From positions 1 to 50,284 of IMG/VR virus record IMGVR_UViG_3300011114_000542: a stretch of DNA of 50,284 nucleotides; one strand, given 5' to 3'. Positions 1 to 50,284 of this stretch are shown piece after piece. The notes below the pieces were generated by a model. The model ran no database searches, was not told where the DNA came from, and saw nothing but the letters and a program-made list of their open reading frames with translations. The position numbers were made by a program, and so were the translations under genes. The DNA comes from a virus. Each line of letters begins with the position of its first letter. Position 1 is the stretch's first letter.

Positions 1-472
1 CTGCTAGTTTATCCGCCGATGTGTGTTTTATAATATCTAAATACTCAGCGTGTCTTGATGCTCTTGCAAACTTTCTAGGATTACTTGAATATACCATGTA
101 AGGATTTATCATAAATCTGTTCTTACCTTTTATTCTTATTAATAGTCCTTTCTCTACTAAAGATATGAAGGTTGTCCGCGCATTGTCCCTCGAAGTTTTA
201 TACTTCACCTTATTTACTCCGTATATCTCCATAGCTCTATCAGAAGCTCTATCAAACTGTTCTAATAGTGTAGTGGAGTATGTAAATACGTTTACTTGGT
301 CGCTATACCCTACAATCCATGTAAATAAGGCACACTCTGTTGGGTCTAAGTATAAGAATATGTTACACCAATGGCGGGTGAAGGCTTTATTAGTAGAACA
401 ATCCTGCAATTCTTTTTTAGGTAGAAGTTCTTTTAATGTTATAGATTCTATTAGTTTAGTATTTCCTGCCAT
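1..472 (-). CDS. Partial winged-helix protein, possibly RepL-like replication initiator (3' end off window)
   Basis: The minus strand is open from an ATG at 470-472 to the left edge (at least 157 residues), so the C-terminus is missing. The protein starts MAGNTKLIES. Its middle has a helical stretch followed by a segment of the type 'GLLIRIKGKNRFMINPYMV', which resembles the winged-helix wing and 'x-INP-x' signature of plasmid/phage RepL-type replication proteins. I infer a DNA-binding or replication-initiation role from that local similarity only; a MarR-like regulator is the alternative. It is separated by a single base from the stop of the next upstream gene (474-761), so the two are probably co-transcribed. 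Confidence 0.6.
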   Translation of the reverse strand, partial: MAGNTKLIESITLKELLPKKELQDCSTNKAFTRHWCNIFLYLDPTECALFTWIVGYSDQVNVFTYSTTLLEQFDRASDRAMEIYGVNKVKYKTSRDNARTTFISLVEKGLLIRIKGKNRFMINPYMVYSSNPRKFARASRHAEYLDIIKHTSADKLA

Positions 473-473
473 G

Positions 474-761
474 CTACCAAGTAATTCTTAATCCTTTTGT
501 TCTGTTTTTAGGACGGTATCCATTAGTTGTTGCATCCCAAATTCTGGTGACGTTACCATTTTTAACAAAAAATACAGAGTGAATTAGATATGGAAGCCTA
601 ATGCTTGTTATTTTTAGATGAGTTCTATATCCTCCATTATAATCTCTATAAAGTTTATTAGCATTTCTGTTATTATAAAGTTGCTTTATTATTTTTTGGT
701 GGCTAGACTTAATATTTAATTTAGCTATTGCACCACCTTCTATTACTGTGTAGTATATCAT
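474..761 (-). CDS. Hypothetical protein, 95 aa
   Basis: Short basic protein beginning MIYYTVIEGGAIAKL, ending in a TAG stop one base before the next gene starts. It contains many Asn, Lys, Arg and Tyr residues and an alternating polar/hydrophobic pattern suggesting beta strands. I do not recognise a family. A degenerate copy of the 18-bp palindrome described elsewhere (773-790) lies just upstream of its start and may be its control site. No membrane segment or signal peptide is visible. Confidence 0.6.
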   Translation of the reverse strand: MIYYTVIEGGAIAKLNIKSSHQKIIKQLYNNRNANKLYRDYNGGYRTHLKITSIRLPYLIHSVFFVKNGNVTRIWDATTNGYRPKNRTKGLRITW

Positions 762-772
762 TTTCTTATTTA

Positions 773-790
773 TAACTCAAATTTGCATTA
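773..790. repeat. Degenerate copy of the 18-bp palindrome
   Basis: TAACTCAAATTTGCATTA, matching the family consensus TAAYTCAANNTTGARTTA except near the right arm. It sits 12 bp upstream of the minus-strand gene at 474-761. Confidence 0.4.
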
Positions 791-876
791 TTTTATTCAT
801 ATAATTACTATAAACCTATATATTTTGTTTTTAGGGTGGTTTTTACCCATTATTCTTTATTATGCTCAGGGGTGTT

Positions 877-1047
877 TTAGAGTTTAGATTTTATCGTTTG
901 GATTATTAAATATACGTCTTCATATTTAACATATTCCCCACAATCGGACTCAAAATCTTCCATTGATTCATATTTTTCATTATATGTTGCATCATATCTA
1001 GTCAAATCTCTTAATTTTTCTAATAATATCTCTAATTCCTCTTTCAT
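877..1047 (-). CDS. Small acidic hypothetical protein, 56 aa
   Basis: ATG at 1045-1047 and TAA at 877-879 give a protein beginning MKEELEILLEKL. It is rich in Glu, Asp and Tyr and has a predicted N-terminal amphipathic helix and a C-terminal segment ending KSKL. No known family. It lies in the same direction as, and about 20 bp downstream of, the zinc-ribbon gene at 1068-1271, which supports an operon. Acidic small proteins in early phage regions sometimes mimic DNA, but nothing here proves that. Confidence 0.5.
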   Translation of the reverse strand: MKEELEILLEKLRDLTRYDATYNEKYESMEDFESDCGEYVKYEDVYLIIQTIKSKL

Positions 1048-1067
1048 GTTATGCGTTTTTTAATTAT

Positions 1068-1271
1068 TTAAAATAAGCTTTGTTGGTTAATGTCTTTTAC
1101 TTCATTTATCTCAAAATATCTGTACTCTTCTTTATAATAATCTCTAGCAGTATCTTGGCAAGTTGGACACCAATTACATATAAGAGATGTTACATCTTCA
1201 GGTATATCTTCCGTCCGACTGACTTCGTGGACCTTACCACATCCATTACATTTACAGTTTATCCTACTCAT
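1068..1271 (-). CDS. Small zinc-ribbon protein, 67 aa
   Basis: Begins MSRINCKCNGCGKVHEV and carries two Cys pairs, C-x2-C near residues 8-11 and C-x2-C near 35-38 (W-C-P-T-C), the classic layout of a four-cysteine zinc ribbon. The C-terminus is acidic and aromatic. Such proteins are common in phage accessory modules and usually bind nucleic acid or a protein partner; the partner is unknown. Its start overlaps the stop of the upstream gene (1264-1620) by 8 bp, indicating translational coupling. Confidence 0.65.
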   Translation of the reverse strand: MSRINCKCNGCGKVHEVSRTEDIPEDVTSLICNWCPTCQDTARDYYKEEYRYFEINEVKDINQQSLF

Positions 1272-1620
1272 CTATCTTGGTTAAGGTTATTTCAAATTTA
1301 TTTAGGAACTTATCCTTGTCTTTGTTGTATTCTTTTATTAGTTGTCCGATTACTATTAAATCATCCGCCGATGCTGAAGTAATATTTTCTACTACATCCT
1401 TATATTCTCTCATTATATTAACAGTAAACATCTCATCTACTTGGAATATCTTAGGAAGTTCTGTTTTAAGCATCTTTTCTAACTCAGTGGATAGATTACT
1501 CGACAAATGCTTTACCTGTTGTCTATACACTGGCGTATCCTTTAATTCCTCAAGATAATTAGATAGTAACTCGGCACATATTACCGTATTAGTGTAAGTG
1601 AATAGTTGTTTCTCAGTCAT
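1264..1620 (-). CDS. Hypothetical helical protein, 118 aa
   Basis: Begins MTEKQLFTYTNTVICAELL. Almost entirely predicted alpha-helical, with a run of amphipathic helices (for example LKDTPVYRQQVKHLSSNL) typical of small helical bundles. No catalytic motif or membrane segment is visible. I have the impression of similar proteins in Bacteroidota phages but cannot name a family. It overlaps the next gene by 8 bp and starts 2 bp after the previous stop, so it belongs to the 1068-1796 operon. Confidence 0.65.
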   Translation of the reverse strand: MTEKQLFTYTNTVICAELLSNYLEELKDTPVYRQQVKHLSSNLSTELEKMLKTELPKIFQVDEMFTVNIMREYKDVVENITSASADDLIVIGQLIKEYNKDKDKFLNKFEITLTKIDE

Positions 1621-1622
1621 AA

Positions 1623-1796
1623 TTAAATATTAGATTCATCATTAATATCCTCTTTACTGTAATAATCATCAAGAGACTCATACTCACTACTCTCTTCTAA
1701 CCATATCCACAGAATAGGAATAGCTACCATTCCCATTAATAATCCTATTGGCCATATCTGACACAATACTTCCCATATATACATTAGTGTTTCCAT
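1623..1796 (-). CDS. Small single-pass membrane protein, 57 aa
   Basis: ATG at 1794-1796, TAA at 1623-1625. Residues about 8-32 form one long hydrophobic segment rich in Ile, Leu, Met and Trp (WPIGLLMGMVAIPILWIWL), followed by an acidic cytoplasmic-type tail (ESSEYESLDDYYSKED). The topology would fit a small inner-membrane protein such as a holin-like or exclusion protein, but there is no lysis gene nearby to support a lysis role. It is 2 bp upstream of the gene at 1264-1620. Confidence 0.55.
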   Translation of the reverse strand: METLMYIWEVLCQIWPIGLLMGMVAIPILWIWLEESSEYESLDDYYSKEDINDESNI

Positions 1797-1799
1797 CTC

Positions 1800-1934
1800 T
1801 TACTTTTTATGTGTTAATTGTTGGGTTTTAACCTTTACTTCTTTATTTGAAAATGGACTGCAAAAACAAGGGTGTATTGAATTAACACCATAACAAGCAC
1901 ATCCTTTAAATTTAGTTTTCTTATTCTATTTCAT
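1800..1934 (-). pseudogene. Cys-rich mini-ORF interrupted by TAG at codon 3
   Basis: From ATG at 1932-1934 the frame reads Met-Lys-TAG and then stays open for 41 codons encoding a cysteine-rich peptide with the pattern CACYGV...PCFC, ending at a TAA. TAG ends several other genes here normally, so recoding is not implied. It may be a broken gene, use a non-standard start, or be chance. Confidence 0.2.
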
Positions 1935-1968
1935 CTCTACTCGGATTTTTTAAGCTCGTACAAAGCTG

Positions 1969-2208
1969 TTATAAGTTTATAAAAATGTTATATAATTCAT
2001 TTGATTTTAATTTCCTTAAATCTAATCCACCGTAGTTTATCCATATATCATCATAACATTTATAAATCCACAAATGACTAGCTGCCCATTCTGAAAAATT
2101 AATAACGTTTTTAGTTTCTTCATTTATTAATTTTTCTTCTAATTCTTTAGATATAGCTACTCTACATTTTAACCATTCTAAATGTTTTTTCATTGGGGTT
2201 TGTTCCAT
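1969..2208 (-). CDS. Hypothetical protein, 79 aa
   Basis: Begins MEQTPMKKHLEWLKCRV; Met6 is an equally plausible start. Helical and aromatic-rich, with a C-terminal segment LRKLKSNELYNIFINL. No family recognised. It lies 11 bp downstream of the gene at 2220-2690 in the same direction, so it probably shares its transcript. Confidence 0.5.
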   Translation of the reverse strand: MEQTPMKKHLEWLKCRVAISKELEEKLINEETKNVINFSEWAASHLWIYKCYDDIWINYGGLDLRKLKSNELYNIFINL

Positions 2209-2219
2209 GCTATTTGCTT

Positions 2220-2690
2220 TTAAATATTTCGTGTTATTGTGAATTGTTTACATAGTACAAATACTATTTCATTATAATCTAATCCACTATTTTTAAATTC
2301 ATGTAATAAATCATTCATAATATTATCTTGACTTTCAGCAGCCTCATTAGTTTCATCTGATTTGGTGACAATATTAGGCTGTTTAAATTTAACTATCTCC
2401 CTAATTTTTTGACAACAATTTGGATTGAATATACCGCCCTCATTTTCAAAACAATTATCGCATCCAACAACATCAATGTAAATAACACTAGTAACATCTA
2501 TTGGTATACCTACACCAGTTAACATATATACTTCTGATATTACTTTTTTCAACTCACTTTCTGTAATAGAGCAGGGTTGTAAATCGTGTTTCCATTCGTT
2601 TAGACATATTGCATAAAACGCTCTTGTATTGGGTGCAGGCATCTCACTAGTAGCCTTTTTAATCTCGTTGTTTATTAAGTAATATTTCAT
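2220..2690 (-). CDS. Hypothetical protein, 156 aa
   Basis: Begins MKYYLINNEIKKATSEM. It contains a cysteine cluster around residues 77-92 (C-D-N-C ... NP-N-C-C), which could bind a metal, and an acidic linker (SDETNEAAESQDN) before a C-terminal helix. The 4-bp ATGA-type overlap with the upstream gene (2687-2947) indicates coupling. No known function. Confidence 0.6.
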   Translation of the reverse strand: MKYYLINNEIKKATSEMPAPNTRAFYAICLNEWKHDLQPCSITESELKKVISEVYMLTGVGIPIDVTSVIYIDVVGCDNCFENEGGIFNPNCCQKIREIVKFKQPNIVTKSDETNEAAESQDNIMNDLLHEFKNSGLDYNEIVFVLCKQFTITRNI

Positions 2691-2947
2691 AATTCGTGTA
2701 TTTCTTTTTTAACATGATTCCAATAATTAAAATCAGATTGGACTTCCTGAGCATCTAACTTTCTCAAATCACAATGACCTGTAGTTGTTTCTAATGCGGA
2801 AATTATTTCATTTACATTTTCAACAGCTCTTTCTTTTGCCCAAGCATACATTTGTTTACTATTCAAATTTAAACCTGTTAAATAGCCCATTGGCTGATAA
2901 ACTTTATTTACCAACTCTTTAGCTTTACTTTGTGTTTTCTTCTCCAT
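2687..2947 (-). CDS. Conserved Bacteroidota phage/prophage hypothetical, 86 aa
   Basis: Begins MEKKTQSKAKELVNKVY and ends YWNHVKKEIHEL. The pattern 'KAKELV ... A-x-ERAVENVNEIISALE ... FNYWNHVKKEI' matches a small helical protein that I recognise as frequent in Bacteroidota phages and mobile elements; its function is not known to me. It probably forms a two- or three-helix bundle. It is the first gene of the 2220-2947 pair. No GTAACC-type promoter is seen directly upstream, but the perfect palindrome at 3018-3035 lies about 70 bp before its start. Confidence 0.65.
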   Translation of the reverse strand: MEKKTQSKAKELVNKVYQPMGYLTGLNLNSKQMYAWAKERAVENVNEIISALETTTGHCDLRKLDAQEVQSDFNYWNHVKKEIHEL

Positions 2948-3017
2948 GTTAGTCTTGGTTTTTATTTATTAGTTCTGTTATCAAAGATTTTAATTTATCC
3001 GCTGACTCCCTATTTTA

Positions 3018-3035
3018 TAACTCAAAGTTGAGTTA
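3018..3035. repeat. Perfect 18-bp palindrome TAACTCAAAGTTGAGTTA
   Basis: Two 8-bp arms (TAACTCAA / TTGAGTTA) around a 2-bp centre. It overlaps the stop codon of the small gene at 3033-3203. It is the most symmetrical member of the repeat family TAAYTCAANNTTGARTTA. Confidence 0.8.
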
Positions 3036-3203
3036 AATTGTGGGTTCTTTTGAAGTTGGAACCATCTCTACGATAATATAAGTATTGCACACGTTACGTA
3101 GATAATTAGCTACATCACATAATTGATGAGTTCCTGGAAATATTAATTCATGTGTTTGGTCAAATGCCTTGAATATTACTTTTATTGATTTATTTGCTCC
3201 CAT
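3033..3203 (-). CDS. Small hypothetical protein, 56 aa
   Basis: ATG at 3201-3203, TAA at 3033-3035. The protein begins MGANKSIKVIFKAFDQTHELIF and alternates strand-like and helix-like segments. A GTAACC-N13-AAACGT promoter at 3213-3237 lies just upstream, with the usual short distance to the start, which is the main support for this being a real gene. No family recognised. Confidence 0.6.
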   Translation of the reverse strand: MGANKSIKVIFKAFDQTHELIFPGTHQLCDVANYLRNVCNTYIIVEMVPTSKEPTI

Positions 3204-3212
3204 AGTTGTTAT

Positions 3213-3237
3213 ACGTTTTATTTATTTGTAAGGTTAC
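3213..3237 (-). promoter_or_regulatory. GTAACC-N13-AAACGT promoter
   Basis: On the minus strand GTAACC (3232-3237) is followed after 13 bases by AAACGT (3213-3218), about 10 bp before the ATG at 3203. The upstream box lies inside the end of the gene at 3218-3367. Confidence 0.6.
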
Positions 3238-3367
3238 GATTTATATATTCTTTTCCGAAATAACTTTTATCGAATATTTCTTTGTTTTTCTTTTGTACAT
3301 CGCGCGGATGTAATTTCTTACCTCTTAACTTCTTTATTGCTGTTATCTCACTCTGTGTATGTTTCAT
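3218..3367 (-). CDS. Small basic hypothetical protein, 49 aa
   Basis: ATG at 3365-3367 overlaps the TGA of the preceding gene in an ATGA arrangement; TAA at 3218-3220. The peptide begins MKHTQSEITAIKKLRGKKLH and is strongly basic, suggesting nucleic-acid binding. The end of the gene contains the promoter of the next gene. No family recognised. Confidence 0.5.
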   Translation of the reverse strand: MKHTQSEITAIKKLRGKKLHPRDVQKKNKEIFDKSYFGKEYINRNLTNK

Positions 3368-3663
3368 ACTAAATCACTTGTTTTAACTCCCGCTTTAATC
3401 ATTTGGTCAATAGAAGCTGTATAGATTGTTTTTAATGTAGATATTTTATAGCTAGTAACGTGAAACATTACTTTCTTTCCAAACATACTTCTTATTGTTT
3501 TAAAATTAGAATAACCTTCACTTTTAATAGGAACTACTGAAAATCTATATATTACTACTATTCCATTTTTAAATACGTGGACTATCATTTTAGTAGTATT
3601 ACCATTCATGTCTTTATTTTCAAAAGAAAATTCACTTATTAGTTTATCGTTTTTCATTTCCAT
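3364..3663 (-). CDS. Hypothetical protein, 99 aa
   Basis: Begins MEMKNDKLISEFSFENKD (Met3 is an alternative start) and is predicted to be mostly beta strand up to about residue 75, with a C-terminal helix. It is driven by a GTAACC-N13-TAACGT promoter at 3697-3721 and is coupled by ATGA overlap to the next gene. No recognisable family. Confidence 0.65.
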   Translation of the reverse strand: MEMKNDKLISEFSFENKDMNGNTTKMIVHVFKNGIVVIYRFSVVPIKSEGYSNFKTIRSMFGKKVMFHVTSYKISTLKTIYTASIDQMIKAGVKTSDLV

Positions 3664-3696
3664 AGTCGGCTGATGTTTTAAATTTTAATAGTTTAT

Positions 3697-3721
3697 ACGT
3701 TACTTATTTAATAAAGGTTAC
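3697..3721 (-). promoter_or_regulatory. GTAACC-N13-TAACGT promoter
   Basis: Minus-strand GTAACC (3716-3721) and TAACGT (3697-3702) separated by 13 bases, followed by ATAAAC. The upstream box contains the TAA stop of the preceding YopX gene. Confidence 0.65.
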
Positions 3722-4125
3722 ACTAATAAATTAGGATTCTCAAAAACATTTCCTGCAACCTCTGATTCATCCCACATTAAACTACCTAATATAAGAGACT
3801 TATCTTCTCCTCCTTTATAAACAGCTTTAAATCTAGCTTGTATAAATTCAATCACATAATAATTACCATCTCTAATAATTATATCTCCTTCATAGATTTC
3901 TTTTCCATTCTTATCTTTTAATCCTGTGAATTGCATTAAAATAGGTTCTTCAAAATCAGATTCATCAATCCAACTTCTTTCTTCATCAGTAAATAATAAA
4001 GTTCGTCCTTCATCTATCGTTTGTTGGAAACTTAAATAAATCATTTTCGGCGGAGTTGTATCAGCATAAAATCTCCCTTCTCTTACTTTATACCAATTTC
4101 TAAACTTTATCTCTCTTGTTTTCAT
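3718..4125 (-). CDS. YopX family protein
   Basis: 135 residues, the usual size of the YopX family found in phages of low-GC hosts and Bacteroidota. It shows the family layout: N-terminal MKTREIKFRNWYK, a central MQFTGLKDKNGKEIYEGDII block (residues about 84-103), and a C-terminal 'EVAGNVFENPNLL' motif. The molecular role of YopX proteins is unknown; they are small beta-rich accessory proteins. The gene has its own GTAACC-type promoter upstream (4137-4161), and its stop codon is reused in the promoter of the next gene. Confidence 0.85.
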   Translation of the reverse strand: MKTREIKFRNWYKVREGRFYADTTPPKMIYLSFQQTIDEGRTLLFTDEERSWIDESDFEEPILMQFTGLKDKNGKEIYEGDIIIRDGNYYVIEFIQARFKAVYKGGEDKSLILGSLMWDESEVAGNVFENPNLLV

Positions 4126-4136
4126 AATTAACTTAT

Positions 4137-4161
4137 ACTATGTTTCTTTAAATAAGGTTAC
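4137..4161 (-). promoter_or_regulatory. GTAACC-N13-CATAGT promoter (weaker second box)
   Basis: Minus-strand GTAACC (4156-4161) with a less conserved second box CATAGT (4137-4142) at the standard 13-base spacing, 11 bp before the YopX gene. Confidence 0.5.
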
Positions 4162-4163
4162 AA

Positions 4164-4823
4164 CTATTTACCAAAACTTATTTTATTTTTAAATTTAGCT
4201 TTATCCGAGTTTTTATAAGTCACTTTTCTAATTATATTATATTGAGGATTTAATTCATCCATATATTTTTGCTCAAGTTTATACAAATCGTTTCTGCTAA
4301 CTAAAGAACTAACTCTCTCAACCACCTTAAAAATAAAATTTTCGTCACCATATAAATCAAAATCCGCCTGCAAAAATTTATTAAAATGTCTTTCAAATTT
4401 TAATTCAAATCGGTGGATAATTCTTCTTTTAATCAAGTCGTTTGTGCTGCCTATATAAAACTTACCATTAGCCTTACAAGTTATCTTATAAACACATGAA
4501 ATCACTTCATTATCTTCTTTAAATACTCTTCTTTTAAAGTCCTCATAATCATCACTTGTAATAAAACTTCTTTCAAAAATTTCATGTATAATTTCCTTAT
4601 TAAATATGTTTCCATACATCACGCTTTGTAGAATATGAGATAAATTATAAATTAAATCATAATATCCTAATTCAGCATAAACAGGAATAAGTTTAGATAT
4701 ATTGCTTATTATTTCATCTCTTGTATAATTAGCTTTTATAAAATCGTTCATGTGGTCATCAATAAAGAACTCGCGAGAATTAATATAATGATGGTTGTTT
4801 AAGTATTTTTCTAGTTTTTCCAT
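4164..4823 (-). CDS. GIY-YIG endonuclease-domain protein with unknown N-terminal domain
   Basis: 219 residues. The C-terminal half carries a GIY-YIG nuclease domain: VYKIT (111-115), YIGST (123-127), Arg-rich helix IKRRIIHRFE (131-140) holding the likely catalytic Arg, and the conserved Glu in KLEQKY (E184). The N-terminal 108 residues are helical and unfamiliar. This layout, with the nuclease domain C-terminal, differs from the homing nucleases at 25535 and 27581, where it is N-terminal. It could be a free-standing mobile endonuclease or a nuclease of phage metabolism. It is the first gene leftwards of the large gene-free region, so its promoter must lie within 4824-5300. Confidence 0.8.
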   Translation of the reverse strand: MEKLEKYLNNHHYINSREFFIDDHMNDFIKANYTRDEIISNISKLIPVYAELGYYDLIYNLSHILQSVMYGNIFNKEIIHEIFERSFITSDDYEDFKRRVFKEDNEVISCVYKITCKANGKFYIGSTNDLIKRRIIHRFELKFERHFNKFLQADFDLYGDENFIFKVVERVSSLVSRNDLYKLEQKYMDELNPQYNIIRKVTYKNSDKAKFKNKISFGK

Positions 4824-5225
4824 TTTGTTATGTTTGTTTATTTTTCGTTTGGTACTAACTTGCTTAGTGCTTAGATTCTGAGCCGAGAATCGGTAAAGGC
4901 AGGTGTTTGAATTAACTAACTACCTACCCTTACCAAACTTGCTTGAGTGTTGAGTTCGTCGCGTCGTTATCGGCTGAAATCGGAAAGTGTTTTACATCCA
5001 GCATTTCATTTAAAAAGGTGAGTTTATTTATATCGTCGGGTCGCAAATTACACTATATCTACCCTCACCACCTGCCTTACAAAACGAGGGATACGCCGAC
5101 ATCAAGTCTATTTCACACATGAGAAGCTATGTTTTAAGGTCTTTTGTGTAATAGCGCCACGACCACTTATGTAGTGGAGGGTTATCTATCATATATTTTT
5201 TTATTTCTCATAACATTTAAAAACA

Positions 5226-5322
5226 AAAAGCCTCCCATGATTTAACGTGGAAGGCATATTAGGAGGCTTTTCATCAAACTTTCGTTTGAAAATCTTTTTA
5301 AATTGTTTTTAATGCCTTCCAC
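5226..5322. ncRNA. Putative H-type pseudoknot / alternating hairpins
   Basis: AAAAGCCTCC (5226-5235) is complementary to GGAGGCTTTT (5262-5271). GTGGAAGGCAT (5247-5257), inside that hairpin loop, is complementary to ATGCCTTCCAC (5312-5322) beyond it. A small hairpin TCAAAC/GTTTGA (5274-5289) lies in the intervening loop. The interleaved order of the arms defines a pseudoknot or two mutually exclusive structures. The strand is not certain; the terminator at 5473 suggests plus. Confidence 0.5.
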
Positions 5323-5377
5323 AGCACTGCCTCAAAATTACAAATAATTTCTTTACTTGCAAATAATTTTCAAAAAA

Positions 5378-5395
5378 TAATTCAAATTTGAGTTA
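5378..5395. repeat. 18-bp palindrome TAATTCAAATTTGAGTTA
   Basis: Member of the family TAAYTCAANNTTGARTTA, located in the gene-free region about 110 bp upstream of the promoter for 5552-5974. Confidence 0.7.
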
Positions 5396-5472
5396 AAAAT
5401 ATTAAATTTACACCAGCTTTCAAATTTGTGTGTTACTAATTTCAAAGATTATTTCTTGTTTTTGTCCAGCAG

Positions 5473-5504
5473 AACTCTCGGTAATTCGGGAGTTTTGTTT
5501 TTTT
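5473..5504 (+). terminator. Rho-independent terminator
   Basis: Eight-bp stem (5473-5480 with 5487-5494, one G-T pair), six-base loop, then TTGTTTTTTT. It ends exactly where the next promoter (5505) begins and must terminate a plus-strand transcript from the gene-free region. Confidence 0.7.
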
Positions 5505-5529
5505 GTAACCTTTTTAATTTATTTACGTT
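5505..5529 (+). promoter_or_regulatory. GTAACC-N13-TACGTT promoter
   Basis: GTAACC (5505-5510) and TACGTT (5524-5529) with 13-base spacing, 22 bp before the ATG of the SEC-C gene. This is one of the best matches to the consensus. Confidence 0.75.
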
Positions 5530-5551
5530 TAACTATTAAAATTATATAATT

Positions 5552-5974
5552 ATGGAAAACAAAGGATTATATTTAGGGTTATGCAATTTAAGCTCTTGTA
5601 AAACTGAAAAGACTGCTACACACTATAATTACGGTAATTCAAAGTACTATTGTAAAGAATGCGCCGAAAGATTAAATGCCGATGAGTATAATAAACGTGA
5701 TGCAATGCGGATGTTTGGACATGATTTATGTATTGAAGAATCGTTAAGACCTAAACCATTAAATGAAATAGTGGAACAAGGTAATAAGGTTTATATGATT
5801 GAAAACATTAATGATGAATATTTATTTGACAGAAGTTATATGTACGATAAACCTACTAAAAAACAAATGAATCAAGTGGTAGTTTCTGTACGCACAGAAC
5901 CTAAATATCAAAACAACGAACCTTGCCCCTGCGGAAGTGGAAATAAATATAAAAAATGTTGTAAGAAAGTGTAA
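5552..5974 (+). CDS. SEC-C motif zinc-binding protein, 140 aa
   Basis: The last ~18 residues (EPCPCGSGNKYKKCC) form a SEC-C zinc-binding motif, as at the SecA C-terminus and in many stand-alone proteins. The N-terminus has a second cysteine set (C11, C16, then Y-C-K-E-C near residues 34-37) that could form another zinc finger. The protein probably binds a partner or nucleic acid through zinc fingers; there is no enzyme motif. It has its own promoter, and its stop TAA is built into the promoter of the following DGR target gene. It is the first gene of the rightward early block. Confidence 0.8.
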   Translation: MENKGLYLGLCNLSSCKTEKTATHYNYGNSKYYCKECAERLNADEYNKRDAMRMFGHDLCIEESLRPKPLNEIVEQGNKVYMIENINDEYLFDRSYMYDKPTKKQMNQVVVSVRTEPKYQNNEPCPCGSGNKYKKCCKKV

Positions 5975-5995
5975 CCTTTATTTTTTATTTACGTT
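5971..5995 (+). promoter_or_regulatory. GTAACC-N13-TACGTT promoter of DGR target 1
   Basis: GTAACC (5971-5976) contains the TAA stop of the previous gene; TACGTT is at 5990-5995 and the ATG follows 28 bp later after an A-rich leader. Confidence 0.75.
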
Positions 5996-6023
5996 AAACA
6001 GTATAAATCAAAACAAAACTATT

Positions 6024-6458
6024 ATGAAAGAAATGAAAATCAAAGTTGACGGAATTGAAATCGAGTTAACTAAAGAACAAATCGAAAAGATTAATAAATC
6101 CAAATCTGTTACAGATAGAATTAAAACTTTTGAGGATGTATTAGAAGATAATAACATCTCTGAACTAGACTTTAAAGCATCTTGTAAAGGATTAGATGAA
6201 GATGAAATTGCTTATAAACAAGTTAAGCTAATCATTAAATCTTTAAATGAAGGTTGGGAACCTAATTGGAATAAAGGTAATGAATATAAATATTACCCAT
6301 ATTTCGATATGAGGGACAGTGGCGGTTTTTCTCACTCGGGTTGCACTGTGTGGGGTACTGGGACGGACGGCGGTTCTCGCTTTTGCTTTAAATCAAGAGA
6401 ATTATCTAATTATGCAGGAGGAACATTTTTAGATATTTATAAAAAATTTATAAAGTAA
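6024..6458 (+). CDS. DGR variable protein 1 (VR1 at its C-terminal part), 144 aa
   Basis: Start chosen at ATG 6024, which follows an A-rich leader and a promoter; an upstream GTG-type extension would overlap the previous gene. The N-terminal half is helical (KSVTDRIKTFEDVLED), followed by 'NEGWEPNWNKGNEYKYYPYF' and the variable segment at residues 99-121 (SGGFSHSGCTVWGTGTDGGS...), then a constant 'FKSRELSNYAG' tail. The variable part differs from the template repeat only at template adenines. It is paralogous to the protein at 7664-8128. The ligand is unknown; the gene is not in the virion module, so a role in host recognition cannot be assumed. The fold around the VR is probably a compact beta domain, possibly C-type-lectin-like, but I cannot show this. 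Confidence 0.85.
   Translation: MKEMKIKVDGIEIELTKEQIEKINKSKSVTDRIKTFEDVLEDNNISELDFKASCKGLDEDEIAYKQVKLIIKSLNEGWEPNWNKGNEYKYYPYFDMRDSGGFSHSGCTVWGTGTDGGSRFCFKSRELSNYAGGTFLDIYKKFIK
6318..6386 (+). repeat. DGR variable repeat VR1
   Basis: 69 bp aligned without gaps to TR (6496-6564). I count 17 differences and all 17 lie at adenines of the TR. Flanks outside 6318-6386 do not match TR. Confidence 0.9.
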
Positions 6459-6495
6459 ATAATATTGAGGTTGTACAAAGAATGAATTGTAAAAT

Positions 6496-6564
6496 AGTGG
6501 CAGTTTTTCTAACTCGAATTACAATGAATGGAATACTGAAACGAACAGCAGTTCTCACTTATGC
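6496..6564 (+). repeat. DGR template repeat TR
   Basis: Non-coding 69-bp segment between VR1 gene and reverse transcriptase. Read in the VR phase it is rich in AAC/AAT codons (N-S-N-Y-N-E-W-N-T-E-T-N), the usual template design, and is preceded in phase by a TAA stop. It is homologous to both VRs from AGTGGC to TGC; downstream of TGC it diverges from them. Confidence 0.9.
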
Positions 6565-6666
6565 AGAACAAAATTATCATTGTAAACCTTGGCAACAAGC
6601 CAAAAAATAAAAATATTTAACAGGGTCGTTAGTAAATAATTGAAACCGACTTTTTTAAAGCAAAAT

Positions 6667-7620
6667 ATGAAAAGAATAGGTAATTTATATAATCAAATAA
6701 TTAGCATTGAAAATTTGATGTTGGCGGATAAAAAAGCAAGTAAAGGCAAGTCTGACACTTATGGAGTAAAAGAACATAGAAAGAACCAAGAAGCTAATAT
6801 TTTAAATCTACAAAACACTCTCTTGAATAAAGAATATAAAACCTCAAATTACACTGTTTTTAAAGTGTATGAGCCTAAAGAAAGAGATGTTTATAGATTG
6901 CCTTATTATCCTGACAGAATCCTACATCACGCTCTAATGAACGTATTAGAACCTATATTTGTTTCTGTATTCACAAATGATACTTATAGTTGCATAAAAG
7001 GAAAAGGAATACACTCGGCTGCTAATGGAGTTAAAATGGCTCTAAAAGACGAATTAAATACTCAATATTGCTTAAAGTTAGATATAGTTAAGTTTTATCC
7101 TAATATCAACCACGGTATCTTAAAATCGCTATTAAGACGTAAATTTAAAGATAATGAATTGCTTAATTTACTTGATGAGATAATAGATTCGTGTGACGGT
7201 GTTCCTATTGGAAATTACTTGAGCCAGTATTTCGCAAACTTCTATCTTACGCATTTTGACCATTGGATTAAAGAAACAAAACAAGTGAAAAATTATTTTA
7301 GATATGCAGATGATTTAGTAATATTGTCTAGTAATAAGCCTTATCTCCATGAACTATTGTTTGATATTAGAAAGTACTTAAAAGATAATCTTGAACTAGA
7401 TATTAAAGGTAACTATCAAATATCCCCCGTAGATGCTAGAAGTATTGATTTCGTTGGATATAGATTTTATCACACCCACACAATGTTAAGAAAATCAATA
7501 AAGAAAAACTACGCTAGAATGCTTAGAAAAAATAATAATCCTAAATCAATAGCATCTTATCACGGATGGTTAAAACACGCTAATTGTATAAATCTTAAAA
7601 ATACTTTACTTTATGCGTAA
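6667..7620 (+). CDS. DGR reverse transcriptase
   Basis: 317 residues from ATG 6667 (a TTG at 6640 would add nine residues; the protein starting MKRIGNLYNQI fits the family better). It has RT motifs in order: RLPYYPDRILHHALM, LDIVKFYPNI (palm Asp at about 140), GNYLSQ (182-187) and YADD (213-216). G-x-x-x-S-Q in place of the retroviral/retron Q-G-x-x-x-S-P is the diagnostic motif of DGR reverse transcriptases. The C-terminus 'SYHGWLKHANC' is also typical of the Bacteroidota DGR-RT group. It copies the TR RNA with adenine infidelity and the cDNA replaces VRs. The gene follows TR without an evident promoter of its own, so TR and RT are probably co-transcribed from 5971. Its stop TAA is part of the next promoter. 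Confidence 0.93.
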   Translation: MKRIGNLYNQIISIENLMLADKKASKGKSDTYGVKEHRKNQEANILNLQNTLLNKEYKTSNYTVFKVYEPKERDVYRLPYYPDRILHHALMNVLEPIFVSVFTNDTYSCIKGKGIHSAANGVKMALKDELNTQYCLKLDIVKFYPNINHGILKSLLRRKFKDNELLNLLDEIIDSCDGVPIGNYLSQYFANFYLTHFDHWIKETKQVKNYFRYADDLVILSSNKPYLHELLFDIRKYLKDNLELDIKGNYQISPVDARSIDFVGYRFYHTHTMLRKSIKKNYARMLRKNNNPKSIASYHGWLKHANCINLKNTLLYA

Positions 7621-7641
7621 CCTTTTCAAATATATATCGTT
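7617..7641 (+). promoter_or_regulatory. GTAACC-N13-ATCGTT promoter of DGR target 2
   Basis: GTAACC (7617-7622) overlaps the RT stop codon; the second box ATCGTT (7636-7641), within TATCGTTTAAC, is at standard spacing. ATG 7664 follows an A-rich leader. Confidence 0.65.
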
Positions 7642-7663
7642 TAACTTAATAAAAACAAACAAA

Positions 7664-8128
7664 ATGGACACAGTAAACATTCAAAAAAGAGATGCTATTA
7701 CAGCATACAACAAGGCGGACACTAAAGAAAAAGCCTTATTAGAAAACTTATTCGGAAAAGAATTATTTAATCAGAAAATAACTGATAGAATAAAAACAAT
7801 GCAAGACGTGTATTCTGAATTAGGAATTGACAAAACTGTATTCGAGAAATCTTTTATATTTAAAGAAGATTTAGATGCAGCTAAAGTAAGATTGATAACT
7901 AAAGTGTTCAATGAAGGTTGGGAGCCTGATTGGTCTAATTCAAATGAATACAAATACCTTCCTTGGTTTGAGCCAAACAACAGTGGCGGTTTTTCTGACT
8001 CGGATTTCATTGACTGGCATACCGGGACGTTCGGCGGTTCTCGCCTTTGCTTTAAATCAAAAGAGTTAGCTTTAAGTATTCCTTTACAATTCAAAACAGA
8101 ATATGAGAATTATATCTTAATTAAATAA
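7664..8128 (+). CDS. DGR variable protein 2 (VR2 at its C-terminal part), 154 aa
   Basis: Start at ATG 7664 after an AAACAAACAAA leader. Paralogue of the 6024-6458 product: 'TDRIKTMQDVYSELG', 'NEGWEPDWSNSNEYKYLPWF' and the constant tail 'GGSRLCFKSKELA' align directly. The variable segment occupies residues 107-129. Compared with target 1 it has a longer N-terminus and a different far C-terminus. Its independent promoter suggests separate dosage control. Two T-to-C differences from TR (non-adenine) are present in the repeat, probably ordinary drift. Same unknown ligand question as target 1. Confidence 0.85.
   Translation: MDTVNIQKRDAITAYNKADTKEKALLENLFGKELFNQKITDRIKTMQDVYSELGIDKTVFEKSFIFKEDLDAAKVRLITKVFNEGWEPDWSNSNEYKYLPWFEPNNSGGFSDSDFIDWHTGTFGGSRLCFKSKELALSIPLQFKTEYENYILIK
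7982..8050 (+). repeat. DGR variable repeat VR2
   Basis: 69 bp aligned gaplessly to TR 6496-6564: I count 17 differences, 15 at TR adenines and two T-to-C (TR positions 42 and 64). Confidence 0.9.
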
Positions 8129-8131
8129 CCC

Positions 8132-8344
8132 ATGATAACAGAACAAGAAGTAGTAAGTAGTCAATTCAAGAAAGTAAAGTATGACTCAGAAGAGAAGACT
8201 TTAATAATAACTTTCAATAATGATAAGAGATATGAGTACTCAGGAATGTCCGCTGAACAGTTTAAAGAATTTATGGCGGCTGATTCACTTGGAAAATATT
8301 TCATAGCTCGGATTAAAAACACTTTTAATTACCGTCCATTGTAA
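8132..8344 (+). CDS. KTSC domain protein, 70 aa
   Basis: The whole protein matches the small KTSC domain: 'SSQFKKVKYDSEEKTLIITFNNDKRYEYSGMS' followed by 'ADSLGKYFIARIKNTFNYRPL'. KTSC occurs alone in phages and fused to lysyl-tRNA synthetase in some bacteria; its role is unknown, possibly RNA or protein binding. It starts 3 bp after the VR2 gene stop, so it is translated from the same transcript as DGR target 2. A role in the DGR is not known from the family but the linkage is worth noting. Confidence 0.85.
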   Translation: MITEQEVVSSQFKKVKYDSEEKTLIITFNNDKRYEYSGMSAEQFKEFMAADSLGKYFIARIKNTFNYRPL

Positions 8345-8405
8345 TTAAAATTATTATCAGTAAATTTGGACATCGTTCTTTCATAGTTTTTTAAAGTTTA
8401 ACAAC

Positions 8406-8470
8406 TATCAGCAGACCTCGTAAAACTACTTAACAGTGGATTTTTTAAGACAACGAGTAATCTGCTGATA
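8406..8470. repeat. Strong inverted repeat / hairpin upstream of tRNA-Gln
   Basis: TATCAGCAGA (8406-8415) and CTCGT (8417-8421) are complementary to ACGAG (8453-8457) and TCTGCTGATA (8461-8470), giving about 15 paired bases with a 31-base loop. It lies between the KTSC gene and the tRNA. It lacks a T-tract directly after the stem, so it is not a standard terminator; it may be an RNA processing structure or a DNA site. Confidence 0.6.
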
Positions 8471-8473
8471 AAC

Positions 8474-8546
8474 TGTCCGATGGTGTAACTGGCAACACGA
8501 CTGATTTTGGTTCAGTAGAGTCTAGGTTCGAGCCCTAGTCGGACAA
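8474..8546 (+). tRNA. tRNA-Gln (anticodon TTG)
   Basis: 73 nt cloverleaf: acceptor TGTCCGA/TCGGACA, D-arm with GGTGTAACTGGC-type sequence, anticodon stem ACTGA/TCAGT with loop TTTTGGT giving anticodon TTG, T-arm CTAGG-TTCGAGC-CCTAG, discriminator A, CCA not encoded. It reads CAA, the expected major Gln codon of this AT-rich phage. It is the only tRNA I can fold in the window. Confidence 0.9.
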
Positions 8547-8744
8547 CACTTAGTAGAGATGGCTTTAACGGGAAATAATGCCTTTCCCACGGTGTGGATA
8601 TGTGGATAAAACCATGCAGTAATCGCGACTTTCTCTCTTTGTATTTATATCCGTTTAGGTATCGGCGGATGAAAAATAAGACTGAGTTAGACAATTATAC
8701 TCAGGAATAGATTACCATACATTAAAACCATGGAGAATGGTAAA
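8547..8744 (+). other. Gene-free stretch after the tRNA, hairpin-rich
   Basis: No plausible gene. It contains CTGAGT/ACTCAG and TACCAT/ATGGTA hairpins at about 8683-8742 and leads into the terminator at 8745-8812. It could be a small RNA or just the tRNA transcript trailer. Confidence 0.4.
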
Positions 8745-8812
8745 AGAAAGGCAATTCGGAGAGACAAGATAACCGATGAAAGACTCAAGAAAACGCTGCC
8801 TTTCTTTTTTTT
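8745..8812 (+). terminator. Terminator-like hairpin with long loop
   Basis: AGAAAGGCA (8745-8753) pairs with TGCCTTTCT (8797-8805), followed by a run of T. The 43-nt loop has an inner TCGG/CCGA stem. It would end the DGR/KTSC/tRNA transcript. Confidence 0.55.
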
Positions 8813-8829
8813 AACTCAAAGTTGAATTA
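8812..8829. repeat. 18-bp palindrome TAACTCAAAGTTGAATTA
   Basis: Family member with one arm mismatch; it lies 15 bp upstream of the GTAACC box at 8845, an operator-like position. Confidence 0.75.
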
Positions 8830-8844
8830 TTTTCTTAATAAATC

Positions 8845-8869
8845 GTAACCTTTCTTATTCTATTATCGT
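8845..8869 (+). promoter_or_regulatory. GTAACC-N13-TATCGT promoter
   Basis: GTAACC (8845-8850), TATCGT (8864-8869) followed by ATAAAC; ATG 22 bp downstream. The palindrome at 8812-8829 is immediately upstream. Confidence 0.7.
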
Positions 8870-8891
8870 ATAAACCTATAAATTAATAATT

Positions 8892-9989
8892 ATGAAAAAA
8901 TCTTATAAATTAATCAAAGAATACCCAGGAAGTGTAACCGAAGGAACAATATTCGTGGCTGATAATGAAATAAACGCTGTATTCCAAACAAAAGGCGGAT
9001 GTGCCGTTATTTACTGGCAAGATTTAGAAAAGTATTCTGAATATTTTGAAGAAGTAAAAGAAGAACCATTTATTCAACAATCAGGTCGCGTGGATAGAAT
9101 AAAAGAAGAACTTAATTACCTTATTACTGCTTTTAGAGAAATAAATGTAAATCAGAACATATTTTCGTTGCAAAAAGACGGAAGATATAATAATTCAAAT
9201 CATAGCGGCGGACTAAAGCTAGAGACTATGTTAAAAGGTTTCGCGTCTTTAGAAGACGGAGTACTTGAAATATACTCAGTTAAAAACTCTAAAGGAGAAG
9301 AGTTTACTATTGGAGATAACGTGTTTTTTTTACCAAAAAACAGTCTTGAATTATTTAAGATAGACAACTTCTTTATAAACGGAGATGGAATATTACTTGC
9401 CAGAAGTTCACAAGAACGATATGCAATCTGTGAGGACATAAATACTATTACAAAAGAAATTAAAGTACCTCATAAAGCCAAATCTCCAATATACACTACT
9501 ACAGACGGCACAGAGATACAAGAGGGGCAAGATGTAGATATATGGGTATTAAACAAGGACACCACCTTTAAAGCAAGTGGAGTTAATAATATAAAAAACT
9601 TCTCAAAACAAGACAAAGAAGTGGCGGATAGATACCTAACATTCACTTCAGAAGAAAACAGAGATAAATACATCAAAGAGAATAGTAAGAAACCTGTTTT
9701 AATAGCGACGGACGGAAAAGAAATATTTGAAGGAGATACTATATATCATTTCTATAAACCATTTGAATACATGATGCACAAATCTATTGTTAGACATAAC
9801 ACTATTTATGGAGATGTTATATTCTACACTGAAGAAAAAGCAAAGGAATACATAGACTTTAATAAACCTAAATACTCTTTGGCGAATATTGAAAAATGCT
9901 ACCCTACTCCCACAGGTTACGAAAACAGAATAAAAGATATTCCTGTAGTAGCTACATTATTTAGTAACCTTAAAAAACTAGGTAAGTAG
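8892..9989 (+). CDS. Hypothetical protein with repeated small beta domains, 365 aa
   Basis: The N-terminus (KKSYKLIKEYPGSVTEGTIF) and three later segments look like copies of one domain opening with 'x-D/K-G-x-E-x-x-x-G-D-x-V/I': SKGEEFTIGDNVFFL (about 138), TDGTEIQEGQDVDIW (about 202) and TDGKEIFEGDTIYHF (about 274). The later two are followed by a 'F-T/Y-T-E-E-x-A/R-x-x-Y-I' helix. I know similar repeats from Bacteroidota phage proteins of unknown function. It probably binds a partner through the repeats; no catalytic motif. It is the first gene of a new transcript (promoter 8845) and lies 3 bp before the helicase gene, so they are co-translated. Confidence 0.75.
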   Translation: MKKSYKLIKEYPGSVTEGTIFVADNEINAVFQTKGGCAVIYWQDLEKYSEYFEEVKEEPFIQQSGRVDRIKEELNYLITAFREINVNQNIFSLQKDGRYNNSNHSGGLKLETMLKGFASLEDGVLEIYSVKNSKGEEFTIGDNVFFLPKNSLELFKIDNFFINGDGILLARSSQERYAICEDINTITKEIKVPHKAKSPIYTTTDGTEIQEGQDVDIWVLNKDTTFKASGVNNIKNFSKQDKEVADRYLTFTSEENRDKYIKENSKKPVLIATDGKEIFEGDTIYHFYKPFEYMMHKSIVRHNTIYGDVIFYTEEKAKEYIDFNKPKYSLANIEKCYPTPTGYENRIKDIPVVATLFSNLKKLGK

Positions 9990-9992
9990 TAT

Positions 9993-11591
9993 ATGAGTAA
10001 AGAACTTCGCTATTATCAGATAGAAGCTAAAGAAACTGTTTTAAAAGCATTACAAAGAGGTGTTAAGAAACTTCTATTACTAATGCCAGGAGGAACAGGA
10101 AAAACCCGCACAGCCGTAAATATAATCTCAGAAATGGGAAGAAAATTATGGATTGTACATGAAGAGAGTTTAGGTGAGCAGGGGGCAATAGCATTACTTG
10201 ATGAATTAGATTTAATGCCATTTAGTGATTTGATTACAACTATTAACTCTGAAGGTGGCTTGATACAATTAATTGAGAATAGTAAAAAACAAATATTCTT
10301 ATCTGAAAACGTAAAACTAATAGCTAAAAACATAGGTATAGTTAAAGCGGACTTATTTGACATTAATAAACCGATAGTAATTGCCTCAGCGCAGACACTT
10401 CACTCCAGATTAAGTAAGATTCCTAAAGATTGGTTTAAAGTAATTGTAGCTGACGAGTGTGACCTTTTCTTTTCGCGCACGTTTAAAATGCCTTTAGAGT
10501 ATTTTGAGTATGAATTATTACTTGGATTAACGGCAACAAATTTTCGCGCAGACGGTGTTGAAATGACTGATATATTCGATGAAACTGTTTACGAATACAC
10601 TTTAGAACAAGCTATTAAAGATAAATATCTAACAGAATTAAATGCTATTGTAGTAAGAACCACTACAAACCTAGATGATTTAGATACTAAAGCGGGAGAT
10701 TTTAAGATAAAAGAACTTACCGAAAAGGTTAACACTCCACAGAGGAATAACTTAATCGTAAAGAAGTATTTTGAGTATTGTGAGGGACAGCAGTTTATTT
10801 GTTTCGGTGCTGATGTTGATCACGTAATTGATTTACACGAAACATTTGAAAGAGAAGGTGTAAAAACTGCTTATGTAGTATCTGATAAGACTAGAATGGT
10901 TGTCGGAACCGATAGAAAACAAATAGTTCAAGATTACAAAAAAGGCAGAATTATAGGATTAGTTAATTATAATATTTTTTCAGCAGGATTTGATGCGCCA
11001 GATACGGGATGCGTGATACTAGCTTGCCCTACCAAATCTAAAAGAAAGTTCCTACAGCAGCTCTATAGAGTCACTAGGCTTAAATCTGAATCATTTGTAA
11101 ATCAATTCGGACAGATAGGAACTATTTTGGATATAGTGGACGGCACGAGTAAGCATAAAATTATAAATACACACGAGTTAGATAAAGGAAAGCCTATTGA
11201 AGATAGATTGTTTTTATCAACCACCACAAAACAATTACTTTTAGAAGCCAAAGAAAAACGAGAACGAGAAATAACTTCAGAAGTAAGAAAAGAAGATAAA
11301 AGAGTTGACTTAATAAGACTTCCAAATCATTTAACCGTACATTGGAAAGGAGATGCTTCAGAAGCGCAATTAACATGGCTAAAAGGTATCGGAGGATATG
11401 ATACAGAAAATTTTACCTTTACAAAAAAACAAGCGCACGAGATTATTGAATCGCAACCCGCTAGAAAAAAAGAAATTGAATGGCTAAAAGCTAATGGATA
11501 CGAGACTAATGGTGCAACAATAGGAAACTACAACGCTGCTCATTACAAGCATAATATAAAAGGAAACGAAAACAAATGGAAAAAGAAGTAG
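9993..11591 (+). CDS. SF2 DNA/RNA helicase
   Basis: 532 residues. Motif I (Walker A) GGTGKT at 34-39, motif II DECD at 154-157, motif III-like LTATNF at 179-184, and the C-terminal RecA domain with SAGFDAP and the arginine-finger motif VI QQLYRVTRL. This is the DEAD/H superfamily 2 core as in UvsW/RecG-like phage helicases. A C-terminal domain (about 440-532) carries two 'WLKG/WLKANG' repeats that may bind nucleic acid. It probably acts in replication or recombination (branch migration, origin melting). It is coupled to the upstream gene, and its last codons overlap the small zinc-finger gene at 11576. Confidence 0.9.
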   Translation: MSKELRYYQIEAKETVLKALQRGVKKLLLLMPGGTGKTRTAVNIISEMGRKLWIVHEESLGEQGAIALLDELDLMPFSDLITTINSEGGLIQLIENSKKQIFLSENVKLIAKNIGIVKADLFDINKPIVIASAQTLHSRLSKIPKDWFKVIVADECDLFFSRTFKMPLEYFEYELLLGLTATNFRADGVEMTDIFDETVYEYTLEQAIKDKYLTELNAIVVRTTTNLDDLDTKAGDFKIKELTEKVNTPQRNNLIVKKYFEYCEGQQFICFGADVDHVIDLHETFEREGVKTAYVVSDKTRMVVGTDRKQIVQDYKKGRIIGLVNYNIFSAGFDAPDTGCVILACPTKSKRKFLQQLYRVTRLKSESFVNQFGQIGTILDIVDGTSKHKIINTHELDKGKPIEDRLFLSTTTKQLLLEAKEKREREITSEVRKEDKRVDLIRLPNHLTVHWKGDASEAQLTWLKGIGGYDTENFTFTKKQAHEIIESQPARKKEIEWLKANGYETNGATIGNYNAAHYKHNIKGNENKWKKK

Positions 11592-11734
11592 ATAAAACAA
11601 AAGTATGTTATATCTGTAAAAAACCTACAGAGTATAGCTTACATCCAGTATTTACTTCTGATATGAAGATTATTAAAGGAATAGTACAATGCTTTAAATG
11701 TCTAGCTAATAGCTGTAAAACAAATAAAATATGA
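11576..11734 (+). CDS. Small zinc-finger protein, 52 aa
   Basis: ATG 11576 lies inside the end of the helicase gene and TGA overlaps the next ATG (ATGA at 11731-11734). The peptide begins MEKEVDKTKVCYICKKPTEY and has C-x2-C (residues 11, 14) and C-x2-C (39, 42), a complete four-cysteine zinc finger. Double overlap with both neighbours argues strongly for a real, translationally coupled gene. It probably assists the helicase or binds nucleic acid. Confidence 0.7.
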   Translation: MEKEVDKTKVCYICKKPTEYSLHPVFTSDMKIIKGIVQCFKCLANSCKTNKI

Positions 11735-12048
11735 AACAAGAAGAGAAACCATTAGTGATAGAGAGTTCTATTAACTATAAACTATCAATATCTACTGAAG
11801 GATATGAATTTAGTAATGAGCCATCAATCGGCGCGGACTTAGCAGGATTAATAATAGCTAAAAGAATCCACGAAGATATGATGACTGAAATATTAGAACT
11901 AAAGAAAATAGGTATTCAAAAGGAGTTTAAACAGTCATTTGAGAATAGATTGAAAGATTTAAGAAAGTCTATTCATGCTATTAACTTCTCTATTACTCAA
12001 GTATTGAAGTTTGCAGCTAAAGAAAGTTTAAATAAAGTTGAAGAATAG
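11731..12048 (+). CDS. Hypothetical protein, 105 aa
   Basis: Begins MKQEEKPLVIESSINYKLS. A short beta-rich N-terminus is followed by long helices (residues about 38-105, 'IAKRIHEDMMTEILELKKIG', 'NRLKDLRKSIHAINFSI') that could form a coiled coil. No recognised family. It overlaps the preceding gene by 4 bp and ends 1 bp before the next promoter. Confidence 0.7.
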   Translation: MKQEEKPLVIESSINYKLSISTEGYEFSNEPSIGADLAGLIIAKRIHEDMMTEILELKKIGIQKEFKQSFENRLKDLRKSIHAINFSITQVLKFAAKESLNKVEE

Positions 12049-12049
12049 T

Positions 12050-12074
12050 GTAACCTTTTATTTTTATATACGTT
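12050..12074 (+). promoter_or_regulatory. GTAACC-N13-TACGTT promoter
   Basis: GTAACC (12050-12055), TACGTT (12069-12074), ATG 9 bp later at 12084. Confidence 0.75.
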
Positions 12075-12083
12075 AAAGTAGTT

Positions 12084-12242
12084 ATGAAAGCGATTAAGTA
12101 TATATTTATAGGATTGTCTATTTTTGGATTTTTCATGTCATTAAATCCTCCAAAGACAAAAATTAAAGTAGTAAAAGAAATGCAAATAAATATCATTCCA
12201 AATTACAATAATAACGGAATGAATAAAGCAGATAGTGGCTAA
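12084..12242 (+). CDS. Small membrane-anchored or secreted peptide, 52 aa
   Basis: Begins MKAIKYIFIGLSIFGFFMSL: a basic N-terminus and one hydrophobic segment, i.e. a signal anchor or signal peptide, followed by a polar tail (KTKIKVVKEMQINIIPNY). It has a strong promoter. The TAA stop is the first triplet of the first attC-like repeat (TAAC at 12240). It is the last gene before the cassette block, or the first cassette if the block starts earlier. Confidence 0.65.
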   Translation: MKAIKYIFIGLSIFGFFMSLNPPKTKIKVVKEMQINIIPNYNNNGMNKADSG

Positions 12243-12340
12243 CGTTTGGTGGCTTGGCGAAGTAAAAGCCTTGCACTACTATTGATGGTTAGCACTACAC
12301 TTGATGGCTTTTATTTTGCCAATTGCGTGTTATCGGCTGC
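12240..12340 (+). repeat. attC-like site A
   Basis: Imperfect inverted repeat: TAAC...TTGGC..A.TAAAAGCC (12240-12270) against GGCTTTTAT.TTGCCAA...GTTA (12306-12332). The loop contains a tandem near-repeat of GCACTACTATTGATGG. It ends GTTATCGGCTG. The outer TAAC/GTTA and the inner arms match sites B-D in layout. Confidence 0.65.
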
Positions 12341-12378
12341 CATTCTTTCGGAATGATTAACTTAAAAACAAACATAAA

Positions 12379-12732
12379 ATGAAATACTTAAATGCAATAG
12401 AAATAAGAGTTGGAAACAACGTTTCTTTTAATAATGATGACATAAAATTAGATGGGTCTTTGTTTGCAATGTATCTACAAAACGAATTAGATAAACCTTT
12501 TTATCCTATTAAACTATCTGATAAATGGCTAACTGATTTTGGATTCACAAAAACTGAATGGGATAATAATAATTCGTTTAGAAAAATGGTTGGAAACAAT
12601 GACTACACAATAGTTTTCTATTCAAATTGCGTATGTGAAATAGGGGATATTATTACTAAGGAAATAGAATTTGTCCACCAACTACAAAACCTTTATTATG
12701 CACTTACTGGTGTCGAGTTGTCGGTGTCTTAG
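12379..12732 (+). CDS. Cassette gene 1: Bacteroidota conserved hypothetical, 117 aa
   Basis: Begins MKYLNAIEIRVGNNVSF and ends with 'FVHQLQNLYYALTGVEL'. The N-terminal 'IRVGNNV', central 'PIKLSDKWLTDFGFTK' and the C-terminal HQLQNLYYALTG motif are those of a small protein I recognise as widespread in Bacteroidota genomes, phages and gene cassettes; its function is unknown. Its leader is A-rich with no promoter of the GTAACC class. It lies between attC-like sites A and B, the arrangement of an integron cassette. Confidence 0.75.
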   Translation: MKYLNAIEIRVGNNVSFNNDDIKLDGSLFAMYLQNELDKPFYPIKLSDKWLTDFGFTKTEWDNNNSFRKMVGNNDYTIVFYSNCVCEIGDIITKEIEFVHQLQNLYYALTGVELSVS

Positions 12733-12741
12733 GGTTGCCGA

Positions 12742-12875
12742 TAACGTATCGGGGCTTGTAGCAGTAGGGGATTAGATGTACTACTGTTCAATATAGCACC
12801 ACAGCCTAATAGAAGTACTAAGGCTCAAAACTTGCACTTCTGCCCCTATTGCTACAAGCCCTTGTTAGCGGTAGT
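12742..12875 (+). repeat. attC-like site B
   Basis: TAAC at 12742; GGGCTTGTAGCAGTAGGGG (12752-12770) is complementary, with one G-T position, to CCCCTATTGCTACAAGCCC (12843-12861), followed by GTTAGCGGTAG. The long loop (~72 bp) resembles long attC loops. Confidence 0.65.
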
Positions 12876-12916
12876 ACGGTTTAATTTAGAAGGGATCAAT
12901 TTAAAAATTTACAAAA

Positions 12917-13354
12917 ATGTTAAGACCGTATTTAATACAAAGAGCGAAGTTTGAAAAAAGAGAAGGTAAAGGAATTGATACACTACTTGGATTTGATTAT
13001 ATGGGCAGTTCAGAATTTGAGTGGGGTGCATTGCCAAAAGCGTTAAAAAGAACAAGAGAAAACGAAAAAGAGTATGTTCAGTTTGAATTTACTTTTGAAA
13101 ACCTTGAAGATAAACCTATAATGATTTTGTGCAAAGAAGCCAATAAGGAAGAACTGCCTAAAATATTGGGTCAGCTTGCCGATAGAGAATTAAGATTGAA
13201 AGAATATTGCGACTTAGGTGATTATTTGAAAGGCAATAAGGATTATAGAACTTCTGATTTTTGGTGGGATATTGAAAACGATTATTTCTTTTGGCGTTCA
13301 AACGAAGATTTTAATAACGAGTTTAAAAAATGTCTGTTTGAAAACGGTAAGTAG
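12917..13354 (+). CDS. Cassette gene 2: conserved hypothetical, 145 aa
   Basis: Begins MLRPYLIQRAKFEKREG and contains 'LLGFDYMGSSEFEWGALPKALKR' (residues about 23-45), a motif I have seen in small uncharacterised bacterial and phage proteins. The C-terminus is aromatic and acidic (WWDIENDYFFWRSNEDF). No enzymatic motif is identified. Base composition is a little richer in G and C than in flanking phage genes, consistent with separate origin. It lies between sites B and C and has no visible promoter. Confidence 0.7.
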   Translation: MLRPYLIQRAKFEKREGKGIDTLLGFDYMGSSEFEWGALPKALKRTRENEKEYVQFEFTFENLEDKPIMILCKEANKEELPKILGQLADRELRLKEYCDLGDYLKGNKDYRTSDFWWDIENDYFFWRSNEDFNNEFKKCLFENGK

Positions 13355-13363
13355 TATTACCAC

Positions 13364-13419
13364 TAACGGACGAGTATTTGCGCTCGTTTTAATGGCGCAA
13401 ATACTGTGTTATGCTTAGT
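13364..13419 (+). repeat. attC-like site C
   Basis: Short site: TAACGGACGAGTATTTGCGC (13364-13383) against GCGCAAATACTGTGTTA (13395-13411), 11-base loop, followed by TGCTTAG. It shares AGTATTTG/CAAATACTGTGTTA with site D. Confidence 0.7.
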
Positions 13420-13463
13420 ATTTTTTATCATTTTGTGCGGAGGCTTTTAAACTTAATTTAATT

Positions 13464-13973
13464 ATGAAAACGATAATATTTAGACCATTACGAAGGATAA
13501 AGAAAACAGGCAAAATAACCGTTGCTTCTTATATGCAATGGCGAAAAGTAAAGACTGCCGACTATAATAATTTTAAGTTGATTGTAAATGAGGAATACAA
13601 AGCATTTCCGAAAGACGAATTGGTGTATGACCATAATGGCGAAAATTTATTTTGGAGGCATTACAATCCCGAAGAAATACCGATGCTAAACCGATACGCT
13701 TTAGTTGATGGAGAGCAACCACCATACCCGCCAATGTGGAAAACAGATTACGGTATGTATTCGGCTAAAGGATTGGATTGTGATGGTGTGCCAACTTTCT
13801 CACACGGAACGGCAAATGAGATTGTAAAAGACCACACAAGAAAACTAAACGAATACGAGCCGTTGACAGTTGAAATAGTTAATTGGTGGTTTGGATGGTT
13901 TCTTTATCAATTACAGAATAATGAACTTGTCTTTGGAGGGCGGGAAAAAAATGATAAAAAATATTGCACATAA
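13464..13973 (+). CDS. Cassette gene 3: hypothetical, 169 aa
   Basis: Begins MKTIIFRPLRRIKKTGK. Aromatic-rich protein with many Trp and Tyr (QWRKVK, LFWRHYNPEE, PPYPPMWKTDYGMY, IVNWWFGWFLYQL). Its stop TAA is the first triplet of site D, a tight fit between coding end and recombination site that is usual for integron cassettes. No family recognised; composition differs from the AT-rich phage core. No promoter is seen. Confidence 0.7.
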   Translation: MKTIIFRPLRRIKKTGKITVASYMQWRKVKTADYNNFKLIVNEEYKAFPKDELVYDHNGENLFWRHYNPEEIPMLNRYALVDGEQPPYPPMWKTDYGMYSAKGLDCDGVPTFSHGTANEIVKDHTRKLNEYEPLTVEIVNWWFGWFLYQLQNNELVFGGREKNDKKYCT

Positions 13974-14064
13974 CGGTTGAGTATTGGCGAAGTGCCACCA
14001 GTACAAACTTAAATTCAAGGCACAAACTATCTGTGGCATTTTGCCAATACTGTGTTATAGGTAG
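13971..14064 (+). repeat. attC-like site D
   Basis: TAAC...AGTATTGGC.AA.TGCCA (13971-13997) is complementary to TGGCATTTTGCCAATACTGTGTTA (14034-14057), then TAGGTAG. It is the clearest of the four sites, with separate outer and inner paired boxes and unpaired bases between, as in attC. Confidence 0.7.
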
Positions 14065-14078
14065 TTGTTTTAAAAATT
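14054..14078 (+). repeat. Left copy of 25-bp inverted repeat flanking cassette 4
   Basis: Starts at the GTTATAGGTAG end of site D; 24 of 25 bases are complementary to 14506-14530. Confidence 0.8.
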
Positions 14079-14103
14079 AGCGTTGGCATTAAAAAACGAA
14101 ATT

Positions 14104-14493
14104 ATGATTAACGAATTAGCAAAAGAAATTCATTTAAACGCAAAGAGCAAAGGCTTTTTTGACGAACCGAAAAACATAGGCGAAATGCTTTGTCTTATAC
14201 ATTCAGAAGTATCGGAAGCATTGGAAGCTGCCCGAAAAAACCATTACGCTGTAAAGAGTTGGAATATTGAAAAGAATATTGATTTAAACGATATGGATTC
14301 AACTTCAAAAAAGCAATATTTTCAACAAGAATTTGAGGTAGCAATCAAAAACAGTTTTGAGGACGAATTAGCCGATGTTATGATTAGGGTAATGGATTTG
14401 GCAGCGTTTAAAGGAATTGATTTGGAATACCATATTAAGATGAAAATGGCTTACAATGCAATGAGGGAACACAAACACGGTAAGAAGTATTGA
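14104..14493 (+). CDS. Cassette gene 4: MazG-like NTP pyrophosphohydrolase, 129 aa
   Basis: ATG 14104 was chosen (a TTG at 14083 would add seven residues). It contains the MazG-fold signature: an E-x-x-E-x-x-E-type helix (IHSEVSEALEAARKN, about residues 37-51) and the downstream E-x2-D helix (FEDELADVMIRVMDLAAF), which together bind Mg2+ and hydrolyse NTPs to NMP and PPi. The insert between the helices (about 40 residues) is longer than in the second MazG gene at 22526-22822. It is flanked by the 25-bp inverted repeat. A house-cleaning or alarmone-modulating role is inferred from the family. Confidence 0.8.
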   Translation: MINELAKEIHLNAKSKGFFDEPKNIGEMLCLIHSEVSEALEAARKNHYAVKSWNIEKNIDLNDMDSTSKKQYFQQEFEVAIKNSFEDELADVMIRVMDLAAFKGIDLEYHIKMKMAYNAMREHKHGKKY

Positions 14494-14505
14494 CCGTGCG
14501 GTGGG

Positions 14506-14530
14506 AATTTTTAAAACAATTACCTATAAC
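14506..14530 (-). repeat. Right copy of 25-bp inverted repeat flanking cassette 4
   Basis: Reverse complement of 14054-14078 with one mismatch. It replaces the attC-like site expected after cassette 4 and marks the right end of the block. Confidence 0.8.
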
Positions 14531-14540
14531 TATTATATGT

Positions 14541-14579
14541 AAACACTCCTTTGAAATGCTAATAAAATAAACACTCTTT
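14541..14579 (+). repeat. Direct repeat AAACACTCYTT upstream of the recombinase
   Basis: AAACACTCCTT (14541-14551) and AAACACTCTTT (14569-14579), 28 bp apart and just before the recombinase ATG at 14598. They may be arm-type binding sites or operators. Confidence 0.4.
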
Positions 14580-14597
14580 AATTAAAAAGTCGAAAAC

Positions 14598-15431
14598 ATG
14601 AATTTAGAAAAGTGGATAAATAGATATAAAACTGACTGTGCAATGAAGTACAATAGTGATGCAACAAAAGACAATTATACATCAGGAGTAAAGTCTTTTT
14701 TAATCAGATTTGATAACTACTCAGAACCTAAAGAAGTTCCGACACAAGAAATTAAAGAGTATTTATTGACGTTTAATACAATAAACACTCGCAAGCATAA
14801 TATTTGTGCTATAAAGTCTTTCTACAAGTTAACTGTAGGTATGCCTAGTAAGATTGATAAGATTCCTTATCCTAAATCTGATAAAAAGCTACCTATCGTT
14901 CTTTCTGTAGATGAGATACAGAGAATGTTTAATGTATGTGCTAATAAGAAACATAAGGCGATTTTAGCTCTACTTTACTCTTGCGGATTAAGAGTAAGTG
15001 AGCTCATAAATTTGAGATGGAAAAATATTGATAGAAGTAGAATGGTTATTAATATAATCCAAGCTAAAGGAAATAAGGATAGGCAAGTCCCACTTCCAGA
15101 GAATTTAATTAAAGTATTAGAAGATTACTGGAATGAATACAAGTCCGCAGAGTACGTTTTCAATGGACAAAAATCACTACAATATACAGATAGAAGTGTA
15201 GGAGAAGTTATTAAACAGTTGGCTGATAAGGCAGGAATATGTAATAAGAGAGTTTACACACACCTTATGCGTCATTGTAGCTTTACTCACATGGTTGAGA
15301 ACGGATGCGACATAAATCTAATTCAGAAGTTAGCTGGCCATTCAAGTGTAAAAACCACTAATATCTACCTCCATATTAGCCATAATCATATCAGTAAGAT
15401 TCAAAGCCCTTTATCTCAAATACAATTATAA
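14598..15431 (+). CDS. Tyrosine recombinase (XerC/phage integrase type)
   Basis: 277 residues. An N-terminal SAM-like core-binding domain (1 to about 95) is followed by the catalytic domain with R132 (SCGLRVSEL), K157 (KGNKDRQ), H222 and R225 (THLMRH), H248 (LAGHSSVKTTN) and nucleophile Y257 (IYLH), so all active-site residues are present. It lacks the extra ~20-residue domain of integron IntI enzymes between K and the H-x-x-R box, so it is Xer/phage-like by sequence. It stands directly beside the attC-like block. It may integrate the phage, resolve genome multimers, or move the cassettes; sequence alone does not decide. Confidence 0.9.
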   Translation: MNLEKWINRYKTDCAMKYNSDATKDNYTSGVKSFLIRFDNYSEPKEVPTQEIKEYLLTFNTINTRKHNICAIKSFYKLTVGMPSKIDKIPYPKSDKKLPIVLSVDEIQRMFNVCANKKHKAILALLYSCGLRVSELINLRWKNIDRSRMVINIIQAKGNKDRQVPLPENLIKVLEDYWNEYKSAEYVFNGQKSLQYTDRSVGEVIKQLADKAGICNKRVYTHLMRHCSFTHMVENGCDINLIQKLAGHSSVKTTNIYLHISHNHISKIQSPLSQIQL

Positions 15432-15446
15432 CTCAAAATTGAATTA
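15429..15446. repeat. 18-bp palindrome TAACTCAAAATTGAATTA
   Basis: Overlaps the recombinase stop codon and ends 3 bp before the next start. Confidence 0.7.
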
Positions 15447-15449
15447 GAA

Positions 15450-15824
15450 ATGACAAAACTAGAAGTAACACAAGAAGGAGAAATCTTTATTTACAATTTT
15501 ACTTTGGCGGATGGAACTAAGAAACAACAGAAGTATTCTAAGTTAACCCATGAAGCTATTAAAGAGTATTTTAGTAAATCTAAGAAAGAAAAGAAGAAGC
15601 CTGCAACTGCGCCGACACTTCAAGAAGTAAAGGAGTATTTTAAGAAAGAAGGCTATCAGGAAGATTGCGCTATCAGATTTCATAAGTATTATGAAGCGCT
15701 TGAATGGTATGACAATCAGGGACGCCCTGTATTAAGATGGAAAGGAAAAGCTATTGCAACTTGGTTCAAGCCTGAAATGAAATTAAAAGTAGAAGTTAAA
15801 AATACGTCATCATTTTTTCAATAA
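15450..15824 (+). CDS. Probable helicase loader / replication accessory protein, 124 aa
   Basis: The C-terminal half (about 55-115) reads 'PTLQEVKEYFKKEGYQEDCAIRFHKYYEALEWYDNQGRPVLRWKGKAIATWFK'-like in segments. This matches the small helical domain found at the ends of phage replication initiators and DnaT/loader-type proteins of Bacteroidota. The N-terminus is a short beta segment (TKLEVTQEGEIFIYNF) and a basic linker (KSKKEKKKPAT). It ends 3 bp before the DnaB-like helicase, the usual loader-helicase gene pair. I infer a role in helicase loading on DNA. Confidence 0.75.
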   Translation: MTKLEVTQEGEIFIYNFTLADGTKKQQKYSKLTHEAIKEYFSKSKKEKKKPATAPTLQEVKEYFKKEGYQEDCAIRFHKYYEALEWYDNQGRPVLRWKGKAIATWFKPEMKLKVEVKNTSSFFQ

Positions 15825-15827
15825 CAC

Positions 15828-17192
15828 ATGGATTTAAAACAAAAAGAAAGAGAAGTATTAAATCTGTTTGCCGACAACGCTGACTTATTTGTTAATTGTG
15901 AACATTTAGTATTCGATAATTTATGGTCCACAAACTTCAATAAGGTTAAGTATAAGATTATTAAATACAACCATGAGAAAGGAAAGAAATCAGATACTTA
16001 CTTACTCTCTAATATGCTCATTAAAGCAGGTTGCAATAAGAAAGAAATAGGACTCGAAGTCTCAGAACCTAACTACAAAATTGCTAAGAACGTAGATGAG
16101 TATGTTAAGGATATTTTTGATGAGTATTCTAAACGACAGCTAACTCCATTACTTCAAAGAGTTCACTCTGAGCTTAGTTCTGAATTAGGAGATGTAAATA
16201 GTTGCTTAGAAGATTTAAAGACAGCGGTGAACGATATAGAAGCTATTAAGAATAATCTATCTATTGAAAGAAGTGTACATGATATTCATGATGACGCTTT
16301 AAAAGAATTATTAGATGCTCAAGCAACCGAAGGTGAGTTGATAGGATACTCTTATGGATTAAGAGATTTAGATAAATTAACCTGTGGCGCAAAGCAAGAG
16401 GTGATATTAGTTATTGCTCCTCCTGCTGCTGGTAAATCTACGTTAATGGTACATATCACTAAAAGCATAGCAATAGACCAAAAGAAACCAGTTTGTATAT
16501 TTTCTTTAGAAATGCCTGCCACTCAGTTAATGAAAAACATTTGGGCTAATGCTTTACAAATCAACTCTTATGGAATTAGAAGTGGCGGACTGTCTGATGA
16601 GAATTTATTAAGAGTTAAGAATTTCAAATCTGTATTAAAAGATAATTTAGTAATAGATGATACTCCTGGGATTACATATCAGTACATGGAGACTAGAATC
16701 CGTAAAATGCGTAAAAAGATACCATTAGACGTCGTTATTGTTGTTATGGTAGATTATGTTCAGATTATGAGAAACATTCCAGAGGAGACGAAAGGATTTA
16801 GTGAGGAGGCTCAACATGGATTACGGTCAAATGGATTGTTAGAATTATCTAAAAGATATAATCTTTGCTTAATTGAATTATCTCAGATTGCTAGAGAAAC
16901 AGGAAAGAGAGAAAATAAAGAACCTTTATTAAGTGACGCTAAAGGGTCAGGCTCATGGGAAGCAAATAGTGTACAGTGTTGGGCTATATTTAGACCAGAA
17001 TATTACGAAAAAGACCCGATGGATGGAGATATTTCACTTAAAGGATTATGCAAGATTAAAGTCCTTAAAAATAGATACGGTAGTATTGGAGATATTTACA
17101 CTAGGTTTAAAGGACACTTATCTTCTTTTGAGGATTATGATAGAGATTCAAACGATATAATAACAGGAGGTTCAAGTGGAGATGAGTTCTAA
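15828..17192 (+). CDS. DnaB-like replicative helicase
   Basis: 454 residues, the usual size for DnaB. Helical N-terminal domain (1 to about 150), linker, then a RecA-type ATPase: Walker A APPAAGKST (197-205), 'VCIFSLEMPATQLMKNIW' (motif H1a-type, about 222-239), a Walker B-type strand ending 'VMVDYVQIM', 'LCLIELSQIARE' (motif H3, with the Gln sensor) and a C-terminal 'LKNRYGSIGDIYTRF' arginine/phosphate-sensing segment. It is the hexameric 5'-3' helicase at the phage replication fork and is coupled to the putative loader upstream. No DNA polymerase or primase gene is visible in this window. Confidence 0.92.
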   Translation: MDLKQKEREVLNLFADNADLFVNCEHLVFDNLWSTNFNKVKYKIIKYNHEKGKKSDTYLLSNMLIKAGCNKKEIGLEVSEPNYKIAKNVDEYVKDIFDEYSKRQLTPLLQRVHSELSSELGDVNSCLEDLKTAVNDIEAIKNNLSIERSVHDIHDDALKELLDAQATEGELIGYSYGLRDLDKLTCGAKQEVILVIAPPAAGKSTLMVHITKSIAIDQKKPVCIFSLEMPATQLMKNIWANALQINSYGIRSGGLSDENLLRVKNFKSVLKDNLVIDDTPGITYQYMETRIRKMRKKIPLDVVIVVMVDYVQIMRNIPEETKGFSEEAQHGLRSNGLLELSKRYNLCLIELSQIARETGKRENKEPLLSDAKGSGSWEANSVQCWAIFRPEYYEKDPMDGDISLKGLCKIKVLKNRYGSIGDIYTRFKGHLSSFEDYDRDSNDIITGGSSGDEF

Positions 17193-17595
17193 AGTAGATT
17201 TTAAATCACCAATAGGATTAGCATTATGCGCGATATGCTTAAAAGAGTTCTATAACCTATACGATAATGAATGTTGCGGGATAATAACTAACACCCACTC
17301 AGGAGCCATGCTATACGATTTACTTAAATGGGCAGGCAATGATATGGCTATTGATGAAAATATCAAGAAAGAAGTATTAGAGAATTGTAAATCAGACTAC
17401 TTAGTCATCCAAGATAGAAGCATTAAAGATAAAGAGAAGCATAAGAAGATATATCAAGACTATTGTAAATGCAAGATGGCGGAGATGTGGCTAAATATTA
17501 AAGCTGATGAAGATAAAAGAGTGTTTCCTGATGAAATACCTATTCCTAAATTAGACTCTCAATACCATAAATTTAGGCTTCATAGAGAAGAATAA
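17182..17595 (+). CDS. Hypothetical protein, 137 aa
   Basis: Overlaps the helicase end. The start could be GTG 17176 or ATG 17182; an AGGAGG sequence at 17165-17170 lies upstream of both, but this host type generally does not rely on it and the bases also code for helicase Gly residues. The protein begins MSSKVDFKSPIGLALCAICL and has scattered cysteines (C, CC, C near residues 14-33) and a basic C-terminus. No family recognised; position suggests a replication accessory. Confidence 0.65.
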   Translation: MSSKVDFKSPIGLALCAICLKEFYNLYDNECCGIITNTHSGAMLYDLLKWAGNDMAIDENIKKEVLENCKSDYLVIQDRSIKDKEKHKKIYQDYCKCKMAEMWLNIKADEDKRVFPDEIPIPKLDSQYHKFRLHREE

Positions 17596-17624
17596 AAAAT
17601 AATTGAATAAATAATCAATTTTTT

Positions 17625-17649
17625 GTAACCTTATTTATTTTTATACGTT
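17625..17649 (+). promoter_or_regulatory. GTAACC-N13-TACGTT promoter
   Basis: GTAACC (17625-17630), TACGTT (17644-17649) followed by AAAC; ATG at 17677 after an A-rich leader. Confidence 0.75.
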
Positions 17650-17676
17650 AAACTACTTAAATTAAAACAAAACGCC

Positions 17677-17880
17677 ATGGAAAAACAATTAAACATTTAT
17701 TGGATAGGTGCTAGTGCATATTTTCCTGTTTGTGATGCTGGAGCTGTAGTTATAGCTAAAAATCCAAAAGAAGCATTATCTTTAGTAACGGATTTGAATA
17801 GACCCGATAAGCCAGTTCTAATAGGTAAATCAAATAGAAAAAAGTCGGAAGTAATAGTAACAAATAACGGAGATTATTAA
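17677..17880 (+). CDS. Small hypothetical protein, 67 aa
   Basis: Begins MEKQLNIYWIGASAYFPVC. Beta-alpha-beta pattern ('GAVVIAKNPKEALSLVTDLN') typical of a small sensor- or DUF-like fold; no family recognised. It is first in a transcript with the next three genes; one base separates it from 17882. Confidence 0.65.
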   Translation: MEKQLNIYWIGASAYFPVCDAGAVVIAKNPKEALSLVTDLNRPDKPVLIGKSNRKKSEVIVTNNGDY

Positions 17881-17881
17881 C

Positions 17882-18739
17882 ATGGCAAAGAAAGAAAAAG
17901 TAACACTACAAGAATTGATAGTACAAACTCCTGAGTTAAAGTCATCTCTTCTTAAATTTGAGAATGTAAAATTACAACTCGATAAGGCGGCGGAAACCTG
18001 CCTACAAATCAAAGTAACTGATGAGAATAGTTTAGCGGTTGCAGAGAACCAAATGGGTAAAGTGAACGAACTCATTAAGGCAGTAGAAAGTGTAAGAAAA
18101 GACGAAAAGCAACCTTATTTAGAAAAAGGTAAAGCTATTGATGCGGCGGCGGCTTATGTATCTGAATTACCTGAAGTAGCACTTAAACATCTTAAAGATG
18201 AAAAGATAGCTTATATCAGAGTAGTAGAAGCAGAGAATAAACGTAAGAAAGACATCCAAGACAGCATCAATAAAACTAAAGAATGGTGTCAATCTAAATT
18301 AGAATCCGTTAATACGCATGAAGATTGTGATTATGCTATAAACAAATTAGCTTTTATTTTTAATAGAGAAGAATTTTATCAAGAGTTCTTTAATCAAATA
18401 GAAGAGATATTTAATGATTATACAAGATTATTTAGATTAAAACAACAAGAGTTTGCCGCTGAAAGCCCTGATGAATTAGAAGCTATTAAAGAAGTTCAAG
18501 CAGAGATAAAACAAAATATCGAGTCGGCAGATGTAGTAGAAACTCCTATTGAAACTATATCTAAAGTAAGAAGAACTTGGAAATTTGAATTATCAGATAT
18601 TACAAAAGTACCCGAGATGTTTCTTACAATAGATGAATCAATAGTTAAAGATTGGTTAAAAGTCAACTCAGGCTATTTAAAAGACGGTGGAATAGTAAAT
18701 GGCATTAAGTTCTATCAAGAGATAAGTGTAACCGTATAA
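17882..18739 (+). CDS. Coiled-coil phage protein, recombination-module type, 285 aa
   Basis: Long helical protein: N-terminal coiled-coil (LKFENVKLQLDKAAETCLQ; VNELIKAVESVRKDEKQPYLEKGKAIDAAAA), a middle Trp-containing helix pair, and a C-terminal domain 'RRTWKFELSDITKVPEMFLTIDESIVKDWLK ... GIKFYQEISV'. This C-terminal block (V-P-x-x-F-L-x-x-D-E-x-x-V-K ... G-I-x-F-Y-x-E) is characteristic of phage proteins located near single-strand annealing and SSB genes. I infer a DNA-recombination accessory role. The last base overlaps the next start (ATG at 18739). Confidence 0.75.
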   Translation: MAKKEKVTLQELIVQTPELKSSLLKFENVKLQLDKAAETCLQIKVTDENSLAVAENQMGKVNELIKAVESVRKDEKQPYLEKGKAIDAAAAYVSELPEVALKHLKDEKIAYIRVVEAENKRKKDIQDSINKTKEWCQSKLESVNTHEDCDYAINKLAFIFNREEFYQEFFNQIEEIFNDYTRLFRLKQQEFAAESPDELEAIKEVQAEIKQNIESADVVETPIETISKVRRTWKFELSDITKVPEMFLTIDESIVKDWLKVNSGYLKDGGIVNGIKFYQEISVTV

Positions 18740-19005
18740 TGCTAAACGCTCAACTACTACATAAACTAAAAGAGAAGCATCCTGAGTACACAGAAAAGCA
18801 GATAAGACTTGTTATTATGTGGCATATCGGCAGAATGAATAGTATGTTTTCTAAAGCCGAGACATTCAAACTAACCATTAACAAGTTAGGAACTATCCAC
18901 ACCCACGGCAACGCAGTAAGTGAACACAAAATAAACGATAGAAAGTACCACAGAAAGAATATGAGTAAAGTGAGTCTATACACAGATAAAGCATTATTAT
19001 TTTAA
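18739..19005 (+). CDS. Small basic protein, possibly HU/IHF-like, 88 aa
   Basis: Begins MLNAQLLHKLKEKHPEYTEKQIRLVIMWHIGRMNSM: two helices followed by a strand pair 'FKLTINKLGTIHTHGNAV' and a basic segment 'HKINDRKYHRKNMSK'. The helix-helix-'LGT(I/F)'-strand order recalls HU/IHF family proteins, which bend DNA, but the protein lacks a clear beta-arm, so this is a weak suggestion. It overlaps the upstream gene by one base and is followed 1 bp later by another gene. Confidence 0.65.
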   Translation: MLNAQLLHKLKEKHPEYTEKQIRLVIMWHIGRMNSMFSKAETFKLTINKLGTIHTHGNAVSEHKINDRKYHRKNMSKVSLYTDKALLF

Positions 19006-19006
19006 T

Positions 19007-19192
19007 ATGAAAACAGAAAAAGTATATTGGAAAACAAAAGAGGGAGAAACTCTTGATATTGATGAAATGTCAATAGAGCATCTTAGAAATGTATTAAAAT
19101 TCATTATTGCAAGAAGAAAGAAAATAAGAAGTATCCCTTGTCAAAAAACTGCCGCCTTAGATGAGTATTGGGATAATTTTTGGAAACAATAA
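19007..19192 (+). CDS. Small hypothetical protein, 61 aa
   Basis: Begins MKTEKVYWKTKEGETLDID; 'MSIEHLRNVLKFIIARRKKIR' forms a basic amphipathic helix and the end is WDNFWKQ. A helix of this 'dM-s-x-x-H-L-x-N-x-L-K-x-I-x-x-x' type is common in short phage proteins thought to bind nucleic acid. No family assigned. It is last in the 17677-19192 transcript. Confidence 0.65.
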   Translation: MKTEKVYWKTKEGETLDIDEMSIEHLRNVLKFIIARRKKIRSIPCQKTAALDEYWDNFWKQ

Positions 19193-19222
19193 TAAATCTC
19201 TTGCATATTTTAATCAAAGTAT

Positions 19223-19247
19223 GTAACTTTATATCAAAATTAAACGT
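19223..19247 (+). promoter_or_regulatory. GTAACT-N13-AAACGT promoter variant
   Basis: GTAACT (19223-19228) and AAACGT (19242-19247) followed by ATAAAT, with standard spacing; ATG at 19280 after an A-rich leader. Confidence 0.55.
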
Positions 19248-19279
19248 ATAAATAATATAAACCATAAAAACAAAAACAA

Positions 19280-20035
19280 ATGTCAAGAAGTAATCCAACA
19301 TCAGAAAACGCTGTAAATCCTGCAAAATTTTTTATAGAATGGTCAGGTTCAGAAGGAAAATTTAAGTACTACGATAAAGAAAAGAAAGAAAATGTATTCA
19401 TGGAACTACCTTTTTACTTTCTGCCTTTAGACCAATTATCAACAGTCAAAGGCTACGATGAGAAAGCTGGATTAGGATTCTATTCAAATGAAGTAAGAAG
19501 TACTAAATCAGACATCTTAACCGTTAGAACTAAAAATGGCGTTGTAATGTCGGGGCTTTACGAAAACTGTAAAGAGAAATTAGCATCTCGTGGACTTGAC
19601 TACGTTCAATCCGTATATGTAGCTATTAAAGAAGGTAAGAATTATGTATTAGCTAACTTACAATTAAAAGGTTCTGCATTAGGTCCATACATTGAGTTCT
19701 GTAAAGGAAAGAAAATGAGTGAGATTGGAGTGGCGGTTAAAAAAGCTAATCCAATGAAGAAAGGTGCAACTAAGTATTTTGAGCCAGTGTATGAGATTTT
19801 AAAAGTATCTGAAGAAGCTAATAATGTAGCCGTAGAGTTAGATAGAGAATTACAAGAATATTTAACTCCATATTTAGCTAAAAACGCATCGGCGGCACCT
19901 GCTGAAGTTATGGACGAGAATCAAGATAACGGGTTAAACACTAAGAAATCAGCCCCTAAATCAGAAGTTAAGATTGAAGCTGAAAAAGATATAGTTTTTA
20001 ATCCAGCAGATGAAGACAATGATGAAGCATTCTAA
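19280..20035 (+). CDS. Probable single-stranded DNA-binding protein, 251 aa
   Basis: Beta-rich N-terminal domain of about 185 residues (WSGSEGKFKYYDKEKKENVF; FYFLPLDQLSTVKGY; VYVAIKEGKNYVLANLQLKGSA) that looks like an OB-type fold. It is followed by a low-complexity linker (about 200-235) and an acidic tail ending DEDNDEAF. A disordered linker plus acidic tail with a final Phe is the hallmark of SSB proteins, which recruit partners through it. Its own promoter suggests high expression. It is longer than bacterial SSB (~170 aa) but similar to phage SSBs of this region type. Confidence 0.75.
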   Translation: MSRSNPTSENAVNPAKFFIEWSGSEGKFKYYDKEKKENVFMELPFYFLPLDQLSTVKGYDEKAGLGFYSNEVRSTKSDILTVRTKNGVVMSGLYENCKEKLASRGLDYVQSVYVAIKEGKNYVLANLQLKGSALGPYIEFCKGKKMSEIGVAVKKANPMKKGATKYFEPVYEILKVSEEANNVAVELDRELQEYLTPYLAKNASAAPAEVMDENQDNGLNTKKSAPKSEVKIEAEKDIVFNPADEDNDEAF

Positions 20036-20208
20036 TTTAATCTATCCGTTCTAAAGGCGGAAACTTATAAAAGGCGAATGTTAGTATAAACCGATTGGCA
20101 GTACAGTTATAAGTCAGATTTGATAGCAAGTAGTAATGAAGCACACCCGAATCTCTGTAAACTAATCCAAAGGGAATTAGGTTGCTACTTGTAAAAACCA
20201 TAGATTAA
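20036..20208 (+). ncRNA. Structured non-coding segment between SSB-like and NinB-like genes
   Basis: 173 bp without a gene but with several complementary arms: ACTTATAA/TTATAAGT (20063-20070, 20107-20114), CAAGTAG/CTACTTG (20127-20133, 20185-20191) enclosing CTAATCC/GG-ATTAG (20162-20180). Two adjacent domains fold without overlap. It could be a small RNA, a 5'-leader regulator of the following gene, or an origin. It is not a tRNA. Confidence 0.45.
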
Positions 20209-20673
20209 ATGAAAGTCGAACTCAAACATTACGGGCGTATTCTTCCAAATGGAAATATCTCATTCTATAATAACGAGCTATGGATGGAGCAACGCCAAAC
20301 ATTAGCAGGTAAGGAATTTGAAATTGTGATGAAGGAAAGATTTAAACGCCCAACCGTTAATCAGTTTGGTTACTATTTTGGCTGCATCTTAGGAGTATGT
20401 TTAACTTGTGAGCAATTTAGTCACTATCAAACTAGAGATGAGATTCATAAAGAGGTGTTTTCTCCACTCTTCCTCACGTATAAAGTAAAAGTAATAGTAG
20501 GAAAAAAGAGTTGGTTAAAAGACGTTACTAGAAGCTTGACTGAGTTAAGTAAATCAGAAACATCCGACTTTATACAAAACGTACTTAACTTCTGCGCGCA
20601 AGAAGGAATAGAAATACCTGAAGCAGATAATTATGTAGATAAATTTTACCGAGAGATAACAATTAAAGAATAA
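20209..20673 (+). CDS. NinB-like recombination protein (tentative), 154 aa
   Basis: Begins MKVELKHYGRILPNGNISF. The segment 'KRPTVNQFGYYFGCILGVC' resembles the 'R-S-x-x-Q-N-x-Y-(Y/F)-(W/F)' signature of NinB-type and related phage recombination-mediator proteins. The later 'TRSLTELSKSETSDFIQNVLNFCAQEGIEIPEAD' matches their C-terminal half, where a helix is followed by I-P-x-P/A. Such proteins bind ssDNA and assist recombination. Its location between the SSB-like gene and NinG supports this. Confidence 0.65.
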   Translation: MKVELKHYGRILPNGNISFYNNELWMEQRQTLAGKEFEIVMKERFKRPTVNQFGYYFGCILGVCLTCEQFSHYQTRDEIHKEVFSPLFLTYKVKVIVGKKSWLKDVTRSLTELSKSETSDFIQNVLNFCAQEGIEIPEADNYVDKFYREITIKE

Positions 20674-20675
20674 AC

Positions 20676-20801
20676 ATGACAAACGAATATAGATTGAGAG
20701 CCATGGTATTTGCTATTTGTAATATTTATTACATCAATAATTACCACACAATAGCACCAATGCAATATTTTACCTACGATGGATATAGTTACAGAATTTA
20801 A
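20676..20801 (+). CDS. Tiny hypothetical protein, 41 aa
   Basis: ATG 20676, TAA 20799-20801, beginning MTNEYRLRAMVFAICNIYYI. It starts 2 bp after the NinB-like stop. It has a short hydrophobic helix but no clear membrane segment. Support is only position and an otherwise unused 140-bp gap. Confidence 0.4.
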   Translation: MTNEYRLRAMVFAICNIYYINNYHTIAPMQYFTYDGYSYRI

Positions 20802-20814
20802 AAACAAAACATAT

Positions 20815-21090
20815 ATGAAACCAATAGAAACAATAGAAAAAGAAGTGAATGGAATGATTGGAACTAAAGAAGGTTCTAAAGACACCATAGTAAAAGTAAT
20901 TGGAGAGTTATTTGAAGAAAAGATATTCAAGAACGGCCCCGATGTATTCGCTAGAGTAAACTTTATGAACTCAGAAACCAACCACCTTATAGGTCAAATG
21001 TACTTACAAGGAGTAGATTCTAAAGAAAAGCTAGAAGAGGCTGTAAATGGTTCTATAGAGAAAATTAATGAAATACTACCATGTCTGTAA
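20815..21090 (+). CDS. Hypothetical protein, 91-103 aa
   Basis: Start taken at ATG 20815 (MKPIETIEKEVNG), which follows an AAAACAAAACATAT leader; ATG 20779 would overlap the tiny gene by 23 bp. The protein is alpha/beta ('DTIVKVIGELFEEKIFKNGPDVFARVNFMNSE'). No family recognised. It overlaps the next gene by 10 bp. Confidence 0.65.
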   Translation: MKPIETIEKEVNGMIGTKEGSKDTIVKVIGELFEEKIFKNGPDVFARVNFMNSETNHLIGQMYLQGVDSKEKLEEAVNGSIEKINEILPCL

Positions 21091-21431
21091 TAAAAGATAA
21101 TAAAGAGATAAAAGAAGCTCTTTTAAAAAGACTTAAAGAGTTATATCCTTCTAATATAGGTTTTGGATTTAAGAACTCTATGGTTGTAAAGGATGCTTCA
21201 GAAAGAGGTGTTAAGATAGCCGCCGAGTCCATATCTCGTTATTTTAGCCCTAAACAACAAAAAAATACTCTATCTGAGGAACAACTTATTTGGTTATGCT
21301 TTAGATATGGTATTACAATAAGAGTTCATATAGGTGAGCCAGTTGTAAGAGAAGGTAAATTATATTACGAGGTTCCAAGATTTAATGAATTAAAAGCGTT
21401 ACAAGATTTAAAAACTATATATGAAAAATAG
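21081..21431 (+). CDS. Hypothetical protein with possible helix-turn-helix, 116 aa
   Basis: Begins MSVIKDNKEIKEALLKRLKEL. The segment 'RGVKIAAESISRYFSPKQQKNTLSEEQLIWLCFRYGI' (about 42-78) has the helix-turn-helix-like layout with a 'S-I-S-R-Y-F' recognition-type helix, as in small DNA-binding proteins of Bacteroidota phages. It may be a regulator of the late switch. It overlaps both neighbours by about 10 bp, in a compact operon. Confidence 0.65.
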   Translation: MSVIKDNKEIKEALLKRLKELYPSNIGFGFKNSMVVKDASERGVKIAAESISRYFSPKQQKNTLSEEQLIWLCFRYGITIRVHIGEPVVREGKLYYEVPRFNELKALQDLKTIYEK

Positions 21432-21594
21432 AAAAATAATAAAGACATTAACTGTATCAATATGGTTAATGTCTATGGTAGTTGTAATATACGATGCAAT
21501 TTCATATAATCTAGTACTGATTATATGTTTAATTCCTTTTATAATTGGAGCAAAATTATCTGTTGATTTTTTAAACAAAATAGATAATGCCTAA
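21421..21594 (+). CDS. Small two-pass membrane protein, 57 aa
   Basis: ATG 21421, TAA 21592-21594. After a basic start (MKNRKIIKTL) there are two hydrophobic segments (TVSIWLMSMVVVIYDAI and LVLIICLIPFIIGA) separated by a short turn. It overlaps the end of the preceding gene and the start of ninG. The topology is compatible with a holin-like or phage exclusion protein, but nothing else supports a lysis role. Confidence 0.65.
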   Translation: MKNRKIIKTLTVSIWLMSMVVVIYDAISYNLVLIICLIPFIIGAKLSVDFLNKIDNA

Positions 21595-22246
21595 ATGTAA
21601 ATCGTGCGGAGTCAAGTTTACTCCTACTAAATTTTTACAAAAGTTTTGTCTTCTTAATGATGAATGTCAAGATGCTGCTATTAAGTTCGTACTTGATAAT
21701 AATCGCCGATTAGCTGAAAAGAAAGAAAAAGACAAGTGGAATGAAGAGAAGAAATTAATCCTAGAGAAACTTAAAACGATGGGAGATTACGAAGCCGAAT
21801 TACAAACTGAAATTAATATCCTATGTAGAATGATAGATGGTCCACTAGGCTGTATATCGTGTGGCTCTAAAACAGGAAAGATGTCAGCGGGGCATTATCA
21901 TTCACGCGGTAAAAATACTACTCTTAGATTCAATTTAAACAATCTTCATCAACAATGTTTCCATTGTAACGGTCCAATGTCTGCAAATATCATAAACTAT
22001 AATCTGGGCTTAATTAAATGGTATAGCAAAGAATATCAAGATTACGTTGAGTATAAGTTACCTTTAGAGTTTCCTCTTCTTAAATGGACTAAAAACGACC
22101 TTATATTATGGAAAGCTCAAGTGGTGGCTTATAAGAAAGAAGTTGCTAAGTTAGAGTTTCCATTATCGGCGGAGGATAGATTATATTGGCGCGGATATTA
22201 CAACGAGAAAATAGGTATCTATAAAACTAATTCAAACTTGAGTTAA
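21587..22246 (+). CDS. ninG: NinG recombination protein
   Basis: 219 residues, typical for NinG (lambda Rap). N-terminal zinc motif 'CKSCGVKFTP ... FC ... C' (MPKCKSCG), a charged helical middle (NRRLAEKKEKDKWNEEKK), then the HNH-type core 'CISCGSKTGKMSAGHYHSRG' with 'LNNLHQQCFHCN' and a C-terminal helical domain. NinG/Rap is a structure-specific endonuclease that resolves recombination intermediates. All cysteines and histidines of the core are present. Its last codons form a copy of the 18-bp palindrome. Confidence 0.9.
   Translation: MPKCKSCGVKFTPTKFLQKFCLLNDECQDAAIKFVLDNNRRLAEKKEKDKWNEEKKLILEKLKTMGDYEAELQTEINILCRMIDGPLGCISCGSKTGKMSAGHYHSRGKNTTLRFNLNNLHQQCFHCNGPMSANIINYNLGLIKWYSKEYQDYVEYKLPLEFPLLKWTKNDLILWKAQVVAYKKEVAKLEFPLSAEDRLYWRGYYNEKIGIYKTNSNLS
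22228..22245. repeat. 18-bp palindrome TAATTCAAACTTGAGTTA
   Basis: Spans the ninG 3' end and lies 8 bp upstream of the GTAACC box at 22254. Confidence 0.75.
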
Positions 22247-22253
22247 AAAAAGT

Positions 22254-22277
22254 GTAACCTTTTACATTAAGTATCGT
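22254..22277 (+). promoter_or_regulatory. GTAACC-N12-TATCGT promoter
   Basis: GTAACC (22254-22259), TATCGT (22272-22277) followed by ATAAAC; here the spacer is 12 bases. The ATG is at 22299. Confidence 0.65.
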
Positions 22278-22298
22278 ATAAACTTTAAATCAAAAACA

Positions 22299-22523
22299 AT
22301 GGGACAATTAGATTGGGTTCAAATATTAGTTAAGAACGGATTTTTATCAGCTAAACAACACGTTTATTTTAATAAAGAACATAAAATAGGCGCTTGGATT
22401 GGGACGGTTACGGGTTATAATTGGGTATGTTACATAGCTTCATTTGATAAAGATGATGGAGAAAATGTTTTTAATGAAAAAGAATTTAAGAAAAAATTAA
22501 ATAATATAATCAAAAACAAATAA
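22299..22523 (+). CDS. Small hypothetical protein, 74 aa
   Basis: Begins MGQLDWVQILVKNGFLSAKQH. Beta-rich centre ('KIGAWIGTVTGYNWVCYIASF') and a Lys-rich tail. No family recognised. First gene of the transcript from 22254; 2 bp separate it from MazG. Confidence 0.65.
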   Translation: MGQLDWVQILVKNGFLSAKQHVYFNKEHKIGAWIGTVTGYNWVCYIASFDKDDGENVFNEKEFKKKLNNIIKNK

Positions 22524-22525
22524 TC

Positions 22526-22822
22526 ATGCAAGAAACAATCAAAAATGTAGTTCAATGGGCGGCGGATAAAAACCTATTGAAAAAAGAAAACTCTTACGCT
22601 CAAATGACTAAAGTAACAGAAGAAGTAGGAGAAGTAGCATCTGCATTACTTAAAGGTGATGAAAGAGCTTTAATTGATGGAATCGGAGATGTAGTAGTAA
22701 CTCTTATTATCCTAGCAGAACAAAACGGACTTGGACTAGAAGGATGTTTAGAAGCTGCTTGGTTAGAGATTTCTGAACGTAAAGGAAAAACTGAAGGCGG
22801 TGTCTTTAGAAAGGAGGCTTAG
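22526..22822 (+). CDS. MazG-like NTP pyrophosphohydrolase (phage type), 98 aa
   Basis: Compact MazG domain: metal-binding helix 'KVTEEVGEVASALLKGDE' (E-E-x-x-E) and the downstream 'IDGIGDVVVTLIILAEQNGL' (G-D helix), ending 'WLEISERKGKTEGGVFRKEA'. Phage MazG enzymes hydrolyse NTPs or ppGpp-related nucleotides and are thought to keep host metabolism active during infection. This is the second MazG in the window and is about 30 residues shorter than the cassette-borne one. It is followed without gap by 22823. Confidence 0.9.
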   Translation: MQETIKNVVQWAADKNLLKKENSYAQMTKVTEEVGEVASALLKGDERALIDGIGDVVVTLIILAEQNGLGLEGCLEAAWLEISERKGKTEGGVFRKEA

Positions 22823-23050
22823 ATGAAAGATGTTGATATTTGGTATTTAAAAGAATACTCTAAAGAACCAAAACCATTCTCTACTACAAAGCCAGTAGAA
22901 AATATATGCGAGTCAGATATTCAGCAAGTCCGCGATTGGAAAAATAAAGTCATAGAAATACGCGATACAAAGAAAGGAACTCCCGTGTATGTATTTTGGG
23001 ATTTAGAGGCAAAGCGAATTGTTGAATTTTTACTCAAATTTTCAGAATAA
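22823..23050 (+). CDS. Small hypothetical protein, 75 aa
   Basis: Begins MKDVDIWYLKEYSKEPKPF directly after the MazG stop. The C-terminus 'GTPVYVFWDLEAKRIVEFLLKF' forms a strand-turn-helix. No family recognised. Confidence 0.6.
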   Translation: MKDVDIWYLKEYSKEPKPFSTTKPVENICESDIQQVRDWKNKVIEIRDTKKGTPVYVFWDLEAKRIVEFLLKFSE

Positions 23051-23110
23051 TATTTTGATAATAAATACAAATAGTTTAATTTTATAACCACAAAACAAAA
23101 GCAAAGAAAA

Positions 23111-23227
23111 ATGAGCAAACTAAAAGTGTCAAAACGAATCGAGTGCTTAAAAGCATGGATGACAGAAAACAAATTCCCTAAAGTTAAATTATCAACCTCT
23201 AATACTATTAATTATGAAAGAAAATAG
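23111..23227 (+). CDS. Tiny basic protein, 38 aa
   Basis: ATG 23111 after an A-rich leader (AAAACAAAAGCAAAGAAAA), TAG 23225-23227. It begins MSKLKVSKRIECLKAWM and is rich in Lys. It overlaps the start of the GroES-like gene by 14 bp. The leader is the best evidence that it is translated. Confidence 0.45.
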   Translation: MSKLKVSKRIECLKAWMTENKFPKVKLSTSNTINYERK

Positions 23228-23732
23228 TACATTAGAGCGCATCCAATCAATCAAGATAGAAAAGCATATACTTGATTTAGAAGTTCCTGTAATACCTCTT
23301 AGAGATAAGATTATTCTACAAAAAATTACTACTCAACAAATGACAGCAGGTGGATTATTGTTAGTAGAAGGAAACAAATCTAACCGCCCAATGGGAAGAG
23401 TTATTGCATTTGGACCACAATGTTCAGATTACATCAAGAAAGGATTAGTTGTTGTTCACGACAGTATATACACCCCTTTAGTTCTTAATGGAATAGACTA
23501 CATTATGATTAATGAGAATTTTGTAGATTGTGTAGTGGCGGATGAGAAGCAAGTACACGTTCCCGTAACTCCATTAACAGGAGATGATATTAGAAAGGCT
23601 GAGAAGATAAGCAATGTAGATAGAGTGAGAAAGATGAGTGCTGTTAAGTATGAAAATACAATGGACGAGATAAATGAGAAGGCCAAAGACAGAGCAAAGA
23701 ATCCTACAATCTCTAAATACAAAAGAAAATGA
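23214..23732 (+). CDS. GroES-like co-chaperonin, 172 aa
   Basis: Residues about 20-120 match the Cpn10 fold: 'VPVIPLRDKIILQKITTQQMTAGGLLLVEG' corresponds to the GroES N-terminal strand and mobile loop (with the T-A-G-G-L/I-L/V-L motif that contacts GroEL), followed by 'GRVIAFGPQ', 'KGLVVVHD' and 'IMINENFVDCVVADE'. The C-terminal ~60 residues are a basic extension not present in GroES. Phage GroES analogues such as T4 gp31 adapt host GroEL to fold the capsid protein; I infer the same role here. Its end overlaps the next gene by 4 bp. Confidence 0.85.
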   Translation: MKENSTLERIQSIKIEKHILDLEVPVIPLRDKIILQKITTQQMTAGGLLLVEGNKSNRPMGRVIAFGPQCSDYIKKGLVVVHDSIYTPLVLNGIDYIMINENFVDCVVADEKQVHVPVTPLTGDDIRKAEKISNVDRVRKMSAVKYENTMDEINEKAKDRAKNPTISKYKRK

Positions 23733-24124
23733 TTAAAGTAACCCCTGAAGAACTAGCCAAACAATTAAATGGTTTTGATGTAGATGATAGCTTTACAAAA
23801 AGTGTTATCAATATCGCTAAAAACAGCAATCTAGTTATAGTATCTGCCATAGGTGATGACACTATAATATTCAGTGGTTCTTTAAAGGATGAGTTTGATT
23901 TACTTCATGGCGGACAGATATTTATGGCTAAAGAAGGTGATGAGTATATCCCTTACAGAAAACAAAGCATAGATAAATCGAGAAAGGTAATAGAAGTATT
24001 TTGGGATAAACATAGCCTATTCAAATGGAAGTTCTTAACTCTTATCAAACACGTTACTTATGATTTAAAAAAAGATGGTAAAAGTTTCTGTAAAGGAATC
24101 ATATTTAGTCTAAATGATGTTTAA
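23729..24124 (+). CDS. Conserved phage hypothetical, 131 aa
   Basis: Begins MIKVTPEELAKQLNGFDVDDSF. The pattern 'LVIVSAIGDDTIIFSGSLKDEFDLLHGGQIF', a central Trp and 'CKGIIFSL' at the C-terminus is that of a small protein seen in many tailed phages of unrelated hosts; its function is unknown. It is the last gene of the rightward block, before the convergence terminator. Confidence 0.75.
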   Translation: MIKVTPEELAKQLNGFDVDDSFTKSVINIAKNSNLVIVSAIGDDTIIFSGSLKDEFDLLHGGQIFMAKEGDEYIPYRKQSIDKSRKVIEVFWDKHSLFKWKFLTLIKHVTYDLKKDGKSFCKGIIFSLNDV

Positions 24125-24225
24125 AAAACTCGTCCAAGGTGCGCACAGGACCGTAACAATAGCATTCCCTTAATCTATTCCTAAAGTAAGTTAATGTAAG
24201 CTATCCGAATCGTAAGTCGGTAATT

Positions 24226-24252
24226 AACCCTCCTTAAAAAAGAGGGTTTTTT
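24226..24252 (+). terminator. Convergence-point terminator
   Basis: AACCCTC (24226-24232) and GAGGGTT (24242-24248) with a 9-base loop, then TTTTTTG. It faces the early region. In the minus direction the stem is the same but the T-run comes from the loop side, so it is weaker there. Confidence 0.75.
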
Positions 24253-24253
24253 G

Positions 24254-25369
24254 TTATAATCCCGCTGCTGTTAATGCCTTGATTTGTTTAGCTAATTTCT
24301 CTATATCAGCTACTAACTTACCATAACTATCTGCTGTAGTATGCGTAGTCTTTAATTCATCCCAAACACTTGTTGGGATATTGCCAAGTAAATTACCTAG
24401 TATCTCTCCTGCTTGTCCAGATGTGTAAGAACCTGGTAATAATGTACTCCAAGGGTCAGCTACACTTCCCATATTATTCATTATCTCTCCCATAGTTCCT
24501 GCATTATCAAAAGATGCTGCTACACTATTCCAAATAGCTGCTCCTACGTTATCTGTAGTTAACCCTGTTCCTGTAACTACAATATCAATACTCATATCGG
24601 CAGTTGCAGAAATACCTCCTGTTAAGATTCCACTACCTATTAAATCAACAATCATATTAGCAAACGCGGTAATATTTCCTGTTAAAGTTCCTGTACCTGT
24701 CATAGAACAAGTTGGGTGTAATTGTCCTGTTATGCCAGCAGTCATAGTAGAACTACCCGTCATGTTACATAGCATCGAAACTAATAAAGAAGCATCGGCA
24801 CTTAGTGTACCGCTACCTGTCATAGCGCAAAGCATATTATAGAATAAAGAAGCGTCTCCTGTTAAAGTTCCACTACCTGTAGCATTAAAAACAATATTAC
24901 CATTACCTGTTATATCTGCTGATATTCCACCACTTCCTGTAACCGCTATTGTAATATTACCTGTAGCTGTTATCGAAGAAGTAAATGTATTACTACCTGT
25001 TAAAGCACATAATAAGTTGCCTAATCCATATATAGTAGCAGTCATACTACCGCTTCCCGTCATAGCTATACTTGTTGGCTGTTGTGGTATTAAAGATTGC
25101 GTAACCGTTCCTATACCTAAAGAACGCATAGCCATTCCTCCTGATACTTGTGGTATAATCCAAGCAATAGTCCCTTGAGGAACACTTGATGTAAACAATA
25201 TATGTGTAGATACTAATACATTAGATGCAGTATTAACTACAGAGGAGTCATTATAAAACATACCTCTTGACATTCCAGATTGATTATAAGCACTTCTATC
25301 ACACGTAGAAGTTCCTGCTCTCCATTTACCTGGACATTTATTTAATACACTATAATTACCTAATAACAT
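24254..25369 (-). CDS. Virion fibre-like protein with eight 20-residue repeats, 371 aa
   Basis: The N-terminal ~100 residues are a separate beta-rich domain with several Cys (KCPGKWRAGTSTC). Residues 103-262 are eight consecutive 20-residue units, each close to MTGSGTLTGDIS-x4-NMLCA. This regularity suggests a beta-helix or collagen-like stacked fibre. The C-terminal part ('VGAAIWNSVAASFDNAGTMGEIMNNMG'; 'PTSVWDELKTTHTTADSYGKLVADIEKL') is a motif found at the ends of phage head or tail fibres, with a terminal coiled coil for trimerisation. It is the promoter-distal gene of the virion operon and a candidate receptor-binding or decoration protein. Confidence 0.8.
   Translation of the reverse strand: MLLGNYSVLNKCPGKWRAGTSTCDRSAYNQSGMSRGMFYNDSSVVNTASNVLVSTHILFTSSVPQGTIAWIIPQVSGGMAMRSLGIGTVTQSLIPQQPTSIAMTGSGSMTATIYGLGNLLCALTGSNTFTSSITATGNITIAVTGSGGISADITGNGNIVFNATGSGTLTGDASLFYNMLCAMTGSGTLSADASLLVSMLCNMTGSSTMTAGITGQLHPTCSMTGTGTLTGNITAFANMIVDLIGSGILTGGISATADMSIDIVVTGTGLTTDNVGAAIWNSVAASFDNAGTMGEIMNNMGSVADPWSTLLPGSYTSGQAGEILGNLLGNIPTSVWDELKTTHTTADSYGKLVADIEKLAKQIKALTAAGL
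24584..25063 (-). repeat. 480-bp block of eight 60-bp coding repeats
   Basis: Tandem 60-bp units encode the eight 20-residue MTGSG repeats; CCTGT(C/T)A-type sequences recur on the plus strand about every 60 bp. Confidence 0.8.
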
Positions 25370-25530
25370 TATTGTAGTCTTATTTTTTCAGCTAACTCAT
25401 CGTAACCTAATGTTTCTAATAACTTAGCGTCAATTTCTTTTTGTAATGAAATCATTTCTGACATTATCTTAAAAGCATCCCATCCTTCTTCTACTGCTAA
25501 TTTAGCTATTTCTAAAAATTGTTTATTCAT
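25369..25530 (-). CDS. Small helical protein, 53 aa
   Basis: ATG at 25528-25530 and TAA at 25369-25371, overlapping the start of the fibre gene (TAATG), which implies coupled translation. It begins MNKQFLEIAKLAVEEGWDAF and is a nearly continuous amphipathic helix, so it may form a coiled-coil with itself or with the fibre. No family recognised. Confidence 0.7.
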   Translation of the reverse strand: MNKQFLEIAKLAVEEGWDAFKIMSEMISLQKEIDAKLLETLGYDELAEKIRLQ

Positions 25531-25534
25531 AATA

Positions 25535-26371
25535 TTATATATACTTAAATTCGTAATTCTTAACTTTTTTTCTTTTACCTAATAAAACATTATAAACATT
25601 TCCAGAAGGCAAATTAAGTTGTTTACTAGCCGCTAAAGCTGATTCATAAATAATCCCATTATTTATACACATTACTTGTTTTCTATTCCATGCAACTCTT
25701 CCTTTTGCCGAATTAGACATTCTAATTTTAGACTCCTCGGAATGTTTTTTATTTAGAAAAGGATGCTTATTGTTTTTTAAATAATCTTTATTTTTAATGC
25801 TTATTTTTTCTCTAGTTTCACTACTTACCAAATGAAATTTAAGTGTATTTGATATTTTTTCTTTTGTTTTAAATGATACCACTTTTCCTTTCTGAGATTT
25901 AGATATTTTATCTTTAGTCTCTTCTGTTATTACTCTTAATTTTCTTTTTTCACTTAATTTATTCTTATGCTCTTCCGTAAATAATTTACCGAAATTCGGA
26001 TGCGATTCTTTTGAATATTTACCAGTTAAAGATTTAGATATTTTTTCTCTAGTTTCTTTAGAAATATCTTTATTATTATTTCCGCCACCCTCTTTATTAT
26101 ATCCATAAACACTATTCGTAGAGCCAAATTTGGTTATCCAATAAATCTCTTGTGTATCTAATAAATTAATATCACTTACACTATCTATAATACTAAAAAC
26201 AAAAGCACATTCTTTATATTTATTCCAAGCAGATTGCAAGTGTTTATTACCGTGTACGCTTCTTCTTAATCTACTTAAATGATGTTTCCATCTTTCATTT
26301 ACATTTGACAATTTAGTTTGTCCAATATAAACTTTATTATTTTCAGTATTTAATATTTTATAAATATACAT
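25535..26371 (-). CDS. GIY-YIG homing endonuclease with NUMOD3 repeats, 278 aa
   Basis: N-terminal GIY-YIG domain: YIYKI (2-6), VYIGQT (14-19), catalytic Arg in the 'ERWKHHLS' helix and Glu in 'DTQEIYWI'. A long middle region is made of repeated NUMOD3-type units 'S-x-E-T-R/K-E/D-K-I-S-x-S-x-K-G/T-K' (five or more), which bind DNA in phage homing nucleases. The C-terminus 'MCINNGIIYESALAASKQLNLPSGNVYNVLLGKRK' is a NUMOD1/HTH-type recognition domain. It sits within the virion operon with 1 bp to the upstream gene, like T4 Seg nucleases: a mobile gene, not a virion component. Confidence 0.88.
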   Translation of the reverse strand: MYIYKILNTENNKVYIGQTKLSNVNERWKHHLSRLRRSVHGNKHLQSAWNKYKECAFVFSIIDSVSDINLLDTQEIYWITKFGSTNSVYGYNKEGGGNNNKDISKETREKISKSLTGKYSKESHPNFGKLFTEEHKNKLSEKRKLRVITEETKDKISKSQKGKVVSFKTKEKISNTLKFHLVSSETREKISIKNKDYLKNNKHPFLNKKHSEESKIRMSNSAKGRVAWNRKQVMCINNGIIYESALAASKQLNLPSGNVYNVLLGKRKKVKNYEFKYI

Positions 26372-26372
26372 A

Positions 26373-27548
26373 TTAAGCCCAAGCTAAATCAAGGTGTCCA
26401 ATAATAGCAGAGTTAACTGGGGTAGCTGCCCCATTATAAATCATTAGCACTAAATTTGCTCCATCATATACTCTAGGTAAACTAGGCACTTGATTCATTA
26501 AATCTCTCTCTGAAGCTACACCTAATGTAGTAATAGGCAACGTTAATAACGGCACCGCTAATCCTAGACTAAATTCTCCTGATGTATAAGTAGCTGATAA
26601 TTGAACGTTATCCACTTTTGCAATACCACTATCTCCAGCAGCTAAAGGCATAAATGGACCATACTTACCAACACCTGTTCCACTATATAATACTAATCCA
26701 TTTGCAGCAGCAGTCTTACCTACAGGTAATACACCTGGAGTAGTTTTACCTGTTGCTTGAGCAGAGTTGGTATAAGATGCTAAACTTAAATTTGGAGTAC
26801 CTGCTCCTAATGGAGTTGCGTTATTAGCCCACATAAAAGCTTGAACTCCTGCCCCATTTGTATATCTTGGTAATAGTGTAACCAATGTATTTGTACCTGA
26901 ACCTGAACCATTAGTAATACCTACTGCTGTTCCTGCTACAGCATTAGCATAAGATGTAGCTACTTTAATTGTAGTATCTGTAAGCTTAATTACATAGTAA
27001 TCTGTTGCTGCTGATAAACCTGTTGGTAATACACCTGAAGTTGTAAATTGAACTCTTGTATATGGTAATAAGTTAATGTTAATATTACCATTTGTACTAA
27101 CCGTTGTTAATGTATCTGTAGCAGTACAAGTAATTGTACTAAAACTCATTAACGTATTAGTTAATGCTTGAGATGTAATAGTAGTTGTAGTAGTCACTCT
27201 ATAAAACCCGATTAAATCAACTAACATTAACACACAAGGCGCTGTTGTAGCAGCAGCAGTAAATCCACTTGCATTAATAATACTCTTATAAGAAGGAGTT
27301 ACGTTACCTCCGTGTGGAATACCCCCACCATTTGTTGTAGAATCATATACTGGCTGAAACAGTAAGTTAGTTCCTGCATTATATATAGCATCAGCGCCAG
27401 GATTACCTGCTCCTCTAGCCATACAAAACCATTCACCTGCTACTGCGGCAGTTGTTGGCAAGAAATTTTTGTTCCAGTCGCTTCTAAATCTTTGTCCTAA
27501 AGATGAAACTGCATTAATAAATTGGTCCATTGATGAAAAACCTGGCAT
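26373..27548 (-). CDS. Structural protein paralogue with an inserted beta domain, 391 aa
   Basis: The N-terminus (SMDQFINAVSSLGQRFRSDWNKN) and the C-terminal part align with the product of 28317-29198. Shared blocks: 'GGGIPHGGNVTPSYKSI' vs 'GGIFHGSNVSPKVKYL', 'LPRYTNGAGVQAF' vs 'LPRYTDGSGVQMI', 'GPFMPLAAGDSGI' vs 'GPFIQLQAGDTGV', and 'LPSLPRVYDGANLVLMI'-type endings. Residues about 135-225 are absent from the paralogue and form a beta domain ('VQFTTSGVLPTGLSAATDYYVI ... GSGTNTLVTL') known as a module in many phage virion proteins. It may be a capsid, tail or decoration component; exact identity is not clear. Confidence 0.8.
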   Translation of the reverse strand: MPGFSSMDQFINAVSSLGQRFRSDWNKNFLPTTAAVAGEWFCMARGAGNPGADAIYNAGTNLLFQPVYDSTTNGGGIPHGGNVTPSYKSIINASGFTAAATTAPCVLMLVDLIGFYRVTTTTTITSQALTNTLMSFSTITCTATDTLTTVSTNGNININLLPYTRVQFTTSGVLPTGLSAATDYYVIKLTDTTIKVATSYANAVAGTAVGITNGSGSGTNTLVTLLPRYTNGAGVQAFMWANNATPLGAGTPNLSLASYTNSAQATGKTTPGVLPVGKTAAANGLVLYSGTGVGKYGPFMPLAAGDSGIAKVDNVQLSATYTSGEFSLGLAVPLLTLPITTLGVASERDLMNQVPSLPRVYDGANLVLMIYNGAATPVNSAIIGHLDLAWA

Positions 27549-27580
27549 AGTATTATGTTTTTAATTAGTAAAATGTTGTT

Positions 27581-28315
27581 TTATATAATATTATTTTTTA
27601 TTTTAAAATTATCATAGGCGTTTTTAGCTTCGTCTATTGAATTATACCTGCCAATATACTTATTTTTATTATTAAAAAAAATAATTGCCATATATTTACT
27701 CCTGTTTTTATCAAAACATATCCCTTTTTCTCCAGTACTTGTTTTTAATAAAAACATTTTACGTTTCCACTGTTCACTTTTAGGCTTTCTAAGTGATTTT
27801 TTATGAGATTCGCTTTTAGGTATTCCAATAGATTTAATTGACATTTTTTTCTTTGTACTCTCAGTATGTGACGTTCCGTTTCTATGATGTTCAATTCCGC
27901 ATTCATATCTATTTTTTAAAGATTTTGATATTTTAAGTGAATGTACTTCCGTTTTCTTTCTACCCTTACCCGCTACAGATAATTTTATCCTTGTTGATTC
28001 CGATATAATTTTATTCTTAGTGCCGCCAGAATCTTTATTGTATCCGATTGATTCTTTTAATGAATTATATAAATTAATATATAAAATCTCAAATTTATCT
28101 AAGTCTGATATGTTACATTTATGCAAGACTGAAAAACAAAAAGACGATTCTTTATATTTATTAAAAGAATTTTGTAAGTGAGAATTAAAATGCTTTCCAT
28201 TTCTTAATCTACTTAAATGGTCTCTTTTTCTATTATATAAAGATTTAGTAGTTTGTCCAATATAAACTTTATTATTTATATCGTTTTTAATCATATATAT
28301 AGTGCCGTTATCCAT
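27581..28315 (-). CDS. GIY-YIG homing endonuclease with AP2-like C-terminus, 244 aa
   Basis: GIY-YIG domain at the N-terminus: TIYMI (4-8), VYIGQT (17-22), Arg in 'YNRKRDHL', Glu in 'DKFEILYI'. NUMOD3-like repeats follow ('ESTRIKLSVAGKGRKK', 'ESTKKKMSIKSIG'). The C-terminal ~50 residues 'GICFDKNRSKYMAIIFFNNKNKYIGRYNSIDEAKNAYD' match the AP2-type DNA-binding domain used by phage homing nucleases. It lies exactly between the two structural paralogues, which suggests that it arrived by homing near their conserved sequence. Confidence 0.88.
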   Translation of the reverse strand: MDNGTIYMIKNDINNKVYIGQTTKSLYNRKRDHLSRLRNGKHFNSHLQNSFNKYKESSFCFSVLHKCNISDLDKFEILYINLYNSLKESIGYNKDSGGTKNKIISESTRIKLSVAGKGRKKTEVHSLKISKSLKNRYECGIEHHRNGTSHTESTKKKMSIKSIGIPKSESHKKSLRKPKSEQWKRKMFLLKTSTGEKGICFDKNRSKYMAIIFFNNKNKYIGRYNSIDEAKNAYDNFKIKNNII

Positions 28316-28316
28316 T

Positions 28317-29198
28317 TTAATAAAATGTTGTTTTAATAGTTCCGTGTATTGCAGAAGCGTTTAACGTACCCTGCGGAAGGGTTAAAAATGACAAAAACGC
28401 ATCATCTTGTATAATTGGCATTACAGGAAAATCTTTCAAGTAATCTATTTCTACAGGAGCGTCAATACCTCTAATACTCATTTGAGCTAAAGGTTTAACT
28501 AATACTATACTAAATAGTCCCACATCCCCTACGCCATTCATAGTAACTGATTCAACTGACATTACACCAGTATCACCTGCTTGTAATTGTATAAATGGAC
28601 CTGTTGAATTACCTTTTGCGGTAGTAGATGTTTGTGCTGAATTAACGATGCTTCCATTTACAGAAACAGAGTTCTCTAAAACGTCAGGTGTTACTCTTCC
28701 TGATACTCCACTTGAATTTGTATAATTTATTGTAAAACTAGCTCCACCTACCCTAGAGGCATCTGATATAGCAATCATTTGTACGCCACTTCCATCTGTA
28801 TATCTAGGTAAGGTTGCAGTATTAGTCATTGTTTGAATATCAGTAACAGATTCATCTATTGTAGGGTAATATAATAGATAATCACATAATATCATTGGCA
28901 TAGGTAAAGCTGTTGCTGTTACACAAAACGCCATTAATTCTCTTAAATATTTTACTTTAGGAGATACGTTGCTGCCATGAAATATACCACCATCTGTGCT
29001 TTGTTTAACTTGTACTGCTATTAATGGCGCAGCATCAAACCAATATTTAGGTACGGGGTTTCCAGGGCTCATAGATAAATCAAACCAAATACCTACTGTA
29101 CTAACTTGGGTTGGAGATTTACGCCAAGTATAAAGACGAGAAGACCCATCAGTTACCTGAGAGTCTATCATATCTTTTACTTTAGTTAATCCAGCCAT
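28317..29198 (-). CDS. Structural protein paralogue (short form), 293 aa
   Basis: Paralogue of 26373-27548 without the inserted domain. It begins MAGLTKVKDMIDSQVTDGSS and has 'FHGSNVSPKVKYLRELMAFCVTATALPMPMILCDYLLYYP' and the shared 'LPRYTDGSGVQ' and 'LQAGDTGVMSVESV' blocks. Soluble, beta-rich with Ala/Thr/Ser composition typical of virion proteins. It may form rings or a decoration layer together with its paralogue; no direct evidence for which. Confidence 0.78.
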   Translation of the reverse strand: MAGLTKVKDMIDSQVTDGSSRLYTWRKSPTQVSTVGIWFDLSMSPGNPVPKYWFDAAPLIAVQVKQSTDGGIFHGSNVSPKVKYLRELMAFCVTATALPMPMILCDYLLYYPTIDESVTDIQTMTNTATLPRYTDGSGVQMIAISDASRVGGASFTINYTNSSGVSGRVTPDVLENSVSVNGSIVNSAQTSTTAKGNSTGPFIQLQAGDTGVMSVESVTMNGVGDVGLFSIVLVKPLAQMSIRGIDAPVEIDYLKDFPVMPIIQDDAFLSFLTLPQGTLNASAIHGTIKTTFY

Positions 29199-29199
29199 A

Positions 29200-29457
29200 T
29201 TAAATACTTCTACCTGTTAGCCAAGACAGTAATTGTCTAGCTGATACTTTCATTTTATAAACTACTTCTTCTGTTTGATTTAAAGAACCCACTCCTCTCA
29301 ATGTAACTTTACGTTTAGCATATACTATTGTATCGGCAGGACATTTACACGACCTTTCAATTATAGGTTCAATACCTTCTCCTTGTGGAATTACTTTAAC
29401 AGTAGCTTCACAAATAGAACACTCATATAGAGCAGGAAATTTCTCTTTTAAACTCAT
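29200..29457 (-). CDS. Small zinc-ribbon virion-operon protein, 85 aa
   Basis: Begins MSLKEKFPALYECSICEATVKV: C-x2-C at residues 13 and 16, and C-x-C at 37-39 (S-C-K-C), a possible zinc site. The C-terminus is basic with an amphipathic helix (SARQLLSWLTGRSI). It lies 1 bp from both neighbours. Function unknown. Confidence 0.7.
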   Translation of the reverse strand: MSLKEKFPALYECSICEATVKVIPQGEGIEPIIERSCKCPADTIVYAKRKVTLRGVGSLNQTEEVVYKMKVSARQLLSWLTGRSI

Positions 29458-29458
29458 A

Positions 29459-29890
29459 TTAAGATTCAGTTATAGTTACAGCTCCAATAGCAAATACTGG
29501 TTGTATTAAGTTAGACACTGTAATAGGAGCGTTTAAATCTCCATAATGAAACACATCTGATGCACCTGTAGCTTTACCTGTTTTAGCAGAAGTAATTGTA
29601 TTACCTGATGCTCCACATTGAGGGAAAGTAATTTGAGCTGCATTAGAAGTAGCTCTTGATGCTGGAGCCGTCCAACCTGATGTAGAGCGAACTACTGTTT
29701 GTCTAGCATAGTTAGTATAAGTTGCTTCATTAGTACTCATAGTATCTCCTACGGCACCTGTTACAGTTGATAGAGCTACATAAATGTTAGTTATTGGAGA
29801 TGACGCTGCGTTATCAGCTACGTTAGCCCAAGCTGTAGCGTTATACACTAGAGCTAAGAAGTTGTTGCAATGATTCGTACTTTTTGGCAT
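29459..29890 (-). CDS. Phage tail/virion protein of a widespread small family, 143 aa
   Basis: Residues 9-35 'NFLALVYNATAWANVADNAASSPITNIYVAL' and later 'YTNYARQTVVRSTSGWTA', 'NAAQITFPQCGASGNTIT' and 'VSNLIQPVFAIGAVTI' match a small structural protein found in many tailed phages and often described as a tail fibre or decoration component. It is mostly beta. The full usual length is present. It belongs to the minus-strand virion operon. Confidence 0.8.
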   Translation of the reverse strand: MPKSTNHCNNFLALVYNATAWANVADNAASSPITNIYVALSTVTGAVGDTMSTNEATYTNYARQTVVRSTSGWTAPASRATSNAAQITFPQCGASGNTITSAKTGKATGASDVFHYGDLNAPITVSNLIQPVFAIGAVTITES

Positions 29891-29902
29891 ATTATTTTGT
29901 TT

Positions 29903-30391
29903 TTAAGTTATGTCTATTGATGTTAAGTCTCCGTTACTATTGAAATTAAAAGCCTTTGTCTCTAATCCACTAGAAGTAGATGTAACTAATTTAGTTAAAC
30001 CTCCCTCAGAATTATATTCAAAAGTTTTAGTTTCTGTAACAGAACCATTCAAATATAATACTTTTTTAATTAAGTTTCCATTATTGTCATACGTTAAAAC
30101 AGAAGTATCCGCATTAGACTCTTCTACTACATTAGTGACTATTGTAGGAAACTGATTACTTGAAGTGGTTGATTGAGGTGTAGTAGTTGAATTAGATGTT
30201 GGAATCCCGTCATTAGCGTTTAATTTCTTTTGAGCAAGCCAAGTATCGTAGTTTGAATTAAGAACTCTTTGAAGAGCGCCGCCTGTTACTCCTTTATATA
30301 AATTACCATCTTCACAAACGTAAACATAATCTAATAATGAGCTTTTGCTAACCCATATAGAATTTATTTGCGAAGACGTTAAAACACTCAT
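29903..30391 (-). CDS. Virion-operon protein with YD-repeat-like C-terminus, 162 aa
   Basis: N-terminus 'SSQINSIWVSKSSLLDYVYVCEDGNLYKG', a Ser/Thr-rich linker (TSNSTTTPQSTTSSN, about residues 67-81), then three 'x-F/Y-x-x-N/S-G-x-L-x-x' units: LTYDNNGNLIKKV, FEYNSEGGLTKLV and FNFNSNGDLTSID. These resemble YD/RHS repeats, which form beta-wrapped structures. Probably an adhesive or fibre-tip protein; this is inference. Its start overlaps the next gene by 4 bp. Confidence 0.7.
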   Translation of the reverse strand: MSVLTSSQINSIWVSKSSLLDYVYVCEDGNLYKGVTGGALQRVLNSNYDTWLAQKKLNANDGIPTSNSTTTPQSTTSSNQFPTIVTNVVEESNADTSVLTYDNNGNLIKKVLYLNGSVTETKTFEYNSEGGLTKLVTSTSSGLETKAFNFNSNGDLTSIDIT

Positions 30392-30969
30392 TGTAATAAT
30401 TTATGTAATACTTCATACATTTTAGGTAAATCAGATACTTCTATACAATTATAGCAAGGAGGATTAGATGTGGCGCATAAACCCGAAGTGATATTTGTTA
30501 AATTAGTTTGAGTAGTAACATCTACTTTAGTTATAACATAAGACGCTTCAGTTACATTACAATCGAAATCAATTAAAAATTTAATATAGGTACTCATGTC
30601 TGTTTCAGTAAAAGTATATTTTAATGAATTTAACATATTTCTAGCTACATCAGATTTAACTTCGGTTCCTACTGTAGTGTAATTATAAATCTGAACGTCA
30701 TTAATAGCTAACTGAACAATAGTTCCACTATCATAAGATGTTTTCGCTGCATCTAATTCAAAAACTGCCAAAACCTCTGTTTCTACTATTGGAGTTTCAA
30801 AACAAAAACAATCAAGCCTATTTATAAGTCTTGATGCTAAGAAGAGTTTATTAATACAGCAATCAACATCTTCACCATAAGACATTTTTTTAACTAACGT
30901 ATCAACAGCGCAAACGTAATTACATTTTGCGTTAAGTAAAGTTACTCTATGATTAGTTTGAATGTCCAT
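30388..30969 (-). CDS. Hypothetical virion-operon protein, 193 aa
   Basis: Begins MDIQTNHRVTLLNAKCNYVC. It has an unusual number of cysteines, including a C-terminal 'LCATSNPPCYNCIEVSDL'. The middle is beta-rich. Cys-rich small proteins also follow at 30969 and 31401, so this group may share a disulphide or metal chemistry. Coupled to both neighbours by overlaps of 4 bp and 1 bp. No family recognised. Confidence 0.7.
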   Translation of the reverse strand: MDIQTNHRVTLLNAKCNYVCAVDTLVKKMSYGEDVDCCINKLFLASRLINRLDCFCFETPIVETEVLAVFELDAAKTSYDSGTIVQLAINDVQIYNYTTVGTEVKSDVARNMLNSLKYTFTETDMSTYIKFLIDFDCNVTEASYVITKVDVTTQTNLTNITSGLCATSNPPCYNCIEVSDLPKMYEVLHKLLQ

Positions 30970-31382
30970 TATGAATAAACTCTAATTTCTAATCGTTTAA
31001 CCCATTCATTTGATAAAGAATTAGTTGTAGTAAATGTTAAAAATTCAATCTCATCATTATTTTCAATAGTTAAATCAGATTCAAGAGTTAATCCATTAGC
31101 ACCATCTAAATATCTTGGTATTGAAAAATTTATAGTTCTTTTAGAAGCTGTTAATTTATCAGCTAAAATAATTTTATAATCTCCAACTGTTTCATAAGTA
31201 AATGTTGGTATTCCTCCTAGTGTATTTTGTAATATGATTGCTGTAGGAGCATCTGTTCCTGTTTGAGTTAATAAAGCTGTATAAACTTTATAACCTAAAT
31301 TGGCAGCCGAATTAGCATCTCCTTTTTCTCCTTTTGTTGTTGATGTGATATTGCAACCACATTTACCTGAACATTTACACAT
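30969..31382 (-). CDS. Virion-operon protein with Cys-rich, collagen-like N-terminus, 137 aa
   Basis: The first ten residues, MCKCSGKCGC, hold five cysteines; 'TKGEKGDANS' (about 16-25) is a short Gly-x-x collagen-like linker as found in phage fibres. The rest is beta-rich ('TFTYETVGDYKIIL', 'KRTINFSIPRYLDGANGL', 'NEWVKRLEIRVYS'), plausibly a small fibre head domain. Function inferred only from composition. Confidence 0.7.
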   Translation of the reverse strand: MCKCSGKCGCNITSTTKGEKGDANSAANLGYKVYTALLTQTGTDAPTAIILQNTLGGIPTFTYETVGDYKIILADKLTASKRTINFSIPRYLDGANGLTLESDLTIENNDEIEFLTFTTTNSLSNEWVKRLEIRVYS

Positions 31383-31400
31383 ATTTAATATTTTTTATAA

Positions 31401-32072
31401 TTAACAATCTGAACAATTACTATCACAAGTCTCTTTAGCCTTAGTTAAAAAACTCTCAGCTTTACTATCTTGCCCTACATTCATAGCGTATCTTGCACCT
31501 TGTAAGAATACTTCTGAAGTAATTAATTTCTTAATCTTATCATCAAAACATCCGCAGTTTAAATCTAAATCTACATAAGACTTCTCTATACAGCAATTAA
31601 CTGAACAACTAGATAAAGCTTCATCTGAAGTTGTATAAGAAAATGATTCAGATGAATGTAATCCATCAATAGTATAATCCCATTTAAAGATTCCGTCTGA
31701 CACCTCAGGCAACTTAACATTATAAGCCGCTAAAGTAATATCAAAATCAGTTAAAGGGAATACAGTAGACTCTAATAAGGTAGTAATATCTGTTATAGTT
31801 CCGTTTAAATCAGTGAATAGACACTCTGTAATAACATGACTAGCAATAATGAAATCAAAAGTAACAGGAGTTGTCATCGAAGGATAATAAACATTCAACT
31901 GCGCGGATGTAACATCGTCTAAGTCTATACCTCCACTTAAACCATATCCTTCTTCATTGTATTCATCATTACAAGTTGTAACAAGGAATCCTGTAATATC
32001 TGAGAACAAGAGTTGCGTACAGCCTTCTTCTATTTCGATACAACCTGTTAAATCTATTCTTTCTAGCGACAT
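31401..32072 (-). CDS. Cys-rich virion-operon protein, 223 aa
   Basis: N-terminal beta domain (to about 145), followed by a 'SSCSVNCCIEKSYVDLDLNCGCFDDKIKKLITSEVFLQGARYAM' block with helices and ending 'KETCDSNCSDC'. About ten cysteines are clustered in the last 80 residues. The C-terminal block recalls small proteins next to tail genes in Bacteroidota podovirus-like phages; role unknown. First gene after the giant protein, 30 bp downstream. Confidence 0.7.
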   Translation of the reverse strand: MSLERIDLTGCIEIEEGCTQLLFSDITGFLVTTCNDEYNEEGYGLSGGIDLDDVTSAQLNVYYPSMTTPVTFDFIIASHVITECLFTDLNGTITDITTLLESTVFPLTDFDITLAAYNVKLPEVSDGIFKWDYTIDGLHSSESFSYTTSDEALSSCSVNCCIEKSYVDLDLNCGCFDDKIKKLITSEVFLQGARYAMNVGQDSKAESFLTKAKETCDSNCSDC

Positions 32073-32102
32073 TTCTTTAATTTTATAGTGTAAATATATA
32101 GA

Positions 32103-35100
32103 TTATTTTATTTGATTTTCAGCAAATGTGATAGCTTTGTTACCTGGTAATATCCTTTTTGTTTTCTGCCAAGCATCTTCTTCAAATCCTATTAGTGATT
32201 CAAAAGCATTTAACATATCTTTAATCTTACCTAAAACAGCAGCGGGATTACTTACCATGTATTTGTCTTGTTCTAAATCAAAGATAAATAACACTTGACT
32301 TAATACACTATCCCAATTTAAACCACCTTTTTTCTTATCATCATCGTCATCGTCAGAATGTTTAAGGGCTAATAAAGCTCCAATAGTAGCTATTCCTTTT
32401 AAGTTAGTAACAAAAGCATGATTAGTTAAGGCTTTTTTAATATCACCTTTCTTTAAATCGTCTTTCATTTCTTTTAAACCTACTCTTAATAACTTAGTGT
32501 AAGAACCTTCTTTCTCTTGTCCATAAGCATTAATGTATCTAGCTGAGAATCTTTCTTTAAACCAATCTGGCATCCAGACCTTAAATTGAAATAAAGCCTT
32601 ACCAAACTCTCCGCGCATGATATTTCTACGGTCCTCATCAGGATATTTGCCTTGGATGTCGGTTACTCTATTCTTAACTTGAGTCATTTTAGCTTTTAAT
32701 TTAGCCTCGTCCACACCATCCTTAACAGTTAATACATCGTTACCATACTTGTCTTTAGTGAACTCAAAACTATCATACTCTTCTTTACTTAATAATCCTA
32801 ACCCTAATGAACCTTGTATTTGGTATTCACCTACTTGTGTTCCCCACGTTGCTAACTTAGAAAATATACTATTAGCTTTAATTACAGGATGTGAGTCAAA
32901 GTCTTGGTTTACTAAGTTGTATTTCTTAATAATAGCTAAGGCATAATCGTTAACTACTCCTACTTCTTTTCTACTTCCTTTGCCTCCAAATAATCTAGCG
33001 TTACCTCTTACTAATGTTTCAGCGTTCTCGGCTCTCCAATTATTATAGTTACCCATAAATACGTTAATGGCATTTGCAGGGATGTTAAACCACATTGTAG
33101 TACTAGCTACTAGTTTTCTTAAAGATTTAACAGCCGCGTCAATAATAGGGTCGTTTACGTGTGGTTCTTTGAAAATATGTAATGCTTTCCAATCTTCCAT
33201 CCACTTAGATACATTCTTTTTAGGAATATAACCCTCTTCCATATATCCGTGCTTGTTAAGATATTCAACCGCCTCTACTAATGGCATAATCTTACTGATA
33301 TGCTTAACGTGCGCCGACTCATCTATAAATTGATTCATAGCCTTATAGAAGTCTTTAGAGTAACCTCTATCAGGACTTCTAGGTTTATCAAACTTACTTA
33401 CTAATTGACCTTTCTCGTTTAATGAATATTCAGCATCTCCTTTTAATTCTAAAGGATTATCTTTCTCATCAATATTTTGACCTTTCTTTAATTGGTATCT
33501 AGCTTTAATATTAGCTACAAGTAAATCAAATAAAGCCTTTGCAATACTCTTAATATTCTTTTTATCTACGTTAGCAATAATCTCTTTCTCTATTTCAGAA
33601 TAAGACATTATTTTACCGTTATGTAGTATTCTTACTCTACCTAAATTTGTTGCTCCACCGCCTAAGTAATAACTAAAGGCAGGAATTAACCCTTCTGATT
33701 TATAAGCTTCTCTAAAGTTTTTATCTACTCTAATAGCACCCATCTTAACATTCTCAAAGTCATTTGCAGCCATTTCATTTCTGTAGCTATTAACAACTTC
33801 TCTATGGAATTTAAGGTAGTTTATTTTAGCTTGAGATAATCCTTTAGCCTGTGCTTCTTCTACTGTTAAATATTCTCCATCTTTGTTAATCATCCAGTCA
33901 AAATACTTAGATGAGTCAGAACTAAATCTGTTTGCCGCCGAACCCGTAATGCCTAATCTCTTATTCTCTTCATTGATTACTTTTAATCCTAGTTTAGCGT
34001 GGGTATCTTTTAATGAATTAGCCTCACTTAGTTTATCAATAATAGCAGTACTATAAGCTAAAGATACAGCTTGCATATCCGCATTCTTTTCAGAGAAGTG
34101 TGAATGATGTAATATCTTTGCTTGTAGTGGGCCAATATCACTTGTCTTAGCTAAAGATTCGATTACTCCTTCTTTGCCTTTAGAAATCTCTTGTTGTTTA
34201 ACAGTTACTCTATGTCCAAGTTTTTGATACGCTCTTTCTTTTACGTTTTTAGCAGCCTTATCATTAAATGAAAATAACTTAACTATCAGGTTGTTTAACT
34301 CTTCGTCAGTATAATCTTCTAAGTCTTTATCTTCTAATATAGATTGAACTTCTTTAAAATCTTTCTTATACTTCTTATATTCAAACGTTTTTTTACCTGC
34401 TATTGCATAAGCCTTTTTAGCAGCCACATATTCTTTCTCTGCCGTCTTGTATTCTTCTTCAGTTCCGTTAATCTCGGCTTCATCCATAGCTTCAGTAGCC
34501 TCAGTTAAATTAACTTTAGCTTCATCCATTTTATCAGTTTCTTTCTCGTAACTAAATCCGTTTTCGGCGGCGTACTGTTGGAAACTTAAAGACTTTAATT
34601 TAACAGGCGTTTTAACTTTCTGTAATTGCTCTTTGCCAGTTTCAACCCCTTTTAAATCTTTAGTTTTAATACCTCCAATAATTTGTTTAGCAAGGCTCTT
34701 AGCTACGTTTTTATCTAAACCTAACTTCTGCTTCAACCAATCAAATATGTAGTCTAAATAAGCATTAAACTTACTCCTATCTTCTACTTTATCAAAGATA
34801 TTAGCGCCTTCTCGTCCGATTGCTTCTGCTAATACTTCTTTATCTAATTGCTCCTCGTTTAATTCAGGGTAACGTTCTTTAGTTTCTTTGTATAAATCAG
34901 TATCTCTTAATTGTTTAATGGCTTGTTGAATTACTTTGTTATTGTAACCCATAGCATCAATTAATATATGCCCTGCTTCGTGGATAGCTGTATCTTTACC
35001 TGCGTATTCAGGATTAATGGTAATTGTATTTGTAGATGGACTCCATTTGCCTGCTGCTTTTAAATTAGTATCAAATACTATCTTTACTTTAGGTAATGCC

Positions 35101-38100
35101 TTTTGTAATTTATCTATTACTCTTTGAGCGTAAACAGATGGAGTAGTTGATTCTTTTTGGAACGGGTCTTCTTCATTATTAATAACAATATCAGTTCCTT
35201 GGTCCCACTTATCCTTATCTGCTAATTCTTGTAGTTTTTCAGTAGATAAAGTTTCTAAATAATCAATTACAGCATCTGCTTTATTTTCATCTACTTCTTT
35301 ATCCTCGTAAATACCTGCTAATAATTCTTCTTGTCTATTAACAGTAGGTGTTTCTGTCTTCTTAATTAAATCCTTAGCCATTTGGATAGGAGAAGTATTC
35401 TCAAGTAATACAGATTCTAAAGCATTGTAATAATCTTCAGTATTAAATTGCGGATATTGCTCTTGATGTTCTTCCCATAATGAATGAGCTAAGTCTTTCA
35501 TGTTAGGAGCATATCTAGCATTATACTTATCAAGTTTTAGAGTTAAGTTTTGTCTAGCAAATGCTTCCGACTCTTTACCTTTAAAGAATGATTTAAGCGA
35601 ATCTCTATCAATGTATCCGCCACCTATGAAATGTTGCATAACTAAGTCGTAAGCGTTATCTACTGTTATCTTAGATGCTTTTAATCTATTAGGTTCTTTT
35701 ACTTTTCTTTGGATTCTACTTTTACTTCCTTTAAGTTTTGTTTCTTTGACACTTCCTTTATCCTCTCCACTAGTTTCTTCATTGTTTCCTCCGATAGATT
35801 TCTTTCCGTCAACGGCACTTTCTTGTTTTCCATTTTCTTTAGGTTTTACTTCTTGTTTATTAATAATTTCTAATGCCCTTTCAGGTTTCATGTTATCTAC
35901 ATTAGCCTTACTGAAGTTTAAATCATATAGTTGTTGTCTTACTACTTTTGTAATAGTTAATGGTACTGATGCTTTCTGTTCTTTTACTTTAACTTTAGCT
36001 TCCTCCACAATCTTATTAGTAGCTTCTTTTGCTCTTTCTGTAGGAGTTGGTTTAGGTAATGGTTGTCTAGCAGATTCCATTTCCTGTTCCGTTGCAGGAG
36101 TTTCATCAATAGTTTCTAAGTGAGCCATTAAGTCTTTCTCTGCTTCACTATATAAAGCATTACCCTCTTTATCTAAAGCATCCGCCGCCCCTTTATGAGT
36201 TTCTTTCGCCCATCCTAAGAACTTACCGTCACTCTTTTGATAAATCATAATAGCTTTCTTCTTAGAATTATACCCTTCAGGTGCTTTATATCCTTCAGGT
36301 ATTTTTCCTAAGTCTACTGATTTAAAAGTAATAGGTAATCCTTCTGCATTTCCCTTTAATCTTTCAGTTCTCATGTGTCCACGGAAACCTTCTGGACGTA
36401 TCATAGAAGATGAGAATTTTAACTCTTTTCCATCAGGCATAGTTCCTTTATAAGTATAATGAACTTCTCCATCATAAGTGTAAGGATGTGCCGTCATTTT
36501 AGCATCTACTTTATGGTTTAGCTGATTGTAAATATACTTTCTAGCCATTCTATGCTTAGTTCTTGTTGGGAACTTATTTTCATTAAACTCATCCGCCGAC
36601 ACATCTTCATAGTTACGTTTATCTAATGTAGAATGAATAGGTTTATAATCAGATTTTACAGTTTTAACTTTCTCTTTTGGAGTTGGTTTTTCTACTACTT
36701 TCTGATTCAACTTTGAGTTATTTTCTTCTTCTTTTAAAGACTCTTTTGCTTTAATTTCTTTTTCTTTTTCCTTTTGAATACGCTCTTCTTCCTTCTTAGG
36801 AATTACAGGCTCACCTTTAATTTCTCCTTGGCGGATAATATCGTTTAATTCAGATTGAAGTTCTTTAACTTGTTTCTGTTTACTTTCAACTTTTGCCCTG
36901 TTAATTGGTTCCAATTTAGAGATTTCATTCTCATTAGTTGGAATCTCAGTTTTAAGCCCTTGTATTTGGAATGATAGTTCAAATACCTTCTTTTCATCTT
37001 CAGGTTTTAAATTAATATCTTTAGTTTCTTGATGATATTTATCATAAGAATCTATCTTAAATATTGCTTGGTCGTATTCTGACTGATTAATATCATTATT
37101 TTTTAAAGCTTGTCCTAAGTCTGTTTTTAATGCGGTAACCGCCTCTGGACCTTGCTTAACTCTTTCGTAAGCATTAATAGATTGCTCATCGTGTTTATTT
37201 CTTAATACTTGAGTACCTACAGCCATAGGCACACCTGCTACTAATCCTGTAGCAAAACTATTAATATAATCTCCAAATGCCTTTGCGCTAAAAGCATCTG
37301 TTCCAAATTGCCCTCTCTCATCAGGGGTTAATTTATCCCATAATTGTTCGCCTGCTTTTTGACTAAAATCTTGAGCTGCCTCTTGGCCACCCTCTGATAA
37401 TACGTCTTTTACAATTTCTTTAGTTCCTTTCTTAGCTAACTCAGTATAACCTACAGTCATTTGTTTAGCTAATTGTTTAAATCCTTGCTCGGTAATATTT
37501 CCTGCTGCGTCTTTTTCTACACCTTTGATTACATTCTTTAGAAGTTCTTTCTTTTCATTTCTAAATAGTTGTGACATTAACTTACCATCTAATCCCCAAA
37601 ATACATCTAATGCAGCCATTGGAGCTGTTATTGCTGATGCAACTGCCGCTTTATCTCTTCCTTTTAATCCTGCTTCTTCTGCGTTATCTAAGTTATCTCC
37701 TAATTGAGTAGCGAATGAACCTGTGAATATTGCTGCCTTTGGAGAGTTAGTAAATATTTGTCTTGCTCCTACCACACCTCCCGCAAATGATGTTAGCGAT
37801 TCGGCGGCTGTATTAAAAGCTCCCCATAAAGCTTTAGGACTTAAATCAAATCTATCCTTATCTAGTAAATCACTCCACTTCTCTACGCCTTCTGTATTTA
37901 ATATTGGAGTTTCTAATTCAGAATCTTTCTTAAACTTTAATGCTTCAGCAGTATTTGATAATTTATTCAAATATTTATTTTCTTCTCCTGTAGCCATTGT
38001 TGTACCTACTTGTGCTAAATTAATAGCTCCTTGTGCGGCACCTAATACTCCATTTCCTAAACTCTTACCTAAATCAGTGTACCAACTATCATCATCCGCT

Positions 38101-38558
38101 TCTTTTTGATTTCCCCATACACTAGCTACTTTATATCCTTTCGGCGGTTTCTCTCCATAAGCTAATGCCGTAGGCACATAAACTCCATTATCCTCAAGTT
38201 TATTGTAATACATGGTGTTATTATCATCATGCTTTTGGCCGTAACCTTGGATAGTTAATATAGCTTTCTCTCGTTGGTCTTTCGTGGCTCTTGGGTCTTT
38301 TAATACATCTTTCAATACATCCCATTCTGAGTCCATAACAGTAGTACCATTACGTCCGCCTTTTTGCTTTAGTAATTCAATAGAATTATCCACGGCTAAA
38401 TCTTGAGGTGTTTTATATTTAGGTAATACTACATTAGTATCACCTTCTCTTAATTGAGGAGATTTAAAACTTAAAGATTCTTCAGGACTAGGTAATCTAC
38501 TAGCCTTATTCGTTCCTAATATTTGATTAGGAGATGGTAAACTTATATTGTCTGGCAT
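32103..38558 (-). CDS. Giant virion/ejected polyvalent protein with HExxH metalloprotease motif, 2151 aa
   Basis: Modular. The N-terminal region (1 to about 150) is disordered/basic. Hydrophobic Gly/Ala-rich segments (about 170-190, 300-320, 430-450: for example ATGLVAGVPMAVGTQVL) could insert into membranes. Charged coiled coils follow at about 590-640 and 850-960 (KEEERIQKEKEKEIKAKES). An HEAGH zinc-metalloprotease-like motif is at residues 1193-1197, with a downstream Glu-rich helix 'EEQLDKEVLAEAIGREGANIF'. The C-terminal ~600 residues include large polyvalent-protein domain-like sequence ('NAINVFMGNYNNWRAENAETLVRGN'), and there is a poly-Asp run near 2080. I infer an internal protein ejected with the DNA and acting on the host. 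Size and location just after the tail genes are those of such proteins. Confidence 0.8.
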   Translation of the reverse strand: MPDNISLPSPNQILGTNKASRLPSPEESLSFKSPQLREGDTNVVLPKYKTPQDLAVDNSIELLKQKGGRNGTTVMDSEWDVLKDVLKDPRATKDQREKAILTIQGYGQKHDDNNTMYYNKLEDNGVYVPTALAYGEKPPKGYKVASVWGNQKEADDDSWYTDLGKSLGNGVLGAAQGAINLAQVGTTMATGEENKYLNKLSNTAEALKFKKDSELETPILNTEGVEKWSDLLDKDRFDLSPKALWGAFNTAAESLTSFAGGVVGARQIFTNSPKAAIFTGSFATQLGDNLDNAEEAGLKGRDKAAVASAITAPMAALDVFWGLDGKLMSQLFRNEKKELLKNVIKGVEKDAAGNITEQGFKQLAKQMTVGYTELAKKGTKEIVKDVLSEGGQEAAQDFSQKAGEQLWDKLTPDERGQFGTDAFSAKAFGDYINSFATGLVAGVPMAVGTQVLRNKHDEQSINAYERVKQGPEAVTALKTDLGQALKNNDINQSEYDQAIFKIDSYDKYHQETKDINLKPEDEKKVFELSFQIQGLKTEIPTNENEISKLEPINRAKVESKQKQVKELQSELNDIIRQGEIKGEPVIPKKEEERIQKEKEKEIKAKESLKEEENNSKLNQKVVEKPTPKEKVKTVKSDYKPIHSTLDKRNYEDVSADEFNENKFPTRTKHRMARKYIYNQLNHKVDAKMTAHPYTYDGEVHYTYKGTMPDGKELKFSSSMIRPEGFRGHMRTERLKGNAEGLPITFKSVDLGKIPEGYKAPEGYNSKKKAIMIYQKSDGKFLGWAKETHKGAADALDKEGNALYSEAEKDLMAHLETIDETPATEQEMESARQPLPKPTPTERAKEATNKIVEEAKVKVKEQKASVPLTITKVVRQQLYDLNFSKANVDNMKPERALEIINKQEVKPKENGKQESAVDGKKSIGGNNEETSGEDKGSVKETKLKGSKSRIQRKVKEPNRLKASKITVDNAYDLVMQHFIGGGYIDRDSLKSFFKGKESEAFARQNLTLKLDKYNARYAPNMKDLAHSLWEEHQEQYPQFNTEDYYNALESVLLENTSPIQMAKDLIKKTETPTVNRQEELLAGIYEDKEVDENKADAVIDYLETLSTEKLQELADKDKWDQGTDIVINNEEDPFQKESTTPSVYAQRVIDKLQKALPKVKIVFDTNLKAAGKWSPSTNTITINPEYAGKDTAIHEAGHILIDAMGYNNKVIQQAIKQLRDTDLYKETKERYPELNEEQLDKEVLAEAIGREGANIFDKVEDRSKFNAYLDYIFDWLKQKLGLDKNVAKSLAKQIIGGIKTKDLKGVETGKEQLQKVKTPVKLKSLSFQQYAAENGFSYEKETDKMDEAKVNLTEATEAMDEAEINGTEEEYKTAEKEYVAAKKAYAIAGKKTFEYKKYKKDFKEVQSILEDKDLEDYTDEELNNLIVKLFSFNDKAAKNVKERAYQKLGHRVTVKQQEISKGKEGVIESLAKTSDIGPLQAKILHHSHFSEKNADMQAVSLAYSTAIIDKLSEANSLKDTHAKLGLKVINEENKRLGITGSAANRFSSDSSKYFDWMINKDGEYLTVEEAQAKGLSQAKINYLKFHREVVNSYRNEMAANDFENVKMGAIRVDKNFREAYKSEGLIPAFSYYLGGGATNLGRVRILHNGKIMSYSEIEKEIIANVDKKNIKSIAKALFDLLVANIKARYQLKKGQNIDEKDNPLELKGDAEYSLNEKGQLVSKFDKPRSPDRGYSKDFYKAMNQFIDESAHVKHISKIMPLVEAVEYLNKHGYMEEGYIPKKNVSKWMEDWKALHIFKEPHVNDPIIDAAVKSLRKLVASTTMWFNIPANAINVFMGNYNNWRAENAETLVRGNARLFGGKGSRKEVGVVNDYALAIIKKYNLVNQDFDSHPVIKANSIFSKLATWGTQVGEYQIQGSLGLGLLSKEEYDSFEFTKDKYGNDVLTVKDGVDEAKLKAKMTQVKNRVTDIQGKYPDEDRRNIMRGEFGKALFQFKVWMPDWFKERFSARYINAYGQEKEGSYTKLLRVGLKEMKDDLKKGDIKKALTNHAFVTNLKGIATIGALLALKHSDDDDDDKKKGGLNWDSVLSQVLFIFDLEQDKYMVSNPAAVLGKIKDMLNAFESLIGFEEDAWQKTKRILPGNKAITFAENQIK

Positions 38559-38560
38559 AA

Positions 38561-40027
38561 TTATAAAGCTTTAATAGCACCTGATTGTACTCCTTGTTGT
38601 ATTTGTTCTTTTGTCCACCCTGCATTAATCCATTCTTGGACTGATGCGGACGGCACGTTTTGTTGAGCTTCCATTTGACTCATAGGATTTAAAGCATCCA
38701 TTTGTTTATTAGTCAATTTAGCAGCACTATTATATCTTGTTCTAAACCCTTCATTACTTAAATCGGCTTCTACTTGCGCGGGAACTCTATATAAAGTAAC
38801 AGGTTTACCTTTAACATCTTTTCCTTCATAAGGTACAATTAAATCATTCATAGTCTTATCATCTAAAACTCCTGAGTTATCTAATTCGTCTTCTGTCATT
38901 TCTACATAACCATGAAATACTCCTGTATTTTTACTTGATGAACGACCATATCCTTCATAAGCACCCGTCTTAGGATTAATTTTCTTTTCTACTTGCGCGG
39001 CTTGTTGGAATGCTCCCGTTGGAATAAACTTCAACCCTTCAGTAGATTTTAAGAATGAACCATCTTTATTGTAAATCTTAGCTTGTGGTGTAGTTCCTAA
39101 TGTAGCTTGAACTAAATCAGTATTTAATCTATTAGCTTTTGCTCCTTTAATATCATACATATACGGGTCCATATCATATTGTCCATTAGCCTTTGCTGCT
39201 CCGTGTGCCATTTTCCATTTCTCTAATTCAATAGCTGAGTTATGGTAAGGCTCACCAAGCTTACGTTTCAAGTCAATACCTGGCTTAATTAATTCAGCAG
39301 CATAAGCTATTCCTTCTGCATCGTTTTTAGGATTGTATGTAACTTGTATTTGACGTTTATGTCTATTGTAAAAATCTTGTGCGGCAGGAGCTACTGCATT
39401 CTCATCTATTAACTCTTCCCATCCGCCATTACCATGTTGCTTATACTTCCTAGCCTTAATCATTTGAGCTGTTTTCAAAGCCTCTTCATTTAAAGGAACA
39501 AAGTCTTCAGGTTTATCGTAAACAAATGCTCTTAGACCTCCATCTCTTTTTAATCCTTCTTCTCCATCTTGATGACCGAACCGCAAGTAATTATTCTTTT
39601 TATTAAGTAATTGTTGGTAAGCATCAGCATCGTACATATTAGGATTCTTAGCAACTTTAGCTAAGTCATCATTCAATCTTTTAAATGATTCATCAGAAGC
39701 CATGCCTCTAATTACATTTTCATTAGACTTTAAATATCTTCTTTTCTCGTTAATTAAACGTCTTGTGTCGGGGTCCGATTCCCAATTAGGATTATTCTTA
39801 GCTAACTGTCCAATCTCTAATAAAACCTTCTTAGAATCCGCGTCAATTAATCCTCTATCAAAAGAGTTAGAAGCGTTCATAACTTCATTATCTCCTTCAA
39901 ATGCAGTTAACTTAGCAATGTTTTCTTGTTGCGCTCTCTTTAATTGTTGGTCGTAGAACCTTTCATCTTGGATACGCTTATCGTAATCCATACTTTGTGC
40001 TAAACCGCGAGTAATACCGAAATCCAT
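38561..40027 (-). CDS. Virion-associated protein, 488 aa
   Basis: Begins MDFGITRGLAQSMDYDKRIQ and is largely helical, with an N-terminal coiled coil (residues about 15-130, 'QDERFYDQQLKRAQQENIAKL'). The end is short and Gln-rich ('VPSASVQEWINAGWTKEQIQQGVQSGAIKAL'). It lies directly upstream of the giant protein (2 bp gap), as with partner ejection proteins. I do not recognise a named family, but proteins of this type occur beside large internal proteins in Bacteroidota podovirus-like phages. Confidence 0.75.
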   Translation of the reverse strand: MDFGITRGLAQSMDYDKRIQDERFYDQQLKRAQQENIAKLTAFEGDNEVMNASNSFDRGLIDADSKKVLLEIGQLAKNNPNWESDPDTRRLINEKRRYLKSNENVIRGMASDESFKRLNDDLAKVAKNPNMYDADAYQQLLNKKNNYLRFGHQDGEEGLKRDGGLRAFVYDKPEDFVPLNEEALKTAQMIKARKYKQHGNGGWEELIDENAVAPAAQDFYNRHKRQIQVTYNPKNDAEGIAYAAELIKPGIDLKRKLGEPYHNSAIELEKWKMAHGAAKANGQYDMDPYMYDIKGAKANRLNTDLVQATLGTTPQAKIYNKDGSFLKSTEGLKFIPTGAFQQAAQVEKKINPKTGAYEGYGRSSSKNTGVFHGYVEMTEDELDNSGVLDDKTMNDLIVPYEGKDVKGKPVTLYRVPAQVEADLSNEGFRTRYNSAAKLTNKQMDALNPMSQMEAQQNVPSASVQEWINAGWTKEQIQQGVQSGAIKAL

Positions 40028-40131
40028 GTGTAAAATATTTGTTGTTAAAGATATAAAATTTTACAACTCATTATAAACAAAAAATAGGAATATTTCTACT
40101 CCTACTTTTAATTCATTAGTTGATTAAATAA

Positions 40132-40392
40132 TCAATTACATTCTGAGCAAGTAGATTTATTTACTACTTCATATTCTTTATTTTGGTTTCTTAGAGTTAG
40201 GCAAGCTTGAGTCATTTCTTCTTGAGTGCTTGTGCATTTATAGAATACTCTTGGTTGACATCCTACACAAGTTTGATTATAGAATATACAATATACTATA
40301 GGAGTAGATGCAGGTGCTGCCGACTTACTACTATTTTTTTTACATCCAACAACTGTTAGAATTACTGCTAATATTAAGATTACTTTTTTCAT
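40132..40392 (-). CDS. Cys-rich lipoprotein, 86 aa
   Basis: Signal peptide MKKVILILAVILTVVGC with lipobox V-V-G-C (Cys17), then a Lys/Ser/Ala-rich tether (KKNSSKSAAPAS) and a small domain with seven more cysteines, including 'C-V-G-C' and 'TCSEC' at the end. It is expected to be anchored in the host envelope. It has its own GTAACC-N13-TACGTT promoter in the middle of the virion operon, i.e. a moron-like cargo gene. Possible roles: superinfection exclusion or receptor masking (inferred). Confidence 0.8.
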   Translation of the reverse strand: MKKVILILAVILTVVGCKKNSSKSAAPASTPIVYCIFYNQTCVGCQPRVFYKCTSTQEEMTQACLTLRNQNKEYEVVNKSTCSECN

Positions 40393-40427
40393 GGTTTCAA
40401 TATTTAGTTTGTTAATAATACTTGTTT

Positions 40428-40452
40428 AACGTAAATAATTTTAAAAGGTTAC
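40428..40452 (-). promoter_or_regulatory. GTAACC-N13-TACGTT promoter of the lipoprotein gene
   Basis: Minus-strand GTAACC (40447-40452), TACGTT (40428-40433) then AAAC. Exact consensus, located between virion genes. Confidence 0.75.
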
Positions 40453-40454
40453 AA

Positions 40455-43400
40455 TTATATTTCACTTGTCCAAGCATTACTAGCTTTATTAGCTTCATCT
40501 CTTGCTTGTTGGTCTTTTTTAAATCTATATGCCCCAATAGTATTAGCTAATCCTGCACCTATTAATTCACTTCCTGCTTGTTGTTTTTGTTGGAATGTGT
40601 ACATAGCATCATTGAAAGCTTGTCTTCTATTAGCAGATAAAATATTAGCTCTATCCGCCGCCATTGAATCAGCATACTTCTGTTTATTCATTCTCATTTC
40701 AGAGTCAGCTTGTTTCAATCCTAGTTTATTCTTCCAAGCATCGTTTATAGCAGCTCTATTAAGATTGAATGATTGTACACTACTAGCGTTTAATCCTGCG
40801 AATTTAGCATCGTTTAATCCACCTTGTATTTCTTGGTCGGCAGCAAACTTTTGTTCAGGAGTTAATCCAAATTTAGCGTCTTGCTGCGCTCTATTAACAG
40901 CGTTATTATAAGTTGGGTCAATTACAGCTTTATCAATAGGTCTTTTCTCTTTACCTAGCATATTTAATCCTAATGCTGTTTGTCCTATTCCTACAAATGC
41001 GGTTGGGTCAACACTACCTATTACATCAGCTAATCCTCTTCTTTGATTTTGAGGTGTACCATTAGTTGCTACTGTTTGAGGTAAAGACTTATTTAAAGCA
41101 GCCGATTGTACTGTAGCTTTCTCAGCATCAGCATTAGCAATAGCTCTTTCGTTAGGACTTAATTTATCTCCTATTACATTAACTTCATCAGAAGGATTAT
41201 ATTCAGCAGATGGCGGAACAAATTTACCTGCTTCTGTTTTAGCTGTTACTTTAGGCGCTTTTAAAGATGGTTTAGTAGGAGCTACATTTTCAGCAACTAC
41301 ACTCGGATTAACTTCTGTTTTAGGTGTTACAGTCTTAGCATCTGTTTTAACTTTAGACTCTACCGTTGGTTTAAAATTACCCGAAGCATCGTAATTAGAA
41401 TCATTTTTAGATAACTCATATTCTTTAGCTGTTTCTTTAGCTTTTTGCGTTTGAGCATCTATTTCATTAAGTAGAGTTTTTAATCTTTCTCTTACAGCAT
41501 CTTTCCCTTTATAATCAGCATTCTCTCCATTCTTAACTCTATTATATTCAGCCTCTAATTCAGACTTTCTTTTAGCTGCTCCAATCAAAACTTGTTGAGT
41601 AAAATCTCTATGCTTTTTAATATTTTTAGCAACATCAACTCTATTTTCAATAGATTTTGCGTAGTCTTGAGATTTTTTAATATCCGCCTCTTCTTTAGCT
41701 AATCTTTCTTTTTCTTTTTTAGGGTCAATAGTATCTTCTGATGTAACTTCTCCACCTATAGCATATCCTTTAACTTTTTCATCATAAGCCTTTAATCCAT
41801 TTCTTAATTTATCCACATTATTATTAGAGTATTTAACATCATCTGATGCTGGATGAGCCTCGTATTTGCTTATAATACCATATTTATTTAGCCCTTTTTT
41901 GGAATCATTTATCATATCGTCCTGCATACCTGATTTCATAATAGATAAACTATAATCGCTAACCCATTTTTTATTACTATCAACCTCTTCTTTACTAGGC
42001 TTTACCTTACCTCCATCTTGCTTTTTATTACCTTCTTCTGCATTAGGAGCAAGCGCCTCTAAATCAATCCCAATAGACTCTAAGTATTCATTCTCTTCAG
42101 GAGTAAACAAATGTTCTCCGTTAGATAATTTTACAGTCTCTCCATCCTCTTGTTTAAGTTTAGCTTTTTTATTAGGAGCTTTCAAGTATAGTTTGCGAAT
42201 ACCTTTAGCTAATTCTGCATTCTCAGCAGGAACTACAAAAGAACCTTCTTTTACTTTAGCTTCTATCTTATCTTCTTTTGGGCCACCTTCTCCTTCAATC
42301 TCTCCGCCTTCAGAACACATTTGAGTATGATGTTTTTTCATCTCGGCATCCATTTTCATTTTACCCACTATTCCCCCTTTTTTATATCCTTTGTTTGGGT
42401 CATATTGTTGACCGTTAGCTAAAATCATATTTTGATTCTCATCAAATGTTACTCCTGATAAATTATAAGGATTAGTAATTGTAGCATTTTGGTCATTATT
42501 ATTTCTTGCTAATACTGCTTGGCTTTGTCTTGACATTTGATTAGCATCCTTAACTTGTTTTAATTGAGCTTTTGTTTTATTCTCTATTGAATCTAAATAC
42601 TTTTGTCCTGTAACATCAGTTAATCCGCCTTCATAAGATAATCTCTTAGACGGGCTAAATGTTATTCCAATGGCAGCGTTTCTTTTAGCTTTTCCTTCAT
42701 CTAATAATTCACCATTAGCATCAACTTGTTGACTTCTATTTTTAATAGGTTTACCAATTTTATCTCCTATAGCGGCAATACCCCCAATCATTCCTCCGAT
42801 ACCTCCCATTTGAGATGTAGCTGCTAATCCTGCGTTTCTAGTTGCTTCTCCTTCGTTTTGAGTAGGTTGTGAATTATAATAAGCAGAACCAACACCTCCA
42901 AGTGCTTGACCTGTAGTATTAGCTATGTTTTTAGCAGTTGCTTGATTTTTAGCTTTATTAGATTCGTCTTGTTGAGCTTTAGCATATTGGTCGTTTTGTC
43001 CAACTACTCCACTATCAAGAGTATTTAATTCACCGAACTCATCATAAACTCCTCCGCCTGTTGATAATTTTTGAATCTTACTAACTATTCCACCTTTTTT
43101 AAACCCTACTGTACCCATAGTAGATACGCCTTTGGTGCCTGCTTTTTCTTTACCTACACCTTCCATTACATTAGTTATAGTTGGTGTAGCAGTAACTCTA
43201 GGATTACCCTGTTTCTCAGTTCCTAAATTAACTCCTTCGTTTACTTTTGTAGTATCTTCTAAATAACTAGGCGTATATTCTCCTGTAGAAAGTGATTTTA
43301 ATACATCTATAGGCTTTTGAGTATTAACATCAAAGTATTTATCAGTAGCTTTTGAATATCCCGCATTTGGGTCAGGATACTTGTAATGAATTACATTAGG

Positions 43401-43724
43401 ATTAATTGAAGGTTGCAGCTTTCTATCAATACGAGTATCTTCATAAATAGGAATATTAGTATTAACTGGTTCTTCCATGTAAACTACATCTTCTGAGAAT
43501 GTATCAGCAGGAGGTATTACTTTAGGTTTTGGTTTAGGTGGAATACTTAATCTTGGCTTGTTAATATTAGTAACAGTAGGATTAGGCTTAACATTGTCAG
43601 GAATGATTGCTTTAGGCTTTTCTGATTTCGTTTTTTTAACGTACACAGTTTTGCCATTACGAACTTCTGGAGTATACCCTTCAGGGATTGACGTAACCTT
43701 TCTTGGTTCTGTTTGCTTTGCCAT
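40455..43724 (-). CDS. Large virion protein with Gly-rich and 'GP-x-EDKIEAKVKEGSFVVP' modules, 1089 aa
   Basis: The basic, Pro-rich N-terminus (PKAIIPDNVKPNPTVTN) is unstructured. Gly-rich clusters follow, with 'KKGGIV(S/G)K(I/M)' repeats (about 210 and 450). The block 'GGPKEDKIEAKVKEGSFVVP' (about 478-497) and 'LSNGEHLFTPEEN' match the motif (G-P-x-x-D-x-I-x-A-x-L-S-x-G-E-F/Y-V-V-P) common in large phage tail or internal proteins. Coiled coils occur at about 660-760 and the C-terminus ('RRGLADVIGSVDPTAFVGIG ... NRAAINDAWKNKLG') is helical. It lies between the neck/tail genes and the ejection-type proteins; probably a tail or internal core component. Confidence 0.75.
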   Translation of the reverse strand: MAKQTEPRKVTSIPEGYTPEVRNGKTVYVKKTKSEKPKAIIPDNVKPNPTVTNINKPRLSIPPKPKPKVIPPADTFSEDVVYMEEPVNTNIPIYEDTRIDRKLQPSINPNVIHYKYPDPNAGYSKATDKYFDVNTQKPIDVLKSLSTGEYTPSYLEDTTKVNEGVNLGTEKQGNPRVTATPTITNVMEGVGKEKAGTKGVSTMGTVGFKKGGIVSKIQKLSTGGGVYDEFGELNTLDSGVVGQNDQYAKAQQDESNKAKNQATAKNIANTTGQALGGVGSAYYNSQPTQNEGEATRNAGLAATSQMGGIGGMIGGIAAIGDKIGKPIKNRSQQVDANGELLDEGKAKRNAAIGITFSPSKRLSYEGGLTDVTGQKYLDSIENKTKAQLKQVKDANQMSRQSQAVLARNNNDQNATITNPYNLSGVTFDENQNMILANGQQYDPNKGYKKGGIVGKMKMDAEMKKHHTQMCSEGGEIEGEGGPKEDKIEAKVKEGSFVVPAENAELAKGIRKLYLKAPNKKAKLKQEDGETVKLSNGEHLFTPEENEYLESIGIDLEALAPNAEEGNKKQDGGKVKPSKEEVDSNKKWVSDYSLSIMKSGMQDDMINDSKKGLNKYGIISKYEAHPASDDVKYSNNNVDKLRNGLKAYDEKVKGYAIGGEVTSEDTIDPKKEKERLAKEEADIKKSQDYAKSIENRVDVAKNIKKHRDFTQQVLIGAAKRKSELEAEYNRVKNGENADYKGKDAVRERLKTLLNEIDAQTQKAKETAKEYELSKNDSNYDASGNFKPTVESKVKTDAKTVTPKTEVNPSVVAENVAPTKPSLKAPKVTAKTEAGKFVPPSAEYNPSDEVNVIGDKLSPNERAIANADAEKATVQSAALNKSLPQTVATNGTPQNQRRGLADVIGSVDPTAFVGIGQTALGLNMLGKEKRPIDKAVIDPTYNNAVNRAQQDAKFGLTPEQKFAADQEIQGGLNDAKFAGLNASSVQSFNLNRAAINDAWKNKLGLKQADSEMRMNKQKYADSMAADRANILSANRRQAFNDAMYTFQQKQQAGSELIGAGLANTIGAYRFKKDQQARDEANKASNAWTSEI

Positions 43725-43768
43725 TTTGTCTATTATTTACAAACAAAAATAGCTAAAAAAAGGCTTAC

Positions 43769-44248
43769 TTACAATGACGCGAAAAAATTTATGAAATACG
43801 ATTTATCAGATACTTTATACTTTGCAACATTTCTGATTAATATAGATTCTACTTTTTTAGATGAAATATTATTGATATTATCAATCATCTTATATTCAGC
43901 ATATCCATCATTTCTATCATATATTTCTTGCTGAAGTATATCAGTAGTCCCATCCGTATAAGAAATAACCATTTGTTTATTTAGACCGTTTATGTTTTCA
44001 GGGAAATAAACATAAATAGCAAACGTTATTGTTTTAGTATCAATACTGTCAGAATAAGCCGATAATGTAATATCATCTCCTAATAGTGGATTTTTAATTA
44101 CCATGGCATCAGTATATCTTTTAACAGTTTCTTCTCCGTTAAACTTAATTCTACTAACTTGCCCAAAAGCACAACTAGCTAAGAATAAAAACCCTACTGA
44201 TAATAATAAAACGATAATGTTTGTCTTACGAGATTTAATAGCTTCCAT
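43769..44248 (-). CDS. Secreted or lipoprotein-type protein, 159 aa
   Basis: N-terminal signal: MEAIKSRKTNIIVLLLSVGFLFLASCAFG, with a possible lipobox L-A-S-C; alternatively cleavage after the AFG region. The mature part is a beta-rich domain of about 130 residues with a 'TITFAIYVYFPENINGLNKQMVI' core. A GTAACC-type promoter upstream (44287-44311) gives it independent expression, like the lipoprotein gene at 40132. It is probably an envelope-located cargo protein acting on the host cell surface. Confidence 0.75.
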   Translation of the reverse strand: MEAIKSRKTNIIVLLLSVGFLFLASCAFGQVSRIKFNGEETVKRYTDAMVIKNPLLGDDITLSAYSDSIDTKTITFAIYVYFPENINGLNKQMVISYTDGTTDILQQEIYDRNDGYAEYKMIDNINNISSKKVESILIRNVAKYKVSDKSYFINFFASL

Positions 44249-44286
44249 GTTTTCTAAAGTTTAAGTTGTTAATAATATATCCTTGT

Positions 44287-44311
44287 ACAGTAGTTATCTA
44301 TAAAAGGTTAC
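44287..44311 (-). promoter_or_regulatory. GTAACC-N13-TACTGT promoter of the secreted-protein gene
   Basis: Minus-strand GTAACC (44306-44311) and a weaker second box TACTGT (44287-44292). The palindrome at 44316-44333 is immediately upstream in the same sense. Confidence 0.6.
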
Positions 44312-44315
44312 AAAA

Positions 44316-44333
44316 TAATTCAACTTTGAGTTA
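44316..44333. repeat. 18-bp palindrome TAATTCAACTTTGAGTTA
   Basis: Lies between the stop of the 1471-aa tail gene and the promoter at 44287-44311, 4 bp from the GTAACC box. Confidence 0.75.
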
Positions 44334-44334
44334 T

Positions 44335-47300
44335 TTATCTTCTATTTACAAAGAAAGTTTTTAACCACTGAACAACTCTTTGAGTATTTTTAGCTACAGT
44401 TGGATTTGTTACATAGTTCTTATGCACAAATTTAATTTTAACATAATAATCAGTCAGCCTTCCTTTAAGTCTATCTAAGGCTACCGAACTGAACCATGAT
44501 TCGTCAATAAATCTATAATTTCTATTAGTAGAAGATATATCAAAGTCGCTTGCCGATTGGCTTGTAGTATCAAAATAAATACTTGTAGCATTTGCTCCAA
44601 TAGTTTTAACTTGTATATTTTGTGGAGTAACTGCCATATCAGTCTTAAAATTAACAACAACTTCTTGTTCAAAATCCCAAACCTTACCAAAGAACTTGCA
44701 TAATTCCGCGCCAAAGTTCTGTAAATAAATTTCATTAGTTTTATTTATCGCTACCCATGAATTACTACTTGGCGCTAATGGATTAGTTCCTGTAGTTGGA
44801 GTTAAAGTTCCTGGATATGAAGCAATAGTTACATTTTTAATACATATATATTCTACATTAGCCACCTTAACAGTATCTCCTACTACAAAACTTGTAGATG
44901 CCATACTAGCATTATAAGCCTTTGTATTTTTAGGATTATTCGCAGATACCACTAAATCATTATGGTTATGCCATATCGCAGGTGTACAATCAGTAAATGT
45001 TACAAAAGCATTTAAAATATGGTTGTATCCTAAAGTAAAATCTCTATTTATTTCTGATATAACCCCTGCCGTATTATCCTTATTTTCATACTTAAATGTT
45101 AAATAAGTCATTTTGAATGTAGGGTCATAAGTTCCAACTATACCATGTCCAAGCAAGGGGGCCTCCTCTACAGATAAATCATTTGTATTATATATCTTAT
45201 ATCCACTTGTGATATTACCCTCGTTAAACTCGCTATTAAAGAATACTTGAAGTCCTTTTATCATAGACATTTCTTCAGGTTTAGTTCCAATACCCATTAC
45301 CATAAATGCTCGTCTACGCATATCAAACCACGCATAACCATATTCTGTTTCCGTTAATCCATGCTGATGTTGATTACCAAAGAATGTATCTATATCATCA
45401 TATCTATCAATAACTCCTGTTACGCCTAATGCAGTTGCATCTCCTAAAGCACTTCCTCCAACTAATTGACGTTCTAATATTGGAGTGTAACCTACCGAGT
45501 GGTCTTGCCAATAAAACAGCCTAGAATCTCTTGATTTAAGATTATTTATTTGTCCGCGTTGTCCATCTACATCTCTGTAATCAGGTATTCTAAATACACG
45601 GAACGAGTCTATTAATTCACCAGGAGTTTTAAATTCACTCCATCTCATTCTATAATCAAATTTTCCCGTAAACTTATAGTTAAGTGGCAAAGAAGGATAT
45701 TTTATAAAGTTTCCATCAGTACTATATCCTTGGTTATAAGAATAAGATTCTAATTGAACTGTAGGACTTAATGTAGATTGGCTCCACGCTAAACCCGTTG
45801 GGGTTCCCGATGACGGAAACATATTCTTATTAGATACTTTTTGTCCATGTCTAAGATTATAGTTTACATTGCCCTCGCAAGGAAACCATAAAGCATAAGA
45901 CATAGCATTATCAGTTCCAGCAAAAGCTTCGTCCCATAATCCATATCCTAAATCTACTAGACTAGTAAAGCAATCTCCGCCGAATACCTCAATATTATTA
46001 AATGTGTATTTATTCTCTCCCGCATAAGTTCCTGTAGCAAATGTTCCATTTAAAGTATCCGCTTTTACTTGAGCATTAATAGGTTGAAAGTGACCGCAAG
46101 ACATATACAAAGTATTAGCAATAGCAGAATCACTAACTCCTCCATATTGATTTGCAGGGTCGGTATTAGTAACAAAATTAGCTAACATCTTCTCATATAT
46201 GTATTCATTTACACCGTTAAAAGGAGCGTTGTAATCCGTTAATACGTCAAAATGGTTAAACTGAGATTTTATGATAATCTTCTTGCATCCTACAGAATAA
46301 ATATCTTTAGCTGGGTCAAATGCAGTTCCTCCGCCACAAGTAGAATCATATCCTCCTGTTACAGAAGCTACATTTACGGGACTAAAATTATTTCTATAGG
46401 TTTGAGTACCTGCGCCTAAAAAATCAGCGATAAAATCATTTTCATTTAACTCATAGAATCCATTACCATTCATTGATTGAAGAGGTAATGTTCTTGGAGA
46501 ACTAGCGTCATATCCTGTGCCAAATCCGCCAACACTCATATCAAATAACTTAGTAAACAATGTTCTTTTTTCAGTATCAGTTTTTAATTGAGTTCCATTT
46601 ATCCAACAAGCTTCTTTTAAATTTTGTCCAATAGTTCCTACTGCTGAAGGAAAAGTATATCCAACTTGCTTATCAGGACATAACATTGAATAAACATAAT
46701 ATCCATCTCCTACTTCAAAATTATTATAAATACTATAATCGGTTCTACAAATACCTAATGGCATTACCCTATCAGGAGTTGTAGATGTTTGAATTACATT
46801 CTGCATCAATAATCCTTGAGTTATAATTATAGGGTCGCGTTCTGCTCTAACAATACTAAATCCACTAATTTGATTCATTACCGATTCAGGTATATCTAAT
46901 CCTGAAATATTAATCGCAGATGGATTTAAAGAATATGAATCTTTCCCTGTAGAAAACACAACATCTTTTCTCATTAACCCTCCCTTCGTAGGAATAGAAT
47001 CAAATGTATAGTCAAATGTTGTTGGGTCTCCTTTTATATACTTTACATAAAATGGATTACCTTTCATGTCATAAAATAAAATTCCAAATCTATATTTCTC
47101 GTTACTCCAATATCCTTTATTATGAGATGCTACAGCAGGGTCTTTATAGTCCCAAAAACCTGTTTTTAATTGTATAGCATTATCTCTTCTTTTGCCATCA
47201 CTTATGGCGGTGTATTGGTTTTTAGTCGTACATGGTCTAACTTCTCCGCTTCCTGTAAATACAATGGCAGCATAAGTTGTGCCTCCCGTTATCACTTCTC

Positions 47301-48750
47301 CTGTGACGTAATTAACACCTTCATAAACAACTGTATCTGTAGTTAAATTTCCAAATGTAACTAGCCATCTTGAGAACGGAACTACGTCTGCCGCTACTGG
47401 ATTTGACGATAATGGCGGGCTAACATCGGCAGGAACATTACAATTAGCACATAAAGATAAATCTCCATGAGATACTAAAGGATATTCTATTTGAGAAATA
47501 GTGACACCGCTTAAATCTAAATCAAACTCTTCTCTCTCAGTTATATTGGCTACAATACTATAGTTCTTATTAGTATTTATAGTTTTACATTTTAAGATAC
47601 TTGCAGGAAATAATGTTAAGTCAGTTATAGTAACTGTACCTAAATTACTTGCTCCTGTGTCTATTATAGTCATTTGAGGGCCTGTTACAGTCTCTTTATT
47701 TGTAATTATAATTCTATAAGGTACATCAGTTACTTGAGTAAACTCCGCGCAAGCTATTTCAATAGTATCAAAATCAGTATCAATATCTGTAACGTTTAAT
47801 TTAACCGACTTACCACTATTAACTAAAGTAGTAGAGGTTCCATTACCAACAAAATCAATATAATCATTTCCTGTTAAATAAGCAGATGAGTTATCCATTC
47901 CTACGTGAATAGGTGTACTTGCATAACTCCACGATGTAACCGCGCCATCATAAGAACTTGATAATCTATAAAAGTAAATATCACTTCCGCAATACTTATT
48001 TCCTGTTCCGTACTCTTGAAATTCTATATTACCAAGTAATCTACTTGGAGTCCAATCTAATAAAGCTAATGGATAGTATTCAACTACTAAAGGAGAACCA
48101 TCTAATATTGTATAAGAAGTATTAACTGCCGTAAATATATTTCCATCCGTTAAACCTGCCCCATAAGCAATAACGTTATGGGTAATAGCACCAGATAATA
48201 CCATGTAAGATTTACCTACTGTTAAGTCTGTTAAACCTGTATAATAAGTTGTAAAAATAGGATTAGCTATATCAAACACTCTAGGCTCATTAAAATTATC
48301 AGTCCAATATACTCGCTGATGTTGGTCATTTTCTCTAAAAGAAAATCCTTCTATCTTGTGAATCTTAGTAAAGTTTAAACTAGCATGGTGGTAATAAGGT
48401 ACATAAGTTCCTGTAAAATCAACTCCTTTTCTAGTAAATGAAATAACACCTATCTCTCCATATCCTGTATTAGTCTCGCTGTTTGTAGAAAATACAACCA
48501 ATTTATCTATAAAAGAAACAAATCCTATTGGCATAGGTTCTGAGGCTAAATTATAGATTATTCCATCGTATATTGGAGTTAAAGTAAGCAATACCTTATT
48601 TCCTTTAGTCATCTCTACAGTGTAGTGGTTGCCATCATAGGAAATAAGCATACCGTTTTTCATGTTTCGGTAAGTGCCGTCAGGCTGTAATATAAAAGAA
48701 CTATCTTGATGAAGTCCTTTGTCAAATGTATTAATAATTGAACCAGCCAT
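44335..48750 (-). CDS. Large tail protein, tail-stabilisation type, 1471 aa
   Basis: Begins MAGSIINTFDKGLHQDSSFILQPDGTYRNMKNGMLISYDG. This opening ('I-I-N-x-F-x-x-G-x-x-x-D-x-x-x-x-L-x-x-x-x-Y-x-x-x-x-N') is typical of the large tail-stabilisation/stem proteins of crAss-like and related Bacteroidota short-tailed phages. The rest is almost all beta ('SFSIVRAERDPIIITQGLLMQ', 'RMRWSEFKTPGELIDSFRVFR', 'QLVGGSALGDATALGVTGVIDR'), compatible with a multi-domain tail hub/fibre. The start overlaps the preceding neck gene (48731-49471) by about 20 bp. The identification is by resemblance, not by structure. Confidence 0.75.
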   Translation of the reverse strand: MAGSIINTFDKGLHQDSSFILQPDGTYRNMKNGMLISYDGNHYTVEMTKGNKVLLTLTPIYDGIIYNLASEPMPIGFVSFIDKLVVFSTNSETNTGYGEIGVISFTRKGVDFTGTYVPYYHHASLNFTKIHKIEGFSFRENDQHQRVYWTDNFNEPRVFDIANPIFTTYYTGLTDLTVGKSYMVLSGAITHNVIAYGAGLTDGNIFTAVNTSYTILDGSPLVVEYYPLALLDWTPSRLLGNIEFQEYGTGNKYCGSDIYFYRLSSSYDGAVTSWSYASTPIHVGMDNSSAYLTGNDYIDFVGNGTSTTLVNSGKSVKLNVTDIDTDFDTIEIACAEFTQVTDVPYRIIITNKETVTGPQMTIIDTGASNLGTVTITDLTLFPASILKCKTINTNKNYSIVANITEREEFDLDLSGVTISQIEYPLVSHGDLSLCANCNVPADVSPPLSSNPVAADVVPFSRWLVTFGNLTTDTVVYEGVNYVTGEVITGGTTYAAIVFTGSGEVRPCTTKNQYTAISDGKRRDNAIQLKTGFWDYKDPAVASHNKGYWSNEKYRFGILFYDMKGNPFYVKYIKGDPTTFDYTFDSIPTKGGLMRKDVVFSTGKDSYSLNPSAINISGLDIPESVMNQISGFSIVRAERDPIIITQGLLMQNVIQTSTTPDRVMPLGICRTDYSIYNNFEVGDGYYVYSMLCPDKQVGYTFPSAVGTIGQNLKEACWINGTQLKTDTEKRTLFTKLFDMSVGGFGTGYDASSPRTLPLQSMNGNGFYELNENDFIADFLGAGTQTYRNNFSPVNVASVTGGYDSTCGGGTAFDPAKDIYSVGCKKIIIKSQFNHFDVLTDYNAPFNGVNEYIYEKMLANFVTNTDPANQYGGVSDSAIANTLYMSCGHFQPINAQVKADTLNGTFATGTYAGENKYTFNNIEVFGGDCFTSLVDLGYGLWDEAFAGTDNAMSYALWFPCEGNVNYNLRHGQKVSNKNMFPSSGTPTGLAWSQSTLSPTVQLESYSYNQGYSTDGNFIKYPSLPLNYKFTGKFDYRMRWSEFKTPGELIDSFRVFRIPDYRDVDGQRGQINNLKSRDSRLFYWQDHSVGYTPILERQLVGGSALGDATALGVTGVIDRYDDIDTFFGNQHQHGLTETEYGYAWFDMRRRAFMVMGIGTKPEEMSMIKGLQVFFNSEFNEGNITSGYKIYNTNDLSVEEAPLLGHGIVGTYDPTFKMTYLTFKYENKDNTAGVISEINRDFTLGYNHILNAFVTFTDCTPAIWHNHNDLVVSANNPKNTKAYNASMASTSFVVGDTVKVANVEYICIKNVTIASYPGTLTPTTGTNPLAPSSNSWVAINKTNEIYLQNFGAELCKFFGKVWDFEQEVVVNFKTDMAVTPQNIQVKTIGANATSIYFDTTSQSASDFDISSTNRNYRFIDESWFSSVALDRLKGRLTDYYVKIKFVHKNYVTNPTVAKNTQRVVQWLKTFFVNRR

Positions 48751-49471
48751 ATTGATTATTTGTTGTCATTCCTTTGTAAAGTCCGCGACCTGCATACGGG
48801 TCATTATATAATTCTGCAATTTCTTCTTTATCTGATTCTGTTAATTCTGCATCTAAAGCTCTTGCGTGGGCGCATAATCTATCCCATTCTCTGTATGCCA
48901 TATTCATTGAATTAATCTCTTGATTACCCTTATTACGTTTTCTCTTCCAATACATATACTGTATATATTCTGATATTGCCGCCACATGGTTTTCTCCTAT
49001 CTTAATAAATCCATCACAATCACTAGCGTATCCATCATACATGATAGTCATCTTAGTTTCGTTTACCTCATAACTAAATACCATCTTATTGTCTTGTATT
49101 TCATAAGGCACCATCCCGCAGTTAGTAGTCTCATTTATACTTCCTGCATCTACTACAATAAAACTATTAGCGTCCATTGTAGTAAAGTTTAAAGAGCCTC
49201 CTATTCTATTTGAGAATATACTTCCACAATTCGGGTCGTGTTCTCCTAAGATAGCACCTCTCATTTTCTTTACATCACAAGGTAATTGTGCTGTACATCC
49301 GCAAATATCTATTACTGCAAACTTTCTTATTACACCTTGTCCACCTATCTCTTTTTCAGCATAAGTAGCCCAAACCATAAATAACGGCAACATAGCATTA
49401 TGGTCTAATGCAAGCATATCACTTGCATCAACTATAGCGTTTTTTATTGATACTAATTTATTAATCGACAT
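48731..49471 (-). CDS. Neck/ring protein, head-to-tail connector type, 246 aa
   Basis: Begins MSINKLVSIKNAIVDASDML. Mixed helix and beta: a helical N-terminus, a beta central part (KFAVIDICGCTAQLPCDVKKMRGAI) and a C-terminal helix 'YIQYMYWKRKRNKGNQEINSMNMAYREWDRLCAHARA', a pattern I associate with ring/gp4-like neck proteins of crAss-like phages. It overlaps its neighbours in the tightly packed operon. Its role would be to connect portal and tail. Confidence 0.7.
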   Translation of the reverse strand: MSINKLVSIKNAIVDASDMLALDHNAMLPLFMVWATYAEKEIGGQGVIRKFAVIDICGCTAQLPCDVKKMRGAILGEHDPNCGSIFSNRIGGSLNFTTMDANSFIVVDAGSINETTNCGMVPYEIQDNKMVFSYEVNETKMTIMYDGYASDCDGFIKIGENHVAAISEYIQYMYWKRKRNKGNQEINSMNMAYREWDRLCAHARALDAELTESDKEEIAELYNDPYAGRGLYKGMTTNNQYGWFNY

Positions 49472-49922
49472 ACGTTCTAGTAATTAATTTTCCTTTTAAA
49501 ATCCCTTCTCTTACTACTTTAGACAAGTCTGAATGCGGTTGAAAGAATATCTTTTTTTTATGTTTATATCTCTTTGTTTCAAATACTATATCGTAAATAT
49601 ATTCTGTAGTACTTAAATTTAACTTAGCTTCTACTACCCTTCCGCCACTGTACATTAACCCTTTATGTAGTAAAGCCATTGCTTTTTTATCTTCACTCCT
49701 CTTTCTTGCCTTAACCCAAATTCTACTTTTAGTATCTAGGTTAACAACCGAACCAACCATTAACTTACTTAAAATCTCCTCTTCTATGTAACTAGTCCAA
49801 ATCTTATTAATATCAGGTGTAGTTATTCTTTGTTTAAATCTTCTTTTAAAGTCCCTCTTAATCAATCCATGTACTCTTGGAGTTGACCACTCTCCTATTT
49901 TTTTATCAGCTAATTTCTTCAT
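49461..49922 (-). CDS. Neck-associated small protein, 153 aa
   Basis: Begins MKKLADKKIGEWSTPRVHGL; basic N-terminal helices (GLIKRDFKRRFKQRI) followed by a compact beta sheet ('KSRIWVKARKRSEDKK', 'YIYDIVFETKRYKHKKKIFFQPHSDL'). It overlaps both neighbours (11 and 4 bp). Position between neck genes suggests a second ring protein or completion protein; no named family. Confidence 0.65.
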   Translation of the reverse strand: MKKLADKKIGEWSTPRVHGLIKRDFKRRFKQRITTPDINKIWTSYIEEEILSKLMVGSVVNLDTKSRIWVKARKRSEDKKAMALLHKGLMYSGGRVVEAKLNLSTTEYIYDIVFETKRYKHKKKIFFQPHSDLSKVVREGILKGKLITRTYVD

Positions 49923-50284
49923 CTGTTAACTACATCATCCGCCGAATCATTCATAGTATCTACAATTTGTTGTTTCTCTATTTGAAACTCAGTAGTTAAG
50001 ATAGATATTACAATTTGTCTAGCCAAGTGAGTCGATACTGGATATGGGTCATTCTCAGTCATCTCTACTTGATAGTTAGTATAGAATACTTGTGAGTTAC
50101 CACTAGCTGTAAATGTAGTTGTAGATGTTCCTGTGAACGTAGCATTAGGTAAGTAATTAACTCCATCGTAAACTACTAATCCTGTTGTTCCTTTTACTGT
50201 ATATGAGTACCCACTCTTAATTCCACCACTAATAACAGGTAGTGTTTTCTTAATCATTAATCCTTCAGTAGTAGCAGGTATCCC
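49919..50284 (-). CDS. Structural protein, 5' end off window (partial)
   Basis: The frame stays open from the internal Met at 50257 to the right edge (adding IPATTEGL-type residues), so the true start is beyond the window. The visible 122 residues contain a beta module 'VKGTTGLVVYDGVNYLPNATFTGTSTTTFTASG', a small domain common in phage virion proteins, and a C-terminal helical stretch (LARQIVISILTTEFQIEKQQIVD). Overlaps the next gene by 4 bp. Probably an early gene of the neck or connector series. Confidence 0.7.
   Translation of the reverse strand, partial: GIPATTEGLMIKKTLPVISGGIKSGYSYTVKGTTGLVVYDGVNYLPNATFTGTSTTTFTASGNSQVFYTNYQVEMTENDPYPVSTHLARQIVISILTTEFQIEKQQIVDTMNDSADDVVNR

Follow-up and report, generated by a model that had tools for sequence, protein, structure and literature searches.

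The closest described systems are the integrons, in which, as at the locus described here, each cassette consists of one gene and one folded site, and the recombinase gene is adjoined by the insertion site (attI in integrons, an attI-like site here). The feature that defines integron integrases, the I2 helix, is thought to recognise the folded attC site; how I2 and attC originated without each other is a chicken-and-egg question, for which a viral origin was proposed without a complete example (PMC4792948). The standard tool reports few integrons in Bacteroidetes (PMC9024848). In phages, Qi et al. (2023) described integrons and CALINs, including attC-type sites in Polaribacter phage P12002L, one of which was shown to be integrated into attI1 by IntI1 (PMC9892861). 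Those phage genomes share with the present locus the attC-type sites, the cassettes and DNA methyltransferases as cargo; however, those cases were host integron fragments or integrase-less arrays, whereas here a phage recombinase, an attI-like site and a variable array occupy a fixed locus (PMC9892861). A CALIN is a cluster of attC sites without a nearby integrase, unlike the array examined here, which has a recombinase gene just past attI. Phage CTXphi integrates through the host XerCD at a folded single-stranded attP, so that in both cases a phage single strand would fold into the substrate of an I2-less tyrosine recombinase (PMC4792948). CTXphi differs in having neither its own recombinase nor cassettes. 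The pdif modules of Acinetobacter plasmids are exchangeable genes bounded by inverted half-sites of tyrosine recombinases, like the phage cassettes, but they use the host XerC/XerD and 28-bp dif sites and have no hairpin site and no attI.

The stretch of DNA analysed, referred to as the window, was the 50,284-nt IMG/VR record IMGVR_UViG_3300011114_000542, and all coordinates refer to its full length. It encodes a structural protein with crAss-like relatives and also gave a weak match to a crAss ring protein. The first-pass annotation had proposed four sites of a single design, and comparison confirmed this: each starts with TAACG, continues with an imperfect inverted repeat and ends with GTTA (Table 1). 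As it had also claimed, two sites, namely A and D, begin with a TAA that serves as the stop codon of the upstream ORF, and sites C and D have matching arms. A structural scan for the pattern TAAC...arm...arm...GTTA with a score threshold recovered three of the four sites; site A scored below the threshold, yet was plainly homologous to sites in a related viral locus (L014). The scan gave no hits in the rest of the window or in a reversed control sequence of 271 kb. An Rfam search returned tRNA as its sole match, and RNAalifold, applied to canonical attC for a covariance model, gave no base pairs because bulges shift the register. The left-border region was kept beside the first site in another viral locus (window 12031-12251 versus L020 10486-10709, 77%).

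Table 1. Features of the cassette block and the adjoining recombinase gene in the window
Feature	Position	Strand	Evidence and remarks
Left border, 52-aa membrane-type ORF	12084..12242	+	ORF list; stop TAA begins site A
attC-like site A	12240..12332	+	homologous to L014 926-1016 and 2797-2887, 82-83%
Mobile unit 1 (site A and gene B)	12243..12744	+	boundary between TAA and C
Cassette gene B, 117 aa, phrog_10066	12379..12732	+	ORF and profile match
attC-like site B	12742..12867	+	structural scan, score 44
Mobile unit 2 (site B and gene C)	12745..13366	+	boundary between TAA and C
Cassette gene C, 145 aa	12917..13354	+	ORF
attC-like site C, 48 nt, loop CGTTTTAATG	13364..13411	+	loop as in P12002L site 30008-30056
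Mobile unit 3 (site C and gene D)	13367..13973	+	boundary between TAA and C
R' end of cassette D	13408..13434	.	pairs with 13948-13974; 27 nt, 85%
Cassette gene D, 169 aa	13464..13973	+	ORF; homologues in viral loci L021 and L022
R'' end of cassette D	13948..13974	.	pairs with 13408-13434
attC-like site D	13971..14057	+	structural scan, score 36
Mobile unit 4 (site D and gene E), abuts attI	13974..14529	+	boundary between TAA and C
R' end of cassette E	14054..14078	.	pairs with 14506-14530; 25 nt, 96%
Cassette gene E, 128 aa, weak MazG-like (nucleotide pyrophosphohydrolase) match	14107..14493	+	PF12643, E 0.009, below cut-off
R'' end of cassette E	14506..14530	.	pairs with 14054-14078
attI-like site TAACTATTATATGTAAAC	14527..14544	+	array end, presumed insertion point
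Tyrosine recombinase, 277 aa	14598..15431	+	R132, K157, H222, R225, H248 and Y257 present; no IntI-type insertion

The cassette ends in the window and the comparison of two related loci described below revealed that the moving unit was a hairpin together with the gene on its right; the unit boundaries in Table 1 were placed within TAAC on this definition. Gene E has no hairpin on its 3' side, and the end of its cassette adjoins the attI-like sequence directly. Strong complementarity joined the two ends of one cassette rather than the two ends of one site. Among 155 phage cassettes, positions 5-9 of the ends matched in 87-94%, compared with 28-43% when partners were shuffled. These ends formed a stem of 15 bp in which position 11 was consistently non-complementary (4% match) and pairing then continued to position 15. 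The top strand had the lower folding energy in 132 of the 155 sites having a difference (p 9e-20). Complementary ends, strand asymmetry of folding and permutation of cassettes between relatives are all features of canonical integrons, but the canonical R boxes RYYYAAC and GTTRRRY fitted only 3% and 6% of 159 phage sites, and IntI arrays lacked the 15-bp R stem with the fixed non-match at position 11.

The window array terminated at an attI-like TAAC-TATTATATGTAAAC, 71 bp 5' of the tyrosine recombinase gene, in line with the earlier claim that such a gene directly follows the array. This site was defined by conservation and by its position as the array end: the consensus TAAC-TACTATATGTA was kept in 67 of 84 viral recombinase loci, 53-115 bp (median 56) upstream of the ATG, and was unmatched in the other 17. 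Structure prediction gave a confident model of the recombinase, with XerA and IntI4 as the best PDB matches. The integron integrase model TIGR02249 matched it with 166.5 bits against a cut-off of 265, in two separate stretches, and the spacing from the catalytic lysine to HxxR was 64 instead of 106 in IntI. In the recombinase tree, the phage enzymes formed their own clade (98*), apart from IntI and from the recombinases of I2-less arrays on Bacteroidota chromosomes (A2 type; e.g., L062 10856-11995 and L050 9788-10825). The first-pass reading of the block as attC cassettes was supported, and the system is larger than that annotation had described, but it is not a canonical IntI integron, because the recombinase has no I2-type insertion and the R boxes differ.

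The viral loci were collected with the recombinase as the query, blind to the sites. At these 84 loci, 218 sites were found upstream on the plus strand, none on the minus strand and four downstream. Arrays were present at 59 of the 66 loci having more than 1 kb of upstream sequence; the remaining seven had no site at the scan threshold used. The array held the identical position in more than 50 divergent recombinase lineages. The gain and loss of a gene together with its site in relatives, suggested as a check by the first-pass annotation, was found between loci L010 and L011. Their recombinases were 100% identical in protein sequence, and the backbone directly flanking the array was about 98-99% identical on both sides, but L010 contained 12 sites and L011 at least 6. 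Four cassettes common to both were 99-100% identical with permuted order, and identity stopped at TAAC at the breakpoints. Homologues of gene B were found in cassettes of three other viral loci (L159, L163, and L176). A blastn search of 'phages' with the block gave only chance-level or single-gene matches, and a genome scan with the gene E protein found three relatives, of which none, to the extent inspected, lay in a cassette. In named phages, tblastn with the recombinase gave matches all below 60% identity; no cultured carrier was found, since no close relative was among the matches listed. Two sites of the type described here occur in P12002L (30008-30056 and 38879-38936), next to methyltransferase genes in the same sense, and a recombinase of the present kind was not found in its genome. 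One Pfam terminase model matched 6 of 31 contigs, so for many contigs the assignment to phages relies on IMG/VR. No earlier report of such a phage system was found among the open-access papers that were searched.

The direction of the genes relative to site polarity separated the phage arrays (153:5) from the chromosomal A2 arrays (3:40; Fisher p 5e-33) and from the IntI arrays (5:23). The phage cassette genes point towards attI, whereas canonical cassette genes read away from it, as do the A2 genes. The IntI arrays L247-L249 and L254 agreed with the phage arrays in the polarity of their sites and in the orientation of the recombinase gene, whose 5' end in the phage arrays faces attI. The A2 arrays shared with the phage arrays the sequence family of the sites, the 15-bp end stem (position 11 match 2%) and, in several loci, an attI of the form TAAC-N-TATATG, like the phage attI. 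Their recombinases also lack an I2-type insertion (residues 183-245 of IntI4 in the PDB were unmatched in a chromosomal relative), but differ from the 277-aa phage enzyme in having an N-terminal extension and the 3' end towards attI. In 52 of 153 phage cassette ORFs, the start lay within the site. The cargo across arrays is accessory, with DNA-modification genes prominent among those that could be recognised (N6/N4 and C5 methyltransferases, Dam, MT-A70, Mom, and TAGT).

Taken together, we consider with considerable confidence that the block represents an integron-type platform carried by the phage, composed of mobile one-gene cassettes, a fixed attI-like dock and a phage recombinase without the I2 insertion. 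It is unlikely that the array is a captured chromosomal one of CALIN type, whose cassettes are moved by a host integrase while the phage recombinase serves lysogeny and the attI-like motif is its attP. Bacteroidota chromosomal arrays do have the same site design and end stem, and integrase-less CALINs are known in phages (PMC9892861); however, the gene sense is inverted relative to host cassettes, for the phage cassette proteins the best matches in the sampled host cassettes reached 26-31% identity and no close relative was found, and the array keeps its position across the divergent recombinase lineages. An attP usually adjoins phage integrase genes, but the cassette ends fall on the TAAC of attI, and some carriers (L067, L172, and L122) encode, next to the recombinase, a further integrase of a different kind.

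Ordinary phage mosaicism, with the hairpins as transcription terminators or repeats between which genes are exchanged by homologous recombination, seems very improbable. The hairpins are intergenic and sites C and D have similar arms, as this reading would expect, but the T-run design is absent, all sites have a single orientation (218:0), and about one-third of the genes begin inside a hairpin. Because the breakpoints lie at TAAC, outside the hairpins, and the ends co-vary within a cassette yet differ between cassettes, the terminator reading of the repeats was rejected, provided that neither pattern is an artefact of the scan. Single-strand transposition of hairpin-ended units, of the IS200/IS605 or REP-associated Y1 transposase type, can hardly be entertained: folded single-stranded ends and subterminal hairpins would be common to both systems, but no Y1 HUH transposase was noticed among the window ORFs examined, the units are arrayed at one fixed site next to a tyrosine recombinase, and their ends form a palindromic 15-bp R stem instead of one subterminal hairpin each.

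For the integron-type platform, the anatomy of the array, the end pairing, the fixed position, the shuffling and the orientation were established by sequence comparison. The recombinase is probably part of the cassette system and not incidental, and its position and co-occurrence with the arrays suggest that it moves the cassettes; it could additionally, or instead, serve prophage integration. The substrate would be a cassette folded as a single strand, presumably the top strand, with its own R' and R'' ends and the hairpin arms paired, on which the recombinase would act. Cutting within TAAC, it would join the cassette to the attI-like site or excise it again, and cassettes would thereby accumulate and permute between the fixed left border and attI. 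As the cassette genes are turned round with respect to the site, a single reading direction runs through the array, attI and the recombinase gene. Phage transcription that enters on the left is therefore the most likely source of cassette expression, with the start codon often supplied by the site itself.

On balance, we favour the view that a distinct class of integrons, with recombinases that never had I2, is common to phages of Bacteroidota and their hosts, the phage branch being a self-contained gene-capture platform with genes turned to suit phage transcription. The present system may explain part of the scarcity of integrons reported in Bacteroidetes. Because I2 is given a part in attC recognition (PMC4792948), an enzyme without it that acts on folded sites would have to solve the task in some other way or react on double-stranded DNA. 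With cassette sites, attI and an I2-less recombinase combined in one phage platform, the question of how I2 and attC originated becomes testable, and such a platform would show that phages are able to keep a built-in shuffling store of accessory genes. If the view of a distinct class is correct, that class would represent either an independent invention or a living intermediate, with a bearing on the viral and Xer-like origin that has been proposed for integrons.

Four attC-like sites of one design, each running from TAACG through an imperfect inverted repeat (loop, 11-72 nt) to GTTA, were confirmed between 12240 and 14057 in the window as the first-pass annotation had described them. The tyrosine recombinase gene that it had placed directly after this array was also found, with complete catalytic residues. 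One gene followed each site, the products being 117, 145, 169 and 128 aa long, and only the last had a Pfam match, which was weak and MazG-like. The structural scan found no further attC-like sites in the rest of this 50,284-base virus record, and gave 0 matches when run on 271 kb of reversed sequence as a control. Because the scan overlooks some sites, such as site A, which fell below the threshold, all site counts are lower bounds.

Features of the cassette array in the window
Feature	Position	Detail
attC-like site A	12240-12332	TAACG start, GTTA end
attC-like site B	12742-12867	TAACG start, GTTA end
attC-like site C	13364-13411	TAACG start, GTTA end
attC-like site D	13971-14057	TAACG start, GTTA end
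attI-like sequence TAACTATTATATGTAAAC	14527	after last cassette gene, before recombinase
Tyrosine recombinase, 277 aa	14598-15431	six of six catalytic residues present

Elsewhere in the window, at 5937-8128, two related proteins whose C-termini are similar (GGFSxS...WxTGTxGGSRxCFKSxEL) flanked a reverse transcriptase (6640-7620, PF00078); the region resembles a diversity-generating retroelement that has two target genes. By eye, two ORFs for GIY-YIG-like homing endonucleases (25535-26371 and 27581-28315) were seen amid structural genes.

Relatives were sought with the recombinase protein as the query, blind to the sites, and the enzymes of the viral loci found were mostly 42-92% identical. Across 84 loci, which included near-duplicate contigs (49 non-redundant arrays, 159 unique sites), the structural scan counted, ahead of the recombinase, 218 sites on the plus strand and 0 on the minus strand; 4 lay downstream, although the downstream side held more bases. 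Where the upstream sequence exceeded 1 kb (66 loci), 59 loci had sites. The motif TAAC-TACTATATGTA, which is both the R'' end of the last cassette and the presumed attI, preceded the recombinase start codon in 67 of the 84 loci at a median distance of 56 bp. Many of the loci were fragments, and their phage nature was taken from IMG/VR. Recombinase and array are linked genetically, and their working together is putative. In locus L020 (12037-13142), an insert encoding a likely homing endonuclease split the recombinase gene. In three others (L067, 3655-4818; L172; L122, 9293), the integron recombinase was directly followed, on the opposite strand, by a second, unlike tyrosine integrase together with a repressor-like gene; these were probably the true lysogeny module of temperate carriers.

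The cassette-sized exchange between relatives expected from the annotation was observed in loci L010 and L011, which derive from nearly one and the same phage: their recombinase proteins were identical, and backbone identity was 98.4% as far as the left border and 98.8% from attI onward. L010 carried 12 sites and L011 at least 6 detected ones. Four cassettes were common to both in changed order, three at 100% identity and the fourth at 99.4%, and the identity ended at TAAC on either side; the hairpin moved together with its right-hand gene. Cassettes related to one another were also common to phages whose recombinases were only 63% and 80% identical.

The attC-type layout proposed for the array held for the sites and cassettes, but the strong complementarity joined the two ends of one cassette, with pairing up to 25-27 nt, and not the ends of one site, where the bases flanking GTTA/TAAC scarcely paired. 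Among 155 phage cassettes, the ends matched at positions 5-9 in 87-94%, versus 28-43% with shuffled partners, and at positions 12-15 in 61-84%, with background levels beyond 15. Thus the ends covary, their sequences varying between cassettes while each cassette's own two ends stay paired, which is the signature of a unit folding, or rejoined, on itself. Within this 15-bp stem, position 11 from GTTA was near-invariantly non-complementary (4% match), with G at the 5' end set against A in the reverse-complemented 3' end, which amounts to a G-T wobble in the top strand and a C-A mismatch in the bottom one. This would let the two strands fold unlike each other, and position 11 may be a strand-selection signal replacing extrahelical bases. 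Of 155 cases in which the two strands differed in folding, 132 had the better fold on the top strand.

Each site has a direction, since 5-6 unpaired bases followed TAAC and 1-2 preceded GTTA. With the site set to plus, the largest cassette ORF was on the plus strand in 153 phage cassettes and on the minus strand in 5, whereas the counts were 3 and 40 in Bacteroidota chromosomal arrays and 5 and 23 in canonical IntI (integron integrase) arrays. In the direction of the site, the side on which attI lies and the orientation of the recombinase, phage arrays matched IntI arrays (e.g. L247); only the cassette genes were turned round. In 52 of the 153 phage cassettes (examples in L010 and L011), the ORF started within the site and left through its right arm, and the site can therefore supply the start codon.

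The window recombinase is a tyrosine recombinase of the Xer/IntI kind that scored under the integron-integrase cut-off. Its predicted structure was confident (pLDDT 91.7), with XerA and IntI4 as the top PDB matches. The patch-II lysine and HxxR were spaced 64 residues apart in the phages and 65 in the chromosomal A2 type (Bacteroidota arrays with recombinases lacking the IntI-specific I2 insertion), versus about 72 in XerC/D and 106 in IntI; the IntI insertion is therefore absent from the phage enzymes. In quick trees, supported by SH-aLRT only, the phage recombinases formed a single clade (support 98 in a 51-row tree and 94 in a smaller one) and IntI a separate one (100), both apart from XerC/D (100). 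A2-type enzymes were placed near these two clades, and other tyrosine recombinases were interspersed among them, so no "integron clade" is claimed.

One site motif was found in 49 of 296 Bacteroidota genomes, with 1 control match. The chromosomal-type enzyme family occurred in 95 of the 296 (E <= 1e-60), with arrays beside it in 11 of 20 inspected cases, so the association was not universal. In L047, L050, L056 and L062, large chromosomal cassette arrays ended beside N-terminally extended, I2-less recombinases of 345-484 aa; the N-terminal part of the 484-aa enzyme was longer still. The A2 arrays had the same 15-bp stem with a 2% match at position 11 (43 cassettes), a combination not seen in the canonical IntI arrays examined, and phage and A2 arrays therefore have in common a recombination chemistry, or at any rate a site grammar, missing from IntI arrays. 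Canonical IntI above the curated cut-off occurred in 84 of the 296 genomes, many with arrays, far above what the consulted literature suggests; very few integrons were reported in Bacteroidetes with IntegronFinder (PMC9024848).

Phage integrons as host fragments and integrase-less attC clusters (CALINs) in phages have been published, and one attC of phage P12002L is reported to integrate into attI1 via IntI1 (PMC9892861). I2 has been called unknown outside IntI, a viral origin has been speculated on, and CTXphi was noted as an incomplete system (Escudero 2016, PMC4792948). Neither an I2-less phage integron nor inverted cassettes were found described in the open-licence PMC papers searched. P12002L (L282, KR136259), a cultured lytic Polaribacter phage without the recombinase, carried two phage-type orphan sites (30008-30056 and 38879-38936), each beside a DNA methyltransferase gene, and is a possible bench model.

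The cassette proteins were diverse (164 families from 186 proteins). Among 146 scanned for function, DNA-modification cargo comprised N6/N4 and C5 DNA methyltransferases, Dam, MT-A70, Mom and a TET-associated glycosyltransferase; PAPS-reductase-like and nucleoside-deoxyribosyltransferase proteins were also recognized, and the remainder mostly had no assigned function. Selection for DNA modification, and so for counter-defence, would plausibly explain the cargo.
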